DNA from: Xanthomonas sp. F10
GTDB lineage: Bacteria > Pseudomonadota > Gammaproteobacteria > Xanthomonadales > Xanthomonadaceae
Reading direction: 5' to 3'
Assembly: GCF_014206815.1 (NCBI RefSeq)
Contig: NZ_JACHNP010000002.1
Location: forward strand, 620,001-684,000
DNA length: 64,000 bases
Part shown: positions 1-64,000 of the stretch, piece after piece
Numbering within the stretch: the first letter of the stretch is position 1
How the letters are laid out: each line of letters starts with the position of its first letter
Notes under the pieces: model-generated
Database searches by the model: none
The model's input: only the letters and a program-made list of their open reading frames with translations
What the model was told of the DNA's origin: nothing
Program-made: the position numbers and the translations under genes

Positions 1-533
1 TTGACGAACAGGTCGTCGATGAACAGTGCCTGCCGTGGCGCGACACCGAAGTGGGCCAGCGCCTGCCGGTACACCGCCGCGTCCGGCTTGCGCCCGCCCA
101 GGCTGCCGCTGCACAGCACGCGCCCGTGCAGCAGCGGGAACAGCGCCGGCACGATCTGCGGCAGCGCCTGTGCCATCAGCGCGCCGTTGTTGGTCAGCAC
201 GCCGACGGCCACGCGCTCGGCCAACGCCAGCACCTGCGCGACCACGCCGGCATCGGCGCGCGTGGCCGCCACCCGCGCAGCGATCCATGCAGTCGCATCC
301 ACCTGGGCGCCCAGGCCCACGCTCAGCCGCTGCAGGTAGCTGGCGGTGTCCAGTTCGCCGCCGTCGTAGGCGGTCTCCAGCCCGGAGCCGAACAGTACCT
401 CGCGCACCTGCGCCGCCTCGCATCGGCAGTGCGCGGCCAGCGCGGCGATGCGCGCGGCGCGCGTGTAGCGCGCCAGCACCCCATCGAAATCGAGCAGCAG
501 CAGGGCCGGCCGCGCGCGGATCATGGCGGACAT
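1..533 (-). CDS. HAD-superfamily hydrolase, C-terminus cut by window edge
   Basis: About 177 residues of a HAD-like phosphatase are present; the gene runs off the left edge, so its 3' end is missing. Motif I is visible near the start (LLLLDFDGVLA, Asp nucleophile and general acid/base), motif II as VLTNNG, motif III Lys in GRKPD and motif IV as FIDD. The helical region between motifs I and II fits a C1 cap, as in phosphoglycolate-phosphatase-like and beta-phosphoglucomutase-like enzymes. The ATG at 533 has a weak AGG upstream; an in-frame ATG at 524 is the alternative. The substrate cannot be inferred. Family assignment is firm, function is not. Confidence 0.8.
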   Translation of the reverse strand, partial: MSAMIRARPALLLLDFDGVLARYTRAARIAALAAHCRCEAAQVREVLFGSGLETAYDGGELDTASYLQRLSVGLGAQVDATAWIAARVAATRADAGVVAQVLALAERVAVGVLTNNGALMAQALPQIVPALFPLLHGRVLCSGSLGGRKPDAAVYRQALAHFGVAPRQALFIDDLFV

Positions 534-656
534 GCGTGCGCCTGCGTGGCTGGCTGCAAGCGCAGTGAACGTGGCGAGGGAGCTGCGCCGATCGAGCCGC
601 GTTTCGCGCTCGTCGCCGCGCGCGGCAGCGCGTGTCGATGATGCAATGCGCCATCG

Positions 657-671
657 CTTGTCGTTGACAAG
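657..671. promoter_or_regulatory. 15-bp perfect inverted repeat upstream of azurin, overlapping a TTGACA hexamer
   Basis: The sequence CTTGTCGTTGACAAG is a 6-3-6 perfect palindrome about 90 bp upstream of the azurin start. It contains TTGACA (664-669), which could be a -35 element, although no good -10 follows at 17 bp. The spacing differs from an FNR/ANR box (TTGAT-N4-ATCAA), so an anaerobic regulator is not supported. It may be an operator; this is inference only. Confidence 0.3.
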
Positions 672-760
672 CCGTTACGCGCGAGTGGACAGTCGGGGCA
701 CATCGCCGCACGCATGATCTGCCGTGGCGCAAACCTGTCTTTCTTGCCGAGGAATCCGCC

Positions 761-1216
761 TTGAACACCAAGTTTCCGTCCCTGCTGCTCGTCCTGTCCG
801 GCCTCGCGTTCGCGCCTGCCGCCTGGGCCAAGACCTGCGCGGTGACCATCACCGGCACCGACCAGATGTCCTTCGACCAGACCCAGATCAAGGTCGCGGC
901 CGATTGCACCGAGGTGGCGGTGACGCTCAAGCACAGCGGCAAGCTCGCCGCCGCGGTGATGGGCCACAACTGGGTGCTGACCAAGACCCCGGATTTCCAG
1001 GCGGTGGCCAGTGCCGGCACCAGCTCCAGCCTGGCCGACAGCTACCTGCCCAAGAACGATCCGCGGATCATCGCCCACACCAAGGTGATCGGCGCGGGGC
1101 AGTCGGACACGGTCAAGTTCTCCACCGCCAAGCTCAGCAAGGGCGGCGACTACACCTTCTTCTGTTCGTTCCCGGGGCACTGGGCGGTGATGAAGGGCAA
1201 GTTCGTATTCGGCTGA
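761..1216 (+). CDS. azu: azurin, periplasmic type-1 blue copper protein
   Basis: A 151-residue precursor with a signal peptide ending AWA (cleavage about residue 23). The mature protein would be about 128 residues, as in azurins. Type-1 copper ligands are all present: His69 in MGHNW, Cys135, His140 and Met144 in the FCSFPGHWAVMKG block. Cys26 and Cys49 match the conserved structural disulfide. Azurin is a soluble periplasmic one-electron carrier. The start is TTG: GAGGA at 749-753 lies 7 bp upstream and no in-frame ATG precedes it. The gene stands alone, convergent with hemL. A GGCGCC-N8-GGCGCC hairpin near 1234-1253 follows the stop but has no T tract. Confidence 0.95.
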   Translation: MNTKFPSLLLVLSGLAFAPAAWAKTCAVTITGTDQMSFDQTQIKVAADCTEVAVTLKHSGKLAAAVMGHNWVLTKTPDFQAVASAGTSSSLADSYLPKNDPRIIAHTKVIGAGQSDTVKFSTAKLSKGGDYTFFCSFPGHWAVMKGKFVFG

Positions 1217-1289
1217 TCCAGCACAGCGTCGCGGCGCCAGCCATCGGCGCCGTGCGTTGTCGTCATGCCATAGTCGTGGCGCCGGCATC

Positions 1290-2582
<1,293 letters not shown>

Positions 2583-2730
2583 GAGCGGAAATCCTTGGCG
2601 ATGCTGGCCAGGCCGATCGGCCGGGCACGGAGCGAGGCCGTCTATTGTCGCGGCTGCCGCCGGCATGCGCCATGTCGTCGATCCGCCGCGCTCGGCGCCA
2701 CGCCGTGATTTGCCGTCTACGCTCAAGCGC

Positions 2731-3170
2731 TAGCCCCTCTCCCGCCGGGGGAGGGGTTGGGGTGAGGGTCCGGCGTGCAGCGACGCGCGATGTCTTGGTG
2801 CGCGAGGTTTCGCCCGCACCCTCATCCGCCCCTGCGGGGCACCTTCTCCCAAAGGGAGAACGGAAGCGCTAAGTCCCTCTCCCATCGGGAGAGGGGGTGG
2901 GGTGAGGGTCCGGCGCGCAGCGACGCGCGATGTCTTGGTGCACGAGGCTTCGCCGTACCCTCATCCACCCCTGCGGGGCACCTTCTCCCAAAGGGAGAAG
3001 GGAAACGCTAAGCCCCTCTCCCATCGGGAGAGGGGTTGGGGTGAGGGTCCGGCGCGCAGCGACGCGCGATGTCCGGGTGCATGAGGCTGCGCCCGTACCC
3101 TCATCCACCACTTCGGGGCACCTTCCCCCGAGAAGGGCGCATGGTCCCGGTGGGAGAAGGAAGGCGCTAG
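2731..3170. repeat. three tandem copies of a ~140-bp imperfect repeat
   Basis: Three head-to-tail units start near 2731, 2870 and 3010 (CCCTCTCCC landmarks at 2734, 2874 and 3013; periods 140 and 139 bp). The start of a fourth (GCGCTAGGTCCC) is at 3164. Each unit has an inverted CCCTCTCCC / GGGAGAGGG hairpin, a GGGTGAGGGTCCGGCG stretch, a conserved CAGCGACGCGCGATGTC core, then CCCTCATCC, TGCGGGGCACCTTCTCCC and GGGAGAA. It fills most of the ~600-bp gap between hemL and thiE. I see no gene here. Confidence 0.85.
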
Positions 3171-3180
3171 GTCCCGTGCC

Positions 3181-3804
3181 TCAGTCGAAACAGGCGCGGT
3201 ACGCAGCCAGCGCCGTGCGTGGATTGGACGCATCGAATACGCCGCTGATCACCGCCAGCAGGTCGGCGCCGGCCGCCACCAGCGGGCGCGCGTTGTCCGG
3301 GGTGAGGCCGCCGATCGCCACGCGCGGCAGACCCAGTGCCGCGGCCTCGTGCAACAACGTGGGCGTGGCGCGGCGCGTGGTGACCTTGCTGCGGGTGGGG
3401 AAGAACGCGCCGAAGGCGACGTAGCTGGCGCCGGCGGCCGCGGCGCTGCGGGCCAGCGCCAGGTCGTCGTAGCAGGACGCGCCGATCAGCGCCTGCGGCC
3501 CGAGCGTGGCGCGCGCGGCGGCCAGGTCGCCGTCGTCCTCGCCCAGGTGCACGCCGGCCGCGCCCACCGCCTGCGCCAGGGCGACGTCGTCGTTGACGAT
3601 CAGCGGCACCCCGGCTTGCGCGCACAGCGCCTGCAGTGCCGCGGCCTGCTGCTGCCGTTGCGCGGCATCGGCGCGTTTGTTGCGGTACTGCAGCCAGGTC
3701 ACGCCCTGGTCCAGCAGCGGTGCCACCCGTGCCAGCAGGCGCGCGCCATCGGCTTCGTCGGGAGTGATCAGGTACACGCCGCGCGGCGCCGGGGATGCGT
3801 TCAT
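3181..3804 (-). CDS. thiE: thiamine-phosphate synthase
   Basis: A 207-residue TIM-barrel protein that joins HMP-pyrophosphate and thiazole phosphate to give thiamine monophosphate. Recognisable family blocks are [10 protein letters not shown] near residue 35, the Mg/diphosphate motif [19 protein letters not shown], and the phosphate-binding [27 protein letters not shown] near the C-terminus. In this family the glycine-rich block binds the thiazole phosphate. The ATG at 3804 gives the normal length. It is divergent from the rubredoxin gene, 72 bp away, and no other thi gene is present in the window. Confidence 0.95.
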
Positions 3805-3876
3805 GGCCAAGCCTTCCGATGCGTCGACGGCGATGGGACAATGCCGTTCCGTCCGACTGTGACCTGCGATTATCCA

Positions 3877-4068
3877 ATGAGCGACGCCACCGCCACCACC
3901 TATCGCACCTGGATGTGCGTCGTCTGCGGGTTCATCTACAACGAGGCCGACGGCCTGCCGGAAGAAGGCATCGCCCCCGGCACCCGCTGGGAAGACGTGC
4001 CCGACACCTGGACCTGCCCGGACTGCGGCGTGACCAAGGACGATTTCGAGATGGTCGAGATGGAGTGA
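3877..4068 (+). CDS. rubredoxin
   Basis: A 63-residue small iron protein with the two CxxC knuckles that bind one Fe: Cys14/Cys17 in MCVVCGFIY and Cys47/Cys50 in TCPDCG. The conserved [15 protein letters not shown] segment lies between them. Rubredoxins carry single electrons in the cytosol, for example to alkane hydroxylases or to peroxide/superoxide reductases; no partner is encoded nearby. An ORF this short is credible because all four ligands and the spacing are intact. It is divergently transcribed from thiE. Confidence 0.94.
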
Positions 4069-4070
4069 GG

Positions 4071-4560
4071 CCGGGATTGGGGAGTCGGGATTGGGGATTC
4101 GTTGGAGCCCGGTTCCGCCTTTTTTCCTGCTGGTAGATGCGGCTTCGTTCCCCTGGATCAGTCGCGATGTGGCGCTGGTGATGCCTGATTCGGGAGTGAA
4201 GGCAGCCTCCGCTCCCGAGATCCATGTCTTAGATGCGGCTTTCTCTGGGTTGTCTGGGCGATGCGATCGCGTTTGCCGCGATGGCGCCGCTGACTGGCGT
4301 GATGCGGGAGAGGCTTCAGTTCCCACCCGTCCGCCATTGTCGCGTCGGGGCTGAAGCCCCTCCCACAGTGGCGATGCGTTGACGACGCGGGTTGCGCGCG
4401 CCTCAAAGAAGCCCGTGACGGTGTGGAGCGCTTACAGCGACGCCACACTGCATGGCACGTCCAAATCCCGAGTTCCGGCGTTCAACAGCCGCAGGTTGGT
4501 TCTTGCGATCCCGGCTTTCCACCGCCGCAGGCGGCTCATCCCGAATCCCGAATCCCCGCC
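4071..4560. repeat. intergenic repeat block: outer GGGATTGGGGATTC pair, inner REP-like pair
   Basis: The 490-bp gap after rubredoxin is bounded by GGGATTGGGGAGTCGGGATT (from 4073) on the left and its inverted relative CCCGAATCCCGAATCCCCGCC (4540-4560) on the right. Inside, GGGAGAGGCTTCAG (from 4306) faces CTGAAGCCCCTCCCACAG (4351-4368), a REP variant different from the one elsewhere in the window. No convincing coding region or RNA is seen in the remainder. Confidence 0.7.
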
Positions 4561-4561
4561 G

Positions 4562-5407
4562 TCAGTGCATCCGCTGCGCGCGGGCGCTCAGTTCCACCAG
4601 GCGCTCGCGGATCGGCAGGGCGTCGGAGGCCTCGGGGTTCAGTTGCAGGTAGCGGCCCAGGTCGCGGCGCGCGCCGGGCACGTAGTCCATCTGCAGGTAG
4701 GCCATGCCGCGGTCGCGCAGGGCTTCGGGCTGGTCCGGCATCAGCTTGAGTACGCGGTCGGCGCTGCGCGCGGCGCGGTCCCACTCGTCGCGTTCGGCAT
4801 ACAGGCCGTGCAGGTTGCGCAGGACACGGGCGAGGATCGCGCGATGCGGTGCCGGGTCCAGGATCTGCAGCAGGGCGCGGTCGTCCGGGCTTTCGCCGCC
4901 CATGTGCGGCCGCGCGCGCTCGCGCAGTTCCTCCACCGCCAGCGGGCGCCCGCCGTTGAACGGGTCCATCACCAGCAGGCCGTCGTCCACCGGCAGGCGC
5001 ACCAGGAAATGCCCGGGGAAGGACACGCCGTCGAGCGGGATGTCCAGGCGCCGCGCCACTTCCATCTGCACCAGCGCCAGCGAGATCGGGTTGCCCAGGC
5101 GCCGCTCGAACACCTGGTTCATGTAGCTGTTGCGCGGGTCGTAATACTCGTCGTGGTTGCCGGTATAGCCCAGCTCTTCGAACAGGTGGCGATTGATCGC
5201 CGCCATCTTCAGCGGCCACTGCTCGATTGTCGCCACCTCGTGACGCAGGTGGTCGGCGTGGCTCTGCGCCAGGGTGTCGTAATGGGCGGCATCAAGTTCC
5301 GGATACTCGTCGCGGGCGATCAGCAGTGCGGTCGCCAGCAGCGGCAGGGCATCGTCGTCCAGAGCGGCTAGGGTATTCCAGCTCGGCAATGTCAATCGGG
5401 CGGCCAT
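4562..5407 (-). CDS. SirB1 family protein: transglutaminase-like domain plus TPR tail
   Basis: A 281-residue protein with a Transglut_core2-type domain (residues about 60-190) and a short C-terminal TPR region containing DEWDRAARSADRVLKLMPDQ. The domain shows the family signatures NQVFERRLGNPISLALV and GVSFPGHFLVR, which keeps the His; the nucleophilic Cys of true transglutaminases is absent (GNPIS). That is usual for SirB1 relatives, whose biochemical role is unknown. In enterobacteria the gene sits by prfA/prmC, which is not the case here. The start ATG at 5407 precedes AARLTLPSW; the frame stays open further upstream without homology. Confidence 0.85.
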   Translation of the reverse strand: MAARLTLPSWNTLAALDDDALPLLATALLIARDEYPELDAAHYDTLAQSHADHLRHEVATIEQWPLKMAAINRHLFEELGYTGNHDEYYDPRNSYMNQVFERRLGNPISLALVQMEVARRLDIPLDGVSFPGHFLVRLPVDDGLLVMDPFNGGRPLAVEELRERARPHMGGESPDDRALLQILDPAPHRAILARVLRNLHGLYAERDEWDRAARSADRVLKLMPDQPEALRDRGMAYLQMDYVPGARRDLGRYLQLNPEASDALPIRERLVELSARAQRMH

Positions 5408-5453
5408 GGCCCAAGACTGGCGGCAAAGCCGAGCCCGATCAAGTCCGGCGGTT

Positions 5454-5471
5454 CCCGACAGCGGTGTCGGG
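5454..5471. terminator. short perfect hairpin between the DUF192 and SirB1 genes
   Basis: CCCGACA-GCGG-TGTCGGG, a 7-bp stem with a 4-nt loop, lies in the 119-bp gap downstream of the DUF192 gene (minus strand). There is no T tract on either side, so it is at best a weak or Rho-assisted terminator or an mRNA-stabilising hairpin. Confidence 0.35.
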
Positions 5472-5526
5472 TTCAGCGCCGTGGTGGCGGGGCGTTTTCC
5501 CGACCCCCACCGGCACGGCGGGGGGA

Positions 5527-5976
5527 TCAGTGGCCCTGCGGAATCCCGGGGCCGAAGCGCAGTTCGGTGCCGTCCTGCAGCTTCAACTGCTCGGCCTGGC
5601 CGGCGTTGAGTTCGAGCACGTAGCGCGCCGGCGCGTTGCTCGGGTAGGGCGGGCAGGCGTCGCCGGCCGAGCACGGCGGCACGTCGCGCTGCTGCGCCAC
5701 CAGCTTGCGCTGGTTGTCGAAGTACAGGATGTCCAGCGGGATCTTGGTGTTCTTCATCCAGTACGCCTGCGGTTCCTCGCGGTCGTGGATGAACAGCATG
5801 CCGTGGTCGGCGTCCATCTGGTCGCGGAACATCAGCCCGCGCGCGCGGGTGGCGTCGTTCTGCGCCAGCTCGACCTGGTAGCGGTGCCCGCCCAGTTCCA
5901 CCCAATGGTCGCCGGCGCTGGCGCAGCCACTGAGGGCGAGCAGGAGAAGGACGCCGAACGCGCGGAAGAGGGACAT
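5527..5976 (-). CDS. DUF192 family lipoprotein
   Basis: A 149-residue protein with a lipoprotein signal (hydrophobic LLLLALSGC, lipid-attachment Cys at about residue 18) followed by a single DUF192 domain. Family hallmarks are ATRARGLMFRDQM, DHGMLFIHD and the strongly conserved YWMKNTKIPLDILYFD. DUF192 proteins are small beta-rich domains of unknown biochemical role, exported in many proteobacteria. A CSAGDACPPYP insertion carries two Cys. The start is the ATG just before SLFRAFGV. It reads towards the SirB1 gene. Confidence 0.88.
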   Translation of the reverse strand: MSLFRAFGVLLLLALSGCASAGDHWVELGGHRYQVELAQNDATRARGLMFRDQMDADHGMLFIHDREEPQAYWMKNTKIPLDILYFDNQRKLVAQQRDVPPCSAGDACPPYPSNAPARYVLELNAGQAEQLKLQDGTELRFGPGIPQGH

Positions 5977-6041
5977 GGGCGGGGCCAGGGCAAGAGGAAG
6001 ACAGCGCGCACCTTGTTGCATGGTGCGCGTGGCGTCAAGAG

Positions 6042-6127
6042 CGGGGATTGGTGATTGGAGATTGGGGGATTCGTGAAAGCCAGGGATCCACGCTTTTACG
6101 AATCCCCAATCCCGACTCCCCAATCCC
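6042..6127. repeat. GGGATTGG inverted pair forming one long hairpin
   Basis: The left arm (GGGGATTGGTGATTGGAGAT, from 6043) and right arm (CGAATCCCCAATCCCGACTC, from 6100) face each other. The inner flanks ATTCGTGAAAGC and GCTTTTACGAAT also pair, so the whole 86-bp element can fold as one hairpin. It separates rpiA from the DUF192 gene. Confidence 0.75.
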
Positions 6128-6146
6128 ACGCGCGCGCCAGCGCGCG

Positions 6147-6794
6147 TCAAAAGACGCGCGGCGGCTCGCCACCGACGATCACCACGTCGGCCGGGCGGCG
6201 CGCGAACAGGCCGACGCAGACCACGCCCGGGATCTGGTTCAGTTCGCGCTCCAGCGCCACCGGGTCGGTGATCGACAGGTGGTGCACGTCCAGCACCACG
6301 TTGCCGTTGTCGGTGATCACGCCGTCGCGCCACACCGGCTGGCCGCCGGTGCGCGCCAGGATCTCGCGGGCGACCAGGCTGCGCGCCATCGGGATCACCT
6401 CGATCGGCAGCGGGAACGCACCCAGGGTCTGCACCTGCTTGCTCGGGTCGACGATGCAGATGAAGCGCTCGCTGGCCTCGGCGATGATCTTCTCGCGGGT
6501 CAGCGCGGCGCCGCCGCCCTTGATCAGGCACTTGTTCGGATCGCACTCGTCGGCGCCGTCCACGTACAGCGACAGGTTGCCGGTGTGGTTCAGGTCCAGC
6601 ACCTCGATGCCGTGCTGGCGCAGGCGCGCGGTGCTCTGCTCGGAACTGGACACCGCGCCCTTGATGCGGTGGCCGATGCGGCCGAGCGCGTCGATGAAAT
6701 AGGCGACGGTGGAGCCGGTGCCGACGCCGACGATCATGCCGTCCTGGACGTAGTCGATGGCTTTCTCGGCGGCAAGGCGTTTGGCGTCTGACAT
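6147..6794 (-). CDS. rpiA: ribose-5-phosphate isomerase A
   Basis: A 215-residue enzyme that interconverts ribose 5-phosphate and ribulose 5-phosphate in the non-oxidative pentose phosphate pathway. Substrate and catalytic motifs are GVGTGSTV near residue 27, [12 protein letters not shown] with the paired Asp residues, and [12 protein letters not shown] with the catalytic Lys and Glu. Length matches E. coli RpiA (219). The start is the ATG at 6794. The gene is flanked on both sides by inverted GGGATTGG-type repeats, so it is probably transcribed alone. Transketolase, another enzyme of the pathway, is at 50950. Confidence 0.96.
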
Positions 6795-6804
6795 TGGAAG
6801 AGCT

Positions 6805-6894
6805 CGGGAGTGGGGATTCGGGATTGGGGATTCGTTGAAGCGGCAGACGGGTGGGCTGGGAGGCAAATCCCCAATCCCCAATCCCGAATCCCGG
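6805..6894. repeat. GGGATTGGGGATTCG inverted pair, abutting the EVE gene stop
   Basis: The left arm, CGGGAGTGGGGATTCGGGAT and on to GGATTCGTTGAAG, starts at 6805. The right arm, AAATCCCCAATCCCCAATCC and on to CGAATCCCGG, spans 6865-6894. The right arm ends directly against the stop codon of the EVE protein gene at 6895, and the left arm begins 10 bp from the rpiA start codon. Confidence 0.75.
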
Positions 6895-7365
6895 CTATTC
6901 GAGCGAAAGCAGCAGCTTCCACTGCGCGGCGCTGACCGGGAACACCGACAGGCGGTTGCCGCGGGCGACCAGGGGGAAGCCCTCGCCCAGCGCGTCGGCG
7001 TGCTGCTTGATCTCGTCCAGGGCGATGGTGCGCGTCAGCTTGCGTTCGAACGCCACGTCCACCAGATACCAGCGCGGCTGCTCCGGGGTGGCCTTGGGGT
7101 CGTGGTAGTCGGAGGACGGGTCGAACTGGGTGGCGTCGGGGTAGGCCTGGCTGGCCACGCGCGCCACGCCGACAATGCCCGGCACCTTGCAGTTGGAGTG
7201 GTAGAACAGGATGCCGTCGCCGACCTTCATGCCGTCGCGCATGAAATTGCGCGCCTGGTAGTTGCGCACGCCGTTCCAGGGTTCGGTGCCGACCCGCTGC
7301 AGGTCGTCGATCGAGAAGGCGTCCGGTTCGGACTTCATCAGCCAATAGCGGGTGCGTGCGGTCAT
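6895..7365 (-). CDS. EVE domain-containing protein
   Basis: A 156-residue single-domain EVE (PUA-like) protein. Diagnostic blocks are [16 protein letters not shown] at the N-terminus, [32 protein letters not shown] and [17 protein letters not shown] domains form an aromatic cage that binds modified bases in DNA or RNA; bacterial stand-alone members have no settled function. Its ATG overlaps the stop of fau by 4 bp (ATGA), so the two are translationally coupled. The downstream end abuts a repeat. Confidence 0.92.
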
Positions 7366-7955
7366 GCGGGGAAATCGTGCGCGGTCGACAGGGTGAGGGA
7401 TTCGGTGCAGACCGCGTCCAGCGCCACGTCCCAGGCGGCGAGCGGCAAGGCCGCGACCTGTTGCGCGTCGAAGGCGGCCCCGACCAGCCAGGGCGGCGGA
7501 GCCTGCCGCTGGCGGAAAGCGAAGCTGCGATCATACCAGCCGCCCCCCATGCCCAGGCGGCCGCCGGCGGTGTCGAAGCCGACCAGCGGCGTCACCACCA
7601 GCGCCATCTGCGCCGGCGCCAGGGTCGTGGCCGGGTCGACGTCGGGCTCGGGAATGCCGTAGCGGTTGGCGTGCAGCGGCTGCCCGGGACGCCACGGCGC
7701 GAAGCGCAGGGTGTCGCCGCTGAGCACCGGCAGGCAGTACTGCACCGTGTCCGGCAGCGACAGTTGCCAGCGGTGCAGCGCGATCTCGCCATCCATGGCC
7801 CAGTAGCCGCCGACATGGCCGTGCTGCGGCGCGAACGGCAAGTCCAGCAGCCGCTGCGCCAGCGCATCGGCGGCGGCCAGGCGCACGGGCGCGGTGAGCG
7901 CGCGGCGGCGCGCACGCAGGTCCTGGCGCAGGGAGTCGCGGTCGTCGGCAGTCAT
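7362..7955 (-). CDS. fau: 5-formyltetrahydrofolate cyclo-ligase
   Basis: A 197-residue enzyme that converts 5-formyl-THF to 5,10-methenyl-THF with ATP. The N-terminal basic helix LRQDLRARRRAL and the nucleotide-binding region LVGFDTAGGRLGMGGGWYDR (about residues 122-141) are classic. In E. coli the orthologue ygfA lies directly downstream of the 6S RNA gene. Here the same order is kept on the minus strand (zapA, ssrS, then fau) but a thioesterase gene has entered between ssrS and fau. It overlaps the EVE gene by 4 bp. Confidence 0.95.
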   Translation of the reverse strand: MTADDRDSLRQDLRARRRALTAPVRLAAADALAQRLLDLPFAPQHGHVGGYWAMDGEIALHRWQLSLPDTVQYCLPVLSGDTLRFAPWRPGQPLHANRYGIPEPDVDPATTLAPAQMALVVTPLVGFDTAGGRLGMGGGWYDRSFAFRQRQAPPPWLVGAAFDAQQVAALPLAAWDVALDAVCTESLTLSTAHDFPA

Positions 7956-8036
7956 CGGGCAGGCGTGGCGAGGATTGGCGCTATTGTCGGCGCCGGCGCG
8001 CGCACTGACCAGCAGGCGCGGTCGCCGCCGCGGCGA

Positions 8037-8816
8037 TCACGCGTAGAGCGCCACCGTCTGCCGGCCCCACAGCGCCAGCCGCCCGGCCGTATCCCAGATC
8101 TGCATGTCCTGCAGCGAGTAGCCGTCTTCGGCATGCAGGCTGGCCGAGCGCAGCAGGAACCAGTCGCTGGCGCTGGCCGGCTGCGGGAAGTCCAGGGTCC
8201 AGGTCATCGAACTGACCGGCGCCGGTGCGCTGAAGCAGGTCATCGCGGCCGGCGGCAGGCAGTCGCCCAGTGCGACCAGGGCCACGCTCGGATCCACGCC
8301 GGCGGCGTCGCGATGGCGCGCCCAGACCAGCAACTCCGGGTCGGCCGCGGCGGACAGCGGCAGCGCGCCGCTGGCCAGGCGCATCTCGAAGTTGGCGACG
8401 AAGGCCGGCGTCGCCGCGCTGTCGGCGATCGGCGTCGCCGCGTCGGGGCCGACCACCGCCGGGCGTGCCGGCAGGAAGTCGTGGGCGATGCGGCTGGGGC
8501 GCGGCTGCGCGAACAGCAATGCGGCACGCAGGGCGACCTGTCCGTCGGCCAGGCAATCGACCGCGATCGAGGTGGCGGACTTGCCCTGGCGCAACAGCTG
8601 CGTATCGAAGCGCAGGGTGCCGTCGGCCGGGCCGATGAACCCGATATGCGCCGACTTCAGTGGCGGCAACGCGGACGGCGCCGTGCGCAGCGCGGCCTGC
8701 AGTGCCAGCGCCGCGGACAGTCCGCCGAAGGCGGTGCGGCCTTGTCGCCAGCTGGCGGGAACGTCGAATCCCGCTGCGGGATCGAAGCGGTCGAGGATCT
8801 GGGCGAGCGTCGGCAA
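8037..8816 (-). CDS. TesB-like acyl-CoA thioesterase, double hotdog
   Basis: A 259-residue protein resembling the acyl-CoA thioesterase II (TesB-like) family. The N-terminal half has WRQGRTAFGGLSAALALQAAL, the helix-bearing hotdog segment of this family. The C-terminal half contains SSMTWTLDFPQPASASDWFLLRSAS and ends DTAGRLALWGRQTVALYA, again typical. The family hydrolyses medium- to long-chain acyl-CoAs; the substrate is not predictable. It sits between the 6S RNA terminator and fau, 81 bp upstream of fau, and may be cotranscribed with it. Confidence 0.87.
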   Translation of the reverse strand: MPTLAQILDRFDPAAGFDVPASWRQGRTAFGGLSAALALQAALRTAPSALPPLKSAHIGFIGPADGTLRFDTQLLRQGKSATSIAVDCLADGQVALRAALLFAQPRPSRIAHDFLPARPAVVGPDAATPIADSAATPAFVANFEMRLASGALPLSAAADPELLVWARHRDAAGVDPSVALVALGDCLPPAAMTCFSAPAPVSSMTWTLDFPQPASASDWFLLRSASLHAEDGYSLQDMQIWDTAGRLALWGRQTVALYA

Positions 8817-8933
8817 TCCGGGATCTCCGTGGTGGGGGCACCAGTATCCCGGGTTTCGGCCGGCGCGAGAACGCGCGGCGCATGCGCTACGCCGGCAACC
8901 ACGGCGTGATGGACGCGCACGTTGCGGACGCGC

Positions 8934-8961
8934 AAAAAGGAAACGGCGCCTTGCGGCGCCG
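8934..8961 (-). terminator. Rho-independent terminator of the 6S RNA
   Basis: On the minus strand a CGGCGCC-GCAA-GGCGCCG stem-loop (8944-8961) is followed by TTTCCTTTTT (8943-8934). It lies 16 bp past the proposed 3' end of the 6S RNA and upstream of the thioesterase gene, so it should separate the RNA from the downstream genes. Confidence 0.85.
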
Positions 8962-8976
8962 CTTCCTGGAAGAATT

Positions 8977-9162
8977 GCATTCTCCGCCGTGACGATGCGT
9001 GCGAAACGACCTTGAACCCGGGGTTCAAGTGGGATGGCTGGAGAATCATCGGGCTTCCCGCTACGAGGCGGACTTGCACTCCCGATTCCGTCGCCACCCC
9101 GTGGTCGTCATTAAGGGACAAGGCGAATGTTTGCACACGCTGTCGTTCACAGCAGAGAACGC
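8977..9162 (-). ncRNA. ssrS: 6S RNA, regulator of sigma70 RNA polymerase
   Basis: A ~186-nt RNA gene between zapA and the thioesterase, recognised by structure and synteny. The ends pair (GCGTTCTC at 9162-9155 with GAGAATGC at 8984-8977), closing a long stem. Near the 3' end is CTTGAACCCCGGGTTCAAGG, which matches the CTTGAACC-GGGTTCAAGG hairpin of E. coli 6S RNA and is followed, as there, by CGGCGGAGAAT. A TATACT -10 box ends 7 bp before the proposed 5' end and a strong terminator follows. 6S RNA mimics an open promoter and binds the sigma70 holoenzyme in stationary phase. Ends are estimated to within a few bases. No protein-coding frame is supported here. Confidence 0.88.
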
Positions 9163-9168
9163 AAGTGG

Positions 9169-9174
9169 AGTATA
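9169..9174 (-). promoter_or_regulatory. -10 box of the 6S RNA promoter
   Basis: TATACT on the minus strand, 6 bp upstream of the proposed first base of the 6S RNA. The -35 region at 16-17 bp spacing (TAGCCA or CTAGCC) is poor, so the promoter may need an activator or be of another type. Confidence 0.6.
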
Positions 9175-9259
9175 GCGCCGTCGTCGCGCTTGGCTAGTCC
9201 GTTCGTCGGTGCTTCGGTGCGTTGCAATTCACGTTGATGATCGCAGCGCCACGTGCGGA

Positions 9260-9553
9260 TCAGCGCGCCGTATCGACCACGCTGTCCAGGCGCCGATTGA
9301 GATCGGCGAGTGTGCGCGCCATCTCGCGGTCGCGCTGCGCGTGTTCGTCGCGCAGTTGCTGCAGTTCGTGCGCCAGATTCAGCGCCGCGAGAACGGCGAC
9401 GCGATCCACCGCGGCCATGCGGTTGCTGCCGCGCACTTCGCGCATCTTCGCGTCGAGCAGGCGCGCGGCCGCGAGCAGGCCGTCGCGCTCCTCGGCCTCG
9501 ACGCCGACGGTGTACTCGCGGTCGAGGATGCGGACGCTGACCGGCTCGCTCAC
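9260..9553 (-). CDS. zapA: cell division protein ZapA
   Basis: A 97-residue ZapA. These proteins bind FtsZ and bundle its filaments at the division ring. The N-terminal globular part starts SEPVSVRILDREYTVGVEAEE, with YTVG matching the family Y-x-I/V-xC/G block. RLLDAKMREVRGSNRMAAVDRVAVLAALNLAHEL is the highly conserved central helix, followed by the C-terminal coiled coil. It overlaps the upstream ZapB-like gene by 4 bp (ATGA) and is followed by ssrS, the E. coli arrangement. Confidence 0.95.
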   Translation of the reverse strand: MSEPVSVRILDREYTVGVEAEERDGLLAAARLLDAKMREVRGSNRMAAVDRVAVLAALNLAHELQQLRDEHAQRDREMARTLADLNRRLDSVVDTAR

Positions 9554-9789
9554 GTGTGCTGCTCCAGGGACTTCAATCGGGCGATCATCGCTTCCACGCG
9601 CGAACGCGCCTGCTCGTTCTTGGTCAGCAACTGCGAGCGCTCGCCGATCAGGTGTTCCTGCTGCTGGCGCAGGCTGCGGTTCTCGTCGGACAGGCGCTGG
9701 CAGCGCTCGACCAGCGTTTCCACGCGTGCGGCAAGGGCGCGAAGCTCGGCGAGGGCGTCAGGGCTATCCATGGCGCTCACGATAGGCAT
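9550..9789 (-). CDS. ZapB-like coiled-coil protein (TIGR02449 type)
   Basis: A 73- to 79-residue, almost entirely coiled-coil protein with heptad patterns in ALAARVETLVERCQRLSDEN and LIGERSQLLTKNEQARSRVE. This is the small protein family found next to zapA in many gammaproteobacteria and resembles ZapB in size and fold, though not closely in sequence. The first ATG is at 9789; an in-frame ATG at 9771 (MDSPDAL) is at least as likely. Neither has a strong Shine-Dalgarno. The 4-bp overlap with zapA implies joint translation and a role at the Z-ring. Confidence 0.82.
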   Translation of the reverse strand: MPIVSAMDSPDALAELRALAARVETLVERCQRLSDENRSLRQQQEHLIGERSQLLTKNEQARSRVEAMIARLKSLEQHT

Positions 9790-9838
9790 GCGCCGGAGGG
9801 GCGGTCAAGACGCCGCGTGGCGGCGCCATGGCCGGCGC

Positions 9839-12073
9839 TCAGGCAGGCAGCCGCAGCGGTTGCTGCAACAGCCGCAGGCAGGCGTCCGGCTCCAGCGCCG
9901 GCGCCACCAGGTGGCCCTGGATCTCGTCGCAGCCGTGCGTGCGCAGGAACGCCAGCTGGCCGGCGTCTTCGACCCCTTCGGCCACCACCTTCAGCGCCAG
10001 TGAATGGCCCATCGCGATGATGGTACTGGTGATCGCCTCGTCGTCCGGGTCGCGGGTGAGATCGCCGATGAATTCCTGGTCGATCTTCAGGGTATTGATC
10101 GGCAGCCGCTTCAGGTAGGCCAGCGACGAATAGCCGGTGCCGAAATCGTCGATGGCCAGGGTCAATCCCAGCTCGCGGCAGGCGCGCAGCAACTCGGCGT
10201 TCTTGCCGACCTGCGACATCACCACGCTCTCGGTCAGTTCCAGTTCGATGTTGGCGGCCGGCACGCCGGTCTCGGCGAGGATCTCGGCCATCAGCTCCGA
10301 CAGGTTGCCGCGCTCGAGCTGGATCGCCGAGACGTTCACCGACATGCACAGGTCGGTCAGCCCCATCCGCCGCCAGTCGCGCAGCGCGCCGCAGGCCTGG
10401 CGCAGCACCCATTCGCCGATCTCCAGGATCAGCCCGGTCTCCTCGGCCAGCGGGATGAACTGGCTCGGCGAGACCGGTCCGAAATCGGCGCTGTGCCAGC
10501 GCAGCAGCGCTTCCACGCCGACCACCCGCTGCGTGCGCAGCGAGTAGCGCGGCTGGTAGACCAGCTTCAGTTCCTGGTCCAAGGGGATCTTGCGCAGCGT
10601 GCTGGCCAGGGTGGCGCGATGGCGGGTGGCCTCGTCCATGCGCGCCGAGTACACCTGCACGTTGCGGCGCCCGGCGGCCTTGGCCTGGTACATCGCGGTG
10701 TCGGCGTGCTTGAGCAGTTCGCTGGGCAGCAGCGCGTGCTGCGGGAACAGGGAGATGCCGATGGAAGTGGAGACCGCGACCTCGCGGCGTTCGTCCAGCC
10801 GCAGCGGCGCCTCGAAGGCGGCCAGCACGCGGGCGGCCACCGCCTCGGCCTCGCCCTGGCTGACGATGTCCTCGACCACCACGGTGAATTCGTCGCCGGC
10901 CAGCCGCGCCACCGTGTGCTGCGGCCCCACCGCCTGCTGCAGGCGTTCGGCCACGGCGCGCAGCACGCGGTCGCCGACCGCATGGCCGAGCGAATCGTTG
11001 ATGTCCTTGAAACGGTCCAGGTCCAGAAACAGCACCGCGACCGAGCCGGCCTGGCGCCGCGCACGCACGATCGCCCGCGCCAGGCGCTCGGACAGCAGCG
11101 CACGGTTGGGCAGGCTGGTCAGCGTGTCGTAGTTGGCCAGGTAGCGCAGTTCCTGCTCGGCACGCTTCTGGTCGGTGATGTTCTCCAGCACCACCACCTG
11201 GAAGCTCTGCCGCCCGTCGGCGTCGACCACGGTGTTGCGGCGCAGGTGGCAGAGGATCTCCTGGCCGTCCTTGCGCCGCTTCCAGGCCTCGCCGCGCCAG
11301 TGCCGGCCGTGCTCGGCCGCTGGCGCGGCCGGCGTTTCCGGGGTGTGGTCGATCAGCGTCATCGGCTGGCCCAGCACCTCGCGCTCGCTGTAGCCGGTGA
11401 TGCGGGTGAACGCCGGATTGACCGAGATGAAGCGGCGCTCCTCGTCGAGGACGGCGACCGCCTCGCCCATGCTGCGCAGCACTTCGGCGGCGATGCGCCG
11501 CTCCAGGTCGGCCTGGCGGTGCGAGGTGATGTCGCGTGCGGTGCCGGCGAGGCGACGCGGTGCGCCGCTGGCGTCGTAGTCGACCACGCGGCCCCGCACC
11601 CGTGCCCAGTGCCAGACCCCGTCCCCGGCCAGGTCCACGCGGTACTCGGCGGTATAGATCGCGGTGCGGCCCTGCAGGTGTTCCTGCAGCACCTGCCGCG
11701 CCTGTTCCATGTCCTCGGGATGGATCCGCAGCGGCTCGTTCTCGCGGATCACCAGGCCGATGTCCTGCGCGTGCGGCGTGGCCTCGTCGGCGCGCATCAG
11801 CCGCAGCGTGCGCTGTTGCAGGTCGTAATCCCAGAAGTGCTCGCCCGAGGCCCACAGCGCCAGTTTCAGGTGCTGGTCGCGTTGCTGCAGCTGCGCGTGC
11901 CGGTGCAACTGCTCGCGCAGGCGCCGGCGCGAACGCAGGGCGAACAGCGCGGCCACCCCGCAGGCCGCCAGCGCGCCGAGGGCCACCAGTGGCCATGCGG
12001 CCAGCAAGGTATCGCCGAACAAGGCCAGGCCGGTCCTTTCCGCAGCTCCTGCAGCAACGTGCTCCAATGGCAT
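9839..12073 (-). CDS. membrane PAS-PAS-GGDEF-EAL c-di-GMP protein
   Basis: A 744-residue protein. One N-terminal transmembrane helix (about residues 22-46) is followed by PAS domains at about 70-190 and 195-305, GGDEF about 312-475 and EAL about 490-735. The cyclase signature is AGDEF (392-396). All phosphodiesterase residues I can place are intact: EALLRW at 521, Asn580 in SVNVSA, ELTES at 612, DDFGTG at 642, Lys663 in LKIDQ and Glu699 in AEGVED. It is therefore probably an active c-di-GMP hydrolase; cyclase activity is uncertain. It lies in the ygfB/zapA intergenic region, divergent from ygfB. Confidence 0.92.
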   Translation of the reverse strand: MPLEHVAAGAAERTGLALFGDTLLAAWPLVALGALAACGVAALFALRSRRRLREQLHRHAQLQQRDQHLKLALWASGEHFWDYDLQQRTLRLMRADEATPHAQDIGLVIRENEPLRIHPEDMEQARQVLQEHLQGRTAIYTAEYRVDLAGDGVWHWARVRGRVVDYDASGAPRRLAGTARDITSHRQADLERRIAAEVLRSMGEAVAVLDEERRFISVNPAFTRITGYSEREVLGQPMTLIDHTPETPAAPAAEHGRHWRGEAWKRRKDGQEILCHLRRNTVVDADGRQSFQVVVLENITDQKRAEQELRYLANYDTLTSLPNRALLSERLARAIVRARRQAGSVAVLFLDLDRFKDINDSLGHAVGDRVLRAVAERLQQAVGPQHTVARLAGDEFTVVVEDIVSQGEAEAVAARVLAAFEAPLRLDERREVAVSTSIGISLFPQHALLPSELLKHADTAMYQAKAAGRRNVQVYSARMDEATRHRATLASTLRKIPLDQELKLVYQPRYSLRTQRVVGVEALLRWHSADFGPVSPSQFIPLAEETGLILEIGEWVLRQACGALRDWRRMGLTDLCMSVNVSAIQLERGNLSELMAEILAETGVPAANIELELTESVVMSQVGKNAELLRACRELGLTLAIDDFGTGYSSLAYLKRLPINTLKIDQEFIGDLTRDPDDEAITSTIIAMGHSLALKVVAEGVEDAGQLAFLRTHGCDEIQGHLVAPALEPDACLRLLQQPLRLPA

Positions 12074-12168
12074 GGCGGAAAGTGACTTCTGTCAAAGAAC
12101 GGGTGGTGGAGTGTAGGCGCGTGTCGGAAGCCTCCACAAGCGGCGGCGCACACGCGATTGCTACACTG

Positions 12169-12177
12169 CGCAGTCCC
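12169..12177 (+). promoter_or_regulatory. extended -10 element upstream of ygfB
   Basis: TGCTACACT (TGn plus TACACT) lies about 56 bp upstream of the ygfB start. A recognisable -35 is lacking, as expected for an extended -10 promoter. It would drive ygfB-pepP. Confidence 0.4.
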
Positions 12178-12232
12178 GATTCCGCTGCAGGCCGCCACAG
12201 GCCCGTGGCCAGCGCCCGACAGGCTTCGCTCC

Positions 12233-12778
12233 ATGACCGAACTTCCCACTGCCGACCAGATCGCCGATGCCAGCCGGACGCTTGGCCTGGCTGCGTCGGC
12301 AGCCGAACTGCACGGCGCCCTGTGCGGCTGGCTGGCCGGCGGCGGCGCCGAACTGCCGGCGTGGCCGGCTGCCGTGCTGGCCGATGCCAGCATCGCCGCG
12401 CCGCGCAGCGGCGACGCGCTGGATCGCCTGCGCGAGGCCACGACTGCGCAACTGAACGACCGCGATTTCGGTTTCGACCTGGTGCTGGCCGATGCCGGCG
12501 CGTCGCTGCCCGAGCGTGCCGATGCGCTGTTCGACTGGTGCCGCGGCTTCCTCGGTGGCTTTGGCCTGGCCGCAGGGGCGGCACCGCCCCTGTCCGAGGA
12601 GGGGCAGGAAGCGCTGCAGGACCTCGCACGGCTGGCCCAGGCCAGCGCCGACGACTTCGACAGCGGCGACGAGGACGAGGACGCGCTGGCCGAGATCGAG
12701 GAGTTCGTGCGCGTGGCGGCGCTGTTGCTGCACAGCGACTGCGTGCTCGGCCCGCGCCACCGGCAGCGCCTGAACTGA
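12233..12778 (+). CDS. ygfB: UPF0149 family protein YgfB
   Basis: A 181-residue all-alpha protein of the YgfB/UPF0149 family. Signatures are LGLAASAAELHGALCGWLAGG near the N-terminus, LFDWCRGFLGGFGLA in the middle and the acidic SGDEDEDALAEIEEFVRVAALLL segment near the C-terminus. In Pseudomonas the family member acts on beta-lactamase regulation, but a general function is not established. The start at 12233 gives family length. Its TGA overlaps the pepP ATG by one base, the conserved ygfB-pepP pair. Confidence 0.93.
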   Translation: MTELPTADQIADASRTLGLAASAAELHGALCGWLAGGGAELPAWPAAVLADASIAAPRSGDALDRLREATTAQLNDRDFGFDLVLADAGASLPERADALFDWCRGFLGGFGLAAGAAPPLSEEGQEALQDLARLAQASADDFDSGDEDEDALAEIEEFVRVAALLLHSDCVLGPRHRQRLN

Positions 12779-14109
12779 TGAAGCGGCTCACCGGGATTTC
12801 CTCCGGCGAGTACGCGCGCCGGCGCCGGCAGCTGATGGACATGGCCGGCGAGCAGGCCATCCTGGTGCTGCCCAGCGCGCCGGAGCGGGTGCGCAGCCAC
12901 GACACGCACTACCCGTACCGGCAGGATTCGGACTTCTGGTACCTGTGCGGCTTCCCCGAGCCGGATGCGGTGCTGGTGCTGGTGCCCGGGCGCCGCCACG
13001 GCGAAGCGCTGCTGTTCTGCCGCGAACGCGACCCCGAGCGCGAAGCCTGGGACGGTCCGCGGGCGGGCCAGGAAGGCGCGGTCGAGCGCTACGGCATGGA
13101 CGACGCCTATCCGATCGACGACCTCGACGAGATCCTGCCGGGGCTGCTGGAAGGGCGCTCGCGGGTGTACTACCACTTCGGCCGCGATGTCGATTTCGAC
13201 CTGAAGCTGATCGGCTGGGTCAAGCGCGTGCGCGAGCAGGTGCGGCATGGCGCGCAGCCGCCGCACGAATTTTTGGAACTGGGCCATCTGCTGCACGAGC
13301 AGCGCCTGTTCAAATCGCGCGACGAGATCGCGCTGATGCAGGTCGCTGCGGACCTGAGCGTGGCCGGGCACCGCGCGGCGATGCGGCTGGCGCGCCCGGG
13401 CGTGCACGAATACCAACTGCAGGCCGAGATCGAGCGCGAATTCCGCGCCGGCGACGCCTGGCCGGCCTACGGCAGCATCGTCGGCAGCGGCCACAATGCC
13501 TGCGTGCTGCACTACCGCGCCAACGCCGCGCGCCTGCGCGACGGCGAGCTGGTGCTGGTCGATGCCGGCGCCGAGTACCGCGGCTATGCCGCCGACATCA
13601 CCCGCACGTTCCCGGTCAACGGCCGCTTCAGCGCCGAACAGCGCGCGCTGCACGACCTGGTCGGTGCCGCCCACGCCGCCGCGCTGGCGCAGGCGCGGCC
13701 GGGCGTGGCCTACGAGGCCGGGCACCTGGCCGCGGTGCAGACCCTGACCGAAGGCCTGCTGCGGCTGGGCCTGCTCAAGGGCAGTCTGGATCAGAACCTG
13801 GCCAGCGGCGAGTACCGGCGCTTCTACCGGCACAAGACCGGGCATTGGCTGGGCCTGGACGTGCACGACGTCGGCGACTACCGGCTGGCCGGCGAATCGC
13901 GCCTGCTCGAGCCTGGCATGGTGTTCACCATCGAACCCGGCCTGTACGTGTCACCGGACGACAAGGACGCGGACCCGAAGTGGCGCGGCATCGGCATCCG
14001 CACCGAGGACGACGTGCTGATCACCGACGACGGCCACCGCGTGCTCACCGATGCCCTGGCGCGCAGCGCCGAGGAGATCGAGGGACTGATGGCTGGGAAT
14101 GGGGAATAG
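12778..14109 (+). CDS. pepP: Xaa-Pro aminopeptidase
   Basis: A 443-residue M24B metallopeptidase that removes N-terminal residues preceding proline. The N-terminal creatinase-like domain has SDFWYLCGFPEPDAVLVL. The catalytic pita-bread domain carries the five metal ligands in VDAGAEYRGYAADITRTF (two Asp), GHWLGLDVHD (His), TIEPGLYV (Glu) and IRTEDDVL (Glu). Family length is 440. The last residues MAGNGE are encoded by the start of the GGGAATGGGGAAT repeat, so the stop codon is supplied by repeat sequence. Confidence 0.96.
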   Translation: MKRLTGISSGEYARRRRQLMDMAGEQAILVLPSAPERVRSHDTHYPYRQDSDFWYLCGFPEPDAVLVLVPGRRHGEALLFCRERDPEREAWDGPRAGQEGAVERYGMDDAYPIDDLDEILPGLLEGRSRVYYHFGRDVDFDLKLIGWVKRVREQVRHGAQPPHEFLELGHLLHEQRLFKSRDEIALMQVAADLSVAGHRAAMRLARPGVHEYQLQAEIEREFRAGDAWPAYGSIVGSGHNACVLHYRANAARLRDGELVLVDAGAEYRGYAADITRTFPVNGRFSAEQRALHDLVGAAHAAALAQARPGVAYEAGHLAAVQTLTEGLLRLGLLKGSLDQNLASGEYRRFYRHKTGHWLGLDVHDVGDYRLAGESRLLEPGMVFTIEPGLYVSPDDKDADPKWRGIGIRTEDDVLITDDGHRVLTDALARSAEEIEGLMAGNGE

Positions 14110-14203
14110 GGAAACGGGAATGGGAAAGCGGTGACCGCGCGCTGGAAGGTCAGCTAGCAGGTCCGGCGCTTTTGCTGTTGCGAATCCCCATTCTGCATTC
14201 CCT
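14093..14203. repeat. GGGAATGGGG-type inverted repeat overlapping the pepP stop
   Basis: The left arm (TGGGAATGGGGAATAGGGAA and on to 14126) runs through the pepP stop codon. The right arm (CGAATCCCCATTCTGCATTC, 14181-14200) is a degenerate inverted copy. Confidence 0.6.
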
Positions 14204-14276
14204 GTGATAGCCCAGGCAGCCGCCTCTTGCGTATGCGCGGCCGCTTGCGCACAGTGACCGGCTGAAAGGGGGATTC

Positions 14277-15290
14277 ATGACGATGTGGATGCGATGCCTG
14301 CTGGCGGCAGGACTGTGCCTGGCCGTCTCGGCGCAGGCGGGCGCACAGCAGGCGACCGCGCCGGCGGCGCCAGCCGATGCTGCGCCGGCAACGATGCCGA
14401 CAGCCGCACCGGCCGCGGTGCCTACGCTGGCACTGGACGATCTGCAGACCTTGTTGTCGCTGCGCTCTGCGCCGGAAGCGCGCGCGCAGATGCTGGCGCA
14501 GGTCGTCGCGCTGGCAGGCAAGGGCGATGGCGCCTCGGCGTACGTGTTGGGTGTGCTCTACCGCAATGGCGAGGCGCATCCGGCGCATCTGGTGCCGCGC
14601 GACCTGGACACGGCCCGCTACTGGCTGGAGCGCTGCCTGGGCATGCCGCGCTGCCCACTGCTGGCGTTGGCCTCGCTGGCCGAGCTGGAACTGTCCGCCG
14701 GCAATGCCAAGCCGGCGCTGCAATGGGCGCAGGGCTGGGTGGCGCTGGACCGCGAGTTCACCACGCGCGCGCGGGAGATCGAAGGCCGGCACGTGCGGCC
14801 CAGCCAGCGCAATCGCGATACCGCCTACCATGCCTACCTGCTGGAGCGCTGCTATGCGGCGATGCCGAGCGGCGACCGCGACGCGGTCGGCCTGGCCTGG
14901 TTCAATGCATTTCGCGTGCAGTGGGGCCGGGTCCTGGACCGGATGCTGTTCGCGCAGCTCGATGCGCTGCAGGCGCAGGATGGCGAGGACGCGGGCGGGC
15001 TCACCGCGCGTGCCGAGAATCAACGCCGCAAGACCGTGCTGGACAGCCCGGCGGACCTGCCGGTCACGCCGGCGTTGAGCCTGTTCCTGATGCGTGGCGA
15101 TCCCCAGGGCGGACGTCCCGAGTCCGCCCTGGTGCTGGAGGCGCTGCCCTCGCCGAACGCGGCACGTGGGCTCGAAGCGCTCGCCCGCGATTTCAAGACC
15201 GCGCCATATCCGGCCGCTGCTGGACAGCGTCGCTACGACCTGATCCCGATGAGCTTCAATCGCGGCCCTTACGCGTTGACCGGCAAGTGA
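14277..15290 (+). CDS. secreted Sel1-like repeat protein, function unknown
   Basis: A 337-residue exported protein: signal peptide MRCLLAAGLCLAVSAQAGA, then an Ala/Pro linker to about residue 50. Next is a helical domain with ASAYVLGVLYRNG, PRDLDTARYWLERC and PLLALASLAELELSAG, which resembles Sel1/TPR solenoid repeats. The C-terminal third (from about 240) shows no motif I know. Four Cys in the solenoid part could form disulfides in the periplasm. AAAGGGGG precedes the first ATG at 14277; ATG 14283 is an alternative. It is convergent with pepQ; a partner is not evident. Confidence 0.75.
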   Translation: MTMWMRCLLAAGLCLAVSAQAGAQQATAPAAPADAAPATMPTAAPAAVPTLALDDLQTLLSLRSAPEARAQMLAQVVALAGKGDGASAYVLGVLYRNGEAHPAHLVPRDLDTARYWLERCLGMPRCPLLALASLAELELSAGNAKPALQWAQGWVALDREFTTRAREIEGRHVRPSQRNRDTAYHAYLLERCYAAMPSGDRDAVGLAWFNAFRVQWGRVLDRMLFAQLDALQAQDGEDAGGLTARAENQRRKTVLDSPADLPVTPALSLFLMRGDPQGGRPESALVLEALPSPNAARGLEALARDFKTAPYPAAAGQRRYDLIPMSFNRGPYALTGK

Positions 15291-15303
15291 CCGTGGTGGC
15301 GGC

Positions 15304-16629
<1,326 letters not shown>

Positions 16630-16812
16630 GGCAATGGCTCGTTCGGCGATGCGGAAACAGGGCGCCAAGTGTGCCGGAAACGGTGTAGGTGTGCGGACGT
16701 GAGTGGACGGCGTGCGCATAGCGCACGTTGTCGAAGCTGCGCCGGCGACGCGGGGCTTTGTCGATCCGCTGGATCTTTTTGAGTCGGAGCGCGTAACGGA
16801 CTCGGATGGCTG

Positions 16813-16884
16813 TCGTAGGAGCGGCTTCAGCCGCGACCGAGGCGTTCCCGCGAATGCCGGTCGCGGCTAAAGCCGCTCCTGCGA
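16813..16884. repeat. REP pair (TAGGAGCGGCTTCAGCCGCG family)
   Basis: TAGGAGCGGCTTCAGCCGCG (from 16817) and its inverted partner CGCGGCTAAAGCCGCTCCTG (from 16862) are separated by about 25 bp. Each arm is itself a short GCGGCT/AGCCGC hairpin. It lies upstream of pepQ and downstream of the PilZ gene. Confidence 0.85.
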
Positions 16885-16895
16885 GATTGGCGGCG

Positions 16896-17237
16896 TTAGC
16901 CGCCGGATGCGGCGTTGATCCACTGCCGCAACAGGTCGCGGTGCGCGGGAGAAATGGTCAGGAAGCGGAAGCCGGCCCAGGCCTGGCCCGGTGCGTGAGA
17001 AGGTTCGCTCCACAGCAGGTGCGCGCCGACGTCGATCTGCACCTCGCGGTCGGCGTGCGGCATCGCGAAGCGCAACTGGTACAGGGCGTCCTCGTGCAGC
17101 GGCGCCGAAGCCAGCAGCAGCATGCCGTGTTCGGACACGTTGCCGAGGCGGCCGACCACGGCGTCTTCCATCAGGTCCAGGACCGGCACCATCTCCGGGA
17201 CCTGGCGGCGCGGCGAACGGCGGGCGTCGGTGCTCAT
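16896..17237 (-). CDS. PilZ-domain protein, c-di-GMP binding
   Basis: A 113-residue single PilZ domain. Both c-di-GMP contacts are intact: RxxxR in the N-terminal RRSPRRQVPE and NxSxxG as NVSEHGMLL about 25 residues later. The rest of the beta barrel (LYQLRFAMPHADREVQIDVG, AWAGFRFLTIS) fits. Its ATG overlaps the stop of the DUF1631 gene by 4 bp, so the two proteins are translationally coupled and probably act together. A second c-di-GMP gene lies at 9839. Confidence 0.92.
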   Translation of the reverse strand: MSTDARRSPRRQVPEMVPVLDLMEDAVVGRLGNVSEHGMLLLASAPLHEDALYQLRFAMPHADREVQIDVGAHLLWSEPSHAPGQAWAGFRFLTISPAHRDLLRQWINAASGG

Positions 17238-19618
17238 GCGCCCTCCATCGCGTCGTCGGCCGCGGGCGCGCCGGCCAGGGTGCGCAGCGCGCGCACCGCG
17301 GCCTGCCAGGCGCGGTCGATCAGGCGGGCGCGGTCTTCGCTGACGATGCGGGCCTGGCCCTGCGCCAACAGCCGCGCCAGCCCGTCCAGGGTGTGCTCGG
17401 CGGCCTTCTGGCCGCGCTGGTTGACGAACAGCGCGCGATCGGTGATCGGGCTGTACCAGGACAGGCGCTGCCGTTTCAGGTCGCCCTGCTGGTTGACGAC
17501 GAACTCGAACCAGGTGCCGAACGGCAGCGTGCGCAGCCGCGCATACGCGGCCTGTTCGGTCTCGGTGCGTGGCGGCAGCGACGGCCGTTCGCCGTCCTCG
17601 CCCTGGTCGCCCAGGCGGGTGCGCGCCTTCAGTCGCACGCTGAGTTCGGTGCGCGAGGTGGTGGCATCGGTGCCGCCCGGCGTGGACAGGCGGCGGGCGA
17701 TCGCCTCGGCTTCCTGCTGGTGGTAGCCCACCTGCAGCAGCGCCTGGCACACGCGCTCGGCCAGGGCGGCATCGGAGGCGCCGTCGCTTTGGCAGGTGAC
17801 CTCGGCGATGCGCTCGGCCAGGCCGATGCGCTCGCGCCAGGTCTCCGAGTCCTCGCCCTGGCGCAGCAGGGTCAGCACCAGCACGTCGGACCAGGCCTGC
17901 TGCAGCAGGGTTTGCACGAAGCCGGGCGGTTGCCGGGCGCTGCACAGCGCCTCCAGGGTGGCGGTCGCGGTCTGCTTGGCCAACTCCAGCCGTTCCTTGC
18001 CGCGCGCGGCCTCGACGTGGCGGCGTTCGGCGATCTCGGCCTTGTGCGCCAGGCTGCGCTGCTGCGCCTGGATGTCCTGGTGGGCCTGTTCGAAGACGAC
18101 CTCGTCGCCTTCGTACTCCTCGACCACGCGGTCCACCGCGTGGTCGAGCTTGAGCAGCAGCGTCGGATCGCTGTCGTCTTCGCCCAGCCAGGTCGCGCCC
18201 GATTCGGCGACGGCGTTGAGCAGTTCCCGCGCCGGGTGGCGGCTGTGCGTGAAGAACGCCGGATCCTGCAGCGCCGCGCGCACCAGCGGCACCTGCAGGC
18301 GTTCCAGCAGCCCCGCGGCCGGCGCGTCGGGGCGGACCTCGCGTTCGATCTCGCCGTACAGCAGGCCGAGCAGGTCGAAGGTGTCGGCCTGCTGCGGTGC
18401 CAGCGTCGCCTGTGCGCCGTGGGTGGCGTGCAGCGCCTGCAGCAGGGCGGCGCGCACGTCGCGCAGGTGGCGGCGCCCGCGCAGCCCGCCCAGGGTGCTG
18501 TGGGCCGGCGGCTGCGCCTGCAGTTCGCCCAGGGCCTCCAGCAGGCTGGCGGTCGGCACCGGCGCCGCGCCGATGGCGCTCGCCGGCAGCGACGGGAGGG
18601 GGGCGGCGCCGGTGGCCATGGCCGCCGGTGCCGCGGCGGTGGGCGCGGCATGCGCGCGTGCGGCCGCCAGCAGCTGGCGCAGGGTGGCCAGATCGGGACC
18701 GCCAGCGGGTGGCGCGCCGGCATCGGCCGCCGGGCTCGCTGGCGGCAGCGGCGGTGGGGCGGCGGGCCCCGCCGACACGCCCGCGGCAGGCGCGGTCTGG
18801 CCGGGAGCGCTGCCGCTCCCCCTGGGTCCGCTGGCGGCAGCGGCAGGCGCGGCGCCTGCGGGCATGCGCGCGACGCGGCGCGCGCCCGGCTCGACGTTGG
18901 TGCTGCGCGCCACGTAGGGCAGGTAGATCAGGCCCGGCAGCACCCCAGCGTGGGTGAGCATGACGTTGGCCCGTTCAACGATCTCGCCATAGCCCGCCAG
19001 CACCTGGCGTTCGAAGGCGCGGTACAGCGCCAATTGCGTGTCCAGGCCCAGGCCCAGCGCGTCGCCGGCATCGCGCAGCAGCCGGCACAGCGCGTGCGGT
19101 CCCAGCGGCAACTGCTCGATCTCGAAGGCGGGCCGTGCCGCCAGCACGCCGAAGCGCTGGCCGAGCAACTGCAGCGGGATGTTGCAGCGGGTGGCCTCGC
19201 GGCGGGCGATCTCGTGCAGCACGATGTCGCGGTCGATATCCACGTCGGCGACCAGGGTCATCATCTGCGCGGTGGCGCCGGCCTTGGCCGCGCGCGGCGT
19301 GGCGGCCATCGTCAACGGGCTGCGGATGCCGGCCAATCCGGCTTCCAGGTGGGCCTGACAGAACGGCGCGAAGCGCGCGCGCTGCGCGCGCAGGCGCTGC
19401 GCTTCCTGGTAGATGTCCTGCTGCACCTGGCCGTTGCGGGCGCGCTCGGCTTGCTCGAACAGGGCCTGCTCCAGGTCGTCCAGGGTCGCCTGCAACGGTC
19501 CCTCGAGGGACCGCCACAGCTGGGCGTTCAGGGCCTGCAGGAGGCCGCGCACGCGCGCCGGCAACGCGGCGCTGGCAAGCGTCGCCGGCGGGGCCGACCT
19601 GGTCGCAGACACGGGCAT
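17234..19618 (-). CDS. DUF1631 domain-containing protein
   Basis: A 794-residue cytosolic protein of the DUF1631 family. The N-terminal helical part (to about 250) has LDDLEQALFEQAERARNGQVQQDIYQEAQ and CRLLRDAGDALGLGLDTQLALYRAFER. A Pro/Ala-rich linker follows (about 250-360), then a helical domain with FLLGLLYGEIEREV-like and KLDHAVDRVVEEYEGDEVVFEQAHQDIQ segments. A C-terminal beta-rich tail (RTLPFGTWFEFVVNQQGDLKRQRLSWYSPI) resembles a PilZ-like barrel. Function unknown; no signal peptide or membrane segment. The start ATG at 19618 lies 86 bp from the hemW stop. It is coupled to the PilZ gene by ATGA. Confidence 0.88.
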   Translation of the reverse strand: MPVSATRSAPPATLASAALPARVRGLLQALNAQLWRSLEGPLQATLDDLEQALFEQAERARNGQVQQDIYQEAQRLRAQRARFAPFCQAHLEAGLAGIRSPLTMAATPRAAKAGATAQMMTLVADVDIDRDIVLHEIARREATRCNIPLQLLGQRFGVLAARPAFEIEQLPLGPHALCRLLRDAGDALGLGLDTQLALYRAFERQVLAGYGEIVERANVMLTHAGVLPGLIYLPYVARSTNVEPGARRVARMPAGAAPAAAASGPRGSGSAPGQTAPAAGVSAGPAAPPPLPPASPAADAGAPPAGGPDLATLRQLLAAARAHAAPTAAAPAAMATGAAPLPSLPASAIGAAPVPTASLLEALGELQAQPPAHSTLGGLRGRRHLRDVRAALLQALHATHGAQATLAPQQADTFDLLGLLYGEIEREVRPDAPAAGLLERLQVPLVRAALQDPAFFTHSRHPARELLNAVAESGATWLGEDDSDPTLLLKLDHAVDRVVEEYEGDEVVFEQAHQDIQAQQRSLAHKAEIAERRHVEAARGKERLELAKQTATATLEALCSARQPPGFVQTLLQQAWSDVLVLTLLRQGEDSETWRERIGLAERIAEVTCQSDGASDAALAERVCQALLQVGYHQQEAEAIARRLSTPGGTDATTSRTELSVRLKARTRLGDQGEDGERPSLPPRTETEQAAYARLRTLPFGTWFEFVVNQQGDLKRQRLSWYSPITDRALFVNQRGQKAAEHTLDGLARLLAQGQARIVSEDRARLIDRAWQAAVRALRTLAGAPAADDAMEGA

Positions 19619-19704
19619 CCTGTGATCGCCGTTGTACTTTTCTGCGCGGTATGTAGCACGATCCGCCGCCGCAACCAAGGCGGCGACGTCGTCAGGACAC
19701 CGTC

Positions 19705-20934
19705 CTAGGGCAGAAACAGCGCGACCACGTCGTTGGTGAAACGCCGCCCCAGCTCGGTCGGCACGGCGTGGCCGGCGTCCACCCGCAGCCAGTCGCGGGC
19801 CTGCGCGGTGGCCAGGGCCGGGGCGATCGCCTGCAGCGGCAGGCCGGTGCGGGCGCTGAAGTCGCGCAGCGCGAAGCCGCCGTTGAGGCGCAGCGCGTTG
19901 AGCATGTACTCGAACGGGCGCCGCTCCGGCGCGATCCATTCGTCGCCGCCGATCGCCGCCGGCGTTCCGGCCGTGTCCAGGAACGCCTGCGGATGCTTGT
20001 GCTTCCAGCGCCGCAGGATGCTCTGCTCGGCGCCGGAGCTGATCTTGCCGTGGGCGCCGGCGCCGATGCCGAGATAGTCGCCGAAGGTCCAGTAGTTGAG
20101 GTTGTGCGCGCAGCGGTAGCCGGCGCGGGCGTAGGCGCTGACCTCGTACTGTGCGTAGCCGGCCTCGGCCAGCAGCGCCTGGCAGCGCTCCTGCATGTCC
20201 CAGGCGTCGTCGTCCTCGGGAATGCCCTGCGGCGGTCGCGCGGCGAACAGCGTATTCGGTTCCAGGGTGAGTTGGTAGTGGCTCACGTGGGTCGGCTGCA
20301 GCGCCAGCGCTTGCGCGATGTCGCGCTCGGCCTCGGCCAGGGTCTGCTGCGGCAGCGCGTACATCAGGTCCAGGTTGAGATTGGCGTAGCCGGCGTCCTG
20401 CGCCAGCTTCACCGCGCGCTCGGCCTCGGCACCGTCGTGGATGCGGCCCAGCCGCTGCAGCGCCGCATCGTCGAAGCTCTGGATGCCGAAGCTGAGGCGA
20501 TTCACCCCGGCCGCCAGGTAACGGTCGAAGCGGCCGTGCTCGGCGGTGCCGGGATTGGTCTCCAGGGTGATCTCCAGGCCCGGGGCAAAGCGCAGCCGGG
20601 CGCTGGCGGCCTGCAGGAAACGGTCGATCGCCTCGGGCGGGAACAGGCTGGGCGTGCCGCCGCCGAAGAACACGCTGTTGACCACGCGGCCCCAGACCAG
20701 CGGCAGGTCCTGGTCCAGGTCGCGGATCAGCGCCTCCACGTAGGCGTCGAACGGCAGCGCGCCCTTGGCCGCGTGCGAGTTGAAGTCGCAGTACGGGCAT
20801 TTGCGCACGCACCACGGCAGGTGCACGTACAGCGACAGCGGCGGCGGCACCAGCGCCGGGCTGTCGGCGTGCGCGGACGGGTCCGGGCAGGCGGTGCCGG
20901 GCGGATGCTGGCAATGGTCGTGGGCGTGCGGCAT
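19705..20934 (-). CDS. hemW: HemW, heme chaperone, radical SAM protein
   Basis: A 409-residue radical-SAM protein of the HemN-like HemW family. The cluster motif is CVRKCPYCDF (CxxxCxxC), preceded by LSLYVHLPWC. VFFGGGTPSLFPPEAI and NRLSFGIQSFDDAALQRLGR follow, then the C-terminal HemN_C domain. HemW lacks coproporphyrinogen oxidase activity and delivers heme to respiratory proteins; the HemW assignment rests on length and the motif. The N-terminus has an unusual 30-residue His/Pro-rich extension, so a later start is possible. It follows rdgB by 134 bp. Confidence 0.9.
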   Translation of the reverse strand: MPHAHDHCQHPPGTACPDPSAHADSPALVPPPLSLYVHLPWCVRKCPYCDFNSHAAKGALPFDAYVEALIRDLDQDLPLVWGRVVNSVFFGGGTPSLFPPEAIDRFLQAASARLRFAPGLEITLETNPGTAEHGRFDRYLAAGVNRLSFGIQSFDDAALQRLGRIHDGAEAERAVKLAQDAGYANLNLDLMYALPQQTLAEAERDIAQALALQPTHVSHYQLTLEPNTLFAARPPQGIPEDDDAWDMQERCQALLAEAGYAQYEVSAYARAGYRCAHNLNYWTFGDYLGIGAGAHGKISSGAEQSILRRWKHKHPQAFLDTAGTPAAIGGDEWIAPERRPFEYMLNALRLNGGFALRDFSARTGLPLQAIAPALATAQARDWLRVDAGHAVPTELGRRFTNDVVALFLP

Positions 20935-21068
20935 GGCGGGCGAGGGCGGGGAAGCGGAGAGGCGGGCGGCGCGTGTGCTGGGTGGTGGTCAGGGCCTGAC
21001 GGCGTGGCGCGACACGGGCCGCGCGGGCCATGGCGCCGGCCCTGGTCGGATGCCCGCGCGCGGCGCGT

Positions 21069-21680
21069 TCATCCGGTCGGTTGCGCCGCCAGCAGGTCGG
21101 CCAGGCGCTGCTTGAGCTGCTGCAGGGCGAGGGCGCGATGGCTGATGCGGTTCTTCAGCGCCAGCGGCATCTCGGCCGCGGTCTGGCCGTGGTCCGGGTC
21201 CAGGAACACCGGGTCGTAGCCATGTCCGCCGGTGCCGGCACGGGCCCGCGCGATGCGGCCGCGCCAGCGGCCCTCCACCAGCAGCGGCTGAGGATCCTCG
21301 GCATGCCGCAGCAGCACCAGCACGCAGTAGAAGTGCGCACCGCGCTGCGCGTCCGGGACATCGTGGAGTGCGTCCAGCAGCTTGTCGATGTTGGCCTGCG
21401 CATTGCCGTGTTCGCCGGCATAGCGCGCCGAATACAGGCCGGGTGCGCCGTGCAGCGCGTCGACGCAGATGCCGGAGTCGTCGGCCAGTGCCGGCAGGCC
21501 GGTGACGCGGGCGGCGTGGCGCGCCTTGAGCAGCGCGTTCTCGACGAAGGTCAGGCCGGTCTCGTCGGCATCGCTGACGCCGAGCGTGGATTGCGCGATC
21601 AGGTCGACGCCGACGTCGTCGAGCAGGGCATGCAGTTCTTCGAGCTTGCCGGCGTTGCTGCTGGCGAGGACCAGTTTCAT
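21069..21680 (-). CDS. rdgB: dITP/XTP pyrophosphatase
   Basis: A 203-residue HAM1/RdgB NTPase that hydrolyses dITP, ITP and XTP to monophosphates, keeping deaminated purines out of nucleic acids. Signatures: [13 protein letters not shown] at the N-terminus, [39 protein letters not shown], and [12 protein letters not shown] with [11 protein letters not shown] at the C-terminal end. Its ATG overlaps the VOC gene stop by 4 bp. The rph-VOC-rdgB run is fully overlapping. Confidence 0.97.
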
Positions 21681-22062
21681 GCGGTGGGCTCCAGCAGATC
21701 CCAGGTGTTGCCGTAGAGGTCGCGGAACACCGCGACCGTGGCGTAGGGTTCGTGACGTGGGGCTTCCAGGAATTCCACGCCGGCGGCGAGCATCGCCGCA
21801 TGGTCGCGCTGGAAGTCGTCGGTGTGCATGAAGAAGCCGACCCGGCCGCCGGTCTGGTCGCCGATGCGGCTGCGCTGCGCGTCGTCGCTGGCGCGCGCCA
21901 GCAGCAGCGCCGCACCGCGCGCATCGCCAGGCCCGACCACGACCCAGCGCTTGTGGCCCTGGTCCACGTCTTCCAGCAACTGGAAGCCCAGCTTGCCGGT
22001 GTACCAGGCGATGGCCTCGTCGTAGTCGGCCACCACCAGGGTGACCAGCGCCAGGCGCCGGT

Positions 22063-22066
<4 letters not shown>
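21677..22066 (-). CDS. VOC superfamily (glyoxalase-like) protein
   Basis: A 129-residue vicinal-oxygen-chelate fold protein: [27 protein letters not shown] at the N-terminus and [16 protein letters not shown] at the C-terminus are the two beta-alpha-beta-beta-beta modules. The substrate is unknown. A C-terminal Glu in DLLEP matches the usual metal-ligand position; the other ligands cannot be assigned with confidence. Start and stop overlap rph and rdgB by 4 bp each, so the gene is embedded within the rph-rdgB nucleotide-quality operon. Confidence 0.9.
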
Positions 22067-22788
<722 letters not shown>

Positions 22789-22897
22789 GCAGGGGGTTCC
22801 GGGAAGGGCGGGGCCATGCGCGGCATGTGACCGCGTTCGGCAAGGCAGGAAAGGGCGCTAGGTTAACATCCGCCCCTTGTCCGCATTGGAACACCGC

Positions 22898-23758
22898 ATG
22901 ATCCGCAGCATGACCGCCTACGCCGGCGCCGAGCGCATCACTCCCTGGGGCACGCTGGGGTGCGAGCTGCGCTCGGTCAACCACCGTTTCCTGGAGGTGG
23001 GCGTGCGCCTGCCGGAGGAACTGCGCGCGCTGGAGCCGCAACTGCGCGAACGCGTGGCCGCGCGGATCAGCCGCGGCAAGCTCGACCTGATGCTGCGCCT
23101 GCGCGCGCCGGACGCGGCGCAGACCCTGGCGGTGAACGAGGCCCTGGTCGAGCAGCTGGGCGTGCTGGCGCAGCGGCTGGGCGCGCGTTTTGCGCAGATG
23201 CAGGTGCAGTTCGTCGACCTGCTGCAGTTGCCCGGCGTGCTGCAGGGGCAGAGCGTCGATCCGGCGGCGCTGCAGGCGCAGGCGCTGGAACTGCTGGACG
23301 AGGTGCTGGCCGAGTTCGTCGCCGCGCGCGAGCGCGAGGGCGGCAAGCTGGCCGCGGCCATCGTCGAGCGGGTGGATGCGGTGGAACGCATCGCCGGCGA
23401 GGTGCGCACGCTGATCCCGGCCATCCGCGACGGCCAGCGCGCCAAGCTGGCGGCGCGCCTGGCCGACCTGCCGCACCCGGTCGACCCCGGTCGCGCCGAG
23501 CAGGAACTGGTGCTGTGGCTGCAAAAGCTCGACGTGGACGAGGAACTGGACCGGCTCGCCAGCCACATCAAGGAACTGCGCCGGGTGCTGCGCCAGCCGG
23601 AACCGGCGGGCCGGCGCCTGGACTTCCTGCTGCAGGAGTTCAACCGCGAGGCCAACACCCTGGGCTCGAAGTCGGTGGACAGCCGCACCTCCAACGCCGC
23701 GGTGGAACTGAAGGTGCTGATCGACCAGATCCGCGAGCAGGTGCAGAACCTGGAGTAG
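22898..23758 (+). CDS. yicC: YicC family endoribonuclease
   Basis: A 286-residue YicC/YloC family protein. The N-terminus is the diagnostic MIRSMTAYAGAER and the C-terminus DFLLQEFNREANTLGSKSVD with NAAVELKVLIDQIREQVQN. E. coli YicC is an RNA endonuclease reported to act on small RNAs. The ATG at 22898 matches the family start; the frame is open a little further upstream. The typical neighbours rph (divergent) and gmk (downstream) are present. The repeat block begins right after the stop. Confidence 0.95.
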   Translation: MIRSMTAYAGAERITPWGTLGCELRSVNHRFLEVGVRLPEELRALEPQLRERVAARISRGKLDLMLRLRAPDAAQTLAVNEALVEQLGVLAQRLGARFAQMQVQFVDLLQLPGVLQGQSVDPAALQAQALELLDEVLAEFVAAREREGGKLAAAIVERVDAVERIAGEVRTLIPAIRDGQRAKLAARLADLPHPVDPGRAEQELVLWLQKLDVDEELDRLASHIKELRRVLRQPEPAGRRLDFLLQEFNREANTLGSKSVDSRTSNAAVELKVLIDQIREQVQNLE

Positions 23759-23905
23759 CCGGGATGGCGGGAGTCGGGATTGGGGATTGGTACGGCGGAT
23801 CCCGGCGTTGGCCGGGTCGGACCCAATACCGGGTAGCATATCGACCCCGTGGGTATCGGCCCGCGGCTTCGCTCGCGAATCCCGACTCCCCAATCCCGAA
23901 CCCCT
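23759..23905. repeat. GGGATTGGGGATTGG inverted pair between yicC and gmk
   Basis: The left arm (GGGAGTCGGGATTGGGGATT, from 23769) starts directly after the yicC stop. The right arm (CGAATCCCGACTCCCCAATC, from 23876) ends 7 bp from the gmk start codon. About 85 bp separates them. Confidence 0.75.
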
Positions 23906-23911
23906 GATCCT

Positions 23912-24538
23912 ATGCGCGGCACTCTCTACATCGTGGCGGCCCCCTCCGGCGCCGGCAAGAGCAGCATCGTCAACGCCACCCTGGCGCGCGATCCGCAGAT
24001 CGCGCTGTCGATCTCGTTCACCTCGCGTGCGCCGCGCCCGGGCGAACGCCATGCCGAGCACTATCATTTCGTCTCCGCCGACGAATTCCAGCGCATGATC
24101 GATGCCGGCGACTTCTTCGAGTACGCCCGCGTGCACGGCGACTGGAAGGGCACCGCGCGGCAGTCGGTGGAGCCGCAGCTGGCTGCCGGTCACGACGTGC
24201 TGCTGGAGATCGACTGGCAGGGCGCCCGCCAGGTGCGGACCAAGGTGCCGGACGCGGTCAGCGTGTTCATCCTGCCGCCCTCGCGCGAGGCGCTGGAGCA
24301 GCGCATGCGCAAGCGCGGCCAGGACAGCGAGGCGGTGATCGCGCAGCGGCTGGCCGCCGCGCGCGAGGAGATGTCGCACTACGCCGACTTCGACTACGTG
24401 ATCGTCAACGAGCACTTCGACACCGCCGTGGACGAGATGTGCGCGATCTTCGTCGCCAGCCGCCTGCGCCGCCTGCCGCAGCAGCAGCGCCATGCCGGGC
24501 TGATCGCCACTCTCCTGCAGGAACAGCCAACTGGCTGA
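23912..24538 (+). CDS. gmk: guanylate kinase
   Basis: A 208-residue kinase converting GMP to GDP. P-loop APSGAGKSS at residues about 9-17; GMP-binding SISFTSRAPRPGERHAEHYHF; DFFEYARVHGDWKGT; VLLEIDWQGARQVR; lid region REALEQRMRKRGQDSEAVIAQRL. Start at 23912 gives the E. coli length (207). First gene of the conserved gmk-rpoZ-spoT-recG block. No clear Shine-Dalgarno is seen, since the upstream region is repeat sequence. Confidence 0.98.
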   Translation: MRGTLYIVAAPSGAGKSSIVNATLARDPQIALSISFTSRAPRPGERHAEHYHFVSADEFQRMIDAGDFFEYARVHGDWKGTARQSVEPQLAAGHDVLLEIDWQGARQVRTKVPDAVSVFILPPSREALEQRMRKRGQDSEAVIAQRLAAAREEMSHYADFDYVIVNEHFDTAVDEMCAIFVASRLRRLPQQQRHAGLIATLLQEQPTG

Positions 24539-24565
24539 TTCCAAAGGGAACTGAATAGGGTGGGG

Positions 24566-24594
24566 TTGATCTTGGGCGGTTGCCGCCCTACAAT
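24566..24594 (+). promoter_or_regulatory. sigma70-type promoter for rpoZ
   Basis: TTGATC (24566-24571), a 17-bp spacer and TACAAT (24589-24594) lie between gmk and rpoZ. The geometry is ideal and the leader to the rpoZ ATG would be about 50 nt. Confidence 0.75.
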
Positions 24595-24650
24595 CCCCGC
24601 CCTTTCCCTCATTCGAACGCGTGGCCGTTGCCGGCCCGCCGGGAGCCCGC

Positions 24651-24950
24651 ATGGCCCGCATCACCGTAGAAGATTGCCTGGAAGTCGTTAACAACCGTTT
24701 CGAACTGGTCATGATGGCGTCCAAGCGCGCCCGCCAGCTCGCCAACGGCGTGCAGGCCACCCTCGACAACACCGAATCGGCCGACAAGCCGACCGTGCTG
24801 GCGCTGCGCGAGATCGCCGCGCGCAAGATCGACAATGCGCTGATCGACGAGGTCGAGAAGGCCGAGCGCGAGCGCGCCGAGCGCGAAGCCCTGGAATGGG
24901 CCGCGGCCGAGGTGGTGGCCGACGAGGACATGTCCAAGAACGACGACTGA
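24651..24950 (+). CDS. rpoZ: RNA polymerase omega subunit
   Basis: A 99-residue omega subunit. [30 protein letters not shown] is almost identical to the family signature, followed by [15 protein letters not shown] and an acidic, Glu-rich tail. Omega stabilises beta-prime and, with DksA, takes part in ppGpp response; spoT is the next gene. GGGAG lies 5 bp upstream of the ATG. A strong terminator follows, so rpoZ can be made without spoT. Confidence 0.98.
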
Positions 24951-24980
24951 TCGCGTCCCCGCGTCGCGATCGTCCTGCGA

Positions 24981-25010
24981 ACAGCCCGCATCCGCGGGCT
25001 GTTTCGTTTT
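24981..25010 (+). terminator. Rho-independent terminator after rpoZ
   Basis: ACAGCCCGC-ATCC-GCGGGCTGT, a 9-bp perfect stem followed by TTCGTTTT, lies between rpoZ and spoT. It implies read-through control or a separate spoT promoter. Confidence 0.88.
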
Positions 25011-25051
25011 GCGGGTTTGCCGTCCACGCGCCGCTGGCATAGTCTTTCCGC

Positions 25052-27223
25052 ATGAACCCAGGCCCTTCTGCCCAGGTCGCCAGTGCCGCGCCGCCGTCGG
25101 CCGACGAGGCGGTCCCCGACTACGTCCTGCAGCTCGAACGCAGCGCCAGCTATCTGCCCGCCGAGCAGATCCCGCTGCTGCGCCGCGCGTGGGAGGTCGG
25201 CGCGGCCGCGCACGCGGGGCAGACCCGCAAGTCCGGCGAGCCCTACATCACCCATCCGGTGGCGGTGGCCGGGGTGCTGGCCGAACTCGGCCTGGACGTG
25301 GAGGCGCTGATCGCGGCGATCCTGCACGACACCATCGAGGACACCCCGCTGACCCGCGCCGAACTGGCCGCCGAGTTTGGCGAGGCGGTGGCGGAACTGG
25401 TCGACGGCGTCACCAAGCTGGACAAGCTCAAGTTCCGCGACCGCCAGGAAGCGGCCGCCGAGAGCTTCCGCAAGATGCTGCTGGCGATGTCGCGCGACCT
25501 GCGCGTGATCATGATCAAGCTCGCCGACCGCCTGCACAACATGCGCACGCTGGGCGCGCAGAGCGCCGAGGCGCGCAGCCGCATCGCCCGCGAGACCCTG
25601 GAGATCTACGCGCCGATCGCCCAGCGCCTGGGCATGAGCCTGATGAAGTCCGAGCTGCAGAATCTCGGCTTCCGCGCGTTGCATCCGTGGCGCCACGCAA
25701 TCATCGAAAAACACATCCGCAGCCAGCCGGTGGTGCGCCGCGAGTCGATGGCGCAGGTGGAGGTGCAATTGTCGCAGCGCCTGGCCAAGGAAGGGCTGGA
25801 ACACCGGTTGGTCAGCCGGATCAAGACCCCGTGGAGCATCTACAACAAGATGCGCGACGAGAACAAATCGTTCGACCAGGTGATGGACGTGTTCGGCTTC
25901 CGCCTGGTGGTGCGTGGCGTGCCGGACTGCTACCACGCGCTCGGCGCGGTGCATGCCACCTTCAAGCCGCTGGACGCGCGCTTCCGCGACTTCATCGCCA
26001 TTCCCAAGGCCAACGGTTACCAGTCGCTGCACACGGTGCTGTTCGGGCCCTTCGGCTCGCCGATCGAAGTGCAGATCCGTACCGAGGAGATGGACCTGAT
26101 CGCCGAGCGCGGCGTCGCCGCGCACTGGACCTACAAGTTCGGCGGCGATTCGCCCAACAGCGCGCAGAGCCGCGCGCATGCGTGGATCGTCGAACTGATC
26201 GAATCGCAGCGCGCCGCCGGCTCGTCGCTGGAGTTCCTGGACAACGTCAAGGTCGACCTGTTCCCGGACGAGGTCTACCTGTTCACGCCCAAGGGCAAGA
26301 TCCTGGCGTTGCCGCGCAACTCCACCGCACTGGACTTCGCCTATGCGGTGCACACCGACGTCGGCAATCGCGCGGTGGCCTCGCGCGTGGACAAGAAGCT
26401 GGTGCCGCTGCGCACCAAGCTGGTCAGCGGACAGACGGTGGAAGTGATCACCGCGCGCTCGGCCACGCCCAAGCCGCAGTGGCTGGAGTTCGTGGTCAGC
26501 AGCAAGGCGCGCACCGCGATCCGTCACCAGCTCAAGCAGCTCGAGCACGAGGACGCGGTGCAGCTCGGCCACCGCATGCTCGACCGCGCGCTGGAGGCGA
26601 TGGACAGTTCGCTGGAACGGCTGCCCAAGGGGCGCCTGGACTCCTTCCTCAGCGAGCACCGCTACCCGCGTCTCGAAGCCCTGCTGGCCGACGTGGCGCT
26701 GGGCAACTGGATGCCCAACCAGGCGGCGCAGGCGCTGATGGCGTATGCCGAACTGCGCGGCGGCGGCCACTCCAAGCATTCGCAGGAAAAGATCCTGATC
26801 AACGGCACCGAGCGCGGCGTGGTCAGCTTCGCCAACTGCTGCCAGCCGATTCCCGGCGACGAGATCATGGGTTATCACACCGCCGGCAAGGGCATCGTGG
26901 TGCATCGGCTGGACTGTCCGAACCTGGCCGAACTGCGCAAATCGCCGGAGCGCTGGGTGCCGATCGGCTGGGATACCAGCGTCATCGGCGACTACGACAC
27001 CGCGCTGGTGGTGGACGTGGAGAACCGCACCGGCGTGCTGGCGCAACTGGCCGCGGCGATCGCGCAGAGCCAGTCCAACATCGAGCGCGTCGACTACCTG
27101 GACCGCGACTTCAACGCCGCGGTGCTGCGCTTCAACATCCAGGTGCGCGACCGCAACCACCTGGCCGAGGTGATGCGCCGGCTGCGGCGCTTGAATGCGG
27201 TGCAGAGCGTGCGGCGCCAGTAG
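25052..27223 (+). CDS. spoT: bifunctional (p)ppGpp synthetase/hydrolase
   Basis: A 723-residue RSH protein. The HD hydrolase domain has HPVAVAGVL and LHDTIEDT (His92/Asp93, Glu96/Asp97) and KLADRLHNMRTL, so hydrolysis is intact. The synthetase domain has VFGFRLVV and FRDFIAIPKANGYQSLHTVLFG. TGS (about residue 405 on, VYLFTPKGKILALP) follows, then a zinc-finger-like segment with NCCQPIPGDEI and a C-terminal ACT domain. It lies in the classic gmk-rpoZ-spoT order. No second RSH gene (relA) is in the window. Confidence 0.97.
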   Translation: MNPGPSAQVASAAPPSADEAVPDYVLQLERSASYLPAEQIPLLRRAWEVGAAAHAGQTRKSGEPYITHPVAVAGVLAELGLDVEALIAAILHDTIEDTPLTRAELAAEFGEAVAELVDGVTKLDKLKFRDRQEAAAESFRKMLLAMSRDLRVIMIKLADRLHNMRTLGAQSAEARSRIARETLEIYAPIAQRLGMSLMKSELQNLGFRALHPWRHAIIEKHIRSQPVVRRESMAQVEVQLSQRLAKEGLEHRLVSRIKTPWSIYNKMRDENKSFDQVMDVFGFRLVVRGVPDCYHALGAVHATFKPLDARFRDFIAIPKANGYQSLHTVLFGPFGSPIEVQIRTEEMDLIAERGVAAHWTYKFGGDSPNSAQSRAHAWIVELIESQRAAGSSLEFLDNVKVDLFPDEVYLFTPKGKILALPRNSTALDFAYAVHTDVGNRAVASRVDKKLVPLRTKLVSGQTVEVITARSATPKPQWLEFVVSSKARTAIRHQLKQLEHEDAVQLGHRMLDRALEAMDSSLERLPKGRLDSFLSEHRYPRLEALLADVALGNWMPNQAAQALMAYAELRGGGHSKHSQEKILINGTERGVVSFANCCQPIPGDEIMGYHTAGKGIVVHRLDCPNLAELRKSPERWVPIGWDTSVIGDYDTALVVDVENRTGVLAQLAAAIAQSQSNIERVDYLDRDFNAAVLRFNIQVRDRNHLAEVMRRLRRLNAVQSVRRQ

Positions 27224-27230
27224 GTGGTGC

Positions 27231-27430
27231 CGGGATTGGGGAGTTGGGATTGGGGATTCGACGCGGGCCTGGCCCTGGCGTCGTAGGAGCGGCTTCAGCC
27301 GCGACGCCTTACCGATGAAGTGTCGCGGCTGAAGCCGCTCCTACGAAATCTCCTGAAAGCGGGCACCGCGGCGTGTCCCGCCGTCACGCTGTTCCCGAAT
27401 TCCCAATCCCCAATCCCCAATCCCCAACCG
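27231..27430. repeat. nested repeat: REP pair inside a GGGATTGGGGATTCG pair
   Basis: The outer arms are GGGATTGGGGAGTTGGGATT (from 27232) and CCCAATCCCCAATCCCCAAC (about 27402-27428, several iterations). The inner arms are TAGGAGCGGCTTCAGCCGCG (from 27284) and CGCGGCTGAAGCCGCTCCTA (to 27344). It occupies the whole spoT-ridA gap except the last 45 bp. Confidence 0.8.
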
Positions 27431-27475
27431 CGCACGCCAGCTAAACTAGGCGGACATTCTTCCAACGGAGTCGCC

Positions 27476-27859
27476 ATGTCCCGCCAGATCATCCATACCG
27501 ACCGTGCACCGGCTGCGATCGGTCCGTATTCGCAGGCCGTGCGCGCCGGCAACACCGTGTACTTCTCCGGGCAGATCCCGCTGGATCCGGCCACCGGCGA
27601 GATCGTCGCCGGCGACATCGCCGCGCAGGCGCGCCGCGCCTTCGACAACCTGCAGGCGGTGGCCGAGGCGGCCGGCGGCTCGCTGGATCGCATCGTGCGC
27701 CTGGGGCTGTATCTCACCGACCTGGCGCAGTTCGCGCAGGTCAACGCGGTGATGCAGGACTACTTCCAGGCGCCGTTCCCCGCGCGTTCCACCATCGAAG
27801 TCTCGGCCCTGCCCAAGGGCGCGGGCTTCGAAGTGGACGCGGTGATGGTGCTGGACTGA
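27476..27859 (+). CDS. ridA: RidA family reactive imine/enamine deaminase
   Basis: A 127-residue YjgF/YER057c/UK114 protein that hydrolyses 2-aminoacrylate and related enamines, protecting PLP enzymes. Signatures: APAAIGPYSQAVRAGNTVYFSGQIPLDP at the N-terminus, and PARSTIEVSALPKGAGFEVDAV at the C-terminus with the Arg that binds the substrate carboxylate. The start at 27476 is preceded by ACGGAG. It occupies the place between spoT and recG that trmH holds in E. coli, and recG follows after 9 bp. Confidence 0.96.
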   Translation: MSRQIIHTDRAPAAIGPYSQAVRAGNTVYFSGQIPLDPATGEIVAGDIAAQARRAFDNLQAVAEAAGGSLDRIVRLGLYLTDLAQFAQVNAVMQDYFQAPFPARSTIEVSALPKGAGFEVDAVMVLD

Positions 27860-27868
27860 TCCCCCGCC

Positions 27869-30022
27869 GTGCCGCGCGTGCAGGTTCCGGCGCCGGCGCC
27901 GGCGCTGTCGGCGGCAGGCGAGGTGCCGCTGACCACGCTGCCCGGCGTCGGACCCAAGCTGGCGGAGAAATTCGCCGCGCGCGGCCTGTCCACGCTGCAG
28001 GACCTGTGGCTGCACCTGCCGCTGCGCTATGAGGATCGCACCCGCCTGACCACGGTGGCGGCGCTGCAACCCGGCGTGCCCGCGCAGATCGAGGGGCGGG
28101 TGCAGGCGGTGGACCGTGGCTTCCGCTACCGGCCGATGCTGCGCGTGGCGGTGGCCGACGACTCGCGCGGCACCCTGGTGCTGCGCTTCTTCCAGTTCCG
28201 TGCGGCGCAGGCGGCGCAGTTCGCGGTCGGTGCGCGCTTGCGCGCCTTCGGCACGCCCAAGCCGGGCCAGCACGGGCTGGAGTTCGTGCATCCCAGCTAT
28301 CAGATCCTCGGCGAGGACGACGACGCGGCGTTGGGTGATCGCCTAGATCCGGTGTACCCGGCGGTGGAGGGCGTCGGCCCGGCGACCGTACGCCGGCTGA
28401 TCGGCCAGGCGCTGGACCGTCTGCCCGAGGAGGCGGCGCTGGAACTGCTGCCGGCGTCGTTGCTGGCCGAACTCGGCTTGCCGTCGTTGCGCAGCGCGCT
28501 GCTGGTCGCGCACCGGCCGCCGCCGCAGGCCGATCTGGCCGCGCTCGCCGCCGGCCTGCATCCGGCGCAGCAGCGCCTGGCGCTGGAGGAGTTGCTCGCG
28601 CATCACCTGAGCCTGCGGCGCCAGCGCATCGCCCTGCAGTGCCAGCCGGCGCCGTCGCTGCGCGGTCGCGGGCTGCTGGCCAAGCGCCTGCAGCAGTCGC
28701 TGCCGTTCCAACTGACAGGCGCACAGCAGCGCGTGTTCGCGCAGATCCGCGCCGATCTGGAGCGGCCGGCGCCGATGCTGCGGCTGGTGCAGGGCGACGT
28801 CGGCAGCGGCAAGACCGTGGTCGCCGCGCTGGCGGCGATGCTGGCGGTGGATAAGCGCAAGCAGGCGGCGCTGGCGGCGCCCACCGAACTGCTCGCCGAG
28901 CAGCATCTGGCCAACCTGCGCGGTTGGCTGGAGCCGCTGGGCGTGCGCGTGGCCTGGCTGGCCGGCAAGGTCACCGGCAAGGCGCGCAGCGCGACCCTGG
29001 CGCAGATCGCCTCCGGCGAGGCGCAGGTGGTGGTCGGCACGCATGCGCTGATGCAGGAGGCGGTGCGCTTCCACGACCTGGCCCTGGCCATCGTCGACGA
29101 GCAGCACCGCTTCGGCGTGCACCAGCGGCTGGCGCTGCGCGACAAGGGCGCCTCGGGCGCGGGCGTGCCGCACCAGTTGGTGATGACCGCCACGCCGATC
29201 CCGCGCACGCTGGCGATGGCCGCGTATGCCGACCTGGATGTTTCCTCGATCGACGAACTGCCGCCGGGACGCACCCCGGTGCAGACCATCGTGCTCAACG
29301 CCGAGCGCCGTCCCGAACTGGTGCAGCGCATCCGCGTGGCCTGTGCCGAAGGCCGGCAGGCCTACTGGGTCTGCACGCTGATCGAAGAGGCCGAGGACAG
29401 CGAGAAATCCGCGCAGGCCGGCGCCGGCCACCGGCTCGAGGCCAGCGCCGCGCAGGCTACCTTCGAGGCGCTGTCGGCGCAGTTGCCGGAACTGCGCGTG
29501 GGCCTGGTGCATGGGCGCATGAAGCCGGCGGAGAAGCAGGCGGCGATGCGCGCGTTCAAGCAGGGCGAGATCGACCTGCTGGTCGCCACCACGGTCATCG
29601 AGGTCGGTGTGGACGTGCCCAACGCTTCGCTGATGATCATCGAGAACGCCGAACGCCTGGGCCTGGCGCAGTTGCACCAGCTGCGCGGCCGGGTCGGGCG
29701 CGGTGCGGCGGCGTCGAGCTGCGTGCTGATGTACCAGGCGCCGCTGTCGGCGATGGCGCGGCAGCGCCTGGAAACCATGCGCCAGACCAACGACGGCTTC
29801 GTCATCGCCGAAAAGGACCTGGAACTGCGCGGCCCCGGCGAACTGCTCGGCACCCGCCAGACCGGCCTGGCCGCGTTCCGCGTGGCCGACCTGGCCCGCG
29901 ACGCCGGCCTGCTGCCGCGCGTGCACGCCCTGGCCGACCGGCTGCTGGAGGAGGCGCCGGTCCTGGCCGACCGCATCGTCGCGCGCTGGGTCGGCGGCGC
30001 GGTGCGGTTCGCCGGGGCGTGA
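27869..30022 (+). CDS. recG: ATP-dependent DNA helicase RecG
   Basis: A 717-residue superfamily-2 helicase that remodels stalled forks and branch junctions. The N-terminal wedge/OB region begins TTLPGVGPKLAEKFAARGL. Helicase motifs: Walker A GDVGSGKTVVA, Walker B DEQHRFG, motif III TATPIPRTLAM, and RGRVGRG in motif VI, then the C-terminal LELRGPGELLGTRQTG. The start is GTG at 27869, 9 bp after ridA; no in-frame ATG precedes the conserved region. Length agrees with other RecG proteins (about 690-720). Confidence 0.97.
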   Translation: MPRVQVPAPAPALSAAGEVPLTTLPGVGPKLAEKFAARGLSTLQDLWLHLPLRYEDRTRLTTVAALQPGVPAQIEGRVQAVDRGFRYRPMLRVAVADDSRGTLVLRFFQFRAAQAAQFAVGARLRAFGTPKPGQHGLEFVHPSYQILGEDDDAALGDRLDPVYPAVEGVGPATVRRLIGQALDRLPEEAALELLPASLLAELGLPSLRSALLVAHRPPPQADLAALAAGLHPAQQRLALEELLAHHLSLRRQRIALQCQPAPSLRGRGLLAKRLQQSLPFQLTGAQQRVFAQIRADLERPAPMLRLVQGDVGSGKTVVAALAAMLAVDKRKQAALAAPTELLAEQHLANLRGWLEPLGVRVAWLAGKVTGKARSATLAQIASGEAQVVVGTHALMQEAVRFHDLALAIVDEQHRFGVHQRLALRDKGASGAGVPHQLVMTATPIPRTLAMAAYADLDVSSIDELPPGRTPVQTIVLNAERRPELVQRIRVACAEGRQAYWVCTLIEEAEDSEKSAQAGAGHRLEASAAQATFEALSAQLPELRVGLVHGRMKPAEKQAAMRAFKQGEIDLLVATTVIEVGVDVPNASLMIIENAERLGLAQLHQLRGRVGRGAAASSCVLMYQAPLSAMARQRLETMRQTNDGFVIAEKDLELRGPGELLGTRQTGLAAFRVADLARDAGLLPRVHALADRLLEEAPVLADRIVARWVGGAVRFAGA

Positions 30023-30026
30023 GGGG

Positions 30027-30234
30027 CGGGGATTCGGCATTGGGGATTGGGGATTCGCAAACGCGATATCGCCACGTCTTTCTCGTAGGAGCGGCTTCAG
30101 CCGCGATGGGGCTGTCCTGGTAACGCCCGGTCGCGGCTGAAGCCGCTCCTACAACGAACAGCGGTGGCGCAGCCTCTGCGAATCCCCGCTTTCAACAGCC
30201 GAATGGCTGGTCATCCCGACTCCCCAATCCCCGC
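30027..30234. repeat. nested repeat: REP pair inside a GGGATTGGGGATTCG pair
   Basis: The left outer arm (GGGGATTCGGCATTGGGGAT, from 30029) starts after the recG stop. The right outer arm (CATCCCGACTCCCCAATCCC, from 30212) ends about 60 bp before the nucleoside hydrolase. The inner REP arms are TAGGAGCGGCTTCAGCCGCG (from 30086) and CGCGGCTGAAGCCGCTCCTA (to 30151). Confidence 0.8.
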
Positions 30235-30296
30235 GCCTTCCCATGCCCGCGCCGCAGTGCCAGACTCGGCGGCCGAATGGACGAGCGAAGCGACGC

Positions 30297-31235
30297 ATGA
30301 GCGACAAGATTCCCCTGTTGATCGATACCGACCCCGGCGTGGACGATGCGCTGGCGCTGCTGATGGCGTTCGCCGATCCGCGCCACGAGGTGGTCGGGCT
30401 GACCATCGCCGCCGGCAACGTCGGGCTGCGCCACACCGTGCGCAATGCGCTGAAGCTGTGCGAAGTGGCCGGGCGCGAGGATGTGCCGGTGTTCGCTGGC
30501 TGCGCCGATCCGCTGCTGCATCCTTCGGTGGACGCCGGGCACGTGCATGGCCAGGACGGCTTCGGCGACGTCGACCTGCCGGCGGCCGCGCGCGGCGCCG
30601 AGGCCGAGCATGCCGCGCTGGCGATCCTGCGCCTGTCGCACCAGTATGCCGGGCGCCTGCTGCTGGTCGCGCTGGGGCCGCTGACCAACATCGCGCTGGC
30701 GCTGAAGCTGGACCCGACCCTGCCGCAGCGCGTCGGCCGCTTCCTGGTGATGGGCGGGGCGATCACCTGCCACGGCAACATCACCCCGGCCGCCGAGTTC
30801 AACATCGCCTTCGACCCGGAGGCCGCGCACATCGTGTTCAAGGCGTTCCCGCACATCGAGGTGGCGGATTGGGAGGCGACCGTGGCGCACGGGCTGCCGC
30901 ACCGCGAGGTCGAGCAGTGGCTGGCGGTGGATGCGCCGAAGGCGCGCTTCTACGAACTGATCTCGCGCAAGACCCGGCTGTGGTCGGAAGACGCGCGCGG
31001 CGAACACTGGTATGCCGCCGACGCACTGGCGATGGCCTGGGCGCTGCAGCCCGACGGTGCCCAGGAGTTGCAGGCGCGCCCGATGCAGATCGAGCTGTCC
31101 GGGGTGCATACCCGCGGCGCCACCCTGGTCGACTGGAACCGCCAGCTGGGCCTGCCGGACAACGCGACCATGCTGATCCGCTACGACCACGCCCGCTTCC
31201 TGGGCCTGGCGCGGGCAGCCGTCGGCGCCGGCTGA
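30297..31235 (+). CDS. inosine/uridine-preferring nucleoside hydrolase
   Basis: A 312-residue IUNH-fold enzyme that cleaves N-ribosidic bonds of nucleosides to base and ribose. The calcium-binding N-terminal motif is intact: IDTDPGVDDALALLMA (residues about 8-23). Further family landmarks are GLTIAAGNVG, VHGQDGFGDV, VALGPLTNIALAL, FLVMGGAITCHGNITPAAEFNIAFDPEAA and the C-terminal YAADALAMAWAL. No nucleoside transporter is nearby, so salvage of intracellular nucleosides is likely. Substrate specificity is not predictable. Confidence 0.93.
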   Translation: MSDKIPLLIDTDPGVDDALALLMAFADPRHEVVGLTIAAGNVGLRHTVRNALKLCEVAGREDVPVFAGCADPLLHPSVDAGHVHGQDGFGDVDLPAAARGAEAEHAALAILRLSHQYAGRLLLVALGPLTNIALALKLDPTLPQRVGRFLVMGGAITCHGNITPAAEFNIAFDPEAAHIVFKAFPHIEVADWEATVAHGLPHREVEQWLAVDAPKARFYELISRKTRLWSEDARGEHWYAADALAMAWALQPDGAQELQARPMQIELSGVHTRGATLVDWNRQLGLPDNATMLIRYDHARFLGLARAAVGAG

Positions 31236-31321
31236 GCCTGTCGATCCCGCCCGCATCCGGGCGGGATCTCCCGGAGCAGGGCCCCCGGGGCGCTGCCACC
31301 GCATCTGTCGCGACGTAAACG

Positions 31322-31351
31322 TTGCGTGGAGGGCGGCAGGGCTGTTATAGT
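31322..31351 (+). promoter_or_regulatory. promoter of the L31 type B gene
   Basis: TTGCGT (31322-31327), an 18-bp spacer and TATAGT (31346-31351) precede the start codon by about 40 bp. The segment TGTTATAG overlaps half of a GTTATA-type Zur half-site, but no matching second half is visible. Confidence 0.6.
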
Positions 31352-31388
31352 TTCCCTCTTGTCCAGCAGCCACCTACGGTGCGAGCCC

Positions 31389-31631
31389 ATGAAGGCCGAC
31401 ATCCATCCCCAGTACCGCGACGTCGTGTTCCACGATGTCACCTCCGATTTCAAGATCCTGACCCGTTCGACCATGTCCTCGAAAGAGACGGTCAAGTGGG
31501 AGGACGGCGAAGAGTATCCGCTGATCAAGGTCGAAATCTCCTCGGCTTCGCACCCGTTCTACACGGGCAAGCACAAGGTCATCGACACCAGCGGCCGCAT
31601 CGACAAGTTCCAGAAGCGCTACGCGCGCTGA
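31389..31631 (+). CDS. rpmE2: ribosomal protein L31 type B (zinc-independent paralogue)
   Basis: An 80-residue L31 of the B type: [28 protein letters not shown], then [39 protein letters not shown]. It has no Cys at all, so it lacks the zinc ribbon of type A L31. In other bacteria such paralogues replace the zinc form under zinc starvation, often under Zur control. It has its own promoter and a terminator 28 bp after the stop, so it is monocistronic. Confidence 0.96.
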
Positions 31632-31658
31632 TCGGAACCGTCGAACGGATGTAAAGCG

Positions 31659-31682
31659 ACGGCCGCTTGCGCGGCCGTTTTG
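31659..31682 (+). terminator. Rho-independent terminator after rpmE2
   Basis: ACGGCCGC-TTGC-GCGGCCGT, an 8-bp perfect stem that runs into TTTT. Confidence 0.85.
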
Positions 31683-31821
31683 CTATCCGCTGCATGGTCT
31701 CTTCCCGGCGCGGCCGCGCCGGTGTCATCTTCCCGTGAAAGTGCGGCGAGGATGCAACGCTGTGTCGCTTCCTGCCGCCATCGTGCGGCATGAGGGGTGA
31801 GCGACGACGCAAATGCTGCTG

Positions 31822-31830
31822 TGCGATAAT
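31822..31830 (+). promoter_or_regulatory. extended -10 promoter element upstream of gltA
   Basis: TGCGATAAT (TGn plus GATAAT) lies about 90 bp upstream of the gltA GTG. No good -35 hexamer is seen. The remaining ~290-bp rpmE2-gltA gap holds nothing else I recognise. Confidence 0.5.
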
Positions 31831-31920
31831 GGCGCGATCCGTGGCGATTGCCGTGGACTTCCTTCACGCGTCTGTTCGCAACGTAATCGGACAGGCGCCT
31901 TCCATCGAGGAGCGCACACT

Positions 31921-33210
<1,290 letters not shown>

Positions 33211-33234
33211 TCGATCGCCTTCAAGGCTGTCCGG

Positions 33235-33264
33235 AACGCCCCGCTTTGCGGGGCGTTTTTCGTT
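33235..33264 (+). terminator. Rho-independent terminator after gltA
   Basis: AACGCCCCGC-TTT-GCGGGGCGTT, a 10-bp perfect stem followed by TTTCGTTT. Confidence 0.9.
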
Positions 33265-33403
33265 TGTGGTGGGGCCGAAACGGGAAAGGGGGCCGTCAGG
33301 TGACTCGTCGTGCGCGCTGCAAGCCTGTGTGCGGGCGCCGGCCCAAAGGTGCCGCGCCCATCGCGTCCATGATCCGCATCCGCGACGCGGCGCGCTGCCG
33401 CGT

Positions 33404-34048
33404 TCAGCCGGCCTGGTAGTCGGCGATGTCCTGCTCGGTCAGCAGTTGCCGCAGTTGCGGCATGGAGGCACGCCGCATCGGCTTCTCGTCCACCTGCGAC
33501 AACGGCGCCTGGCGCAGCGCGTCGTAGGGGAGCACGGTCAGGTCGAAGGTCAGCTCCTCGGCGGTGAACAGCCACACCGGGAAGTCCTCGCTGCGCTCGC
33601 GGTCCAGGCGCAGGCGACGGCTGCGCAACTCGGCCGGGATGCGGTGCTCTTCGAGGAAGCGCGCCACTGCCTCGGCATCGTCGCTGTGCAGGTGCAGTTG
33701 CACCGGGCTGTTGGCGTCGGCGGTGCCGTCGTGCACCGGGCCGGCCAGGCGTGGCGCGAACGCGTGCAGGAAGTCCATCGCGCGCAGCGCGGCCTCGCGC
33801 CGTCGGCGCAACTCGCCGGCATGGTCCGGGCCGGCGAACAGCCGCTGGTATTCGCGCAGCGCGTCCTCGATCTCGCTGTTGCGCGGCAGCGAGGCATCGT
33901 CGTGGATGCCGAGCCGGTCGGCGGCCTTGAGCTTGGCCTGATGGAAATCGCGGATGCCGCCTTCGGCCATCAGCCGCGCGGCTTCGTGCGCCAGCCGGCG
34001 ACGGCGTTCGTGCGTGCGGGTCCGGGCGTGTTGCCGAGCGTGGTGCAT
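33404..34048 (-). CDS. conserved hypothetical protein
   Basis: A 214-residue soluble protein I cannot assign. The N-terminus is very basic (ARTRTHERRRRLAHEAARLMAE) and leads into GIRDFHQAKLKAADRLGI and NSEIEDALREYQRLF, a helical pattern common in a proteobacterial family of unknown function. The second half alternates predicted strands (VQLHLHSDDAEAVARFLEE, PAELRSRRLRLDRE, FPVWLFTAEELTFDLTVLPYD). No Cys, signal peptide or membrane segment. Located between gltA and mrcA, opposite to gltA. The codon usage is like that of its neighbours, so it is probably a genuine core gene. Confidence 0.7.
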   Translation of the reverse strand: MHHARQHARTRTHERRRRLAHEAARLMAEGGIRDFHQAKLKAADRLGIHDDASLPRNSEIEDALREYQRLFAGPDHAGELRRRREAALRAMDFLHAFAPRLAGPVHDGTADANSPVQLHLHSDDAEAVARFLEEHRIPAELRSRRLRLDRERSEDFPVWLFTAEELTFDLTVLPYDALRQAPLSQVDEKPMRRASMPQLRQLLTEQDIADYQAG

Positions 34049-34203
34049 GGTGCGCCTCCCCTCAAAGCCTGCCCCGACTGTACCGCAGCCTTGCGAAATT
34101 CAGGTGTAGCCGGCGGCGCTGCGTGGTGCGGCGTCCGCCGGGCGAGGCGCGCCCGGCGAAACAATGCCCCCGGCGGGCGCCGAGGGCGAGGGAGGCGGGG
34201 CGA

Positions 34204-36636
34204 TCAGAAGATGTCGAATGCCGCGTCGTCGGTCTTCTGGTCCTGCAGGCTTTCGTCGAACTGCTGGATGCGGTCCATGTCCTCGGTCTTGACCCATTCG
34301 GTGGCGCCGTTGAGGGTGACCTGGACCATGCCGGCCGGCGGGTCGTTGCGGGCGATCGGCTGGTCCTTCAGCGCCACCCGCATGTAGTCGATCCAGATCG
34401 GCAGCGCCGCCTTGCCGCCGTACTCGCGGTAGCCGAGCGAGCGGTAGTCGTCGCGGCCGACCCAGACCGTGGTCACGTACGGGCCGCCGAAGCCGGAGAA
34501 CCAGGCGTCGCGGTGGTCGTTGGTGGAGCCGGTCTTGCCGCCGACGTCCTCGCGGCCGAGCACCTTGGCGGGAGTGCCGGTGCCGCGCTGGACCACGTCG
34601 CGCATCATCGACACCAATTGATAAGCGGTGCGCTCGTCGATGGCGCGCGGTGCGACCTTGGCCTCCGGATCGGTCGCCGGGGTCTTTTCGTCCGCGGTCG
34701 GTGTGGCGGCGGTCGCGGCCGGCTTGGCCGCCGGCGGCGGCGTGGCCGCGCCGAAGTTGAAGCCGTCCACCACCTGGCTGACCGGCGCGGCATTGCCGCC
34801 GACGCTGCCGCAACTGCGGCACGCGGTCAGCGGATGCTCCTGGAACAGCACCTTGCCGTCGCGGTCGGTGACCTTGTCGATGATCCAGGTGTTGACCAGC
34901 GAGCCGCCGTTGGCGAACACGGTGTAGCCGCGCGCCACCGACAGCGGCGTCAGCGAGGCGGTGCCCAGCGACATCGACAGGTTCGGCGGCAGCTCGGCTT
35001 CCTGGAAGCCGAACTGGCTGATGTACTTGCGTGCGAAGTCCACGCCGATGGCGTCCAGCAGGCGCACCGAGACCAGGTTGCGCGACTGCACCAGCGCCTC
35101 GCGCAGGCGCATCGGGCCGCGGAAGCCGCCGCCGTCGTTCTGCGGCGACCAGGTCTTGCCGCGGCGGTCGCGGAACACCACCGGCGCGTCGAGCACGATC
35201 GAGGCGGGGTTGAAGCCCTTCTCGAACGAGGCCGCGTACAGGAACGGCTTGAAGCTGGAGCCGGGCTGGCGGCGCGCCTGGGTGGCGCGGTTGAACTTGT
35301 TGCCGGCATAGCTGAAGCCGCCGACCATGGCGCGCAGCGCACCGTTGTTGGCGTCCAGCGAGACCAGGGCGGCCTGGCCGCGCGGGATCTGAGTGATCTC
35401 CCATTCGCCCGGCTTGTCGCCGGCCTGGATACGCACCAGGTCGCCGCGCTTGAGCAGGGTGGCCGGGCTGCGCCCGGTCCAGCGGCTGGCGGCCACCGGC
35501 AGCACCAGCTCGGTCTTGTTGGCGAGCACCACGGTGGCGCTGCCGTCGCTGCCGGTGCTGGCGACGATGCTCGGCAGCATCCCGCCCTGCACGTAGACGC
35601 CGCTCAGGTGGCTGGCCAGCGCCGCCGCATCGGCATTGGCGGGGACGTCGAAGTGCTTCTCGACGCCATGCCAGCCATGTCGACGGTCGTAGACGATCAG
35701 GCCCTCGCGCACGGCATGGTTGGCCGCGGTCTGCAGGGTCGAGTCGATGCTGGTATAGACGTGGTAGCCCTTGTCCAGCACGTCGCCGCCGAAGCGCGCG
35801 ATCATCTCCTGACGCACCAGCTCGGCCACGTACGGCGCCTCGACCTCGACCGGGCGCTCGTGCGGCGCGGCGTGCATGGGCACCGCCTTGGCCGCCTCGG
35901 CCTCGGCCGGGGTGATGAAGCCCAGCGCGGCCATGCGGCTGAGCACATAGTTGTCGCGGCGCTGCTTGGCGCGCTCGGGATTGCTGATCGGGTTGCCGCT
36001 GGAGGGGAACTTGGGGATGCCGGCCAGCGAGGCCATCTCGTCCAGGCTCAGCTCGTTGAGCTTCTTGCCGTAGTAGTACTCGGCGGCGGCGGCGATGCCG
36101 TAGGCGCGGTTGCCGAAGAAACTCTTGTTGAGATACAGCTCGAAGATCTCGTCCTTGCTCAGCTCGGCCTCGATCTTGCGCGCCAGCAGGATCTCCGCCA
36201 GCTTGCGGGTGTAGCTGTACTCCGAGCTCAGGAAGAACTGGCGGGCGACCTGCTGGGTGATGGTGGAGCCGCCCGGCACGCGCTTGTCGTTGGTGGTGGC
36301 CAGCAGCCACACCGCGCGGGCGATGCCCTTGTAGTCGACGCCGCCGTGCTCGTAGAAGCGGGCGTCCTCGGTGGCCAGGAAGGCCTGCTTCAGCCGCTCC
36401 GGCACGTCCTTCATGGTGATGGGGTAGCGCCGGGTCTCGCCGAACAGCGCCATCAGCTTGCCGTCGCTGGAGTAGACGTACATGGGCTCCTGCAGTTCGA
36501 CCTTGCGCAGGGTCTGCACGTCCGGGAGCTTGGAGGAAACGACGTAGTACAGCCCGCCTGCCACGGCGGCGCCGACGAGGCCAAGGAGGACGAATGTGAC
36601 CAGCGCCCAGCGCAGCCAACGACGAAAACGGGGCAT
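34204..36636 (-). CDS. mrcA: penicillin-binding protein 1A, bifunctional glycosyltransferase/transpeptidase
   Basis: An 810-residue class A PBP. One N-terminal membrane helix ([24 protein letters not shown]) anchors it. The glycosyltransferase domain has the catalytic Glu in [14 protein letters not shown], then [11 protein letters not shown] and [15 protein letters not shown]. The OB-like insert typical of PBP1A follows. The transpeptidase domain has the active-site serine in [11 protein letters not shown] in QSRNLVSV, and KTG in [15 protein letters not shown] Pro/Ala-rich insert sits before the KTG. It is divergent from pilM, the same arrangement as ponA-pilMNOPQ in Pseudomonas. Confidence 0.97.
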
Positions 36637-36749
36637 CGCGAGAGATTCCGATTGCAGATTTCTTGGGCGCAGAGTATAGAGTACGCCGGGGAACGGCTGG
36701 GGCCGGTTCCGGGGATGCGACGGGTTTGCTGCCGCAGGTCATGCCGTGA

Positions 36750-37912
<1,163 letters not shown>

Positions 37913-37913
<1 letters not shown>

Positions 37914-38695
37914 TGGCGAAGATCAATCTGCTGCCCTGGCGGGCGGAACGGCGCAAGCAGCGCGAACGCGAGTTCTATTCGATGCTTGGCCTGGCCGCAT
38001 TCGCCGGGGTGCTGCTGGCGGGGCTGATCTGGTTCTATTACGACCTGCAGATCAGCGGCCAGAACGAACGCAACGCCTATCTGCAGACCGAGATCGAGAA
38101 GGTCCAGGCGCAGAACAAGGAAATCGACACCCTCGACGAGAAGAAGCGCCGGCTGCTGGCGCGCAAGCAGGTCATCGAGGAACTGCAGGCCAAGCGCTCG
38201 CAGATGGTGCATCTGTTCGACTCGCTGGTGCGGACCATTCCCGATGGCGTGGTGCTGACCTCGGTGAAGCAGGAAGGCGACATGCTGACCCTGGAAGGCC
38301 GCTCGCAGTCCAACGCGCGGGTCAGTACCTACATGCGCAACCTCGAAGGCTCTGGCTGGATGACCAATCCGGAGCTGACCGTGATCGAGGCCAAGGCCCA
38401 GGACAAGGAAGCCAAGGGTCCGATCGTCGACACCAAGGCGCTGCCGTACGTGTTCACGCTGCGGGTCAAGCTGCCGGTGCCGGGTGAAAGCGCCGACCCG
38501 GCGGCCGACGCGACAGCACCGGCCGGCTCCGCCGCGCCCGCAACCCCAGGCGCCGCGCCCGCGGGCGGCGCGCCTGGCATGCCGACGCAGACGCCGGGTG
38601 CATCTGCACCTGCCGCGGGCGGTTCCGCCGCACCCGCACCGGCCGCCGCGCCGACGCCCGCTGCCACGCCAGCGCAACAGGGACCGGCGTCATGA
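37913..38695 (+). CDS. pilN: type IV pilus assembly protein PilN
   Basis: A 260-residue bitopic inner-membrane protein. The cytoplasmic N-terminus MAKINLLPWRAERRKQRERE contains the INLLPWR motif that docks in PilM. One membrane helix (MLGLAAFAGVLLAGLIWFYY) is followed by a periplasmic coiled coil and a ferredoxin-like domain. The last ~55 residues are an unusually long Ala/Pro/Gly-rich tail (from about 205) not found in Pseudomonas PilN. Its ATG overlaps the pilM stop by 1 bp. Confidence 0.95.
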
Positions 38696-39357
38696 GCAAG
38701 AAATTCAACATCAAAGAGCTGGATTTCAACAACATCGGCAACTGGCCCCAGCAGGCCAAGATCGTGTTCTGCGTGCTGGTGACCCTGTTCATTCTGGCCA
38801 TGTCGTGGTTCCTGCTCATCAGCAGCAAGAGCGATGAGCTGGAAGGGCTGGAACAGAAGGAAACCGAGCTGCGCGCCACCTTCGAGAAGGAACAGGGCCG
38901 CGCGGTGAACCTGCAGCCGCTCAAGCAGCAGCTGGTGCAGATGGAGAAGGTGCTGCAGCAGATGCTGCGGCAGCTGCCGAGCAAGACCGAGATGCCCGAC
39001 CTGATCATCGACATCTCGCAGACCGCGCTGTCCAGCGGCCTGACCAACGAGTTGTTCCAGCCTGGTCCGGAATCACCGAAGGAGTTCTACGCGGAGAAGC
39101 CGATCGCCCTGCGCATGGTCGGCAGCTACCACCAGTTCGGTGCCTTCGTCAGCGGCGTGGCGTCGCTGCCGCGGGTGGTGATCCTGACCATGCACGACAT
39201 CAACCTGAAGCCGCGCGACAAGAGCAATGGCATCACCGCGCGCGGCGAACTGGAACTGTCCGGTACGGTCAAGACCTATCGCTACCTGGACGACAAGGAA
39301 ATGGAAGAACAGGAGCAGGCGGCGAAGAAGGCCGGCAAGCAAGGCGGTGGCGCATGA
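38692..39357 (+). CDS. pilO: type IV pilus assembly protein PilO
   Basis: A 221-residue PilN partner. IKELDFNNIGNWPQQAKIVFC precedes a membrane helix (VLVTLFILAMSWFLLI), then a coiled coil (ELEGLEQKETELRATFEKEQ) and a periplasmic ferredoxin-like domain with GSYHQFGAFVSGVASLPRVVIL. PilN and PilO form the inner-membrane heterodimer that links PilM to PilP and PilQ. ATGA overlap with pilN. Confidence 0.96.
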   Translation: MSKKFNIKELDFNNIGNWPQQAKIVFCVLVTLFILAMSWFLLISSKSDELEGLEQKETELRATFEKEQGRAVNLQPLKQQLVQMEKVLQQMLRQLPSKTEMPDLIIDISQTALSSGLTNELFQPGPESPKEFYAEKPIALRMVGSYHQFGAFVSGVASLPRVVILTMHDINLKPRDKSNGITARGELELSGTVKTYRYLDDKEMEEQEQAAKKAGKQGGGA

Positions 39358-39890
39358 GTCGGCAGCGGATTGTCAGGATGCTCGCCGCGGGCGCGCTGGC
39401 GCTTGTGCTCGGCGCGTGCGGCCGCAGCATCACCAGCACGCCTGGCGATGCGCCGAACCTGGAGAACTGGGTGAAGGAAGTGCGCGCGCGGCCGGCGCAG
39501 CCGCTGGAGCCGCTGCCGGTGATGCAGCAGTTCGAAACCTTCGAGTATGCGGCGCAGGGCCTGCGCGATCCGTTCAGCGATGCCTGGGCCAGCCCCGACG
39601 GCAGCAGCGGCCTGCGCCCGGACCCGAACCGCCGCAAGGAACCGCTGGAGCAGTTCCCGCTGGACAGCCTCAACATGGTCGGCACGCTGGGGAGTGGCGC
39701 GGGCCAAGTCGCGCTGGTGATGGCGCCGGACAAGGTGACCTACCGCGTGCGTCCCGGCGTGTACATGGGGCAGAGCGATGGCCGCGTGACCGGGGTGCAC
39801 GAGGATCGCATCGATTTGATTGAACTGGTGCCGGATGGCGCCGGCGGCTGGTTGGAACGTCCCGCCTCCGTCGCGCTGGACGATCAATGA
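39354..39890 (+). CDS. pilP: type IV pilus lipoprotein PilP
   Basis: A 178-residue inner-membrane lipoprotein: signal peptide LAAGALALVLGAC with lipobox LGAC. A flexible linker of about 60 residues precedes the HR-type beta domain (LDSLNMVGTLGSGAGQVALVMAPDKVTYRVRPGVYMG). PilP bridges the PilNO complex to the secretin PilQ. ATGA overlap with pilO. Confidence 0.96.
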   Translation: MSRQRIVRMLAAGALALVLGACGRSITSTPGDAPNLENWVKEVRARPAQPLEPLPVMQQFETFEYAAQGLRDPFSDAWASPDGSSGLRPDPNRRKEPLEQFPLDSLNMVGTLGSGAGQVALVMAPDKVTYRVRPGVYMGQSDGRVTGVHEDRIDLIELVPDGAGGWLERPASVALDDQ

Positions 39891-41806
39891 TTGATTATGG
39901 GGATAGCACGATGACTTTTTCCAAAGCCCTGAGCCTGCGCCCCATCCGGCGCCACGCGACGATGCGGCTATGCGCGTTGGGGTTGGCGGCGATGCTCGGG
40001 AACGCGGTCGTCGCCAGCGCGGCACCGGCCACTGCGGCTGCGGCCACGCCTGCCGCAGCGGCGGCGACGCCGGCCAAGCTCACCGTGTCGAAGGTCGACT
40101 TCAAGCGCGGCGACGGCGGTGCGGGGCGGCTGATCCTGTCCTTCAACGGCGCCGGCGCCAGCCCGGACCTGCGCACGCAGGGCAACAACGTGGTGGTCGA
40201 TGTCGGCAATGCCGTGCTGCCGCCGGAGCTGCAGCGGCCGCTCAACGTCACCGACTTCGCCACCCCGGTGCAGCGCATCGATGCCAAGCCCTATGCGGGC
40301 GGCGCGCAGCTGACGCTGAGCACCAACGGCCCGTTCGAGTCGCTGGCCTACCAGTCGGGCAACGAATACGTGGTCGAGATCACCCCGCGCGCCGCTGCGC
40401 CGGCCGTCGGCGCGGTCACCGCGGCCACGGTCAGCCAGGCCGCCGCGCAGGTGGCCGAGCGCGGCTACAGCGGCAAGCCGGTGACCTTCAACTTCCAGGA
40501 CGTGCCGGTGCGCACGGTGCTGCAGCTGATCGCCGAGGAATCCAATCTCAACATCGTCGCGTCCGACACCGTGCAGGGCAGCGTCACCCTGCGCCTGGTC
40601 AACGTGCCGTGGGACCAGGCGCTGGACATCGTGCTGCGCGCCAAGGGCCTGGACAAGCGCCGCGACGGCAAGGTGATCTGGGTCGCGCCGCAGCAGGAAC
40701 TGGCCAAGTTCGAACAGGACAAGGAAGACGCGCGCATCGCGATCGAGAACCGCGAGGACCTGATCACCGACTACGTGCAGATCAACTATCACAGCGCCAC
40801 GGCGATCTTCAAGGCGCTGACCGAGGCCAAGGGCATCGGTGGCGGTGGTGGTGGCGGTAGTGGCGGCTCGGGTGGTGGCGGCAACAGCCAGAACGACAAC
40901 GGCTTCCTGTCGCCGCGCGGACGCATCGTCGCCGACGAGCGCACCAACACGCTGATGATCAGCGACATCCCGAAGAAGGTCGCGCAAATGCGCGAGCTGA
41001 TCAATGTGATCGATCGACCGGTCGACCAGGTGCTGATCGAGGGGCGTATCGTCATCGCCACCGATACCTTCGCCCGCGACCTGGGCGCCAAGTTCGGTGT
41101 CGGCGCAACACGCACCTATGGAGACAATGTCGCCACGGTCGGAAGCAACGCAGCCGGTGGCGGCGTCAATACGCGTGGCCTCAATGTCGATCTGAGCGGC
41201 CCGACCTTCACCAGCGCGCAGACCCTGCCCAGCCTCGCATACACCCTGCTCGGCAAGAACTTCAATCTGGATCTGCAACTGTCTGCCCTGCAAGAAGAAG
41301 GGCGGGGTGAAGTCATTTCCAATCCGCGCATCGTGACCTCCAACCAGCGCGAGGCAGTGATCCGGCAAGGCAAGGAAATCGGCTATGTCACGATCACCGG
41401 TGGAACCGCCGGAACCGCGGCGACGCCCAACGTACAGTTCAAGGAAGTATTGCTGGAGCTGAAGGTGACGCCGACCATCACCGACGACAATCGTGTGTTC
41501 TTGAACATGAACGTCAAGAAAGACGAAGTCGAGCGCTACGTGGTCTTGCAGAACTACGGCACCGTGCCGGAAATCAATCGCCGCGAGATCAATACCGCCG
41601 TGCTGGTCGACGATGGTCAGACGGTGGTGATCGGTGGTGTCTACGAGTTCAACGATCGCAGCAGTGTCTCCAAGGTGCCGTTCCTGGGCGATGTGCCGTT
41701 CCTGGGTAACTTGTTCAAGAAGCGCGGCCGCAACAAGACCAAGGCAGAGCTACTGATCTTCGTCACCCCGAAGGTGATGCACGTGGCCAAGCGCGCGTCG
41801 GCCTGA
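39887..41806 (+). CDS. pilQ: type IV pilus secretin PilQ
   Basis: A 639-residue outer-membrane secretin that forms the pilus pore. Signal peptide ends near ASAAPA. AMIN domain (about 65-175, SKVDFKRGDGGAGRLILSF), STN/N0 domain (VTFNFQDVPVRTVLQLIAEESNLNIV), N1-type domain interrupted by a Gly/Ser-rich loop (about 316-332), then the secretin core with VEVTP-like VTPTITDDNRVFLNMNVKKDE and GQTVVIGGVYEF. The ATG at 39887 overlaps pilP by 4 bp like its neighbours; ATG 39911 (MTFSKAL) is a plausible alternative. Only one AMIN domain is seen, where many PilQs have two. Confidence 0.96.
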   Translation: MIDYGDSTMTFSKALSLRPIRRHATMRLCALGLAAMLGNAVVASAAPATAAAATPAAAAATPAKLTVSKVDFKRGDGGAGRLILSFNGAGASPDLRTQGNNVVVDVGNAVLPPELQRPLNVTDFATPVQRIDAKPYAGGAQLTLSTNGPFESLAYQSGNEYVVEITPRAAAPAVGAVTAATVSQAAAQVAERGYSGKPVTFNFQDVPVRTVLQLIAEESNLNIVASDTVQGSVTLRLVNVPWDQALDIVLRAKGLDKRRDGKVIWVAPQQELAKFEQDKEDARIAIENREDLITDYVQINYHSATAIFKALTEAKGIGGGGGGGSGGSGGGGNSQNDNGFLSPRGRIVADERTNTLMISDIPKKVAQMRELINVIDRPVDQVLIEGRIVIATDTFARDLGAKFGVGATRTYGDNVATVGSNAAGGGVNTRGLNVDLSGPTFTSAQTLPSLAYTLLGKNFNLDLQLSALQEEGRGEVISNPRIVTSNQREAVIRQGKEIGYVTITGGTAGTAATPNVQFKEVLLELKVTPTITDDNRVFLNMNVKKDEVERYVVLQNYGTVPEINRREINTAVLVDDGQTVVIGGVYEFNDRSSVSKVPFLGDVPFLGNLFKKRGRNKTKAELLIFVTPKVMHVAKRASA

Positions 41807-41832
41807 GTTTGCAAAACGCAGGCGGGATCCTC

Positions 41833-41868
41833 CGACGGGAGAGGCGCAAGCCTCTCCCGTCGTCGTTT
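41833..41868 (+). terminator. Rho-independent terminator after pilQ
   Basis: CGACGGGAGAGG-CGCAAG-CCTCTCCCGTCG, a 12-bp perfect stem followed by TCGTTT. It ends the pilMNOPQ transcript. Confidence 0.85.
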
Positions 41869-41960
41869 ACGCCGCATGGATGAGGAAAACCTGAATTCAC
41901 AGCACGTGGCGGCGGCCGCGCGCGGAACCATTTTCACCGGTGATCGGTCAGACTGCGCAA

Positions 41961-42980
41961 ATGAACACGTCCTCCTCGCCCCTCGATTCCCCGCCGGCCG
42001 CGCCCGAGCAGCAGCGCCTGCACGCCGCCTTCGTCGCCCTGCGCGACGGCCTGTCCCAGACCATCGTCGGCCAATCGGCGCTGGTGGAGCGCTTGCTGAT
42101 CGCGCTGCTCGCCGACGGCCATCTTTTGGTCGAAGGCGCGCCCGGTCTGGCCAAGACCACGGCGATTCGCGCCCTGGCCTCGCGCCTGGAAGCGGACTTC
42201 GCCCGCGTGCAGTTCACGCCGGACCTGCTCCCGGCCGACCTCACCGGGACCGAGGTGTGGCGTCCGCAGGAAAGCCGCTTCGAGTTCCTACCCGGGCCGA
42301 TCTTCCATCCAATCCTGCTTGCCGACGAGATCAACCGAGCGCCGGCCAAGGTGCAATCGGCGCTGCTCGAAGCGATGGGCGAGCGCCAGGTTACCGTCGG
42401 CCGGCATACGTACGCGCTGCCGAAGCTGTTCCTGGTCATGGCGACGCAGAACCCGATCGAGCAGGAAGGGACCTTCCCGCTGCCGGAGGCGCAGTTGGAT
42501 CGCTTCCTGATGCATGTGCGGATCGGTTATCCGGAAGCGGCGGCGGAAGCGGAGATCCTGCGCCTGGCGCGCGAGCGCGCACGCGAGACGCTGGAGGCGG
42601 GGGAGGCGCCGTCGCCGCGCATGCCGCTGGAAGACGTGTTCGCCGCACGCCGTGCGGTGCTGGCGCTGCACATGGCGCCGCCGCTGGAGCGTTATCTGAT
42701 CGAACTGGTGCTGGCTTCGCGCGACGCCAGCGGCTATGACGCCGCGTTGGCGCGGCGCATCGCCTGGGGCGCGAGCCCGCGCGGCTCGATCGCGCTGGAG
42801 CGTTGCGCGCGCGCTCGGGCCTGGCTGGCCGGACGCGATTTCGTCACGCCCGACGACGTGCGCGCGGTCGCCGCCGACGTGCTGCGCCACCGGGTGTTGC
42901 CTAGCTACGAAGCCACCGCCGAAGGCTGGGATGGCGATCGCCTGGTCGCCGCGCTGCTGGACAAGGTGCCGCCGCCGTGA
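41961..42980 (+). CDS. MoxR family AAA+ ATPase
   Basis: A 339-residue MoxR ATPase, usually a chaperone for VWA-domain proteins encoded next to it. Walker A GAPGLAKT (residues 59-66), Walker B LLADEINRAPAKVQSALLEAM, sensor 1 MATQNPIEQEGTFPLPEAQLDRF, and the C-terminal lid with SPRGSIALERCARARA. An operon of DUF58, DUF4381, two VWA proteins and BatD follows, the layout of the Bat (aerotolerance) locus. A start at 41961 gives family length. Confidence 0.95.
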   Translation: MNTSSSPLDSPPAAPEQQRLHAAFVALRDGLSQTIVGQSALVERLLIALLADGHLLVEGAPGLAKTTAIRALASRLEADFARVQFTPDLLPADLTGTEVWRPQESRFEFLPGPIFHPILLADEINRAPAKVQSALLEAMGERQVTVGRHTYALPKLFLVMATQNPIEQEGTFPLPEAQLDRFLMHVRIGYPEAAAEAEILRLARERARETLEAGEAPSPRMPLEDVFAARRAVLALHMAPPLERYLIELVLASRDASGYDAALARRIAWGASPRGSIALERCARARAWLAGRDFVTPDDVRAVAADVLRHRVLPSYEATAEGWDGDRLVAALLDKVPPP

Positions 42981-43047
42981 CCGGGTGCAGGTACGCGCGC
43001 CCTGATGCAGGGCTGACTGCCGCCCGCCTTCGCACGGAGTAACGACG

Positions 43048-43980
43048 ATGGCACCGCAGCCGACCGCGCCGGGCATGCCGCAGGCCGCCGCGCCGGCCGA
43101 GCAGGGCGTTCGCCCCAGCCTGACCGAACTGGTGGCGTTGCGCGCGGCCGTCGCGCGGGTGCCGCCGCCGCGTCGCGGCCGTCACGGCCTCAGTGGCGCC
43201 GCCCCGTCGCCGATGCGTGGGCGAGGCATGGAGTACGCCGAATCGCGCGAATACGTGGTGGGCGACGACGTCCGGCACATCGACTGGCGGCTGACCGCGC
43301 GCAGCGGCCGCACCCACACCAAGTTGTTCCAGGCCGAGCGCGAACGGCTCAGCCTGATCGTGGCCGATACCGCGCCGTCGCTGTATTTCGGTACGCGCGT
43401 CCGCTTCAAGTCGGTGCAGGCGGCGCGTGCCGGGGCCGTGGCCGCATGGGCGGCGCAGCGCCAGGGCGATCGCCTGGCCGCGCTGCGCGGCAGCCGCAGC
43501 GAAGCGCCGGTGCCGCCGGCCTCCGGACCGCGCGGGGTGCTGCGCGTCCTCGATGCGCTGGCGCGCTGGTATGCGCAGCCGCCGCAGGACGACGCCGGCC
43601 TGGGCATGGCCCTGGATCATGCGGCCAAGTTGCTGCGTCCAGGATCGCGCCTGACCGTGCTGGCCGATCCGGCCAGCGCCCAGGCGGTTCCCGCCGCGCG
43701 CTGGGCCGGACTGGCGCTGCACAACGACGTCGAGTTGATCCTGCTCGCCGATCCGCTGGAAGTGCAGCCGCCGCGCGCGGCCCTGCCGTTCTGGGCGAGT
43801 GGCCGCCGCGTGGAAGTGGATCTGCTGGCGAGCACCGCGCAACAGCGCTGGCGCGCGCAGTTCGTGCAGCCGCTGGAAACCCTGGCTGCGGAACTGCCGG
43901 GCCGTGGCGTGCAGGTGCGGGTACTGCTGAGCGACGCGCCCAGCGAATCGTGGTTGCTGCCGGTGGGGGCGATGGCATGA
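43048..43980 (+). CDS. DUF58 domain protein
   Basis: A 310-residue protein with a DUF58 domain. The core signature is GRGMEYAESREYVVGDDVRHIDWRLTARSGRTHTKLFQAERER (residues about 58-100, quoted in part), followed by a VWA-like fold starting LSLIVADTAPSLYFG. The MIDAS serine pattern is not intact (DTAPS), as in many DUF58 proteins. The N-terminus is cytosolic with no membrane helix. DUF58 genes almost always follow moxR and precede VWA membrane proteins; the substrate is unknown. Confidence 0.92.
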   Translation: MAPQPTAPGMPQAAAPAEQGVRPSLTELVALRAAVARVPPPRRGRHGLSGAAPSPMRGRGMEYAESREYVVGDDVRHIDWRLTARSGRTHTKLFQAERERLSLIVADTAPSLYFGTRVRFKSVQAARAGAVAAWAAQRQGDRLAALRGSRSEAPVPPASGPRGVLRVLDALARWYAQPPQDDAGLGMALDHAAKLLRPGSRLTVLADPASAQAVPAARWAGLALHNDVELILLADPLEVQPPRAALPFWASGRRVEVDLLASTAQQRWRAQFVQPLETLAAELPGRGVQVRVLLSDAPSESWLLPVGAMA

Positions 43981-44444
43981 GTCCGCAGCAACTGCCCCTG
44001 CGCGATGTGCATCTGCCGCCGGCGCCGGCCTGGTGGCCGCCCGCACCGGGCTGGTGGATGCTGGCGGCAGTGCTGCTGCTGGCGATCGCCGTGGTGCTGG
44101 TCGTGTGGATACGCCGGCGCCAGCGCGTGCAGCGCTGGCAGCGCCAGTTCGACGCGGCAACGCGCGCGGGCGAGCCGCCGGCGCAGGTGGCCGCGGTGTC
44201 GGAGTTGCTGCGGCGCGCGGCGCAACGTCGCGATCCCGCCGCGGCGACATTGCAGGGCGAAGACTGGCTGCGGTTCCTGGACGGTGGCGACAAGCGCCAG
44301 GCGTTCTCGGCCGGCCCGGGCCGTGTGCTGCTCGATGGCGGCTATCGGCCCAGCGTGGACCCGGCACAGGTGCAGGCGTTGCTGCCGCTGGCCCGGCGCC
44401 GGTTCCTGGTGCTGATGGCGCCGCGACGTGGAGGACGGCGATGA
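43977..44444 (+). CDS. DUF4381 membrane protein
   Basis: A 155-residue protein with one membrane helix (WWMLAAVLLLAIAVVLVVWI, about 26-47) flanked by a proline/tryptophan-rich N-terminus (PPAPAWWPPAPGWW) and a basic cytosolic side (RRRQRVQRWQRQF). The cytosolic part has LLRRAAQRRDPAAATLQGEDWLRFLDGG, the DUF4381 hallmark. ATGA overlap with the DUF58 gene and again with the next VWA gene. Probably an accessory subunit of the Bat complex; no biochemical role is known. Confidence 0.9.
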   Translation: MSPQQLPLRDVHLPPAPAWWPPAPGWWMLAAVLLLAIAVVLVVWIRRRQRVQRWQRQFDAATRAGEPPAQVAAVSELLRRAAQRRDPAAATLQGEDWLRFLDGGDKRQAFSAGPGRVLLDGGYRPSVDPAQVQALLPLARRRFLVLMAPRRGGRR

Positions 44445-45463
44445 GCCTGTTGCCGTCGTCGTGGCAGAGCCTCAGCGACCTGGTGGCCGGCTTCGTCTGG
44501 CCCTGGATGTGGCTGGCGATGCCGCTGCCCTTGCTGGCTAACCTGCTGCTGCCGGCACGCCGCGGCAATGCGCCGGCCTTGCGCGTGCCCTATGGCGAGC
44601 GCCTGCAGGCCGTGGCCGCCGCGCCGGTGCGCGGTGGGCTGTGGCGTGCCAGCGCGTGGCTGGCATGGCTGGCGTGGTTCTGCCTGTGCGCGGCGGCGGC
44701 GCGGCCGCTGCAACTGGGCGAGCCCATCGCGCCGCCGCAGCAGGCGCGGCAGCTGATGCTGGCGGTGGATCTGTCCGGCAGCATGAGCGAGCCGGACATG
44801 AGCCTGGGCGGGCGCGTGGTCGATCGTTTGACCGCGGCCAAGGCGGTGCTGGCCGATTTCCTCGACCGCCGCGACGGCGACCGCATCGGCCTGCTGGTGT
44901 TCGGCCAGCAGGCGTATGCGCTGACCCCGCTGACCGCAGACCTGGCCACGGTGCGCGACCAGTTGCGCGACAGCGTGGTCGGCCTGGCCGGGCGCGAGAC
45001 CGCGCTGGGCGATGCGATCGCGCTGGCGGTCAAGCGCCTGCGCGAGCAGAAGCAGGGCGAGCGCGTGCTGATCGTGCTCACCGACGGCGTCAACACCGCC
45101 GGCGTGCTCGACCCGCTGAAGGCCGCCGAACTGGCCAAGGCCGAACACGTGCGCGTCTATACCATCGCCTTCGGTGGCGATGGCGGCATGTCGTTGTTCG
45201 GCCTGCCGATCCCGGGGAGCGGCGGCGACGATCAGGTCGACGAGGACACGCTGCGCAAGATCGCGCAGGACACCGGTGGGCGCTTCTTCCGCGCCCGCGA
45301 CACCGCCGAGCTGGCCTCGATCTACGCCGAGCTGGACCGGCTCGAGCCGGTACGGTCTGCTGGCCCGGCGGTGCGGCCACGGATCGAACGCTACGCCTGG
45401 CCGCTGGGCGCGGCGTTGGCCCTGGCGTTGCTGTCCTTCATCTGGCCCTGGAGGCGGCAATGA
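44441..45463 (+). CDS. VWA-domain membrane protein (BatA-like)
   Basis: A 340-residue protein with two N-terminal membrane helices, a VWA domain, and a C-terminal helix (ALALALLSFIWPW). The MIDAS is intact: DLSGS at 110-114 (DxSxS), the Thr in LAGRETALGDAIALA, and the Asp in VLTDGVN. It should therefore bind a divalent metal and a partner's acidic residue. The topology places the VWA domain between TM2 and TM3 in the periplasm or cytosol by the usual BatA model. ATGA-coupled to both neighbours. Confidence 0.93.
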   Translation: MSLLPSSWQSLSDLVAGFVWPWMWLAMPLPLLANLLLPARRGNAPALRVPYGERLQAVAAAPVRGGLWRASAWLAWLAWFCLCAAAARPLQLGEPIAPPQQARQLMLAVDLSGSMSEPDMSLGGRVVDRLTAAKAVLADFLDRRDGDRIGLLVFGQQAYALTPLTADLATVRDQLRDSVVGLAGRETALGDAIALAVKRLREQKQGERVLIVLTDGVNTAGVLDPLKAAELAKAEHVRVYTIAFGGDGGMSLFGLPIPGSGGDDQVDEDTLRKIAQDTGGRFFRARDTAELASIYAELDRLEPVRSAGPAVRPRIERYAWPLGAALALALLSFIWPWRRQ

Positions 45464-47307
45464 CCCGCGTGGTGGAATTTCTCCAGGCCCTGCACCTGTT
45501 GCGCCCGGAGTGGCTGTGGGCGCTGCTGTTGCTGCCGTTGCTGGGCTGGAGCTGGTGGCGTCGGCGTCGGCGCCGCGACATCTGGCGGCGCACGGTGGAC
45601 CCGCATCTGCTGCCGCACCTGCTGGCGCGCGGCGATGCCAAGGGTCGCGCCGGCCTGTTGCTGGGTGCGCTGGGCTATGCGTTGGCCGTGCTGGCGCTGG
45701 CCGGGCCGAGCTGGCGCCAGGAACAGCAGCCGCTGTGGCAGGCGCGCACGCCGTTGGTGATCGCGCTGGATCTGTCCGCGCAGATCGATGCGCGCGACCT
45801 GCCGCCGTCGCGGCTGTTGCAGGCGCGGGCCAAGCTGGCGCGGCTGCTGCACGAGCGCGCCGGCGGCGAAGTGGCGCTACTGGCGTATGCCGGCGAGCCG
45901 TACACGGTGGCGCCGCTGACCGACGACGCGGCGAACGTGGGCCTGTTCCTCGACGCGCTGTCGCCGCAGGTGATGCCGGTGGCGGGGCAGCGGACCGACC
46001 TGGCGATCGACTGGGCAGCGCAGTTGCTGCGCCAGGCCGGTTTCTCCCGCGGCGACATCCTGGTGCTCAGCGATCAGGCCGATGCGCAGGCGCAGCAGGC
46101 GGCGGCACATGCGGCCGGGCAGGGCTATCACGTGTCCGCGCTGGGATTGGGCACGGCGCAGGGCGCTGCCTACCGCGACGACCAGGGCCGGCTGGCGCAC
46201 GCGCAACTGGATGCAGGCTCGCTGCGTGCGCTGGCCACGGCCGGCGCGGGGCGTTATGCCGCGTTGACGCCCGACGATAGCGACCTGCGCGCACTGGGCG
46301 TGTTGCGGCCGCAGGAAGCGGACGCCACGGCCGCCGACGAAAGCCATGGCCGGGTCTGGCTCGACCAGGGTTACTGGTTGTTGCCACCGCTGATGTTGCT
46401 GGCCCTGCTGGCGTTTCGCCGGCGCGGCGGCGCGGCGGTGCTGCTGTTGGTGTTGGTGCCGTTGGCGCTGCCGGAACCGGCCCAGGCCCAGCCAGCGGCG
46501 CAGGCACAGGCAGCCACTCCCGCTCCCGTTGCAGGCGGCTGGTGGGAGCGTGCCGACCAGGTCCGTCAGCAGCGGCTGGACGCCGGCGTGCAGGCGTATC
46601 GCAAAGGTGACTTCGCCGCCGCCCAACAGCAGTTCGAAGGCATCGACAGCGATGCCGGTTGGTACAACCTCGGCAATGCGCTGGCGCGCCAGGGCCGTTA
46701 CGACGAGGCGATCGACGCGTACGACAAGGCGCTGAAGCTGCATCCGCAGATGGCCGATGCGATCGCCAACCGCGCTGCGGTGGAGGCCGCGCGCAAGCGT
46801 CAGTCGTCGCAGAACTCCAAGTCCGGCCAGCAGGGCAAGGACGGCCAGCAGCAGAAGAACGGTCAGCAACAGAACGGTCAGCAACAGAACGGACAGCAGC
46901 AGTCGGGCCAGCAGCAGAATGGTCAGCAGCAGAATGGTCAGCAGAAGGACCAGCAGCAAGCGCAGGGTGGCCAGCAGCAGAACGGCAAGCAGCGCGACGG
47001 CCAGCAGGGGCGCGACGGCGCCAGGGACGCACAGCAGGCGCCACCGAAGCCAGGCGATGCGCAGGCGCAACAGCGGGCCGATGCGGCGCAGCGCCAGCAG
47101 ATGCAGCAGGCGATGGCGCAGCAGGGCGGCACCGACAAGCAGGCCGCCGAACGCGCGGCTGCCGCCGCGAACGAGACGCCGCAGCAGCGCGAGCAGCGCC
47201 AGGCGGTGGAGGCGTGGTTGCGGCGGGTACCGGACGATCCGGGCAATCTGCTGCGCGCCAAATTCAGGCTGGAACACGAACGCAGGCAGCGGGAACAGGA
47301 ACCATGA
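45460..47307 (+). CDS. fused VWA-TPR membrane protein (BatB/BatC-like)
   Basis: A 615-residue fusion. Two N-terminal helices, then a VWA domain whose MIDAS is degenerate: DLSAQ at 104-108, with Gln replacing the second Ser, and LSDQAD where other VWA proteins have TDG. A third and fourth helix (about 305-340) precede a TPR module (GWYNLGNALARQGRYDEAIDAYDKAL). A very Gln/Asn/Gly-rich segment (about 460-510) and a charged helical tail ending RVPDDPGNLLRAKFRLEHERR follow. In Bacteroides batB and batC are separate genes. ATGA-coupled to the BatA gene. Confidence 0.9.
   Translation: MTRVVEFLQALHLLRPEWLWALLLLPLLGWSWWRRRRRRDIWRRTVDPHLLPHLLARGDAKGRAGLLLGALGYALAVLALAGPSWRQEQQPLWQARTPLVIALDLSAQIDARDLPPSRLLQARAKLARLLHERAGGEVALLAYAGEPYTVAPLTDDAANVGLFLDALSPQVMPVAGQRTDLAIDWAAQLLRQAGFSRGDILVLSDQADAQAQQAAAHAAGQGYHVSALGLGTAQGAAYRDDQGRLAHAQLDAGSLRALATAGAGRYAALTPDDSDLRALGVLRPQEADATAADESHGRVWLDQGYWLLPPLMLLALLAFRRRGGAAVLLLVLVPLALPEPAQAQPAAQAQAATPAPVAGGWWERADQVRQQRLDAGVQAYRKGDFAAAQQQFEGIDSDAGWYNLGNALARQGRYDEAIDAYDKALKLHPQMADAIANRAAVEAARKRQSSQNSKSGQQGKDGQQQKNGQQQNGQQQNGQQQSGQQQNGQQQNGQQKDQQQAQGGQQQNGKQRDGQQGRDGARDAQQAPPKPGDAQAQQRADAAQRQQMQQAMAQQGGTDKQAAERAAAAANETPQQREQRQAVEAWLRRVPDDPGNLLRAKFRLEHERRQREQEP
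46840..46990 (+). repeat. CAGCAGAAYGGT-type microsatellite in the VWA-TPR gene
   Basis: About ten imperfect 12-15-bp units (CAGCAGAACGGT and variants) encode runs of QQNGQ. The array is in frame, so gain or loss of units would change tail length without a frameshift. Confidence 0.75.
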
Positions 47308-49061
47308 TCCACTTCAAGCGATTCGGCCAGGGGGGGCGCGTCTGCGCAGTGCTGATGGTGTTGGCCGCGCTGCTGCTGGCGCTACCGGCGGGCGCCGCCA
47401 CGCGCGCGTGGCTGGATCGCGACAACGTCGGCGCCGGCGAGGGCGTGACTCTCAACATCGAGACCGACCAAGCGACGGCGACCCCGGACTACACGCCGCT
47501 GCGCGCGGATTTCGCGCTCAGCAACGAGGTCAAGAGCCGGCAGATGCAGATCGTCAACGGCGCGGTCTCGGCGAAGTCCCTGTTCGGCGTGATCCTGACC
47601 CCGCGCAGCACCGGCACGCTGGAGATCCCGTCGCTGCAGGTCGGCAACGAGCGCACCGCGCCATTGCGGTTGGAGGTGGGCGCGGCCAGCGCCGCGGCGC
47701 CCGCCACCGCCAACGCCGATGTGCCGGCGCAAGTGGGCAACGCCGATGTGTTCGTGCAGACCGTCGTCGACGACGCGCAGCCCTATGTGCAGCAGAGCGT
47801 GGGCGTGGTGGTGCGGCTGTATCTCGGCGTGCCGCTGAGTTCCGGCGAACTGGACCTGGACGCACCGGCGGGCGCGTCGTTGCAGCGCGTCGGCGACGAT
47901 ATCCAGAACCGCCGCCAGATCGACGGACGCATGTACACCGTGGTCGAGCGGCATTACCTGCTGGTCCCCGAACGCAGCGGACCGCTGCTGTTGCCGGGCG
48001 CGCGTTTCAGCGGTCGTGGCCCCACCGGTTTCTTTGACGACTACTTCGGCCGTGGTGGCGAACTCAATGCGCGCGGCACCGAGCAGACCCTGAAGGTGCG
48101 CGCGCAGCCGGCCAATGCGCCGCAGCCATGGCTGCCGCTGCACGAATTGCGCCTGCGCTATACCGCCACGCCGCAGCGCGCCAAGGCCGGCGAAGCGGCC
48201 GACATCGTGGTCGAGGCCACCGCACGCGGCGCCACCCAGGCCCAGTTCCCCGAACTGCCCACGCCCAGCGTCGATGGCGCACAGGTGTTCGCCGAGCCGC
48301 CGCAGGTGCAGGAACGCTTCGTCGACGGCGGCCCGCAGGTGACCGTCACCCGCCGCTACTCGATCGTGCCGCAGGCGGCGGGCCCGTTGCTGGTGCGCGG
48401 CCTGCGCACGCCCTGGTGGGATGTCGGCGCCGGCGCCGCGCGCGAGGCCAGCCTGCCGGACCTGACCCTGCAGGTGCAGCCCGGGCAAGGCGTGCCCGCG
48501 CCGGCCCCGGCGCCGCTCAGTCCGACGGCGCCGACGCTGAGCGTGGTGCCGCCGGACAACGCGGTGGCGCCGACGCACACGCTGCGCGGACGGCTCGCTT
48601 CGTTGCCGCTGTGGATGGCATTGGCCGCGGGCTTCGCGGTGCTATGGCTGGCGACCCTGGTCTGGGCCTGGCGCCGCGCGCGCCGCCCGCGCGGCGTTGC
48701 CGCGCTGCCGTCGACCACGCCCAACGCTGCGCCTGGGACGCCATCGGCGCCTGCAAGTGCCCGCGCCGCGCTGCCGGCGTTGCGCAAGGCCCTGGACAGC
48801 GGCGGACTGGACGAGGTCGCGGCGATCCTGTGCGCGCAGGCCGGCGTGGTCGACCTGGATACAGTGGTGCAGCGTCTGGACGATCCGGCACAGCGCGACG
48901 CGGTGCTGCGCATGCAGCACGCGCGCTGGGGCGGTGGCGGCGATGTGACCGGCGCGCGTGCCGCGCTGCGTCAGGCGTTCTGGGCCGGGCCACGTTGGCG
49001 CGCTGCGCTGCGCAAGCAAGACAAGGACGATTTGCCGCCGTTGTATCCGCGCGATGCGTGA
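47304..49061 (+). CDS. BatD-like protein
   Basis: A 585-residue exported membrane protein of the BatD (oxygen tolerance) family. Signal sequence VLAALLLALPAGAATRAWLDRD, with the family-typical start of mature BatD, then several Ig-like beta domains (to about 400; FVQTVVDDAQPYVQQSVGVVVRLYLG, YSIVPQAAGPLLVRGLRTPWW). One membrane helix (LWMALAAGFAVLWLATLVWAW, about 435) and a cytosolic helical tail of about 120 residues end it. Last gene of the moxR operon; it overlaps the VWA-TPR gene by 4 bp. Confidence 0.92.
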   Translation: MIHFKRFGQGGRVCAVLMVLAALLLALPAGAATRAWLDRDNVGAGEGVTLNIETDQATATPDYTPLRADFALSNEVKSRQMQIVNGAVSAKSLFGVILTPRSTGTLEIPSLQVGNERTAPLRLEVGAASAAAPATANADVPAQVGNADVFVQTVVDDAQPYVQQSVGVVVRLYLGVPLSSGELDLDAPAGASLQRVGDDIQNRRQIDGRMYTVVERHYLLVPERSGPLLLPGARFSGRGPTGFFDDYFGRGGELNARGTEQTLKVRAQPANAPQPWLPLHELRLRYTATPQRAKAGEAADIVVEATARGATQAQFPELPTPSVDGAQVFAEPPQVQERFVDGGPQVTVTRRYSIVPQAAGPLLVRGLRTPWWDVGAGAAREASLPDLTLQVQPGQGVPAPAPAPLSPTAPTLSVVPPDNAVAPTHTLRGRLASLPLWMALAAGFAVLWLATLVWAWRRARRPRGVAALPSTTPNAAPGTPSAPASARAALPALRKALDSGGLDEVAAILCAQAGVVDLDTVVQRLDDPAQRDAVLRMQHARWGGGGDVTGARAALRQAFWAGPRWRAALRKQDKDDLPPLYPRDA

Positions 49062-49445
49062 GTTCCTGTTGTTATGCGCGTAACGCTGATCGTTCTCAAC
49101 GACGCAGCGTGATCAATGATGTTGTCGCCGATTTCTCAGGTGCTTACCGGAAGACCGGCGGCGGATGTGGCTATAGCCGCGACACGATCCCGATAGCGTG
49201 ATCGAGCGAATGGCGCGGATCCAGCTTCGTACCATCCGTGTCTTCACCCGGAGCACAGGACGTTGACGCCCGGCCGTACGCCTTGGTGCTGATGCAGTCA
49301 TGGCTGGCCAGCCTGTCTGTCAGGTTTTTTTTTCGCGCCTGCGTCTATCGACGGCGCCTTGCCACAGGACTCGCACCAGCGGCGAGATGTCGACGCTTGC
49401 TCATGGTTTGTTAAGCTGGGTGTTCCTCCTTGCAAGGCGCACACC
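49062..49445. other. 384-bp intergenic region between batD and the symporter gene
   Basis: There is no coding frame with homology. Noted: the near-palindrome GTTATGCGCGTAAC at 49071-49084, the GGCTATAGCC palindrome at about 49167, a terminator-like hairpin at 49312, and an AT-rich TTTGTTAAGCT just upstream of the symporter gene. There is no GGGATTGG or REP element, unusual for this window. Confidence 0.6.
49312..49333 (+). terminator. terminator-like hairpin with T9 tract
   Basis: CCTG-TCTGT-CAGG, a 4-bp stem followed by nine T (49325-49333). The stem is short for this GC-rich genome, but the T9 run is the longest in the region. It lies 250 bp past batD. Confidence 0.45.
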
Positions 49446-50735
49446 ATGACCGACACCCCCGTGAAGGCCGAAACCGGCATGCCGTTGCACTGGAAAATGG
49501 CGATCGGCTTCGTCCTCGGGCTGGTGCTGGGCCTGGCGGTGCATATGAGCGTGGGCGGCGATGCGGCCTGGGTGCAGGCGCTGACCAAGTACCTCACCAC
49601 GCCGTTCTCCAAGCTGTTCCTCAACCTGATCTTCATGCTGATCGTGCCGTTGCTGTTCTCGGCGCTGGTGATGGGCATTTCGGAGATGGGCGACATCCGT
49701 GCGCTCGGCCGGATCGGCTGGAAGACGCTGGGCTATACGGTGGTACTGTCTGGTGTGGCGGTGCTGCTGGGCCTGGTGCTGGTCAACGTACTCAAGCCCG
49801 GCATCGGCGTGGATCGCGAGCTGGCGCAGCAGTTGCTGCAGCAGAACGTGGAGCGGACGGCGCAGATCGTCGACCAGAGCAAGCACCAGCCGCACGGCAT
49901 GGACATGCTGTTGTCGATCGTGCCCGACAACGTGGTCGCGGCCGCGTCCAGCAATGGCGCGATCCTGTCGCTGATGTTCTTCGCGGTGATGTTCGGCGTG
50001 GGCATGGTGCTCAGCGACGACGCCAAGGTGGCGACGCTGCGCCGCGGCATCGAGGGCGTGTTCGAGATCTCGATGACCCTGATCGGCTTGGTGATCCGCC
50101 TGGCGCCGTATGCGGTGGCCTGCTTCATGTTCAACCTGGCGGCGCTGTTCGGTTTCGAACTGTTGGTGCGGCTGGGCGCATACGTGGGCGTGGTGGTGCT
50201 GGCGCTGGGCCTGCACATGGTGGTGAGTTACGGCGTGGCGGTGCGCCTGGCCGGACGCTCGCCGCTGTGGTTCTTCCGCTCTACCCGCGAAGCGACGGTG
50301 ATGGCGTTCTCGACCGCGTCCAGCAACGCCACCCTGCCGACCGCGCTGCGCGTGGCCGACCAGATGGGGCTGCCGCACAAGGTCTCGCGTTTCGTGCTGA
50401 CCGTCGGCGCCACCGCCAACCAGAACGGCACCGCGCTGTTCGAGGGGGTGACGGTGATCTTCCTGGCGCAGTTCTTCGGCGTGGAACTGAGCATCGCGCA
50501 GCAATGCATGGTGATGCTGGTGTGCATCCTCGGCGGCATCGGCACTGCCGGCGTGCCATCCGGCTCGCTGCCGGTGGTGGCGCTGATCTGCGCGATGGTC
50601 GGCGTCGACCCGGTCGGCATCGGCATGATCCTGGGCGTCAACCATTTCCTGGACATGTGCCGCACCGCGCTGAACGTGACCGGCGACCTGGCCCTGACCA
50701 CGCTGGTGGCCAAGGGCGAGGACGGCGGGAATTAG
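49446..50735 (+). CDS. dicarboxylate/amino acid:cation symporter (DAACS family)
   Basis: A 429-residue GltP/DctA-type transporter with about eight membrane segments and two re-entrant hairpins. Hairpin 1 is STASSNATLPTALRVADQ. TM7 reads GATANQNGTALFEG, where most members have NMDGT; TM8 is NHFLDMCRTALNVTGDL with the conserved Asp, Arg and Asn that bind substrate. Substrates are likely C4-dicarboxylates or glutamate/aspartate; the ion may be H+ or Na+. The stop codon falls in the GGGAATTAGGG repeat. Confidence 0.92.
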   Translation: MTDTPVKAETGMPLHWKMAIGFVLGLVLGLAVHMSVGGDAAWVQALTKYLTTPFSKLFLNLIFMLIVPLLFSALVMGISEMGDIRALGRIGWKTLGYTVVLSGVAVLLGLVLVNVLKPGIGVDRELAQQLLQQNVERTAQIVDQSKHQPHGMDMLLSIVPDNVVAAASSNGAILSLMFFAVMFGVGMVLSDDAKVATLRRGIEGVFEISMTLIGLVIRLAPYAVACFMFNLAALFGFELLVRLGAYVGVVVLALGLHMVVSYGVAVRLAGRSPLWFFRSTREATVMAFSTASSNATLPTALRVADQMGLPHKVSRFVLTVGATANQNGTALFEGVTVIFLAQFFGVELSIAQQCMVMLVCILGGIGTAGVPSGSLPVVALICAMVGVDPVGIGMILGVNHFLDMCRTALNVTGDLALTTLVAKGEDGGN

Positions 50736-50897
50736 GGATTCGGGATTGGGAAGGCGGCGCTATCGCCGCCTGACGGGCCATGGGTAGGTGCCGCTTCAGC
50801 CGCGATGGGCCATCCCGGTGCGCCTGTCGCGGCTGAAGCCGCTCCTACGCCATCCGAGGTGTCCAGCCGGCGACGCTACGAATCCCCAATCCCCGCC
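50726..50897. repeat. nested repeat: REP pair inside a GGGATTCGGGATTGGG pair
   Basis: The left outer arm (GGCGGGAATTAGGGATTCGG, from 50725, and GGATTGGG) includes the stop codon of the symporter gene. The right outer arm is CGAATCCCCAATCCCCGCC (50879-50897). Inner REP arms: a degenerate TAGGTGCCGCTTCAGCCGCG (from 50785) and CGCGGCTGAAGCCGCTCCTA (to 50848). Confidence 0.78.
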
Positions 50898-50949
50898 TGT
50901 GGGACAATAGTGGGCCCGACGCCACGCGCCCGCTTCCGACAGATCCCTC

Positions 50950-52950
50950 ATGACGACGCCTACCCGCCGCGAACTCGCCAACGCGATCCGTTTCCTTGCC
51001 GCCGATGCGGTCGAGGCCGCCAATTCCGGCCACCCCGGCATGCCGATGGGCATGGCCGACATCGCCGAAGTGCTGTGGAACGACTTCCTCAGCCACAATC
51101 CGAACAATCCGCACTGGTTCAACCGCGACCGCTTCGTGCTGTCCAACGGCCATGGCTCGATGCTGCAGTACGCGCTGCTGCACCTGTCCGGCTACGACCT
51201 GCCGATCGAGGAGCTCAAGCGCTTCCGCCAGCTGCACAGCAAGACCGCCGGCCACCCCGAGCGCAGCGAGACCCCGGGGGTGGAGACCACCACCGGTCCG
51301 CTGGGCCAGGGCTTTGCCAACGCGGTCGGTTTCGCGCTGGCCGAGAAGCTGCTGGCGCAGCGCTACAACCGTCCCGAGCACCAGATCGTCGACCATCGCA
51401 CCTGGGTGTTCATGGGCGACGGCTGCATGATGGAAGGCGTGTCGCACGAAGCCGCATCGCTGGCCGGCACCTGGGGCCTGGGCAAGCTGGTTGCGTTCTG
51501 GGACAACAACCATATCTCCATCGACGGCAACACCGCCGGCTGGTTCAGCGACAACACCCCGGCCCGGTTCGAGGCCTATAACTGGCACGTGATCCGTGAT
51601 GTCGACGGCCAGGATGCCGACGCGGTCAAGGCTGCGATCGAGGCCGCGATCGCCGAGAGCGAGAAGCCGACCCTGATCTGCTGCCGCACCACCATCGGCT
51701 TCGGTGCGCCGACCAAGGCCGGCAAGGAATCCTCGCACGGCGCCGCGCTGGGCAAGGAAGAGCTGGAAGGCGCGCGCAAGGCGCTGAACTGGCCGTATGC
51801 GCCGTTCGAGATCCCGCAGGCGATCTACGACGGCTGGCGCGCCGGCGGTGCGGGCACGCTGCGCCAGGCCGAGTGGGAGCAGGCCTTCGACAAGTACGCC
51901 AAGCAGTACCCGGCCGAAGCCGCGGAACTGACCCGCCGCTCGCATGGCGAGCTGCCGGAAGACTTCCTCGCCCAGGCCGACGCCTACATCGCCAAGCAGG
52001 CCGCCGAAGGCCAGACCATCGCCTCGCGCAAGGCGTCGCAGATGGCGATCGAGGCGTTCGCGCCGCTGCTGCCGGAGCTGGTCGGCGGTTCGGCCGACCT
52101 GGCGCATTCCAACCTGACCCTGTGGAAGGCCAGCAAGTCGGTCGCCAGCGACGATCCGAACGCCAACTACGTGTACTACGGCGTGCGCGAGTTCGGCATG
52201 ACCGCCATCGCCAACGGCCTGGCGCTGCACGGCGGCTTCATCCCGTTCGACGCTACCTTCCTGGTGTTCAGCGACTACGCGCGCAACGGCGTGCGCATGA
52301 GCGCGCTGATCCCGGCGCACGCGATCCACGTCTACACCCACGATTCGATCGGCCTGGGCGAGGATGGCCCGACCCATCAGCCGGTGGAACACCTGGCGTC
52401 GCTGCGCTACATCCCCAACAACGACGTGTGGCGCCCCTGCGACACGGTGGAGTCGGCGGTGAGCTGGAAGGCCGCGATCACCCGCAAGGACGGCCCGAGC
52501 TGCCTGGTGTTCAGCCGCCAGAACCTGCCGCACCAGCCGCGTAGCGCCGAGCAGATCAAGCAGATCGAGCGCGGCGGCTACGTGCTGGCCGATGCCGAGG
52601 GCGGCACGCCCGACGTGATCCTGATCGGCACCGGCTCGGAAGTCGGCCTGGCGGTGGAAGCGAAGCAGGCGCTGGATGCCGCGGGCCTGAAGACCCGCGT
52701 GGTGTCGATGCCGTGCACCGACGTGTTCGATCGCCAGGACGCGGCCTACCGGGAGTCGGTGCTGCCGTCGTCGGTGCGCAAGCGCGTGGCGGTGGAAGCC
52801 GGTGTCACCGCCTTCTGGCGCGCCTACGTGGGCCTGGACGGCGCCGTGGTCGGCATCGACAGCTTCGGCGCCTCGGCGCCGGCGAATGTGCTGTACAAGC
52901 ACTTCCAGATCACCGCCGAGCACGTGGTGGCGGCGGCGAAGGCGCTGTAA
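50950..52950 (+). CDS. tkt: transketolase
   Basis: A 666-residue thiamine-diphosphate enzyme that moves two-carbon units in the non-oxidative pentose phosphate pathway. [32 protein letters not shown] opens the protein. The TPP/Mg motif is [13 protein letters not shown] with [11 protein letters not shown]; the activating Glu is in the pyrimidine domain near [15 protein letters not shown], and [20 protein letters not shown] is the phosphate-binding signature. Full length relative to E. coli TktA (663). Works with RpiA (6147). Followed by a strong terminator. Confidence 0.98.
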
Positions 52951-52973
52951 GCCGATCCCGCGATGGAAGACGG

Positions 52974-53001
52974 AAAAGGCCGGCGCATGCCGGCCTTTTT
53001 C
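52974..53001 (+). terminator. Rho-independent terminator after tkt
   Basis: AAAAGGCCGGC-GCAT-GCCGGCCTTTT, an 11-bp stem continuing into TTCTT. The A-rich 5' flank could also serve the opposite strand. Confidence 0.9.
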
Positions 53002-53040
53002 TTGCCTGTGCGGATGTGTCGGATGAGGAAAAAGCGGATC

Positions 53041-53112
53041 TCGTAGGAGCGGCTTCAGCCGCGACCGCGTTTCCTGTAACGCCCGTCGCAGCTAAAGCCG
53101 CTCCTGCCACGA
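53041..53112. repeat. REP pair (TAGGAGCGGCTTCAGCCGCG family)
   Basis: TAGGAGCGGCTTCAGCCGCG (from 53044) faces the divergent partner CGCAGCTAAAGCCGCTCCTG (to 53106). It sits between the tkt terminator and the convergent DUF2894 gene. There is no outer GGGATTGG pair here. Confidence 0.82.
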
Positions 53113-53144
53113 CGCTGTCGGCGCGATGTGCATCGACGATGGGC

Positions 53145-53906
53145 TCAACCGCGCTTGCGCGGCCTGCTGCGCGGCGTTGCAGGTTTGCCGGCGGCGTTAC
53201 TGGATTTCTGCGGCGTCGCCAGTGCGCCAGCCTCCTGCAGTTGCTGCAGCCAGGACAGTGCGTCGACGTAGGACAGGAAGTGCTGCAGATAGCCGGGCGA
53301 GAGCGTGCGCATCAGCGTCAGTGCGCGATGCACCAGCACGCCGGAGTTCAGCGGACCGGCGTCGGCGGGTGCCGGTTGCAGCGACTGCCGCAACTGGCTG
53401 CGGCTGCGCAGCTCGGTCCACAGCCGGCGCGCGTCTTCGACCGCGGGCAACTGTGGCGCGACGAGGCGCGCTGGCGCCGCTGCGGACGACGACGCTGCGT
53501 CAGCTGGCGACGCTGCCGCTGTGAGCGGCTCGGTGGTGGTCCCGGTGCCGGTGTCGGCACCCAGACCGGGCGCGGCGTCGGATTCGGTTGCAACGTTGCT
53601 GGCGCTGGCGACGGCAGCCGAACGATGTTCCGCCAGCAGTGCACCCAGCGGACTCGGCTGGGCCGAGTGCGCCGCGGCGTCGGCGGTATCGCCAGTGTTC
53701 TGCGGCGTCGCGGCCAGCGCGGCCGCGTAGGCGTCGAGCAGGGCGGACAGCTTCTGCTCCAGCAGTTCCCGCGCCTTGCCCCGCTGCGCCTCGGTGCGGC
53801 GTGCCAGCGCTTCGAGGAAGCGGAAGCGCAGCGGGTCCAGCCGCTCGGCATGCTGTGTGCGCCAGGCGGCAAGACGGTCGGTGGCGGCGATTGGATCAGG
53901 GCGCAT
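53145..53906 (-). CDS. DUF2894 domain-containing protein
   Basis: A 253-residue soluble protein. N-terminal helices with AAWRTQHAERLDPLRFRFLEALARRTEAQRGKARELLEQKL match the DUF2894 opening. An Ala/Thr/Pro-rich linker follows (about 85-155). The C-terminal part, LRQSLQPAPADAGPLNSGVLVHRALTLMRTLSPGYLQHFLSYVDAL, ends in a basic tail (RSRPRKRG). Function unknown. Its start lies 11 bp inside the OmpA-like gene, so it is translationally coupled. Fourth and last gene of the DUF3348-DUF802-OmpA-DUF2894 cassette; the family may bind the motor tail or nucleic acid, but nothing visible decides. Confidence 0.85.
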   Translation of the reverse strand: MRPDPIAATDRLAAWRTQHAERLDPLRFRFLEALARRTEAQRGKARELLEQKLSALLDAYAAALAATPQNTGDTADAAAHSAQPSPLGALLAEHRSAAVASASNVATESDAAPGLGADTGTGTTTEPLTAAASPADAASSSAAAPARLVAPQLPAVEDARRLWTELRSRSQLRQSLQPAPADAGPLNSGVLVHRALTLMRTLSPGYLQHFLSYVDALSWLQQLQEAGALATPQKSSNAAGKPATPRSRPRKRG

Positions 53907-54546
53907 GCGGTGTCGCGGCGCGCTTGCGCATGCGTGGCAGCGGTGCCATCTCCACGCGGCGGTTGCTGGCGCGTCCGGCCTCGTCCACGTTCGGCGCCAC
54001 CGGTTGCTGCGCGCCGAAGGCCGCGGCGAAGACCGCATCGGCCGGTACGCCGGCCTCGATCAGCGCACGGGTCACGGTCAGCGCACGCTCGGCCGACAGT
54101 TCCCAGTTGTCGGCGAACTGGCGGTTGCTCTCGCGCACCTGGCGGTCGTCGGTGAAGCCGCTGACCATCAGGATCTCGTCGCGGGCCTTGAGGTAGCCGG
54201 CCAGCGGCGCGGCCAGGCTCTTCAGCAGGTCGCGGCCCTCCGGCTGCAACTGATCCGAGTTCAACGCGAACAGCACGTTGCCGCGGATGCCGATGCGGCC
54301 GTCGACCAGGGTCACCCGGCCCGCCGCCAGCGGGACCGCCAGCGCCTGTTCCAGGGTCTTGCGCTGTTGCGCTTCGCGCTGGTGCTGACGCATTTCCGCG
54401 TCCAGCTTGTTCGCCAGCTGCAACTGCACGCCGATCACCCCGATCAGGATCAGCACGAAGGCGCCGAGCAGCACCGACATCAGGTCGCCGAACACCGCCC
54501 AGACCGGCGCGCCGCTGTCGGCCTCGAGTTCCAGCTCGTCGCTCAT
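53896..54546 (-). CDS. MotB-like OmpA-domain protein
   Basis: A 216-residue protein. A short cytosolic N-terminus (MSDELELEADSGAPVW) is followed by one membrane helix, FGDLMSVLLGAFVLILIGVIGV (about 19-40), with Asp21 in the position of the proton-channel Asp of MotB, and a coiled-coil linker. The OmpA/MotB peptidoglycan-binding domain (about 85-200) contains VSGFTDDRQVRESNRQFADNWELSAERALTVTRALIEAGV and NRRVEMAPL, with the canonical Asp and Arg of the domain. It overlaps the DUF802 gene by 4 bp. Predicted to anchor a stator-like complex to the wall. Confidence 0.9.
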   Translation of the reverse strand: MSDELELEADSGAPVWAVFGDLMSVLLGAFVLILIGVIGVQLQLANKLDAEMRQHQREAQQRKTLEQALAVPLAAGRVTLVDGRIGIRGNVLFALNSDQLQPEGRDLLKSLAAPLAGYLKARDEILMVSGFTDDRQVRESNRQFADNWELSAERALTVTRALIEAGVPADAVFAAAFGAQQPVAPNVDEAGRASNRRVEMAPLPRMRKRAATPHAP

Positions 54547-56999
54547 GCCGCGTCGGCCTGGTCGGGCGCCTGGCGCGCGGCGAGCTGGCGCAGCTCTTCG
54601 GTGATCTGCTGCTGCGAGAGCATGCTCAGGTCGATCACCTCACGCGCCTGCGCCACGTAGTAGGCCAACTGTTCGTCGCTGCGCGCCAGCGACTTGTCCA
54701 GCGCCTGCTCGATGCCCTGCAGGCGTTCCAGCAGTGCCGTGTTCGATTCGCCGAAGGCCTGCACCGCACCGGCGAAGGCGTCGCCCAGGCTGGCCACTTC
54801 GGTGGCGCCGGCGACGACCTGTGCGGCGGCGTCGCCGAGCTTGCCGGTCTCGGCTTCGATCCGGTCGGTGAAGCGGCTGCCGACGCGTTCCAGCAGGTCG
54901 GCCGAGGTGGCGACCAGGGCGTCCACCGCGCTGCGCTGTTCGGTGGACGCGTGGTTGACCGCCTCCAGCAGGGTCTGCAGCGTGGCCAGCAGGCGGTTGC
55001 GTTCGTCCAGCATCGCGGTGTCGCGGACCATGCTGTCGGAGAGCTTCTGGCGCAGTTCGGCGACCACGTCGGCCGCCGCCTTCGGCGCTTCCGAGGCGAC
55101 CTGCACCAGCCGCTCGATCTCGGCGATGGTGTCGCGCGCCTGCGCCTGGCTCTGTTCCGACATCGCCGCGGCGGTCTCCTGCAGGGTGCCGCAGATTTCC
55201 TGCTGGCGCTGCGCGATGCGCTCGCCGTGGTGCTCCCACTGCCCGCCGAGGGTCGCGGCCATGCTGGCGAAGCTGTCGGTCCAGGCACGCAGGCGCGCCT
55301 GGTCGCGCGCTTCCAGCGCCTGCTGCAGGTCGGCGTGTGCCTGCTGCAGCGTCTCGGCCAGCGCGGCGGCGCGCTGCTCCAGGGTGGCCGCGGCCGTGTC
55401 CAGCGCCTGCGCATTGCGCGTGGCGAGGGCCTCGTTGACGTCGCGTTGTTGCGTCAGCGCGGCGCTCCAGGCCTGCTGCACGGCTTCGGCGGTGGCGTCC
55501 AGACGGGTCGCCACGGTGTCCAGTGCTTGCGCTTGGCGCGTGGCGAGCGCCTCGTTGGCGTCGCGTTGCTGCGCCAGCGCGGCGCTCCAGGCCTGCTGCG
55601 CGGCCTCGGCGGTGGCGTCCAGACGGGTCGCCACGGTGTCCAGCGCCTGCGCGTGGCGCGTGGCGAGCGTCTCGTTGACCTCACGCTGCTGCGTCAGTGC
55701 CGCGCCCCATGCCTGTTGTGCGGCCTCGGCGGTGGCATCCAGACGGGTCGCCACCGTGTCCAGCGCCTGCGCATGGCGCGCGGCGAGACCGTCGTTGGCC
55801 GCGCGCTGCTGCGTCAGGGCCTCGGCCCAGGCCTGCCTGGCGTCGTCGCTGGCGGCCTGCAGGCGTGCCGCGGTCGCCTCCACCAGGCTGGTAGTGCGCT
55901 GTTCCAGGCCGTCGCCGGCGCGTTGCAGCGCGCTGCCGAGTTCCTGCAGCAGCGCGCCGTTGGTGCGTTGCTGCTCGGCCAGCGCCTTGTCCCAGCGCTG
56001 CGTGGCCTGCTCGGCGGCCTGTGCGAAGCCGCTGGACAGACCGTCCAGTTGCCGCTGCACCGCCTGGCCGACGCTGTCCTGCAGCGCGGCGGTCTCGCGC
56101 GCCACGCCGTCGAGGGTGCGCTGCACCACCGGTTCCAGCGCATCGCCGAAGGCACGCGCGTGCGCGGCCACGCCGGCCTGCAGGGCATGTTCCACGGCCC
56201 CGGCCAGGCGCGTGTAGGCGGCTTCGGTGCGGCTGTGGAAGGCGTCCTGGCTGCTGGCCAGGCGCTCGCCGCTGACCGCGCTGTGCTGTTCCAGCGCCGC
56301 CATCATCGTCTGCATGCGCTCGATCAGGCCGGGCATCAGCGTGGCCTGGGTCTGCAGCAGCTTGAAGGCCTCGTTGCGCTGGTAGGCCAGCGAATGCGTG
56401 CGCAGTGCGGTCGCCGCATGCAGGTCCAACTGCTGCACCGCCTGCAGGCGCTCGCGCCGGCACAGCGCGGCGAGCAGGCCGAGCATCGCCGAGGTGGCCA
56501 CGCCGGCGATGGAGGTGCCGAAGGCGAAACCCAGGCCCTTCAGCGGCGCCGCCAGCGAGGCGCGGATGGCCTGCAGGTCGGTGGCGCTGTCCAGCGCCAG
56601 GCCGGTGCCGCGCAGGGTGGCCATCATGCCCAGGAAGGTGCCGAGCATGCCCAGCAGCACCAGCAGGCCGACCAGGTACGGGGTCAACGCCGGCACCGGC
56701 AGGCCCGCGCGCTCGCCCTCGATGCGCAGGCGCACCGCGTTGCGCAGGCTGGGGTGCAGGCGCTGCAGCCAGCCGCCCAGGTCGCTGCTTGCGGCGTCGG
56801 CGTGCGCCAGCGCGCCGTGCAGGGTCTGCGTGGCCTGGCGGTAGCGGTACAGCTCGGCGATGCCGGCCAGGTAGCAGAGGCCGATCAGCGCGGCGAAGCC
56901 GGCGCCCAGCGGGTTGGAGCCGAGATAGCCGACGCCGATCCAGCAGACCACGGCGAGGCCGGCGAGGAACAGGGCGGAATGGAGCAGGGTCTTGGGCAT
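54543..56999 (-). CDS. DUF802 protein: ExbB/TolQ/MotA-like membrane core with long repeat tail
   Basis: An 818-residue protein. Membrane segments: about 5-26, 31-50, 105-128 and 156-180. Segment 3 carries LLVLLGMLGTFLGMMATLRG and segment 4 GLGFAFGTSIAGVATSAMLGLLAAL, the two signatures of the MotA/TolQ/ExbB superfamily. The remaining ~640 residues are a helical tail containing four exact 40-residue repeats starting at 391, 431, 471 and 511 (each opens W-x-x-AL-x-QQR and contains QALDTxATxL), the DUF802 region, then a chemoreceptor-like coiled coil. A degenerate unit starts at 336. ATG at 56999 is preferred over an in-frame TTG at 57008. Confidence 0.9.
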   Translation of the reverse strand: MPKTLLHSALFLAGLAVVCWIGVGYLGSNPLGAGFAALIGLCYLAGIAELYRYRQATQTLHGALAHADAASSDLGGWLQRLHPSLRNAVRLRIEGERAGLPVPALTPYLVGLLVLLGMLGTFLGMMATLRGTGLALDSATDLQAIRASLAAPLKGLGFAFGTSIAGVATSAMLGLLAALCRRERLQAVQQLDLHAATALRTHSLAYQRNEAFKLLQTQATLMPGLIERMQTMMAALEQHSAVSGERLASSQDAFHSRTEAAYTRLAGAVEHALQAGVAAHARAFGDALEPVVQRTLDGVARETAALQDSVGQAVQRQLDGLSSGFAQAAEQATQRWDKALAEQQRTNGALLQELGSALQRAGDGLEQRTTSLVEATAARLQAASDDARQAWAEALTQQRAANDGLAARHAQALDTVATRLDATAEAAQQAWGAALTQQREVNETLATRHAQALDTVATRLDATAEAAQQAWSAALAQQRDANEALATRQAQALDTVATRLDATAEAVQQAWSAALTQQRDVNEALATRNAQALDTAAATLEQRAAALAETLQQAHADLQQALEARDQARLRAWTDSFASMAATLGGQWEHHGERIAQRQQEICGTLQETAAAMSEQSQAQARDTIAEIERLVQVASEAPKAAADVVAELRQKLSDSMVRDTAMLDERNRLLATLQTLLEAVNHASTEQRSAVDALVATSADLLERVGSRFTDRIEAETGKLGDAAAQVVAGATEVASLGDAFAGAVQAFGESNTALLERLQGIEQALDKSLARSDEQLAYYVAQAREVIDLSMLSQQQITEELRQLAARQAPDQADAA
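55353..55832 (-). repeat. four tandem 120-bp units inside the DUF802 gene
   Basis: Exact 120-bp period: AGACGGGTCGCCACGGTGTC begins at 55501 and 55621, and with one change at 55741. The nucleotide identity between the middle units is very high, higher than selection on protein alone requires, suggesting recent unit duplication or gene conversion. Confidence 0.9.
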
Positions 57000-57009
57000 G
57001 AGGGTCAAA

Positions 57010-57744
57010 TCAACGGCTGCGAAGCGCGGCGAGCAGCGCCTCGATGGGATGGAAGCGGACGTCCAGTTCGGCGCGCAGGACGCTGTGCAGGTCCTGGCGG
57101 AACAGGTCCAGCCAGGCCGCGTCGGACGGCGCCGGAAGAGGGTCGGTAAGCGTCGGATCGGGAGCGGGTGCCGCCGCCGTCGCGCGCAGGCGCTGGAAAT
57201 GCGCCTCGAGCAGGTTGGGCACCGTCGCCAGCAAGGTCTGTTCGCGTGGGCTGAGGGTCAGTTCCATGACCGCATCGACCTCGGCCAGCCGCGCCATGTC
57301 CGGCGAGAGCGGGATCAGGGCATCGCGCAGCAGGCCACGCAGGCGCCCGGTCGCGGTGAGCATCGCGCGTTGCAGCGCCAGGTAGCGCTGGCGGAACGGC
57401 GCGTACTCGATCGGTGCGTCGGGGTCGTGCTGGCGCTTGCCCACGGGCTTGCCGGTCTCCTTGGCGATGTCCAGCGCGATGCCTTCTTCCAGCGCGGCGC
57501 GCACGCGCAGGCATTCGGCCTCCAGCGCCGACGGTTCCGGCGCCTCGGGCGCGTCTTCCGCGGGCTCGGGCAGTTTGCCGTCCAGCGCCCGCGACACCGC
57601 CACCGCGCGGTTCCAGTCGATCCATTGGCCGAGCCGGTCGGCCAGCGCGGGGCTGGACGCGGGCATCGGCGCATCGCTCAGGCGCGCCAGCAGGCGAATG
57701 AAGGCCGGGCCCGGGACGGGCGCCCGTGGAGGGGCTTTCGCCAT
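57010..57744 (-). CDS. DUF3348 domain-containing protein
   Basis: A 244-residue soluble helical protein. IRLLARLSDAPMPASSPALADRLGQWIDWNRAVAVSRALD and IEYAPFRQRYLALQRAMLTATGRLRGLLRDALIPLSPDMARLAEVDAVMELTLSPREQTLLATVPNLLEAHF are the family signatures (quoted as landmarks). It ends LDVRFHPIEALLAALRSR. No membrane segment or catalytic motif is visible. First gene of the cassette, 10 bp before the DUF802 gene. The family is found with DUF802 and DUF2894 proteins; the function is unknown. Start ATG 57744; a TTG at 57756 is in frame. Confidence 0.87.
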   Translation of the reverse strand: MAKAPPRAPVPGPAFIRLLARLSDAPMPASSPALADRLGQWIDWNRAVAVSRALDGKLPEPAEDAPEAPEPSALEAECLRVRAALEEGIALDIAKETGKPVGKRQHDPDAPIEYAPFRQRYLALQRAMLTATGRLRGLLRDALIPLSPDMARLAEVDAVMELTLSPREQTLLATVPNLLEAHFQRLRATAAAPAPDPTLTDPLPAPSDAAWLDLFRQDLHSVLRAELDVRFHPIEALLAALRSR

Positions 57745-57765
57745 GTGAGGGGTCAAAAACCCGCA

Positions 57766-57771
57766 ATTTTA
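57766..57771 (-). promoter_or_regulatory. -10-like box upstream of the DUF3348 cassette
   Basis: TAAAAT on the minus strand in a short AT-rich segment (GTGTAAAATTGC), 22 bp from the start codon. No -35 at standard spacing. Confidence 0.35.
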
Positions 57772-57966
57772 CACGCGAATGACATCCCCCGCCGGCACCT
57801 GCCTGCGGCGGACGGAAACCGTTGCGTGGCGGGCGCCGCGCGGTCTTGGCGGCGTCCAGGTGGGGCTGGCGGCGCAGGCGCCCGGGGGATGCGGGGCGCG
57901 CGCTGACGCGGCCGCAGGACCGACCGCGCCCTCGGGGCGCGTCCAGGCTGCCCGATGCGCCGCAAG

Positions 57967-57991
57967 GCCTCCGGCGCGGCGCGCCGGAGGC
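57967..57991. repeat. 11-bp stem hairpin downstream of the TonB receptor gene
   Basis: GCCTCCGGCGC-GGC-GCGCCGGAGGC is a perfect inverted repeat between the receptor stop (58002) and the DUF3348 promoter region. No T tract on either strand, so terminator function is uncertain. The rest of the 245-bp gap shows nothing further. Confidence 0.5.
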
Positions 57992-58001
57992 AGGCGCGGC
58001 G

Positions 58002-60740
58002 TCAGTAGGTGTAGCTCAGCGTGAGCATGTACACGCGCCCGGTTTCCACGTAGGCGCCATCGGCACCGGGGTCGTAGGCCATGTAGCGCGTGGACTTGCC
58101 CTGGGTTTCGTAGAACGTGGCCGCGTTCAGCAGGTTCTTGGCGGCGATCCCGACATCGATGCCGTGCGGCAGGTGGTAGGTGGCGGTGAAGTCCAGCGAC
58201 TTGACCGGCTGCAGGTAGTAGTTGAGCCGGTCGCTGGTCAGGCCGAGCAATTGCAGGCCGGTGTAGTTGTAGCTCAGGTCGGCGCGCAGGCGGCTGTCGT
58301 CGTAGAACAGGTCCAGGTTGTAGATGCGCTCGGGCGCACGCGGCAGCCAGGTCTTTTCGGGTTGGTCGGCGCGCTTGCTGTCGGCGGAGCTGTGCTGCAG
58401 GGTCAGGTTGGCGGCGATGCCGAGATTGCCCCAGAACCCGGGCAGGTCCTGCAGGCGCTTGCTGCCGGCCAGTTCCACGCCGTACAGCGTGGCGGTGCCG
58501 CCGTTCTGCGGCATGGTCACCGGCACGCCGTCCTCGAAGGTGGTGCCGGTCGGGACCAGGCCACCCAGCGTGTTGTCGTTGCTGGTCGCCGACTGCGAGG
58601 TGTAGATGAAGCCGGTGATGCGCTTGTAGTAGGTCGAGGCGCTGAGCACGCCGCCGTTGCGGTCGTAGAACTCCGCGGACAGGTCGGCGTTGTCGGCCTT
58701 GCTCGGCTGCAGGTCGGGATTGGGTTTGGAAATGCCGATGACTTTCTGGGTGGGGTCGACGGTGTACACCGTCTCGCCGGAGATCAGGCCGAACGCCGGG
58801 CGGCTGAAGCTGCGCCGCAGCGAGGCGCGGTAGACGGTCAGCTCGTCCGGGCGGTAGTTGAGGCTGATGCCGGGCAGCACCTCGCCGTAGCTGCGGCCGC
58901 TGCCGACGAAGCGGCCGTTGATGCCGTCGCCGTTGGACTGCCAGGCGTCGGCCGAGTAGCGCGTCAGTTCGTAGCGCACCCCAGGCAGTACGGTCACCGC
59001 GCCGACATGCAGCGTGGCCATCGCGTAGCCGGCGTAGATCGCCTCGGTGCTGGAGGTGGTGTTGGCGTTGTAGTCGTTGGCGGTGTAGACGCCGGCGCCA
59101 TTGGGATCGTTGACGTACTTATAGGGCACCGCCTGCGCGCGCACCCAGTCGCGGTCGAGGATCTTGAACGGGCCGGCGTAGTGGCCATCGAAGGCGGCAT
59201 AGGTGAGACGGCCGGGCAGCGCGCTCAGCGGCGGGCCGCCGGCGTTGGGGAACACGTAGTTGCTGCCGCCGAAGTAGGGGCCGTTGTAGATGAAGTTGCC
59301 GTCCTTGTGGAAGAACGGGTGATCGTAGGAGCCGCGGTCGGCGTGGTCCAGCGACAGGCCGGTCTTGACCTCGTCGAGCAGGTCGCCGTCCACGCGGTAG
59401 CTGATGTCGGCATGCGCGCTGGCGCGGTTGTCGTGGCTGCCGGCGTCGTGGCCCTGGGTCTTCCAGAACAGCGCCGAATCCAGGCTGTAGAAGAAGTTCT
59501 TCAGGGCCGGCGAGCTCGGGCCGATGCCGGGATAGGTCGGATCGCTGAGGTCGAACGCGAAGCTGCCCGGGGTGAAGCCGTACAGGCTGGCCGCGACATA
59601 GTCCGGTCGGGCGCGCGTACCGCGTCCGAACGAGCCGCCGTAGTCGAAGCGCAGGCGGTCCAGCGTGGTCTGCCCACCCAGTTGCAGCGTGGCCAGGGTT
59701 TCCTTGATGTCGTGGGTGTTGAAGTAGCCGCCACGCACCGCGGTGGGCTGGTTGTTGACGGTTTCCAGGCGTGCGCTGGACTGGTCCTGCTGGCCGGTGA
59801 CGTTGTAGCTGCCGTAGATGGCGCGGGCGAAGAAGGCGCTGTGGTCGCCCTGCCAATCGAAGGCGAGGTTGCCGCCGTAGCGCTCGATCTGGCTGGTGTA
59901 GACGCTGTACTTGTAGCGGGCGCTGAGCAGCGGGCCGACATCGCGCAGATCCACCGCCTTGGCCTGTGCCGGGTCCGCGGGGAAGTACGCGCTGTTGGGC
60001 GCGGGCGCCTGCGCCATGTTGTTGTTCTTGCCGTAGTAGGCCGAGGCGTAGATGCCGAACGCGTGGTCGTCGCCGAACTTCCAGGCCAGCTCCTGTTGCA
60101 CCGTGCCGCCGGTGTGCTTGCCGCCGAGGTCGGAGGCGAGCGCGTTGAACTGGCCTTGCGCGGTGGTCTTGCCGTAGAAGTCGCCGTCGAAATCGAACGC
60201 GCTGGGCGTGCGCATGTCGATCGCGCCGCCGATCGCGTCGCCCGGCAGGTCCGGGGTCGGCGACTTGGAGACCTTGACAGACTGGATGCCGAACGGCGCC
60301 AGCATGTTCAGCGAGATCGCACGCGTGGACGAATCGGTCTCGGGCATGCCGAAGCCGTTGAGGCTGTAGCTGTTGTAGCTGGCATCCAGGCCGCGGATGC
60401 TGACGTAGGCGTTCTCGCCGGTGGTGGCCTGGCCCAGATGCATGTCGCTGTAGGCCGACAGGCCGGGCAGGTGCGCGACCACGTCGGCGATGCCGGCGGA
60501 GGGGATCGCGTCGATCTGCTGCTTGCTCATCACGCTGTTGACGCCGTTGGACAGGCGCTGTTCGTCCAGCGAGCCCGGCGCGCTGGCCTGCGCCGCCTGC
60601 ACGTTGACCGAGTCCAGGGTGGTGGTGCGCGCACTGGCGTCAGTCGGGTCGTCGGCGTCGCTGGCGTGGGCGGCTGGCGAGAGCGCCAGCGCAAGGGCGA
60701 TGGCACAGCACAAGGGACGGGGGCGATGGAACACGGGCAT
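58002..60740 (-). CDS. TonB-dependent receptor
   Basis: A 912-residue outer-membrane transporter. Signal peptide PLCCAIALALALSPAAHA, then a TonB-box-like LDSVNVQAA near residue 45. The plug domain contains QIDAIPSAGIADVVAHLPGLSAYSD, ENAYVSIRGLDASYNSYSLNG, and SVKVSKSPTPDLPGDAIGGAIDMRT. The 22-strand barrel ends with a C-terminal aromatic (LTLSYTY). The IRGL/GxIxMRT architecture is close to the large Xanthomonas carbohydrate- or oligomer-type receptors, not classic siderophore ones. It follows the phospholipase C gene by 132 bp and is probably cotranscribed. Substrate unknown. Confidence 0.93.
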   Translation of the reverse strand: MPVFHRPRPLCCAIALALALSPAAHASDADDPTDASARTTTLDSVNVQAAQASAPGSLDEQRLSNGVNSVMSKQQIDAIPSAGIADVVAHLPGLSAYSDMHLGQATTGENAYVSIRGLDASYNSYSLNGFGMPETDSSTRAISLNMLAPFGIQSVKVSKSPTPDLPGDAIGGAIDMRTPSAFDFDGDFYGKTTAQGQFNALASDLGGKHTGGTVQQELAWKFGDDHAFGIYASAYYGKNNNMAQAPAPNSAYFPADPAQAKAVDLRDVGPLLSARYKYSVYTSQIERYGGNLAFDWQGDHSAFFARAIYGSYNVTGQQDQSSARLETVNNQPTAVRGGYFNTHDIKETLATLQLGGQTTLDRLRFDYGGSFGRGTRARPDYVAASLYGFTPGSFAFDLSDPTYPGIGPSSPALKNFFYSLDSALFWKTQGHDAGSHDNRASAHADISYRVDGDLLDEVKTGLSLDHADRGSYDHPFFHKDGNFIYNGPYFGGSNYVFPNAGGPPLSALPGRLTYAAFDGHYAGPFKILDRDWVRAQAVPYKYVNDPNGAGVYTANDYNANTTSSTEAIYAGYAMATLHVGAVTVLPGVRYELTRYSADAWQSNGDGINGRFVGSGRSYGEVLPGISLNYRPDELTVYRASLRRSFSRPAFGLISGETVYTVDPTQKVIGISKPNPDLQPSKADNADLSAEFYDRNGGVLSASTYYKRITGFIYTSQSATSNDNTLGGLVPTGTTFEDGVPVTMPQNGGTATLYGVELAGSKRLQDLPGFWGNLGIAANLTLQHSSADSKRADQPEKTWLPRAPERIYNLDLFYDDSRLRADLSYNYTGLQLLGLTSDRLNYYLQPVKSLDFTATYHLPHGIDVGIAAKNLLNAATFYETQGKSTRYMAYDPGADGAYVETGRVYMLTLSYTY

Positions 60741-60843
60741 GGGCACGACTCGTTGGGGGAAACAGCGGTTGCGATCCGAGGTCCGGACACGCCGATGCCG
60801 GCGCGCGGATCGCCCAGGCCTTCCATTGCGTGTGTGCAGGGCG

Positions 60844-60863
60844 TGGCCGCGACGCAGCGCGGC
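60844..60863. repeat. intercistronic hairpin between the phospholipase and receptor genes
   Basis: GGCCGCG-ACGCAG-CGCGGCC, a 7-bp stem 10 bp downstream of the phospholipase stop on the minus strand. No T tract; it may modulate read-through or mRNA stability. Confidence 0.4.
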
Positions 60864-60872
60864 CACTGGCGA

Positions 60873-61991
60873 TCAGTGGCGCAGGTCGACGTCGTGGCAG
60901 TCGGCCTGCGGACGTTGCGGATTGCAGCGGGCGACGGCGTCGCCGGGAAAGCGCACCACGTAGCCGGAGGCGGCCGGCTCGTGATCGGGAAAGTCGGTGC
61001 TGAGCAGTTGCGCGCCGCTGGCGAGCATGGCGTCGCGCCGCGCGGTGTCGTTGCGCAGGGCTTCCTTGAGGTCGGCATCGGTGCGGGTGCGCACCAGGTA
61101 GCCGGCCTTCACCAACGTTGCGATCTCATCGGCGCTGCCATCGTTGCGCTCGACGAAGGCGGCATCGTCGGTGCCGGGATCGGCATTGGTGAAACACACG
61201 CGGCCGCGCAAGGACGGATGGCCGGCCAGGTAGGCCGAGCCGACGCCACGCTGGTCGAGCAGGAACACCACCTTGCCGCGCGCCGCGGAGAGCGCCGGCC
61301 AGCCATGCGCGAGCACGGCGGCGTTGAGCGTGGCGGCGCTGCCACGCACCTGGTCGGGGCTGATGTACTCGTTGGCGGCGAACACCGCGCGCAGTTCGGC
61401 GTCCAAGGCATCCAGTGCCTTGCCGTCGAACGGTTCCGGCTGCACCGTGGGGAAGGCCGCCGGCACGGTCGATTGCTTGGTTTCCAGCAGGATGAAGAGT
61501 GGCAGATGCCCGGGATGCCGTCGCGACCACGCGCGCACCTCGCGCAGGCAGGCCAGCAGCGGCTGGCAGGTGCTGCGCTGATCGAGGTCCTGGATGTGCA
61601 TGACCTTGAAGCCCGGTTGCTGCATCACCCCGGGCGCGGAGATCGGCGGGGCCGGCGGCAGCCCGGCCTTGGCGAGTTGCTCGATCATCGCCGGATGCGC
61701 ATAGCGGCCGCCCTTGGCGTCGGCGTAGATGTCCAGTTCGATCTGGCGCACGCCGTCGTCCAGTTGCTGCGTCAACGGCGGGTGCCGGTAGTCGAGCGCC
61801 GCGAACGTCGCCGGGTCCAGGCGTTTCCACAGCGCCGCTTCGCTGGGCGCGAAGCCGGCGTGGTAGCTGTTGTGGCTGCCGAGGTACTGCAGGTCGTTGA
61901 GCTTGGGTTCGGCGAGCAGGGCGGACGGCAACAGCACCAGTACCGCCAACAGCACGCGCAGCGCGGTGCGGCGAGAGAACGACGACGGCAT
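60873..61991 (-). CDS. secreted Ca2+-dependent phosphoinositide-type phospholipase C
   Basis: A 372-residue exported protein. Signal peptide TALRVLLAVLVLLPSALLA. The catalytic TIM barrel opens LNDLQYLGSHNSYHAG (His40/Asn41), then DDGVRQIELDIYAD (acidic metal ligands) and GFKVMHIQDLDQ (second His), and LPLFILLETK. These are the PI-PLC-C1 family signatures. The C-terminal part has TRTDADLKEALRNDTARRDAMLASGAQLLSTDFP, another family mark. The enzyme would cleave a phosphodiester or glycerophosphodiester head group; inositol lipids are the family's named substrates. Start choice: ATG 61991; ATG 62015 possible. Upstream of the TonB receptor. Confidence 0.88.
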   Translation of the reverse strand: MPSSFSRRTALRVLLAVLVLLPSALLAEPKLNDLQYLGSHNSYHAGFAPSEAALWKRLDPATFAALDYRHPPLTQQLDDGVRQIELDIYADAKGGRYAHPAMIEQLAKAGLPPAPPISAPGVMQQPGFKVMHIQDLDQRSTCQPLLACLREVRAWSRRHPGHLPLFILLETKQSTVPAAFPTVQPEPFDGKALDALDAELRAVFAANEYISPDQVRGSAATLNAAVLAHGWPALSAARGKVVFLLDQRGVGSAYLAGHPSLRGRVCFTNADPGTDDAAFVERNDGSADEIATLVKAGYLVRTRTDADLKEALRNDTARRDAMLASGAQLLSTDFPDHEPAASGYVVRFPGDAVARCNPQRPQADCHDVDLRH

Positions 61992-62151
61992 CGGGACAGG
62001 GCGTTGGGAGTGCATCGCGGCCACGCTTGGTAACGATATCCCGACAGCATCCCGAGCGCAGTTGACGCCCTTCCTGCCGGCATGTTGCCGAATCGTGTCA
62101 TCGCCGCCGATGTGCGACATTCGTGCGGCACATCGCATTCGCGTGCGACGC

Positions 62152-62166
62152 GCGATCACTTATCGC
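62152..62166. promoter_or_regulatory. GCGAT-N5-ATCGC inverted repeat upstream of the phospholipase gene
   Basis: GCGATCACTTATCGC sits about 160 bp from the phospholipase start, in a 229-bp gap. On the minus strand it includes GATAAG. Adjacent CGACATTCGTGCGGCACATC-like stretches are partly repeated. Possible operator; weak. Confidence 0.25.
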
Positions 62167-62220
62167 ATCGCGCCTGCGATCGGTGCGCCAGCGCGTTGCA
62201 GCGTCAGGCGCGGCGGCGCG

Positions 62221-64000
62221 TCATGGCGGCGTGCGCGTGCGCTGCAGGGCGAACGCCAGCAACGTCGCCTCCAGGCGCTCGCCGAGACTGCGTGGTGCGT
62301 CCAGCCCCATGCGCTGCATGCAGGCGGCGTCGCCGGTGGGACGCGCCAGCAAAGCCGTGGCGATCGTCTTCAGCTTGGCGCCCGTGCTGGCGGTGTGTTG
62401 CTGCAGCCAGGCCAGCGCGCGCAACAGGCGCTGCTCGACCTCGGTGAAATCGCTGCCCAGCGGATAGTCGGGAAGGCTGCCGTCGCGGCGGAACGGCGCC
62501 AGTGCGTCGCGCACCCGCGCGGCGTGGTTGCGCTGCCAGTGCGCCGGCGCAGCGAAGCCGGCGGCCAGCTTGCCGTTGGTCTTCGCCGTTTCCAGCAGTG
62601 CGGGCTGGGCCTGCACGTCGGCGATCCCGGCCATCGCCGCGATGCAATCCTCGTCGGTCAGGCCACGCAGGTCGGCGATGCCGTACTCGTTGACGTAGAG
62701 GTCGCGCAGGTGCCGCGGGATGGTGGTGTGGCCGTAGTTCCAGCGTACGTTGGACTGCGCCGCGCCGCCGTCGCTGCGCATGGCGCGGAACATCAGCACG
62801 CTGCGCGCGTCGTCCAGCGCGTGCGCCATCGCCACGAAGTTGTACTGGCCGCCGACGCCGGACACCACGCGGCCGTCGTCCAGCGCATCGGACACCGCCG
62901 CGCCGAGCGCGGTGGCCATCATGCAGGAGTTGAAGAAACGCGCCTCGCGCCGCTGCAGCCTGCGCAGCGCCTCGCCGCCGTAGAGCTGGTTGATCTCGCT
63001 GATGCGGTGCATGCCGATCGCCTTGCGCGCCTGCGGATCCATCTCGCGCAGCCAGGCGTAGAACTCCGGCGACCCCAGGTAGAACGCGCCTTGCAGGTAT
63101 TCGCCGTCGCGCTCCAGACGCTGCAGGTCCTGCGCATCGGCGCTGCCGTCGGCCACACGCTGCAGCAGCGGCGCGTCGTCGAGCACCTTGCGCCGGATCA
63201 CCCCGCACTGGACCAGTTGCCGGAAGCCCTCGTTGAGCATCTCGCTGCAGCCGAACAGGCCGACCGCAAACGGCTCCAGGCCGCCGCATTCGCGCACCGC
63301 CGGATGCCGCTCCAGTTCCGGATCCAGCGCCGCCAGCACCTGCCGGTAGTGCGCGTTGTCGGTGTGCCGCAGCACCAGCGCGTGGCACAGCGCATCGGCC
63401 AGGGTGCCGATGCCGATCTGCAGGGTGCCGCCGTCGCGCACCAGGGTGCTGGCGTACAGGCCGATGGCGTAATCGGCATCGGCGACCGGCTGCCGCGGCA
63501 GCCCGAACAGGCGCGGATACGGCCCGGGCGGGGTCACCACCACGTCGAAGAATCTCGGTTCCACCGCCGCAGCCCCGCCGATCCACGGCAACTGGGGATC
63601 GACTTCGGCCACCAGCAGCGGCCGCGGCAGGCCGCGCCGCTGCACCGCCGCCAGGGTGTCTTGGGTGATGTCGTTGTTGCACGAGAACGACAGCCGGGTG
63701 CCGTCGGGTTCGCGCGCCACCTTCTGCACGATCAGGTTGGGCGCGCGCTGCGCCACCGCGTCGGCGGCATGGGTGTAGTTGAGGCTGGTGTAGCTGCGCT
63801 GCGCCTGGGTCGAGCGCAGCAGCGCGCCGGACTGCATGTAGAACTCTTCGACCTGGATGTGCGCCGGCAGCGCATCGCGCTGCATCGCCTGCACGTAGCG
63901 CAGGCGCGGGAAATCCTCGCCGAAATGGCGCTGCACGAACGGCCGCGCGAAACGGCCCTGCAAGCCGCCGCCGGGCGCCGGCGGATGCAGCGACAGCGCC
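62221..64000 (-). CDS. acetyl-CoA hydrolase/transferase family protein, N-terminus cut by window edge
   Basis: At least 593 residues of a large CoA-transferase-fold protein. The frame stays open to the right edge (ALSLHPPAPGGGLQGRF), so the N-terminus lies outside. Family marks: GGTLQIGIGTLADAL, LEPFAVGLFGCSEMLNEGF, VSGVGGQYNFVAMAHAL with the active-site Glu region nearby, VRWNYGHTTIPRHLRDLYVNEYGIADLRGLTDEDCIAAM in the C-terminal domain. The family moves CoA between acyl-CoA and acids or hydrolyses acyl-CoA. Substrate not predictable. Convergence/divergence: it reads in the same direction as the phospholipase-receptor pair, 229 bp upstream. Confidence 0.9.
   Translation of the reverse strand, partial: ALSLHPPAPGGGLQGRFARPFVQRHFGEDFPRLRYVQAMQRDALPAHIQVEEFYMQSGALLRSTQAQRSYTSLNYTHAADAVAQRAPNLIVQKVAREPDGTRLSFSCNNDITQDTLAAVQRRGLPRPLLVAEVDPQLPWIGGAAAVEPRFFDVVVTPPGPYPRLFGLPRQPVADADYAIGLYASTLVRDGGTLQIGIGTLADALCHALVLRHTDNAHYRQVLAALDPELERHPAVRECGGLEPFAVGLFGCSEMLNEGFRQLVQCGVIRRKVLDDAPLLQRVADGSADAQDLQRLERDGEYLQGAFYLGSPEFYAWLREMDPQARKAIGMHRISEINQLYGGEALRRLQRREARFFNSCMMATALGAAVSDALDDGRVVSGVGGQYNFVAMAHALDDARSVLMFRAMRSDGGAAQSNVRWNYGHTTIPRHLRDLYVNEYGIADLRGLTDEDCIAAMAGIADVQAQPALLETAKTNGKLAAGFAAPAHWQRNHAARVRDALAPFRRDGSLPDYPLGSDFTEVEQRLLRALAWLQQHTASTGAKLKTIATALLARPTGDAACMQRMGLDAPRSLGERLEATLLAFALQRTRTPP

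Follow-up and report, generated by a model that had tools for sequence, protein, structure and literature searches.

The window analysed here is a stretch of 64,000 nucleotides from Xanthomonas sp. F10 (contig NZ_JACHNP010000002.1, positions 620,001 to 684,000), and it holds four tightly packed genes, all on the minus strand and all starting with ATG and ending with TGA. The first (57010..57744) encodes an all-helical soluble protein of 244 aa with domain DUF3348. It is followed by zorA (54543..56999), whose DUF802/MotA-like product of 818 aa has four predicted membrane stretches and a helical tail; by zorB (53896..54546), encoding an OmpA/MotB-like protein of 216 aa with one predicted membrane helix, which includes Asp21, and an OmpA-like, putatively peptidoglycan-binding domain; and by a DUF2894 gene (53145..53906), encoding a soluble helical protein of 253 aa with a basic C-terminal tail. 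The part of zorA that encodes the tail contains a tandem array (55396..55836) in which a unit of 120 bp, or 40 residues, is repeated 3.7 times with an 87% match (Tandem Repeats Finder and protein autocorrelation). Calculated from the coordinates, the gap between the DUF3348 gene and zorA is 10 bp, and the overlaps are 4 bp between zorA and zorB and 11 bp between zorB and the DUF2894 gene. On the plus strand, the gene at 50950..52950, which is taken to encode a transketolase, is a fixed neighbour that lies outside the Zorya system.

Matches to Pfam families were found for all four proteins: DUF3348 (E = 1.4e-85), DUF802 in ZorA (1.7e-32, in five stretches), OmpA in ZorB (5.3e-18) and DUF2894 (4.7e-56). 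Hydropathy analysis (19-residue window, threshold 1.5) located four hydrophobic stretches in the first 181 residues of ZorA, the first of them split into two calls that overlap; beyond the last one lie about 637 residues, corresponding to a long cytoplasmic tail as in Zorya. At the same settings, ZorB showed a single stretch. These results agree with the initial annotation, which had given the same gap and overlaps for the four packed genes, four membrane segments and a tail of about 640 residues for the larger protein, and a single helix with Asp21 in the motif FGDLMSVLLG plus an OmpA domain for ZorB.

Assignment to Zorya type III

The PADLOC models for Zorya type III recognized all four proteins, with E-values of 1.1e-85 for the DUF3348 protein (model PDLC00658), 0 for ZorA (ZorA3), 7e-114 for ZorB (ZorB3) and 1.7e-64 for the DUF2894 protein (PDLC00652). 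Coverage was near full length for the DUF3348, ZorB and DUF2894 proteins; ZorA was matched in four stretches, the best of which spanned residues 1-424. ZorA and ZorB also matched the models of types I and II (ZorA1 4e-14, ZorA2 8e-7, ZorB1 3e-17), but the type III model was the better one for both proteins (1115.6 bits for ZorA3 against 50.2 for ZorA1, and 376.7 bits for ZorB3 against 61.0 for ZorB1). The gene arrangement is the one that defines type III, with the DUF3348 and DUF2894 genes on either side of the motor genes. No PADLOC match to zorC, zorD or zorE was found among the four operon proteins or the ten neighbouring ORFs scanned, which bears out the initial annotation on their absence.

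Payne et al. (2021, PMC8565338) introduced the name Zorya type III for 6,401 pairs of motor genes (printed as zorBC) flanked by a DUF3348 and a DUF2894 gene, and they found that the copy carried by Stenotrophomonas nitritireducens DSM 12575 protected E. coli against phage. In their account, plaquing was lowered for one or more phages with every new subtype tested, liquid cultures were protected from PVP-SE1 at an MOI below 0.1, and the two DUF proteins were proposed to regulate ZorAB. Xanthomonas is listed among the usual hosts of type III in the available part of a 2025 paper (PMC11890865). The names ZorF and ZorG are used in opposite senses by the paper and the database: in the Payne et al. 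excerpts (PMC8565338) ZorF is the DUF3348 protein and ZorG the DUF2894 protein, while in PADLOC-DB 2.0.0 ZorG3 is DUF3348 and ZorF3 is DUF2894.

Compared with the type III of Payne et al. (PMC8565338), the operon has the same four protein families, all matching type III models. The copy described here, known from sequence alone, differs from published ones in sequence divergence and in the length of the ZorA tail, with nothing that breaks membership, and it appears to be an intact and unremarkable representative of a known defence system, with all conserved parts present. Type I (ZorABCD) and type II (ZorABE) have in common with it homologous ZorA and ZorB proteins, the long tail, the Asp in the ZorB helix and the OmpA-like domain, whereas the DUF3348 and DUF2894 proteins here replace ZorC and ZorD, or ZorE.

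The initial annotation had described a ZorAB-like motor with two DUF partners, taken to be its effectors, uncharacterized and of open role. The motor and the partners stand, the latter as putative effectors at most; in view of the PADLOC results and of PMC8565338, the rest does not. The proposal of a new motor system unrelated to Zorya could draw on the fact that three of the four proteins remain DUFs in Pfam, on the NCBIfam search, in which ZorB was named hypothetical (PRK09040, 3.2e-113, above cut-off) and the DUF3348 and DUF2894 proteins had zero matches, and on the weakness of the Pfam MotA_ExbB match of ZorA (0.021, 15.0 bits, below the cut-off of 22.9). This proposal nevertheless deserves almost no credence, all four proteins matching the type III models of a system that, according to the excerpts of PMC8565338, has already been published and tested; on these two grounds the novel identity was rejected. 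The question raised initially is thereby closed: the cassette has a name and a function, tested in the Stenotrophomonas copy.

We conclude that the operon is very probably a Zorya type III anti-phage system, in which an ion-driven ZorAB motor would send a signal along the tail to the DUF3348 and DUF2894 proteins. This conclusion is supported by the type III model matches of all four proteins and by the test of the S. nitritireducens copy in E. coli reported in the excerpts of PMC8565338.

The predicted motor and its two partner proteins

As in MotAB, PomAB, ExbBD and TolQR, the A subunit has four membrane stretches and the B subunit has one with an Asp; in contrast to these systems, ZorA here has a very long tail and a match to Pfam MotA_ExbB that stays below the cut-off. 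With this family, matches at E<=1 were obtained for 12 of the 14 ZorA heads, including that of the window (best 0.01), and a search of the whole genome found five other genes, zorA here not being among them. The initial annotation had reported ExbB/TolQ/MotA signatures and looked to a profile match with that superfamily. Pfam did not provide one above cut-off, but the matches to the PADLOC ZorA1 and ZorA2 models were significant, and the kinship of ZorA to the motor family is based on these. A ZorB profile retrieved MotB-type chains from the PDB (best 5e-18). In a PDB sequence search with the whole of ZorA, the only matches were apolipoproteins aligned to the amphipathic tail, and these were judged compositional and rejected.

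Asp21 of ZorB is invariant in all 24 aligned sequences (23 of the 80 named loci plus the window). So are N147, L150, S151, R154 and A155, which presumably belong to the OmpA peptidoglycan motif, and ZorB may accordingly be regarded as a putative peptidoglycan binder. In ZorA, T121, T162 and S163 are invariant in 14 of 14 heads (13 named loci plus the window); they are polar residues of a kind that, according to the available part of PMC11890865, surrounds the ZorB Asp in types I and II. The same source presents both types as 5:2 ZorAB motors with a long tail, and states that this tail, the ZorB Asp and binding to peptidoglycan are all required for their defence.

By homology, ZorA and ZorB would form an ion-driven motor in the inner membrane. 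On disturbance of the wall by an infecting phage, the OmpA-like domain of ZorB would grip the peptidoglycan; ions passing ZorB Asp21 would make ZorA turn, and the signal would travel inwards along the tail of ZorA, which has a calculated length of about 90 nm. Inside the cell, the DUF3348 and DUF2894 proteins would convert it into interference with the phage, which is the least certain step. Support for this mechanism comes from the invariance of Asp21, of T121, T162 and S163, and of the OmpA residues, from the co-occurrence of DUF802 and DUF3348 described below, and from the statement in the excerpts of PMC11890865 that defence by types I and II depends on the tail as well as on the Asp and the peptidoglycan domain. 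It is in this way that we infer wall sensing, rotation and passage of the signal along the tail in type III, as well as the step from the motor to the DUF proteins; no experimental mechanism was found in the available portions of the literature on type III by name.

The AlphaFold2 model of the DUF3348 protein comprises eight helices (mean pLDDT 87.3, pTM 0.82). That of the DUF2894 protein is helical, has poor overall confidence (pTM 0.39) and was used for its helical character alone. Profile searches of the PDB gave no convincing match to a solved structure for either protein (best E = 1.2 for DUF3348 and 0.2 for DUF2894), and Pfam, NCBIfam and PDB sequence searches gave no enzyme match better than chance. 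Since neither protein matches a known enzyme by sequence, cutting of DNA by the proteins themselves is less likely than a role in gating the motor, or in binding DNA or the membrane and recruiting host factors. One of them might instead be, or bring, the nuclease that ZorD or ZorE supplies in types I and II. The C-terminal tail of DUF2894, which is basic in all 112 homologues where it could be delimited (net charge +3 to +8), could indeed bind DNA, and the invariant polar residues of DUF3348, which include R82, Q125, R136, R140, D157, E168, D218, E226 and R230 (alignment of 57 of 76 usable named loci plus the window), also speak for a nuclease. However, only two charged residues, R37 and R194, are found among the 13 invariant residues of DUF2894 (49 of 80 loci plus the window), both models are all-helical and the enzyme searches point the other way, so that a nuclease in either protein seems improbable and gating or recruitment is preferred.

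Distribution, genomic site and inheritance

All 20 genomes of the genus, among them that of the window and a second one from its species, contain DUF3348, which was also found in 45 of the 149 genomes of the family sample and in 20 of the 398 genomes of the phylum sample, 19 of them above cut-off. The initial annotation had made the co-occurrence of the genes a key point, and this was confirmed: DUF802 was present in 19 of the 398 genomes of the phylum sample, the very 19 with DUF3348, and all four genes were detected by tblastn in 115 of 120 fetched loci (80 picked by ZorB and 40 by DUF802, with at least four genomes in the set twice). Among the other five, one was without zorB and four lacked the DUF3348 end, at a contig end. 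A search of the genus with the PADLOC ZorA2 model gave matches in 14 of 20 genomes, and in each of these the match was the same zorA locus. The phylum sample also contains numerous ZorA-like proteins, with several in one genome and many in frames of more than 1000 residues (families such as f53, f57 and f70); most of them are below cut-off.

These counts bear on a different role for the operon, that of a resident envelope or housekeeping motor, whose protection against phage in E. coli would be a by-product of expression from a plasmid. Its presence in every genome of the genus fits such a role, and so does its absence from phage records, DUF3348 being found in 0 of 50,697. It is less easily reconciled with the presence of DUF3348 in just 45 of 149 genomes of the family, and with DUF3348 matches in 27 of 72,556 plasmid records, all below 60% identity; the 20 of these 27 that were listed are plasmids of 0.59 to 3.2 Mb from Burkholderia, Caballeronia, Paraburkholderia and Variovorax.

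The genomic site can be read both ways as well. The operon adjoins the transketolase gene in 17 of the 18 other species of the genus, as a housekeeping motor might, and the exception, Xanthomonas sp. AmX2 (L078/L114 and L207), argues against that role: its type III operon lies elsewhere, with a ZorA head 71% identical to that of the window, and no zor gene was found within the 20 kb fetched around its transketolase gene. This placement may reflect local loss and regain, or transfer. In another species of the genus (G001, locus L071), an in-frame deletion at the transketolase site has eliminated zorB, so that the front part of zorA now runs into the end of the DUF2894 gene; this is a natural loss of the Zorya system and again speaks against a housekeeping role. 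In G034, a genome taken as narrow-sense Xanthomonas, the transketolase site is present but lacks the operon.

By blastn coverage, which can miss shared sites between distant genomes, within the window's genus the flank on the transketolase side is common to 16 of 17 loci and the opposite one to 10 of 16. By the same measure, flanks are partly shared in narrow-sense Xanthomonas, Stenotrophomonas, Pseudoxanthomonas and Paraburkholderia, and unshared in Dyella and Lysobacter; in Rhodanobacter they are shared by one pair, on one side only. The near absence of shared nucleotide flanks in Dyella and Rhodanobacter does not favour a housekeeping motor, although 8 of the 11 upstream flanks of Dyella were connected by a looser tblastx clustering. 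This single-linkage clustering joined loci too easily (AmX2 was put with others), and it was dropped and replaced by blastn coverage.

The nearest named relatives are X. albilineans and X. bonasiae, so that the window probably comes from that group of Xanthomonas. In a tree of ZorA heads and ZorB (78 rows: 77 of the 80 named loci plus the window, after dropping two loci without ZorA head and one unplaced MAG), Burkholderiales form one clade, several forks are weak, and one row (L147) has under half of its columns filled. Changes on this tree numbered 3 for Xanthomonadaceae and 4 for Rhodanobacteraceae, compared to 25 and 17 in shuffles. In our reading, the operon is inherited clade by clade, moves within some families, is fixed in this genus and is dispensable, the last because of the zorB deletion in one species and the relocated copy of AmX2. 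In this Xanthomonas group it is a long-resident chromosomal gene set.

The mostly clade-wise inheritance is again in keeping with a housekeeping motor, as is the absence of any PADLOC match in the ten neighbouring ORFs, from which it follows that there is no sign of a defence island here. A nearly fixed site, presence in 20 of 20 genomes and a tree following taxonomy are stable for a defence system, and count against the anti-phage explanation. The lack of a defence island also counts against it, together with two points from the literature. No phage test of any Xanthomonas type III copy, including the present one, was found in the available portions of the literature on type III by name. In Burkholderia cenocepacia, according to the available part of PMC12584637, infection was accompanied by a change in just the first gene or first two genes of the Zorya I and III operons, and these systems were not among the active ones listed. 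Taking both sides together, we regard the housekeeping role as quite unlikely, and retain the assignment to a type III anti-phage system.

Other genes of the window were also noted. Adjoining the operon, at 58002-62159, are genes for a TonB-dependent receptor (Pfam 9.2e-34) and for a member of the Ca2+-dependent phosphoinositide phospholipase C family (PI-PLC-C1, 1e-132); no sign of a partnership between the receptor and the motor was found. A secretin gene (Pfam Secretin 1.9e-52; 39887-41806) and, downstream, DUF58 and VWA genes (43048-45463) look ordinary and seem unrelated to the operon.

Length and helical register of the ZorA tail

The autocorrelation of the window's ZorA tail peaks at lags of 40, 80 and 120 residues. 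Tandem Repeats Finder detected tandem arrays in 52 of 117 type III zorA genes (a set in which at least four genomes are represented twice); the tail repeats keep the reading frame and mostly measure between 29 and 131 residues, the units detected being 29, 40, 51, 58, 62, 69, 73, 80, 87, 98 and 131 residues long, in addition to short ones of 11, 18, 22 and 33. The calculated span of the tail ranges from 66 to 150 nm across ZorA proteins.

A ZorA of 698 residues recurs in the window's Xanthomonas group, Dyella, Rhodanobacter, Luteibacter, Frateuria, Pseudoxanthomonas and Paraburkholderia. The other lengths in the window's genus, 738, 778 and 818, correspond to 698 plus one to three units of 40 residues. 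In Paraburkholderia (including five records titled Burkholderia sp.), lengths of 756, 785, 843, 872, 929, 930, 959 and 1046 were observed, all of which except 929 equal 698 plus a multiple of 29. Lengths off these ladders are found in Stenotrophomonas, Lysobacter and others, and differences of 1 to 9 residues also occur.

The units of 29, 40, 51, 62, 69, 73, 98 and 131 residues lie near whole turns of a helix with 3.64 residues per turn (mean cosine 0.967). With the period free between 3.5 and 3.7, 0 of 5000 random unit sets fitted as well, and values in other period windows did not exceed 0.49. The result was again 0 of 5000 for two further sets, one with 11, 18, 80 and 87 added, the other consisting of the units in better arrays, in which the unit of 98 has just 1.9 copies; 22 and 33 were in no set.

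Length also varies between close relatives. Thirteen pairs have an identity of 97.1% or more in head plus ZorB; the length of ZorA differs by 0 to 3 residues in seven of them, and by 51, 51, 58, 87, 87 and 174 residues in the other six. In one example, head and ZorB are 98.8% identical and the tails are 58 residues apart. The two genomes of the window's species have equal ZorA-to-ZorB spacing.

The length of the ZorA tail thus varies between species in steps that keep the helical register, an observation that we offer without claim of priority. Since a coiled coil would need register, its conservation supports the view that the tail may be a continuous, register-sensitive rod. That tail length is under selection is only a suggestion. 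Tentatively, the tail could be a fast-evolving molecular ruler, in which register-keeping quanta would tune its reach, and hence where, or against which phage, the signal is delivered via the DUF3348 and DUF2894 proteins.

Compared to the 52 of 117 type III genes, tail arrays were detected in 1 of 16 loci from type I and II models (14 for ZorA_1, of which 12 exceed the model cut-off, and two for ZorA_2; the scan covered the longest ORF at each locus). This comparison is small and uneven, with two loci (L223 and L228) where the scanned ORF, differing in length from the listed frame, may be wrong or shortened, and it is too small to make repeats special to type III.

A head that remains nearly unchanged while the tail jumps in register-keeping steps deserves a short follow-up. 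The reason for these jumps, and the way in which a Zorya motor works without a recognizable nuclease partner, are now easy to test, natural variants of tail length and the species with the natural zorB deletion being ready material. The longest ZorA seen, that of Achromobacter pestifer LMG 3431 (L179), has about 1229 residues, with a 131-residue repeat in 4.5 copies and a calculated tail of about 150 nm.
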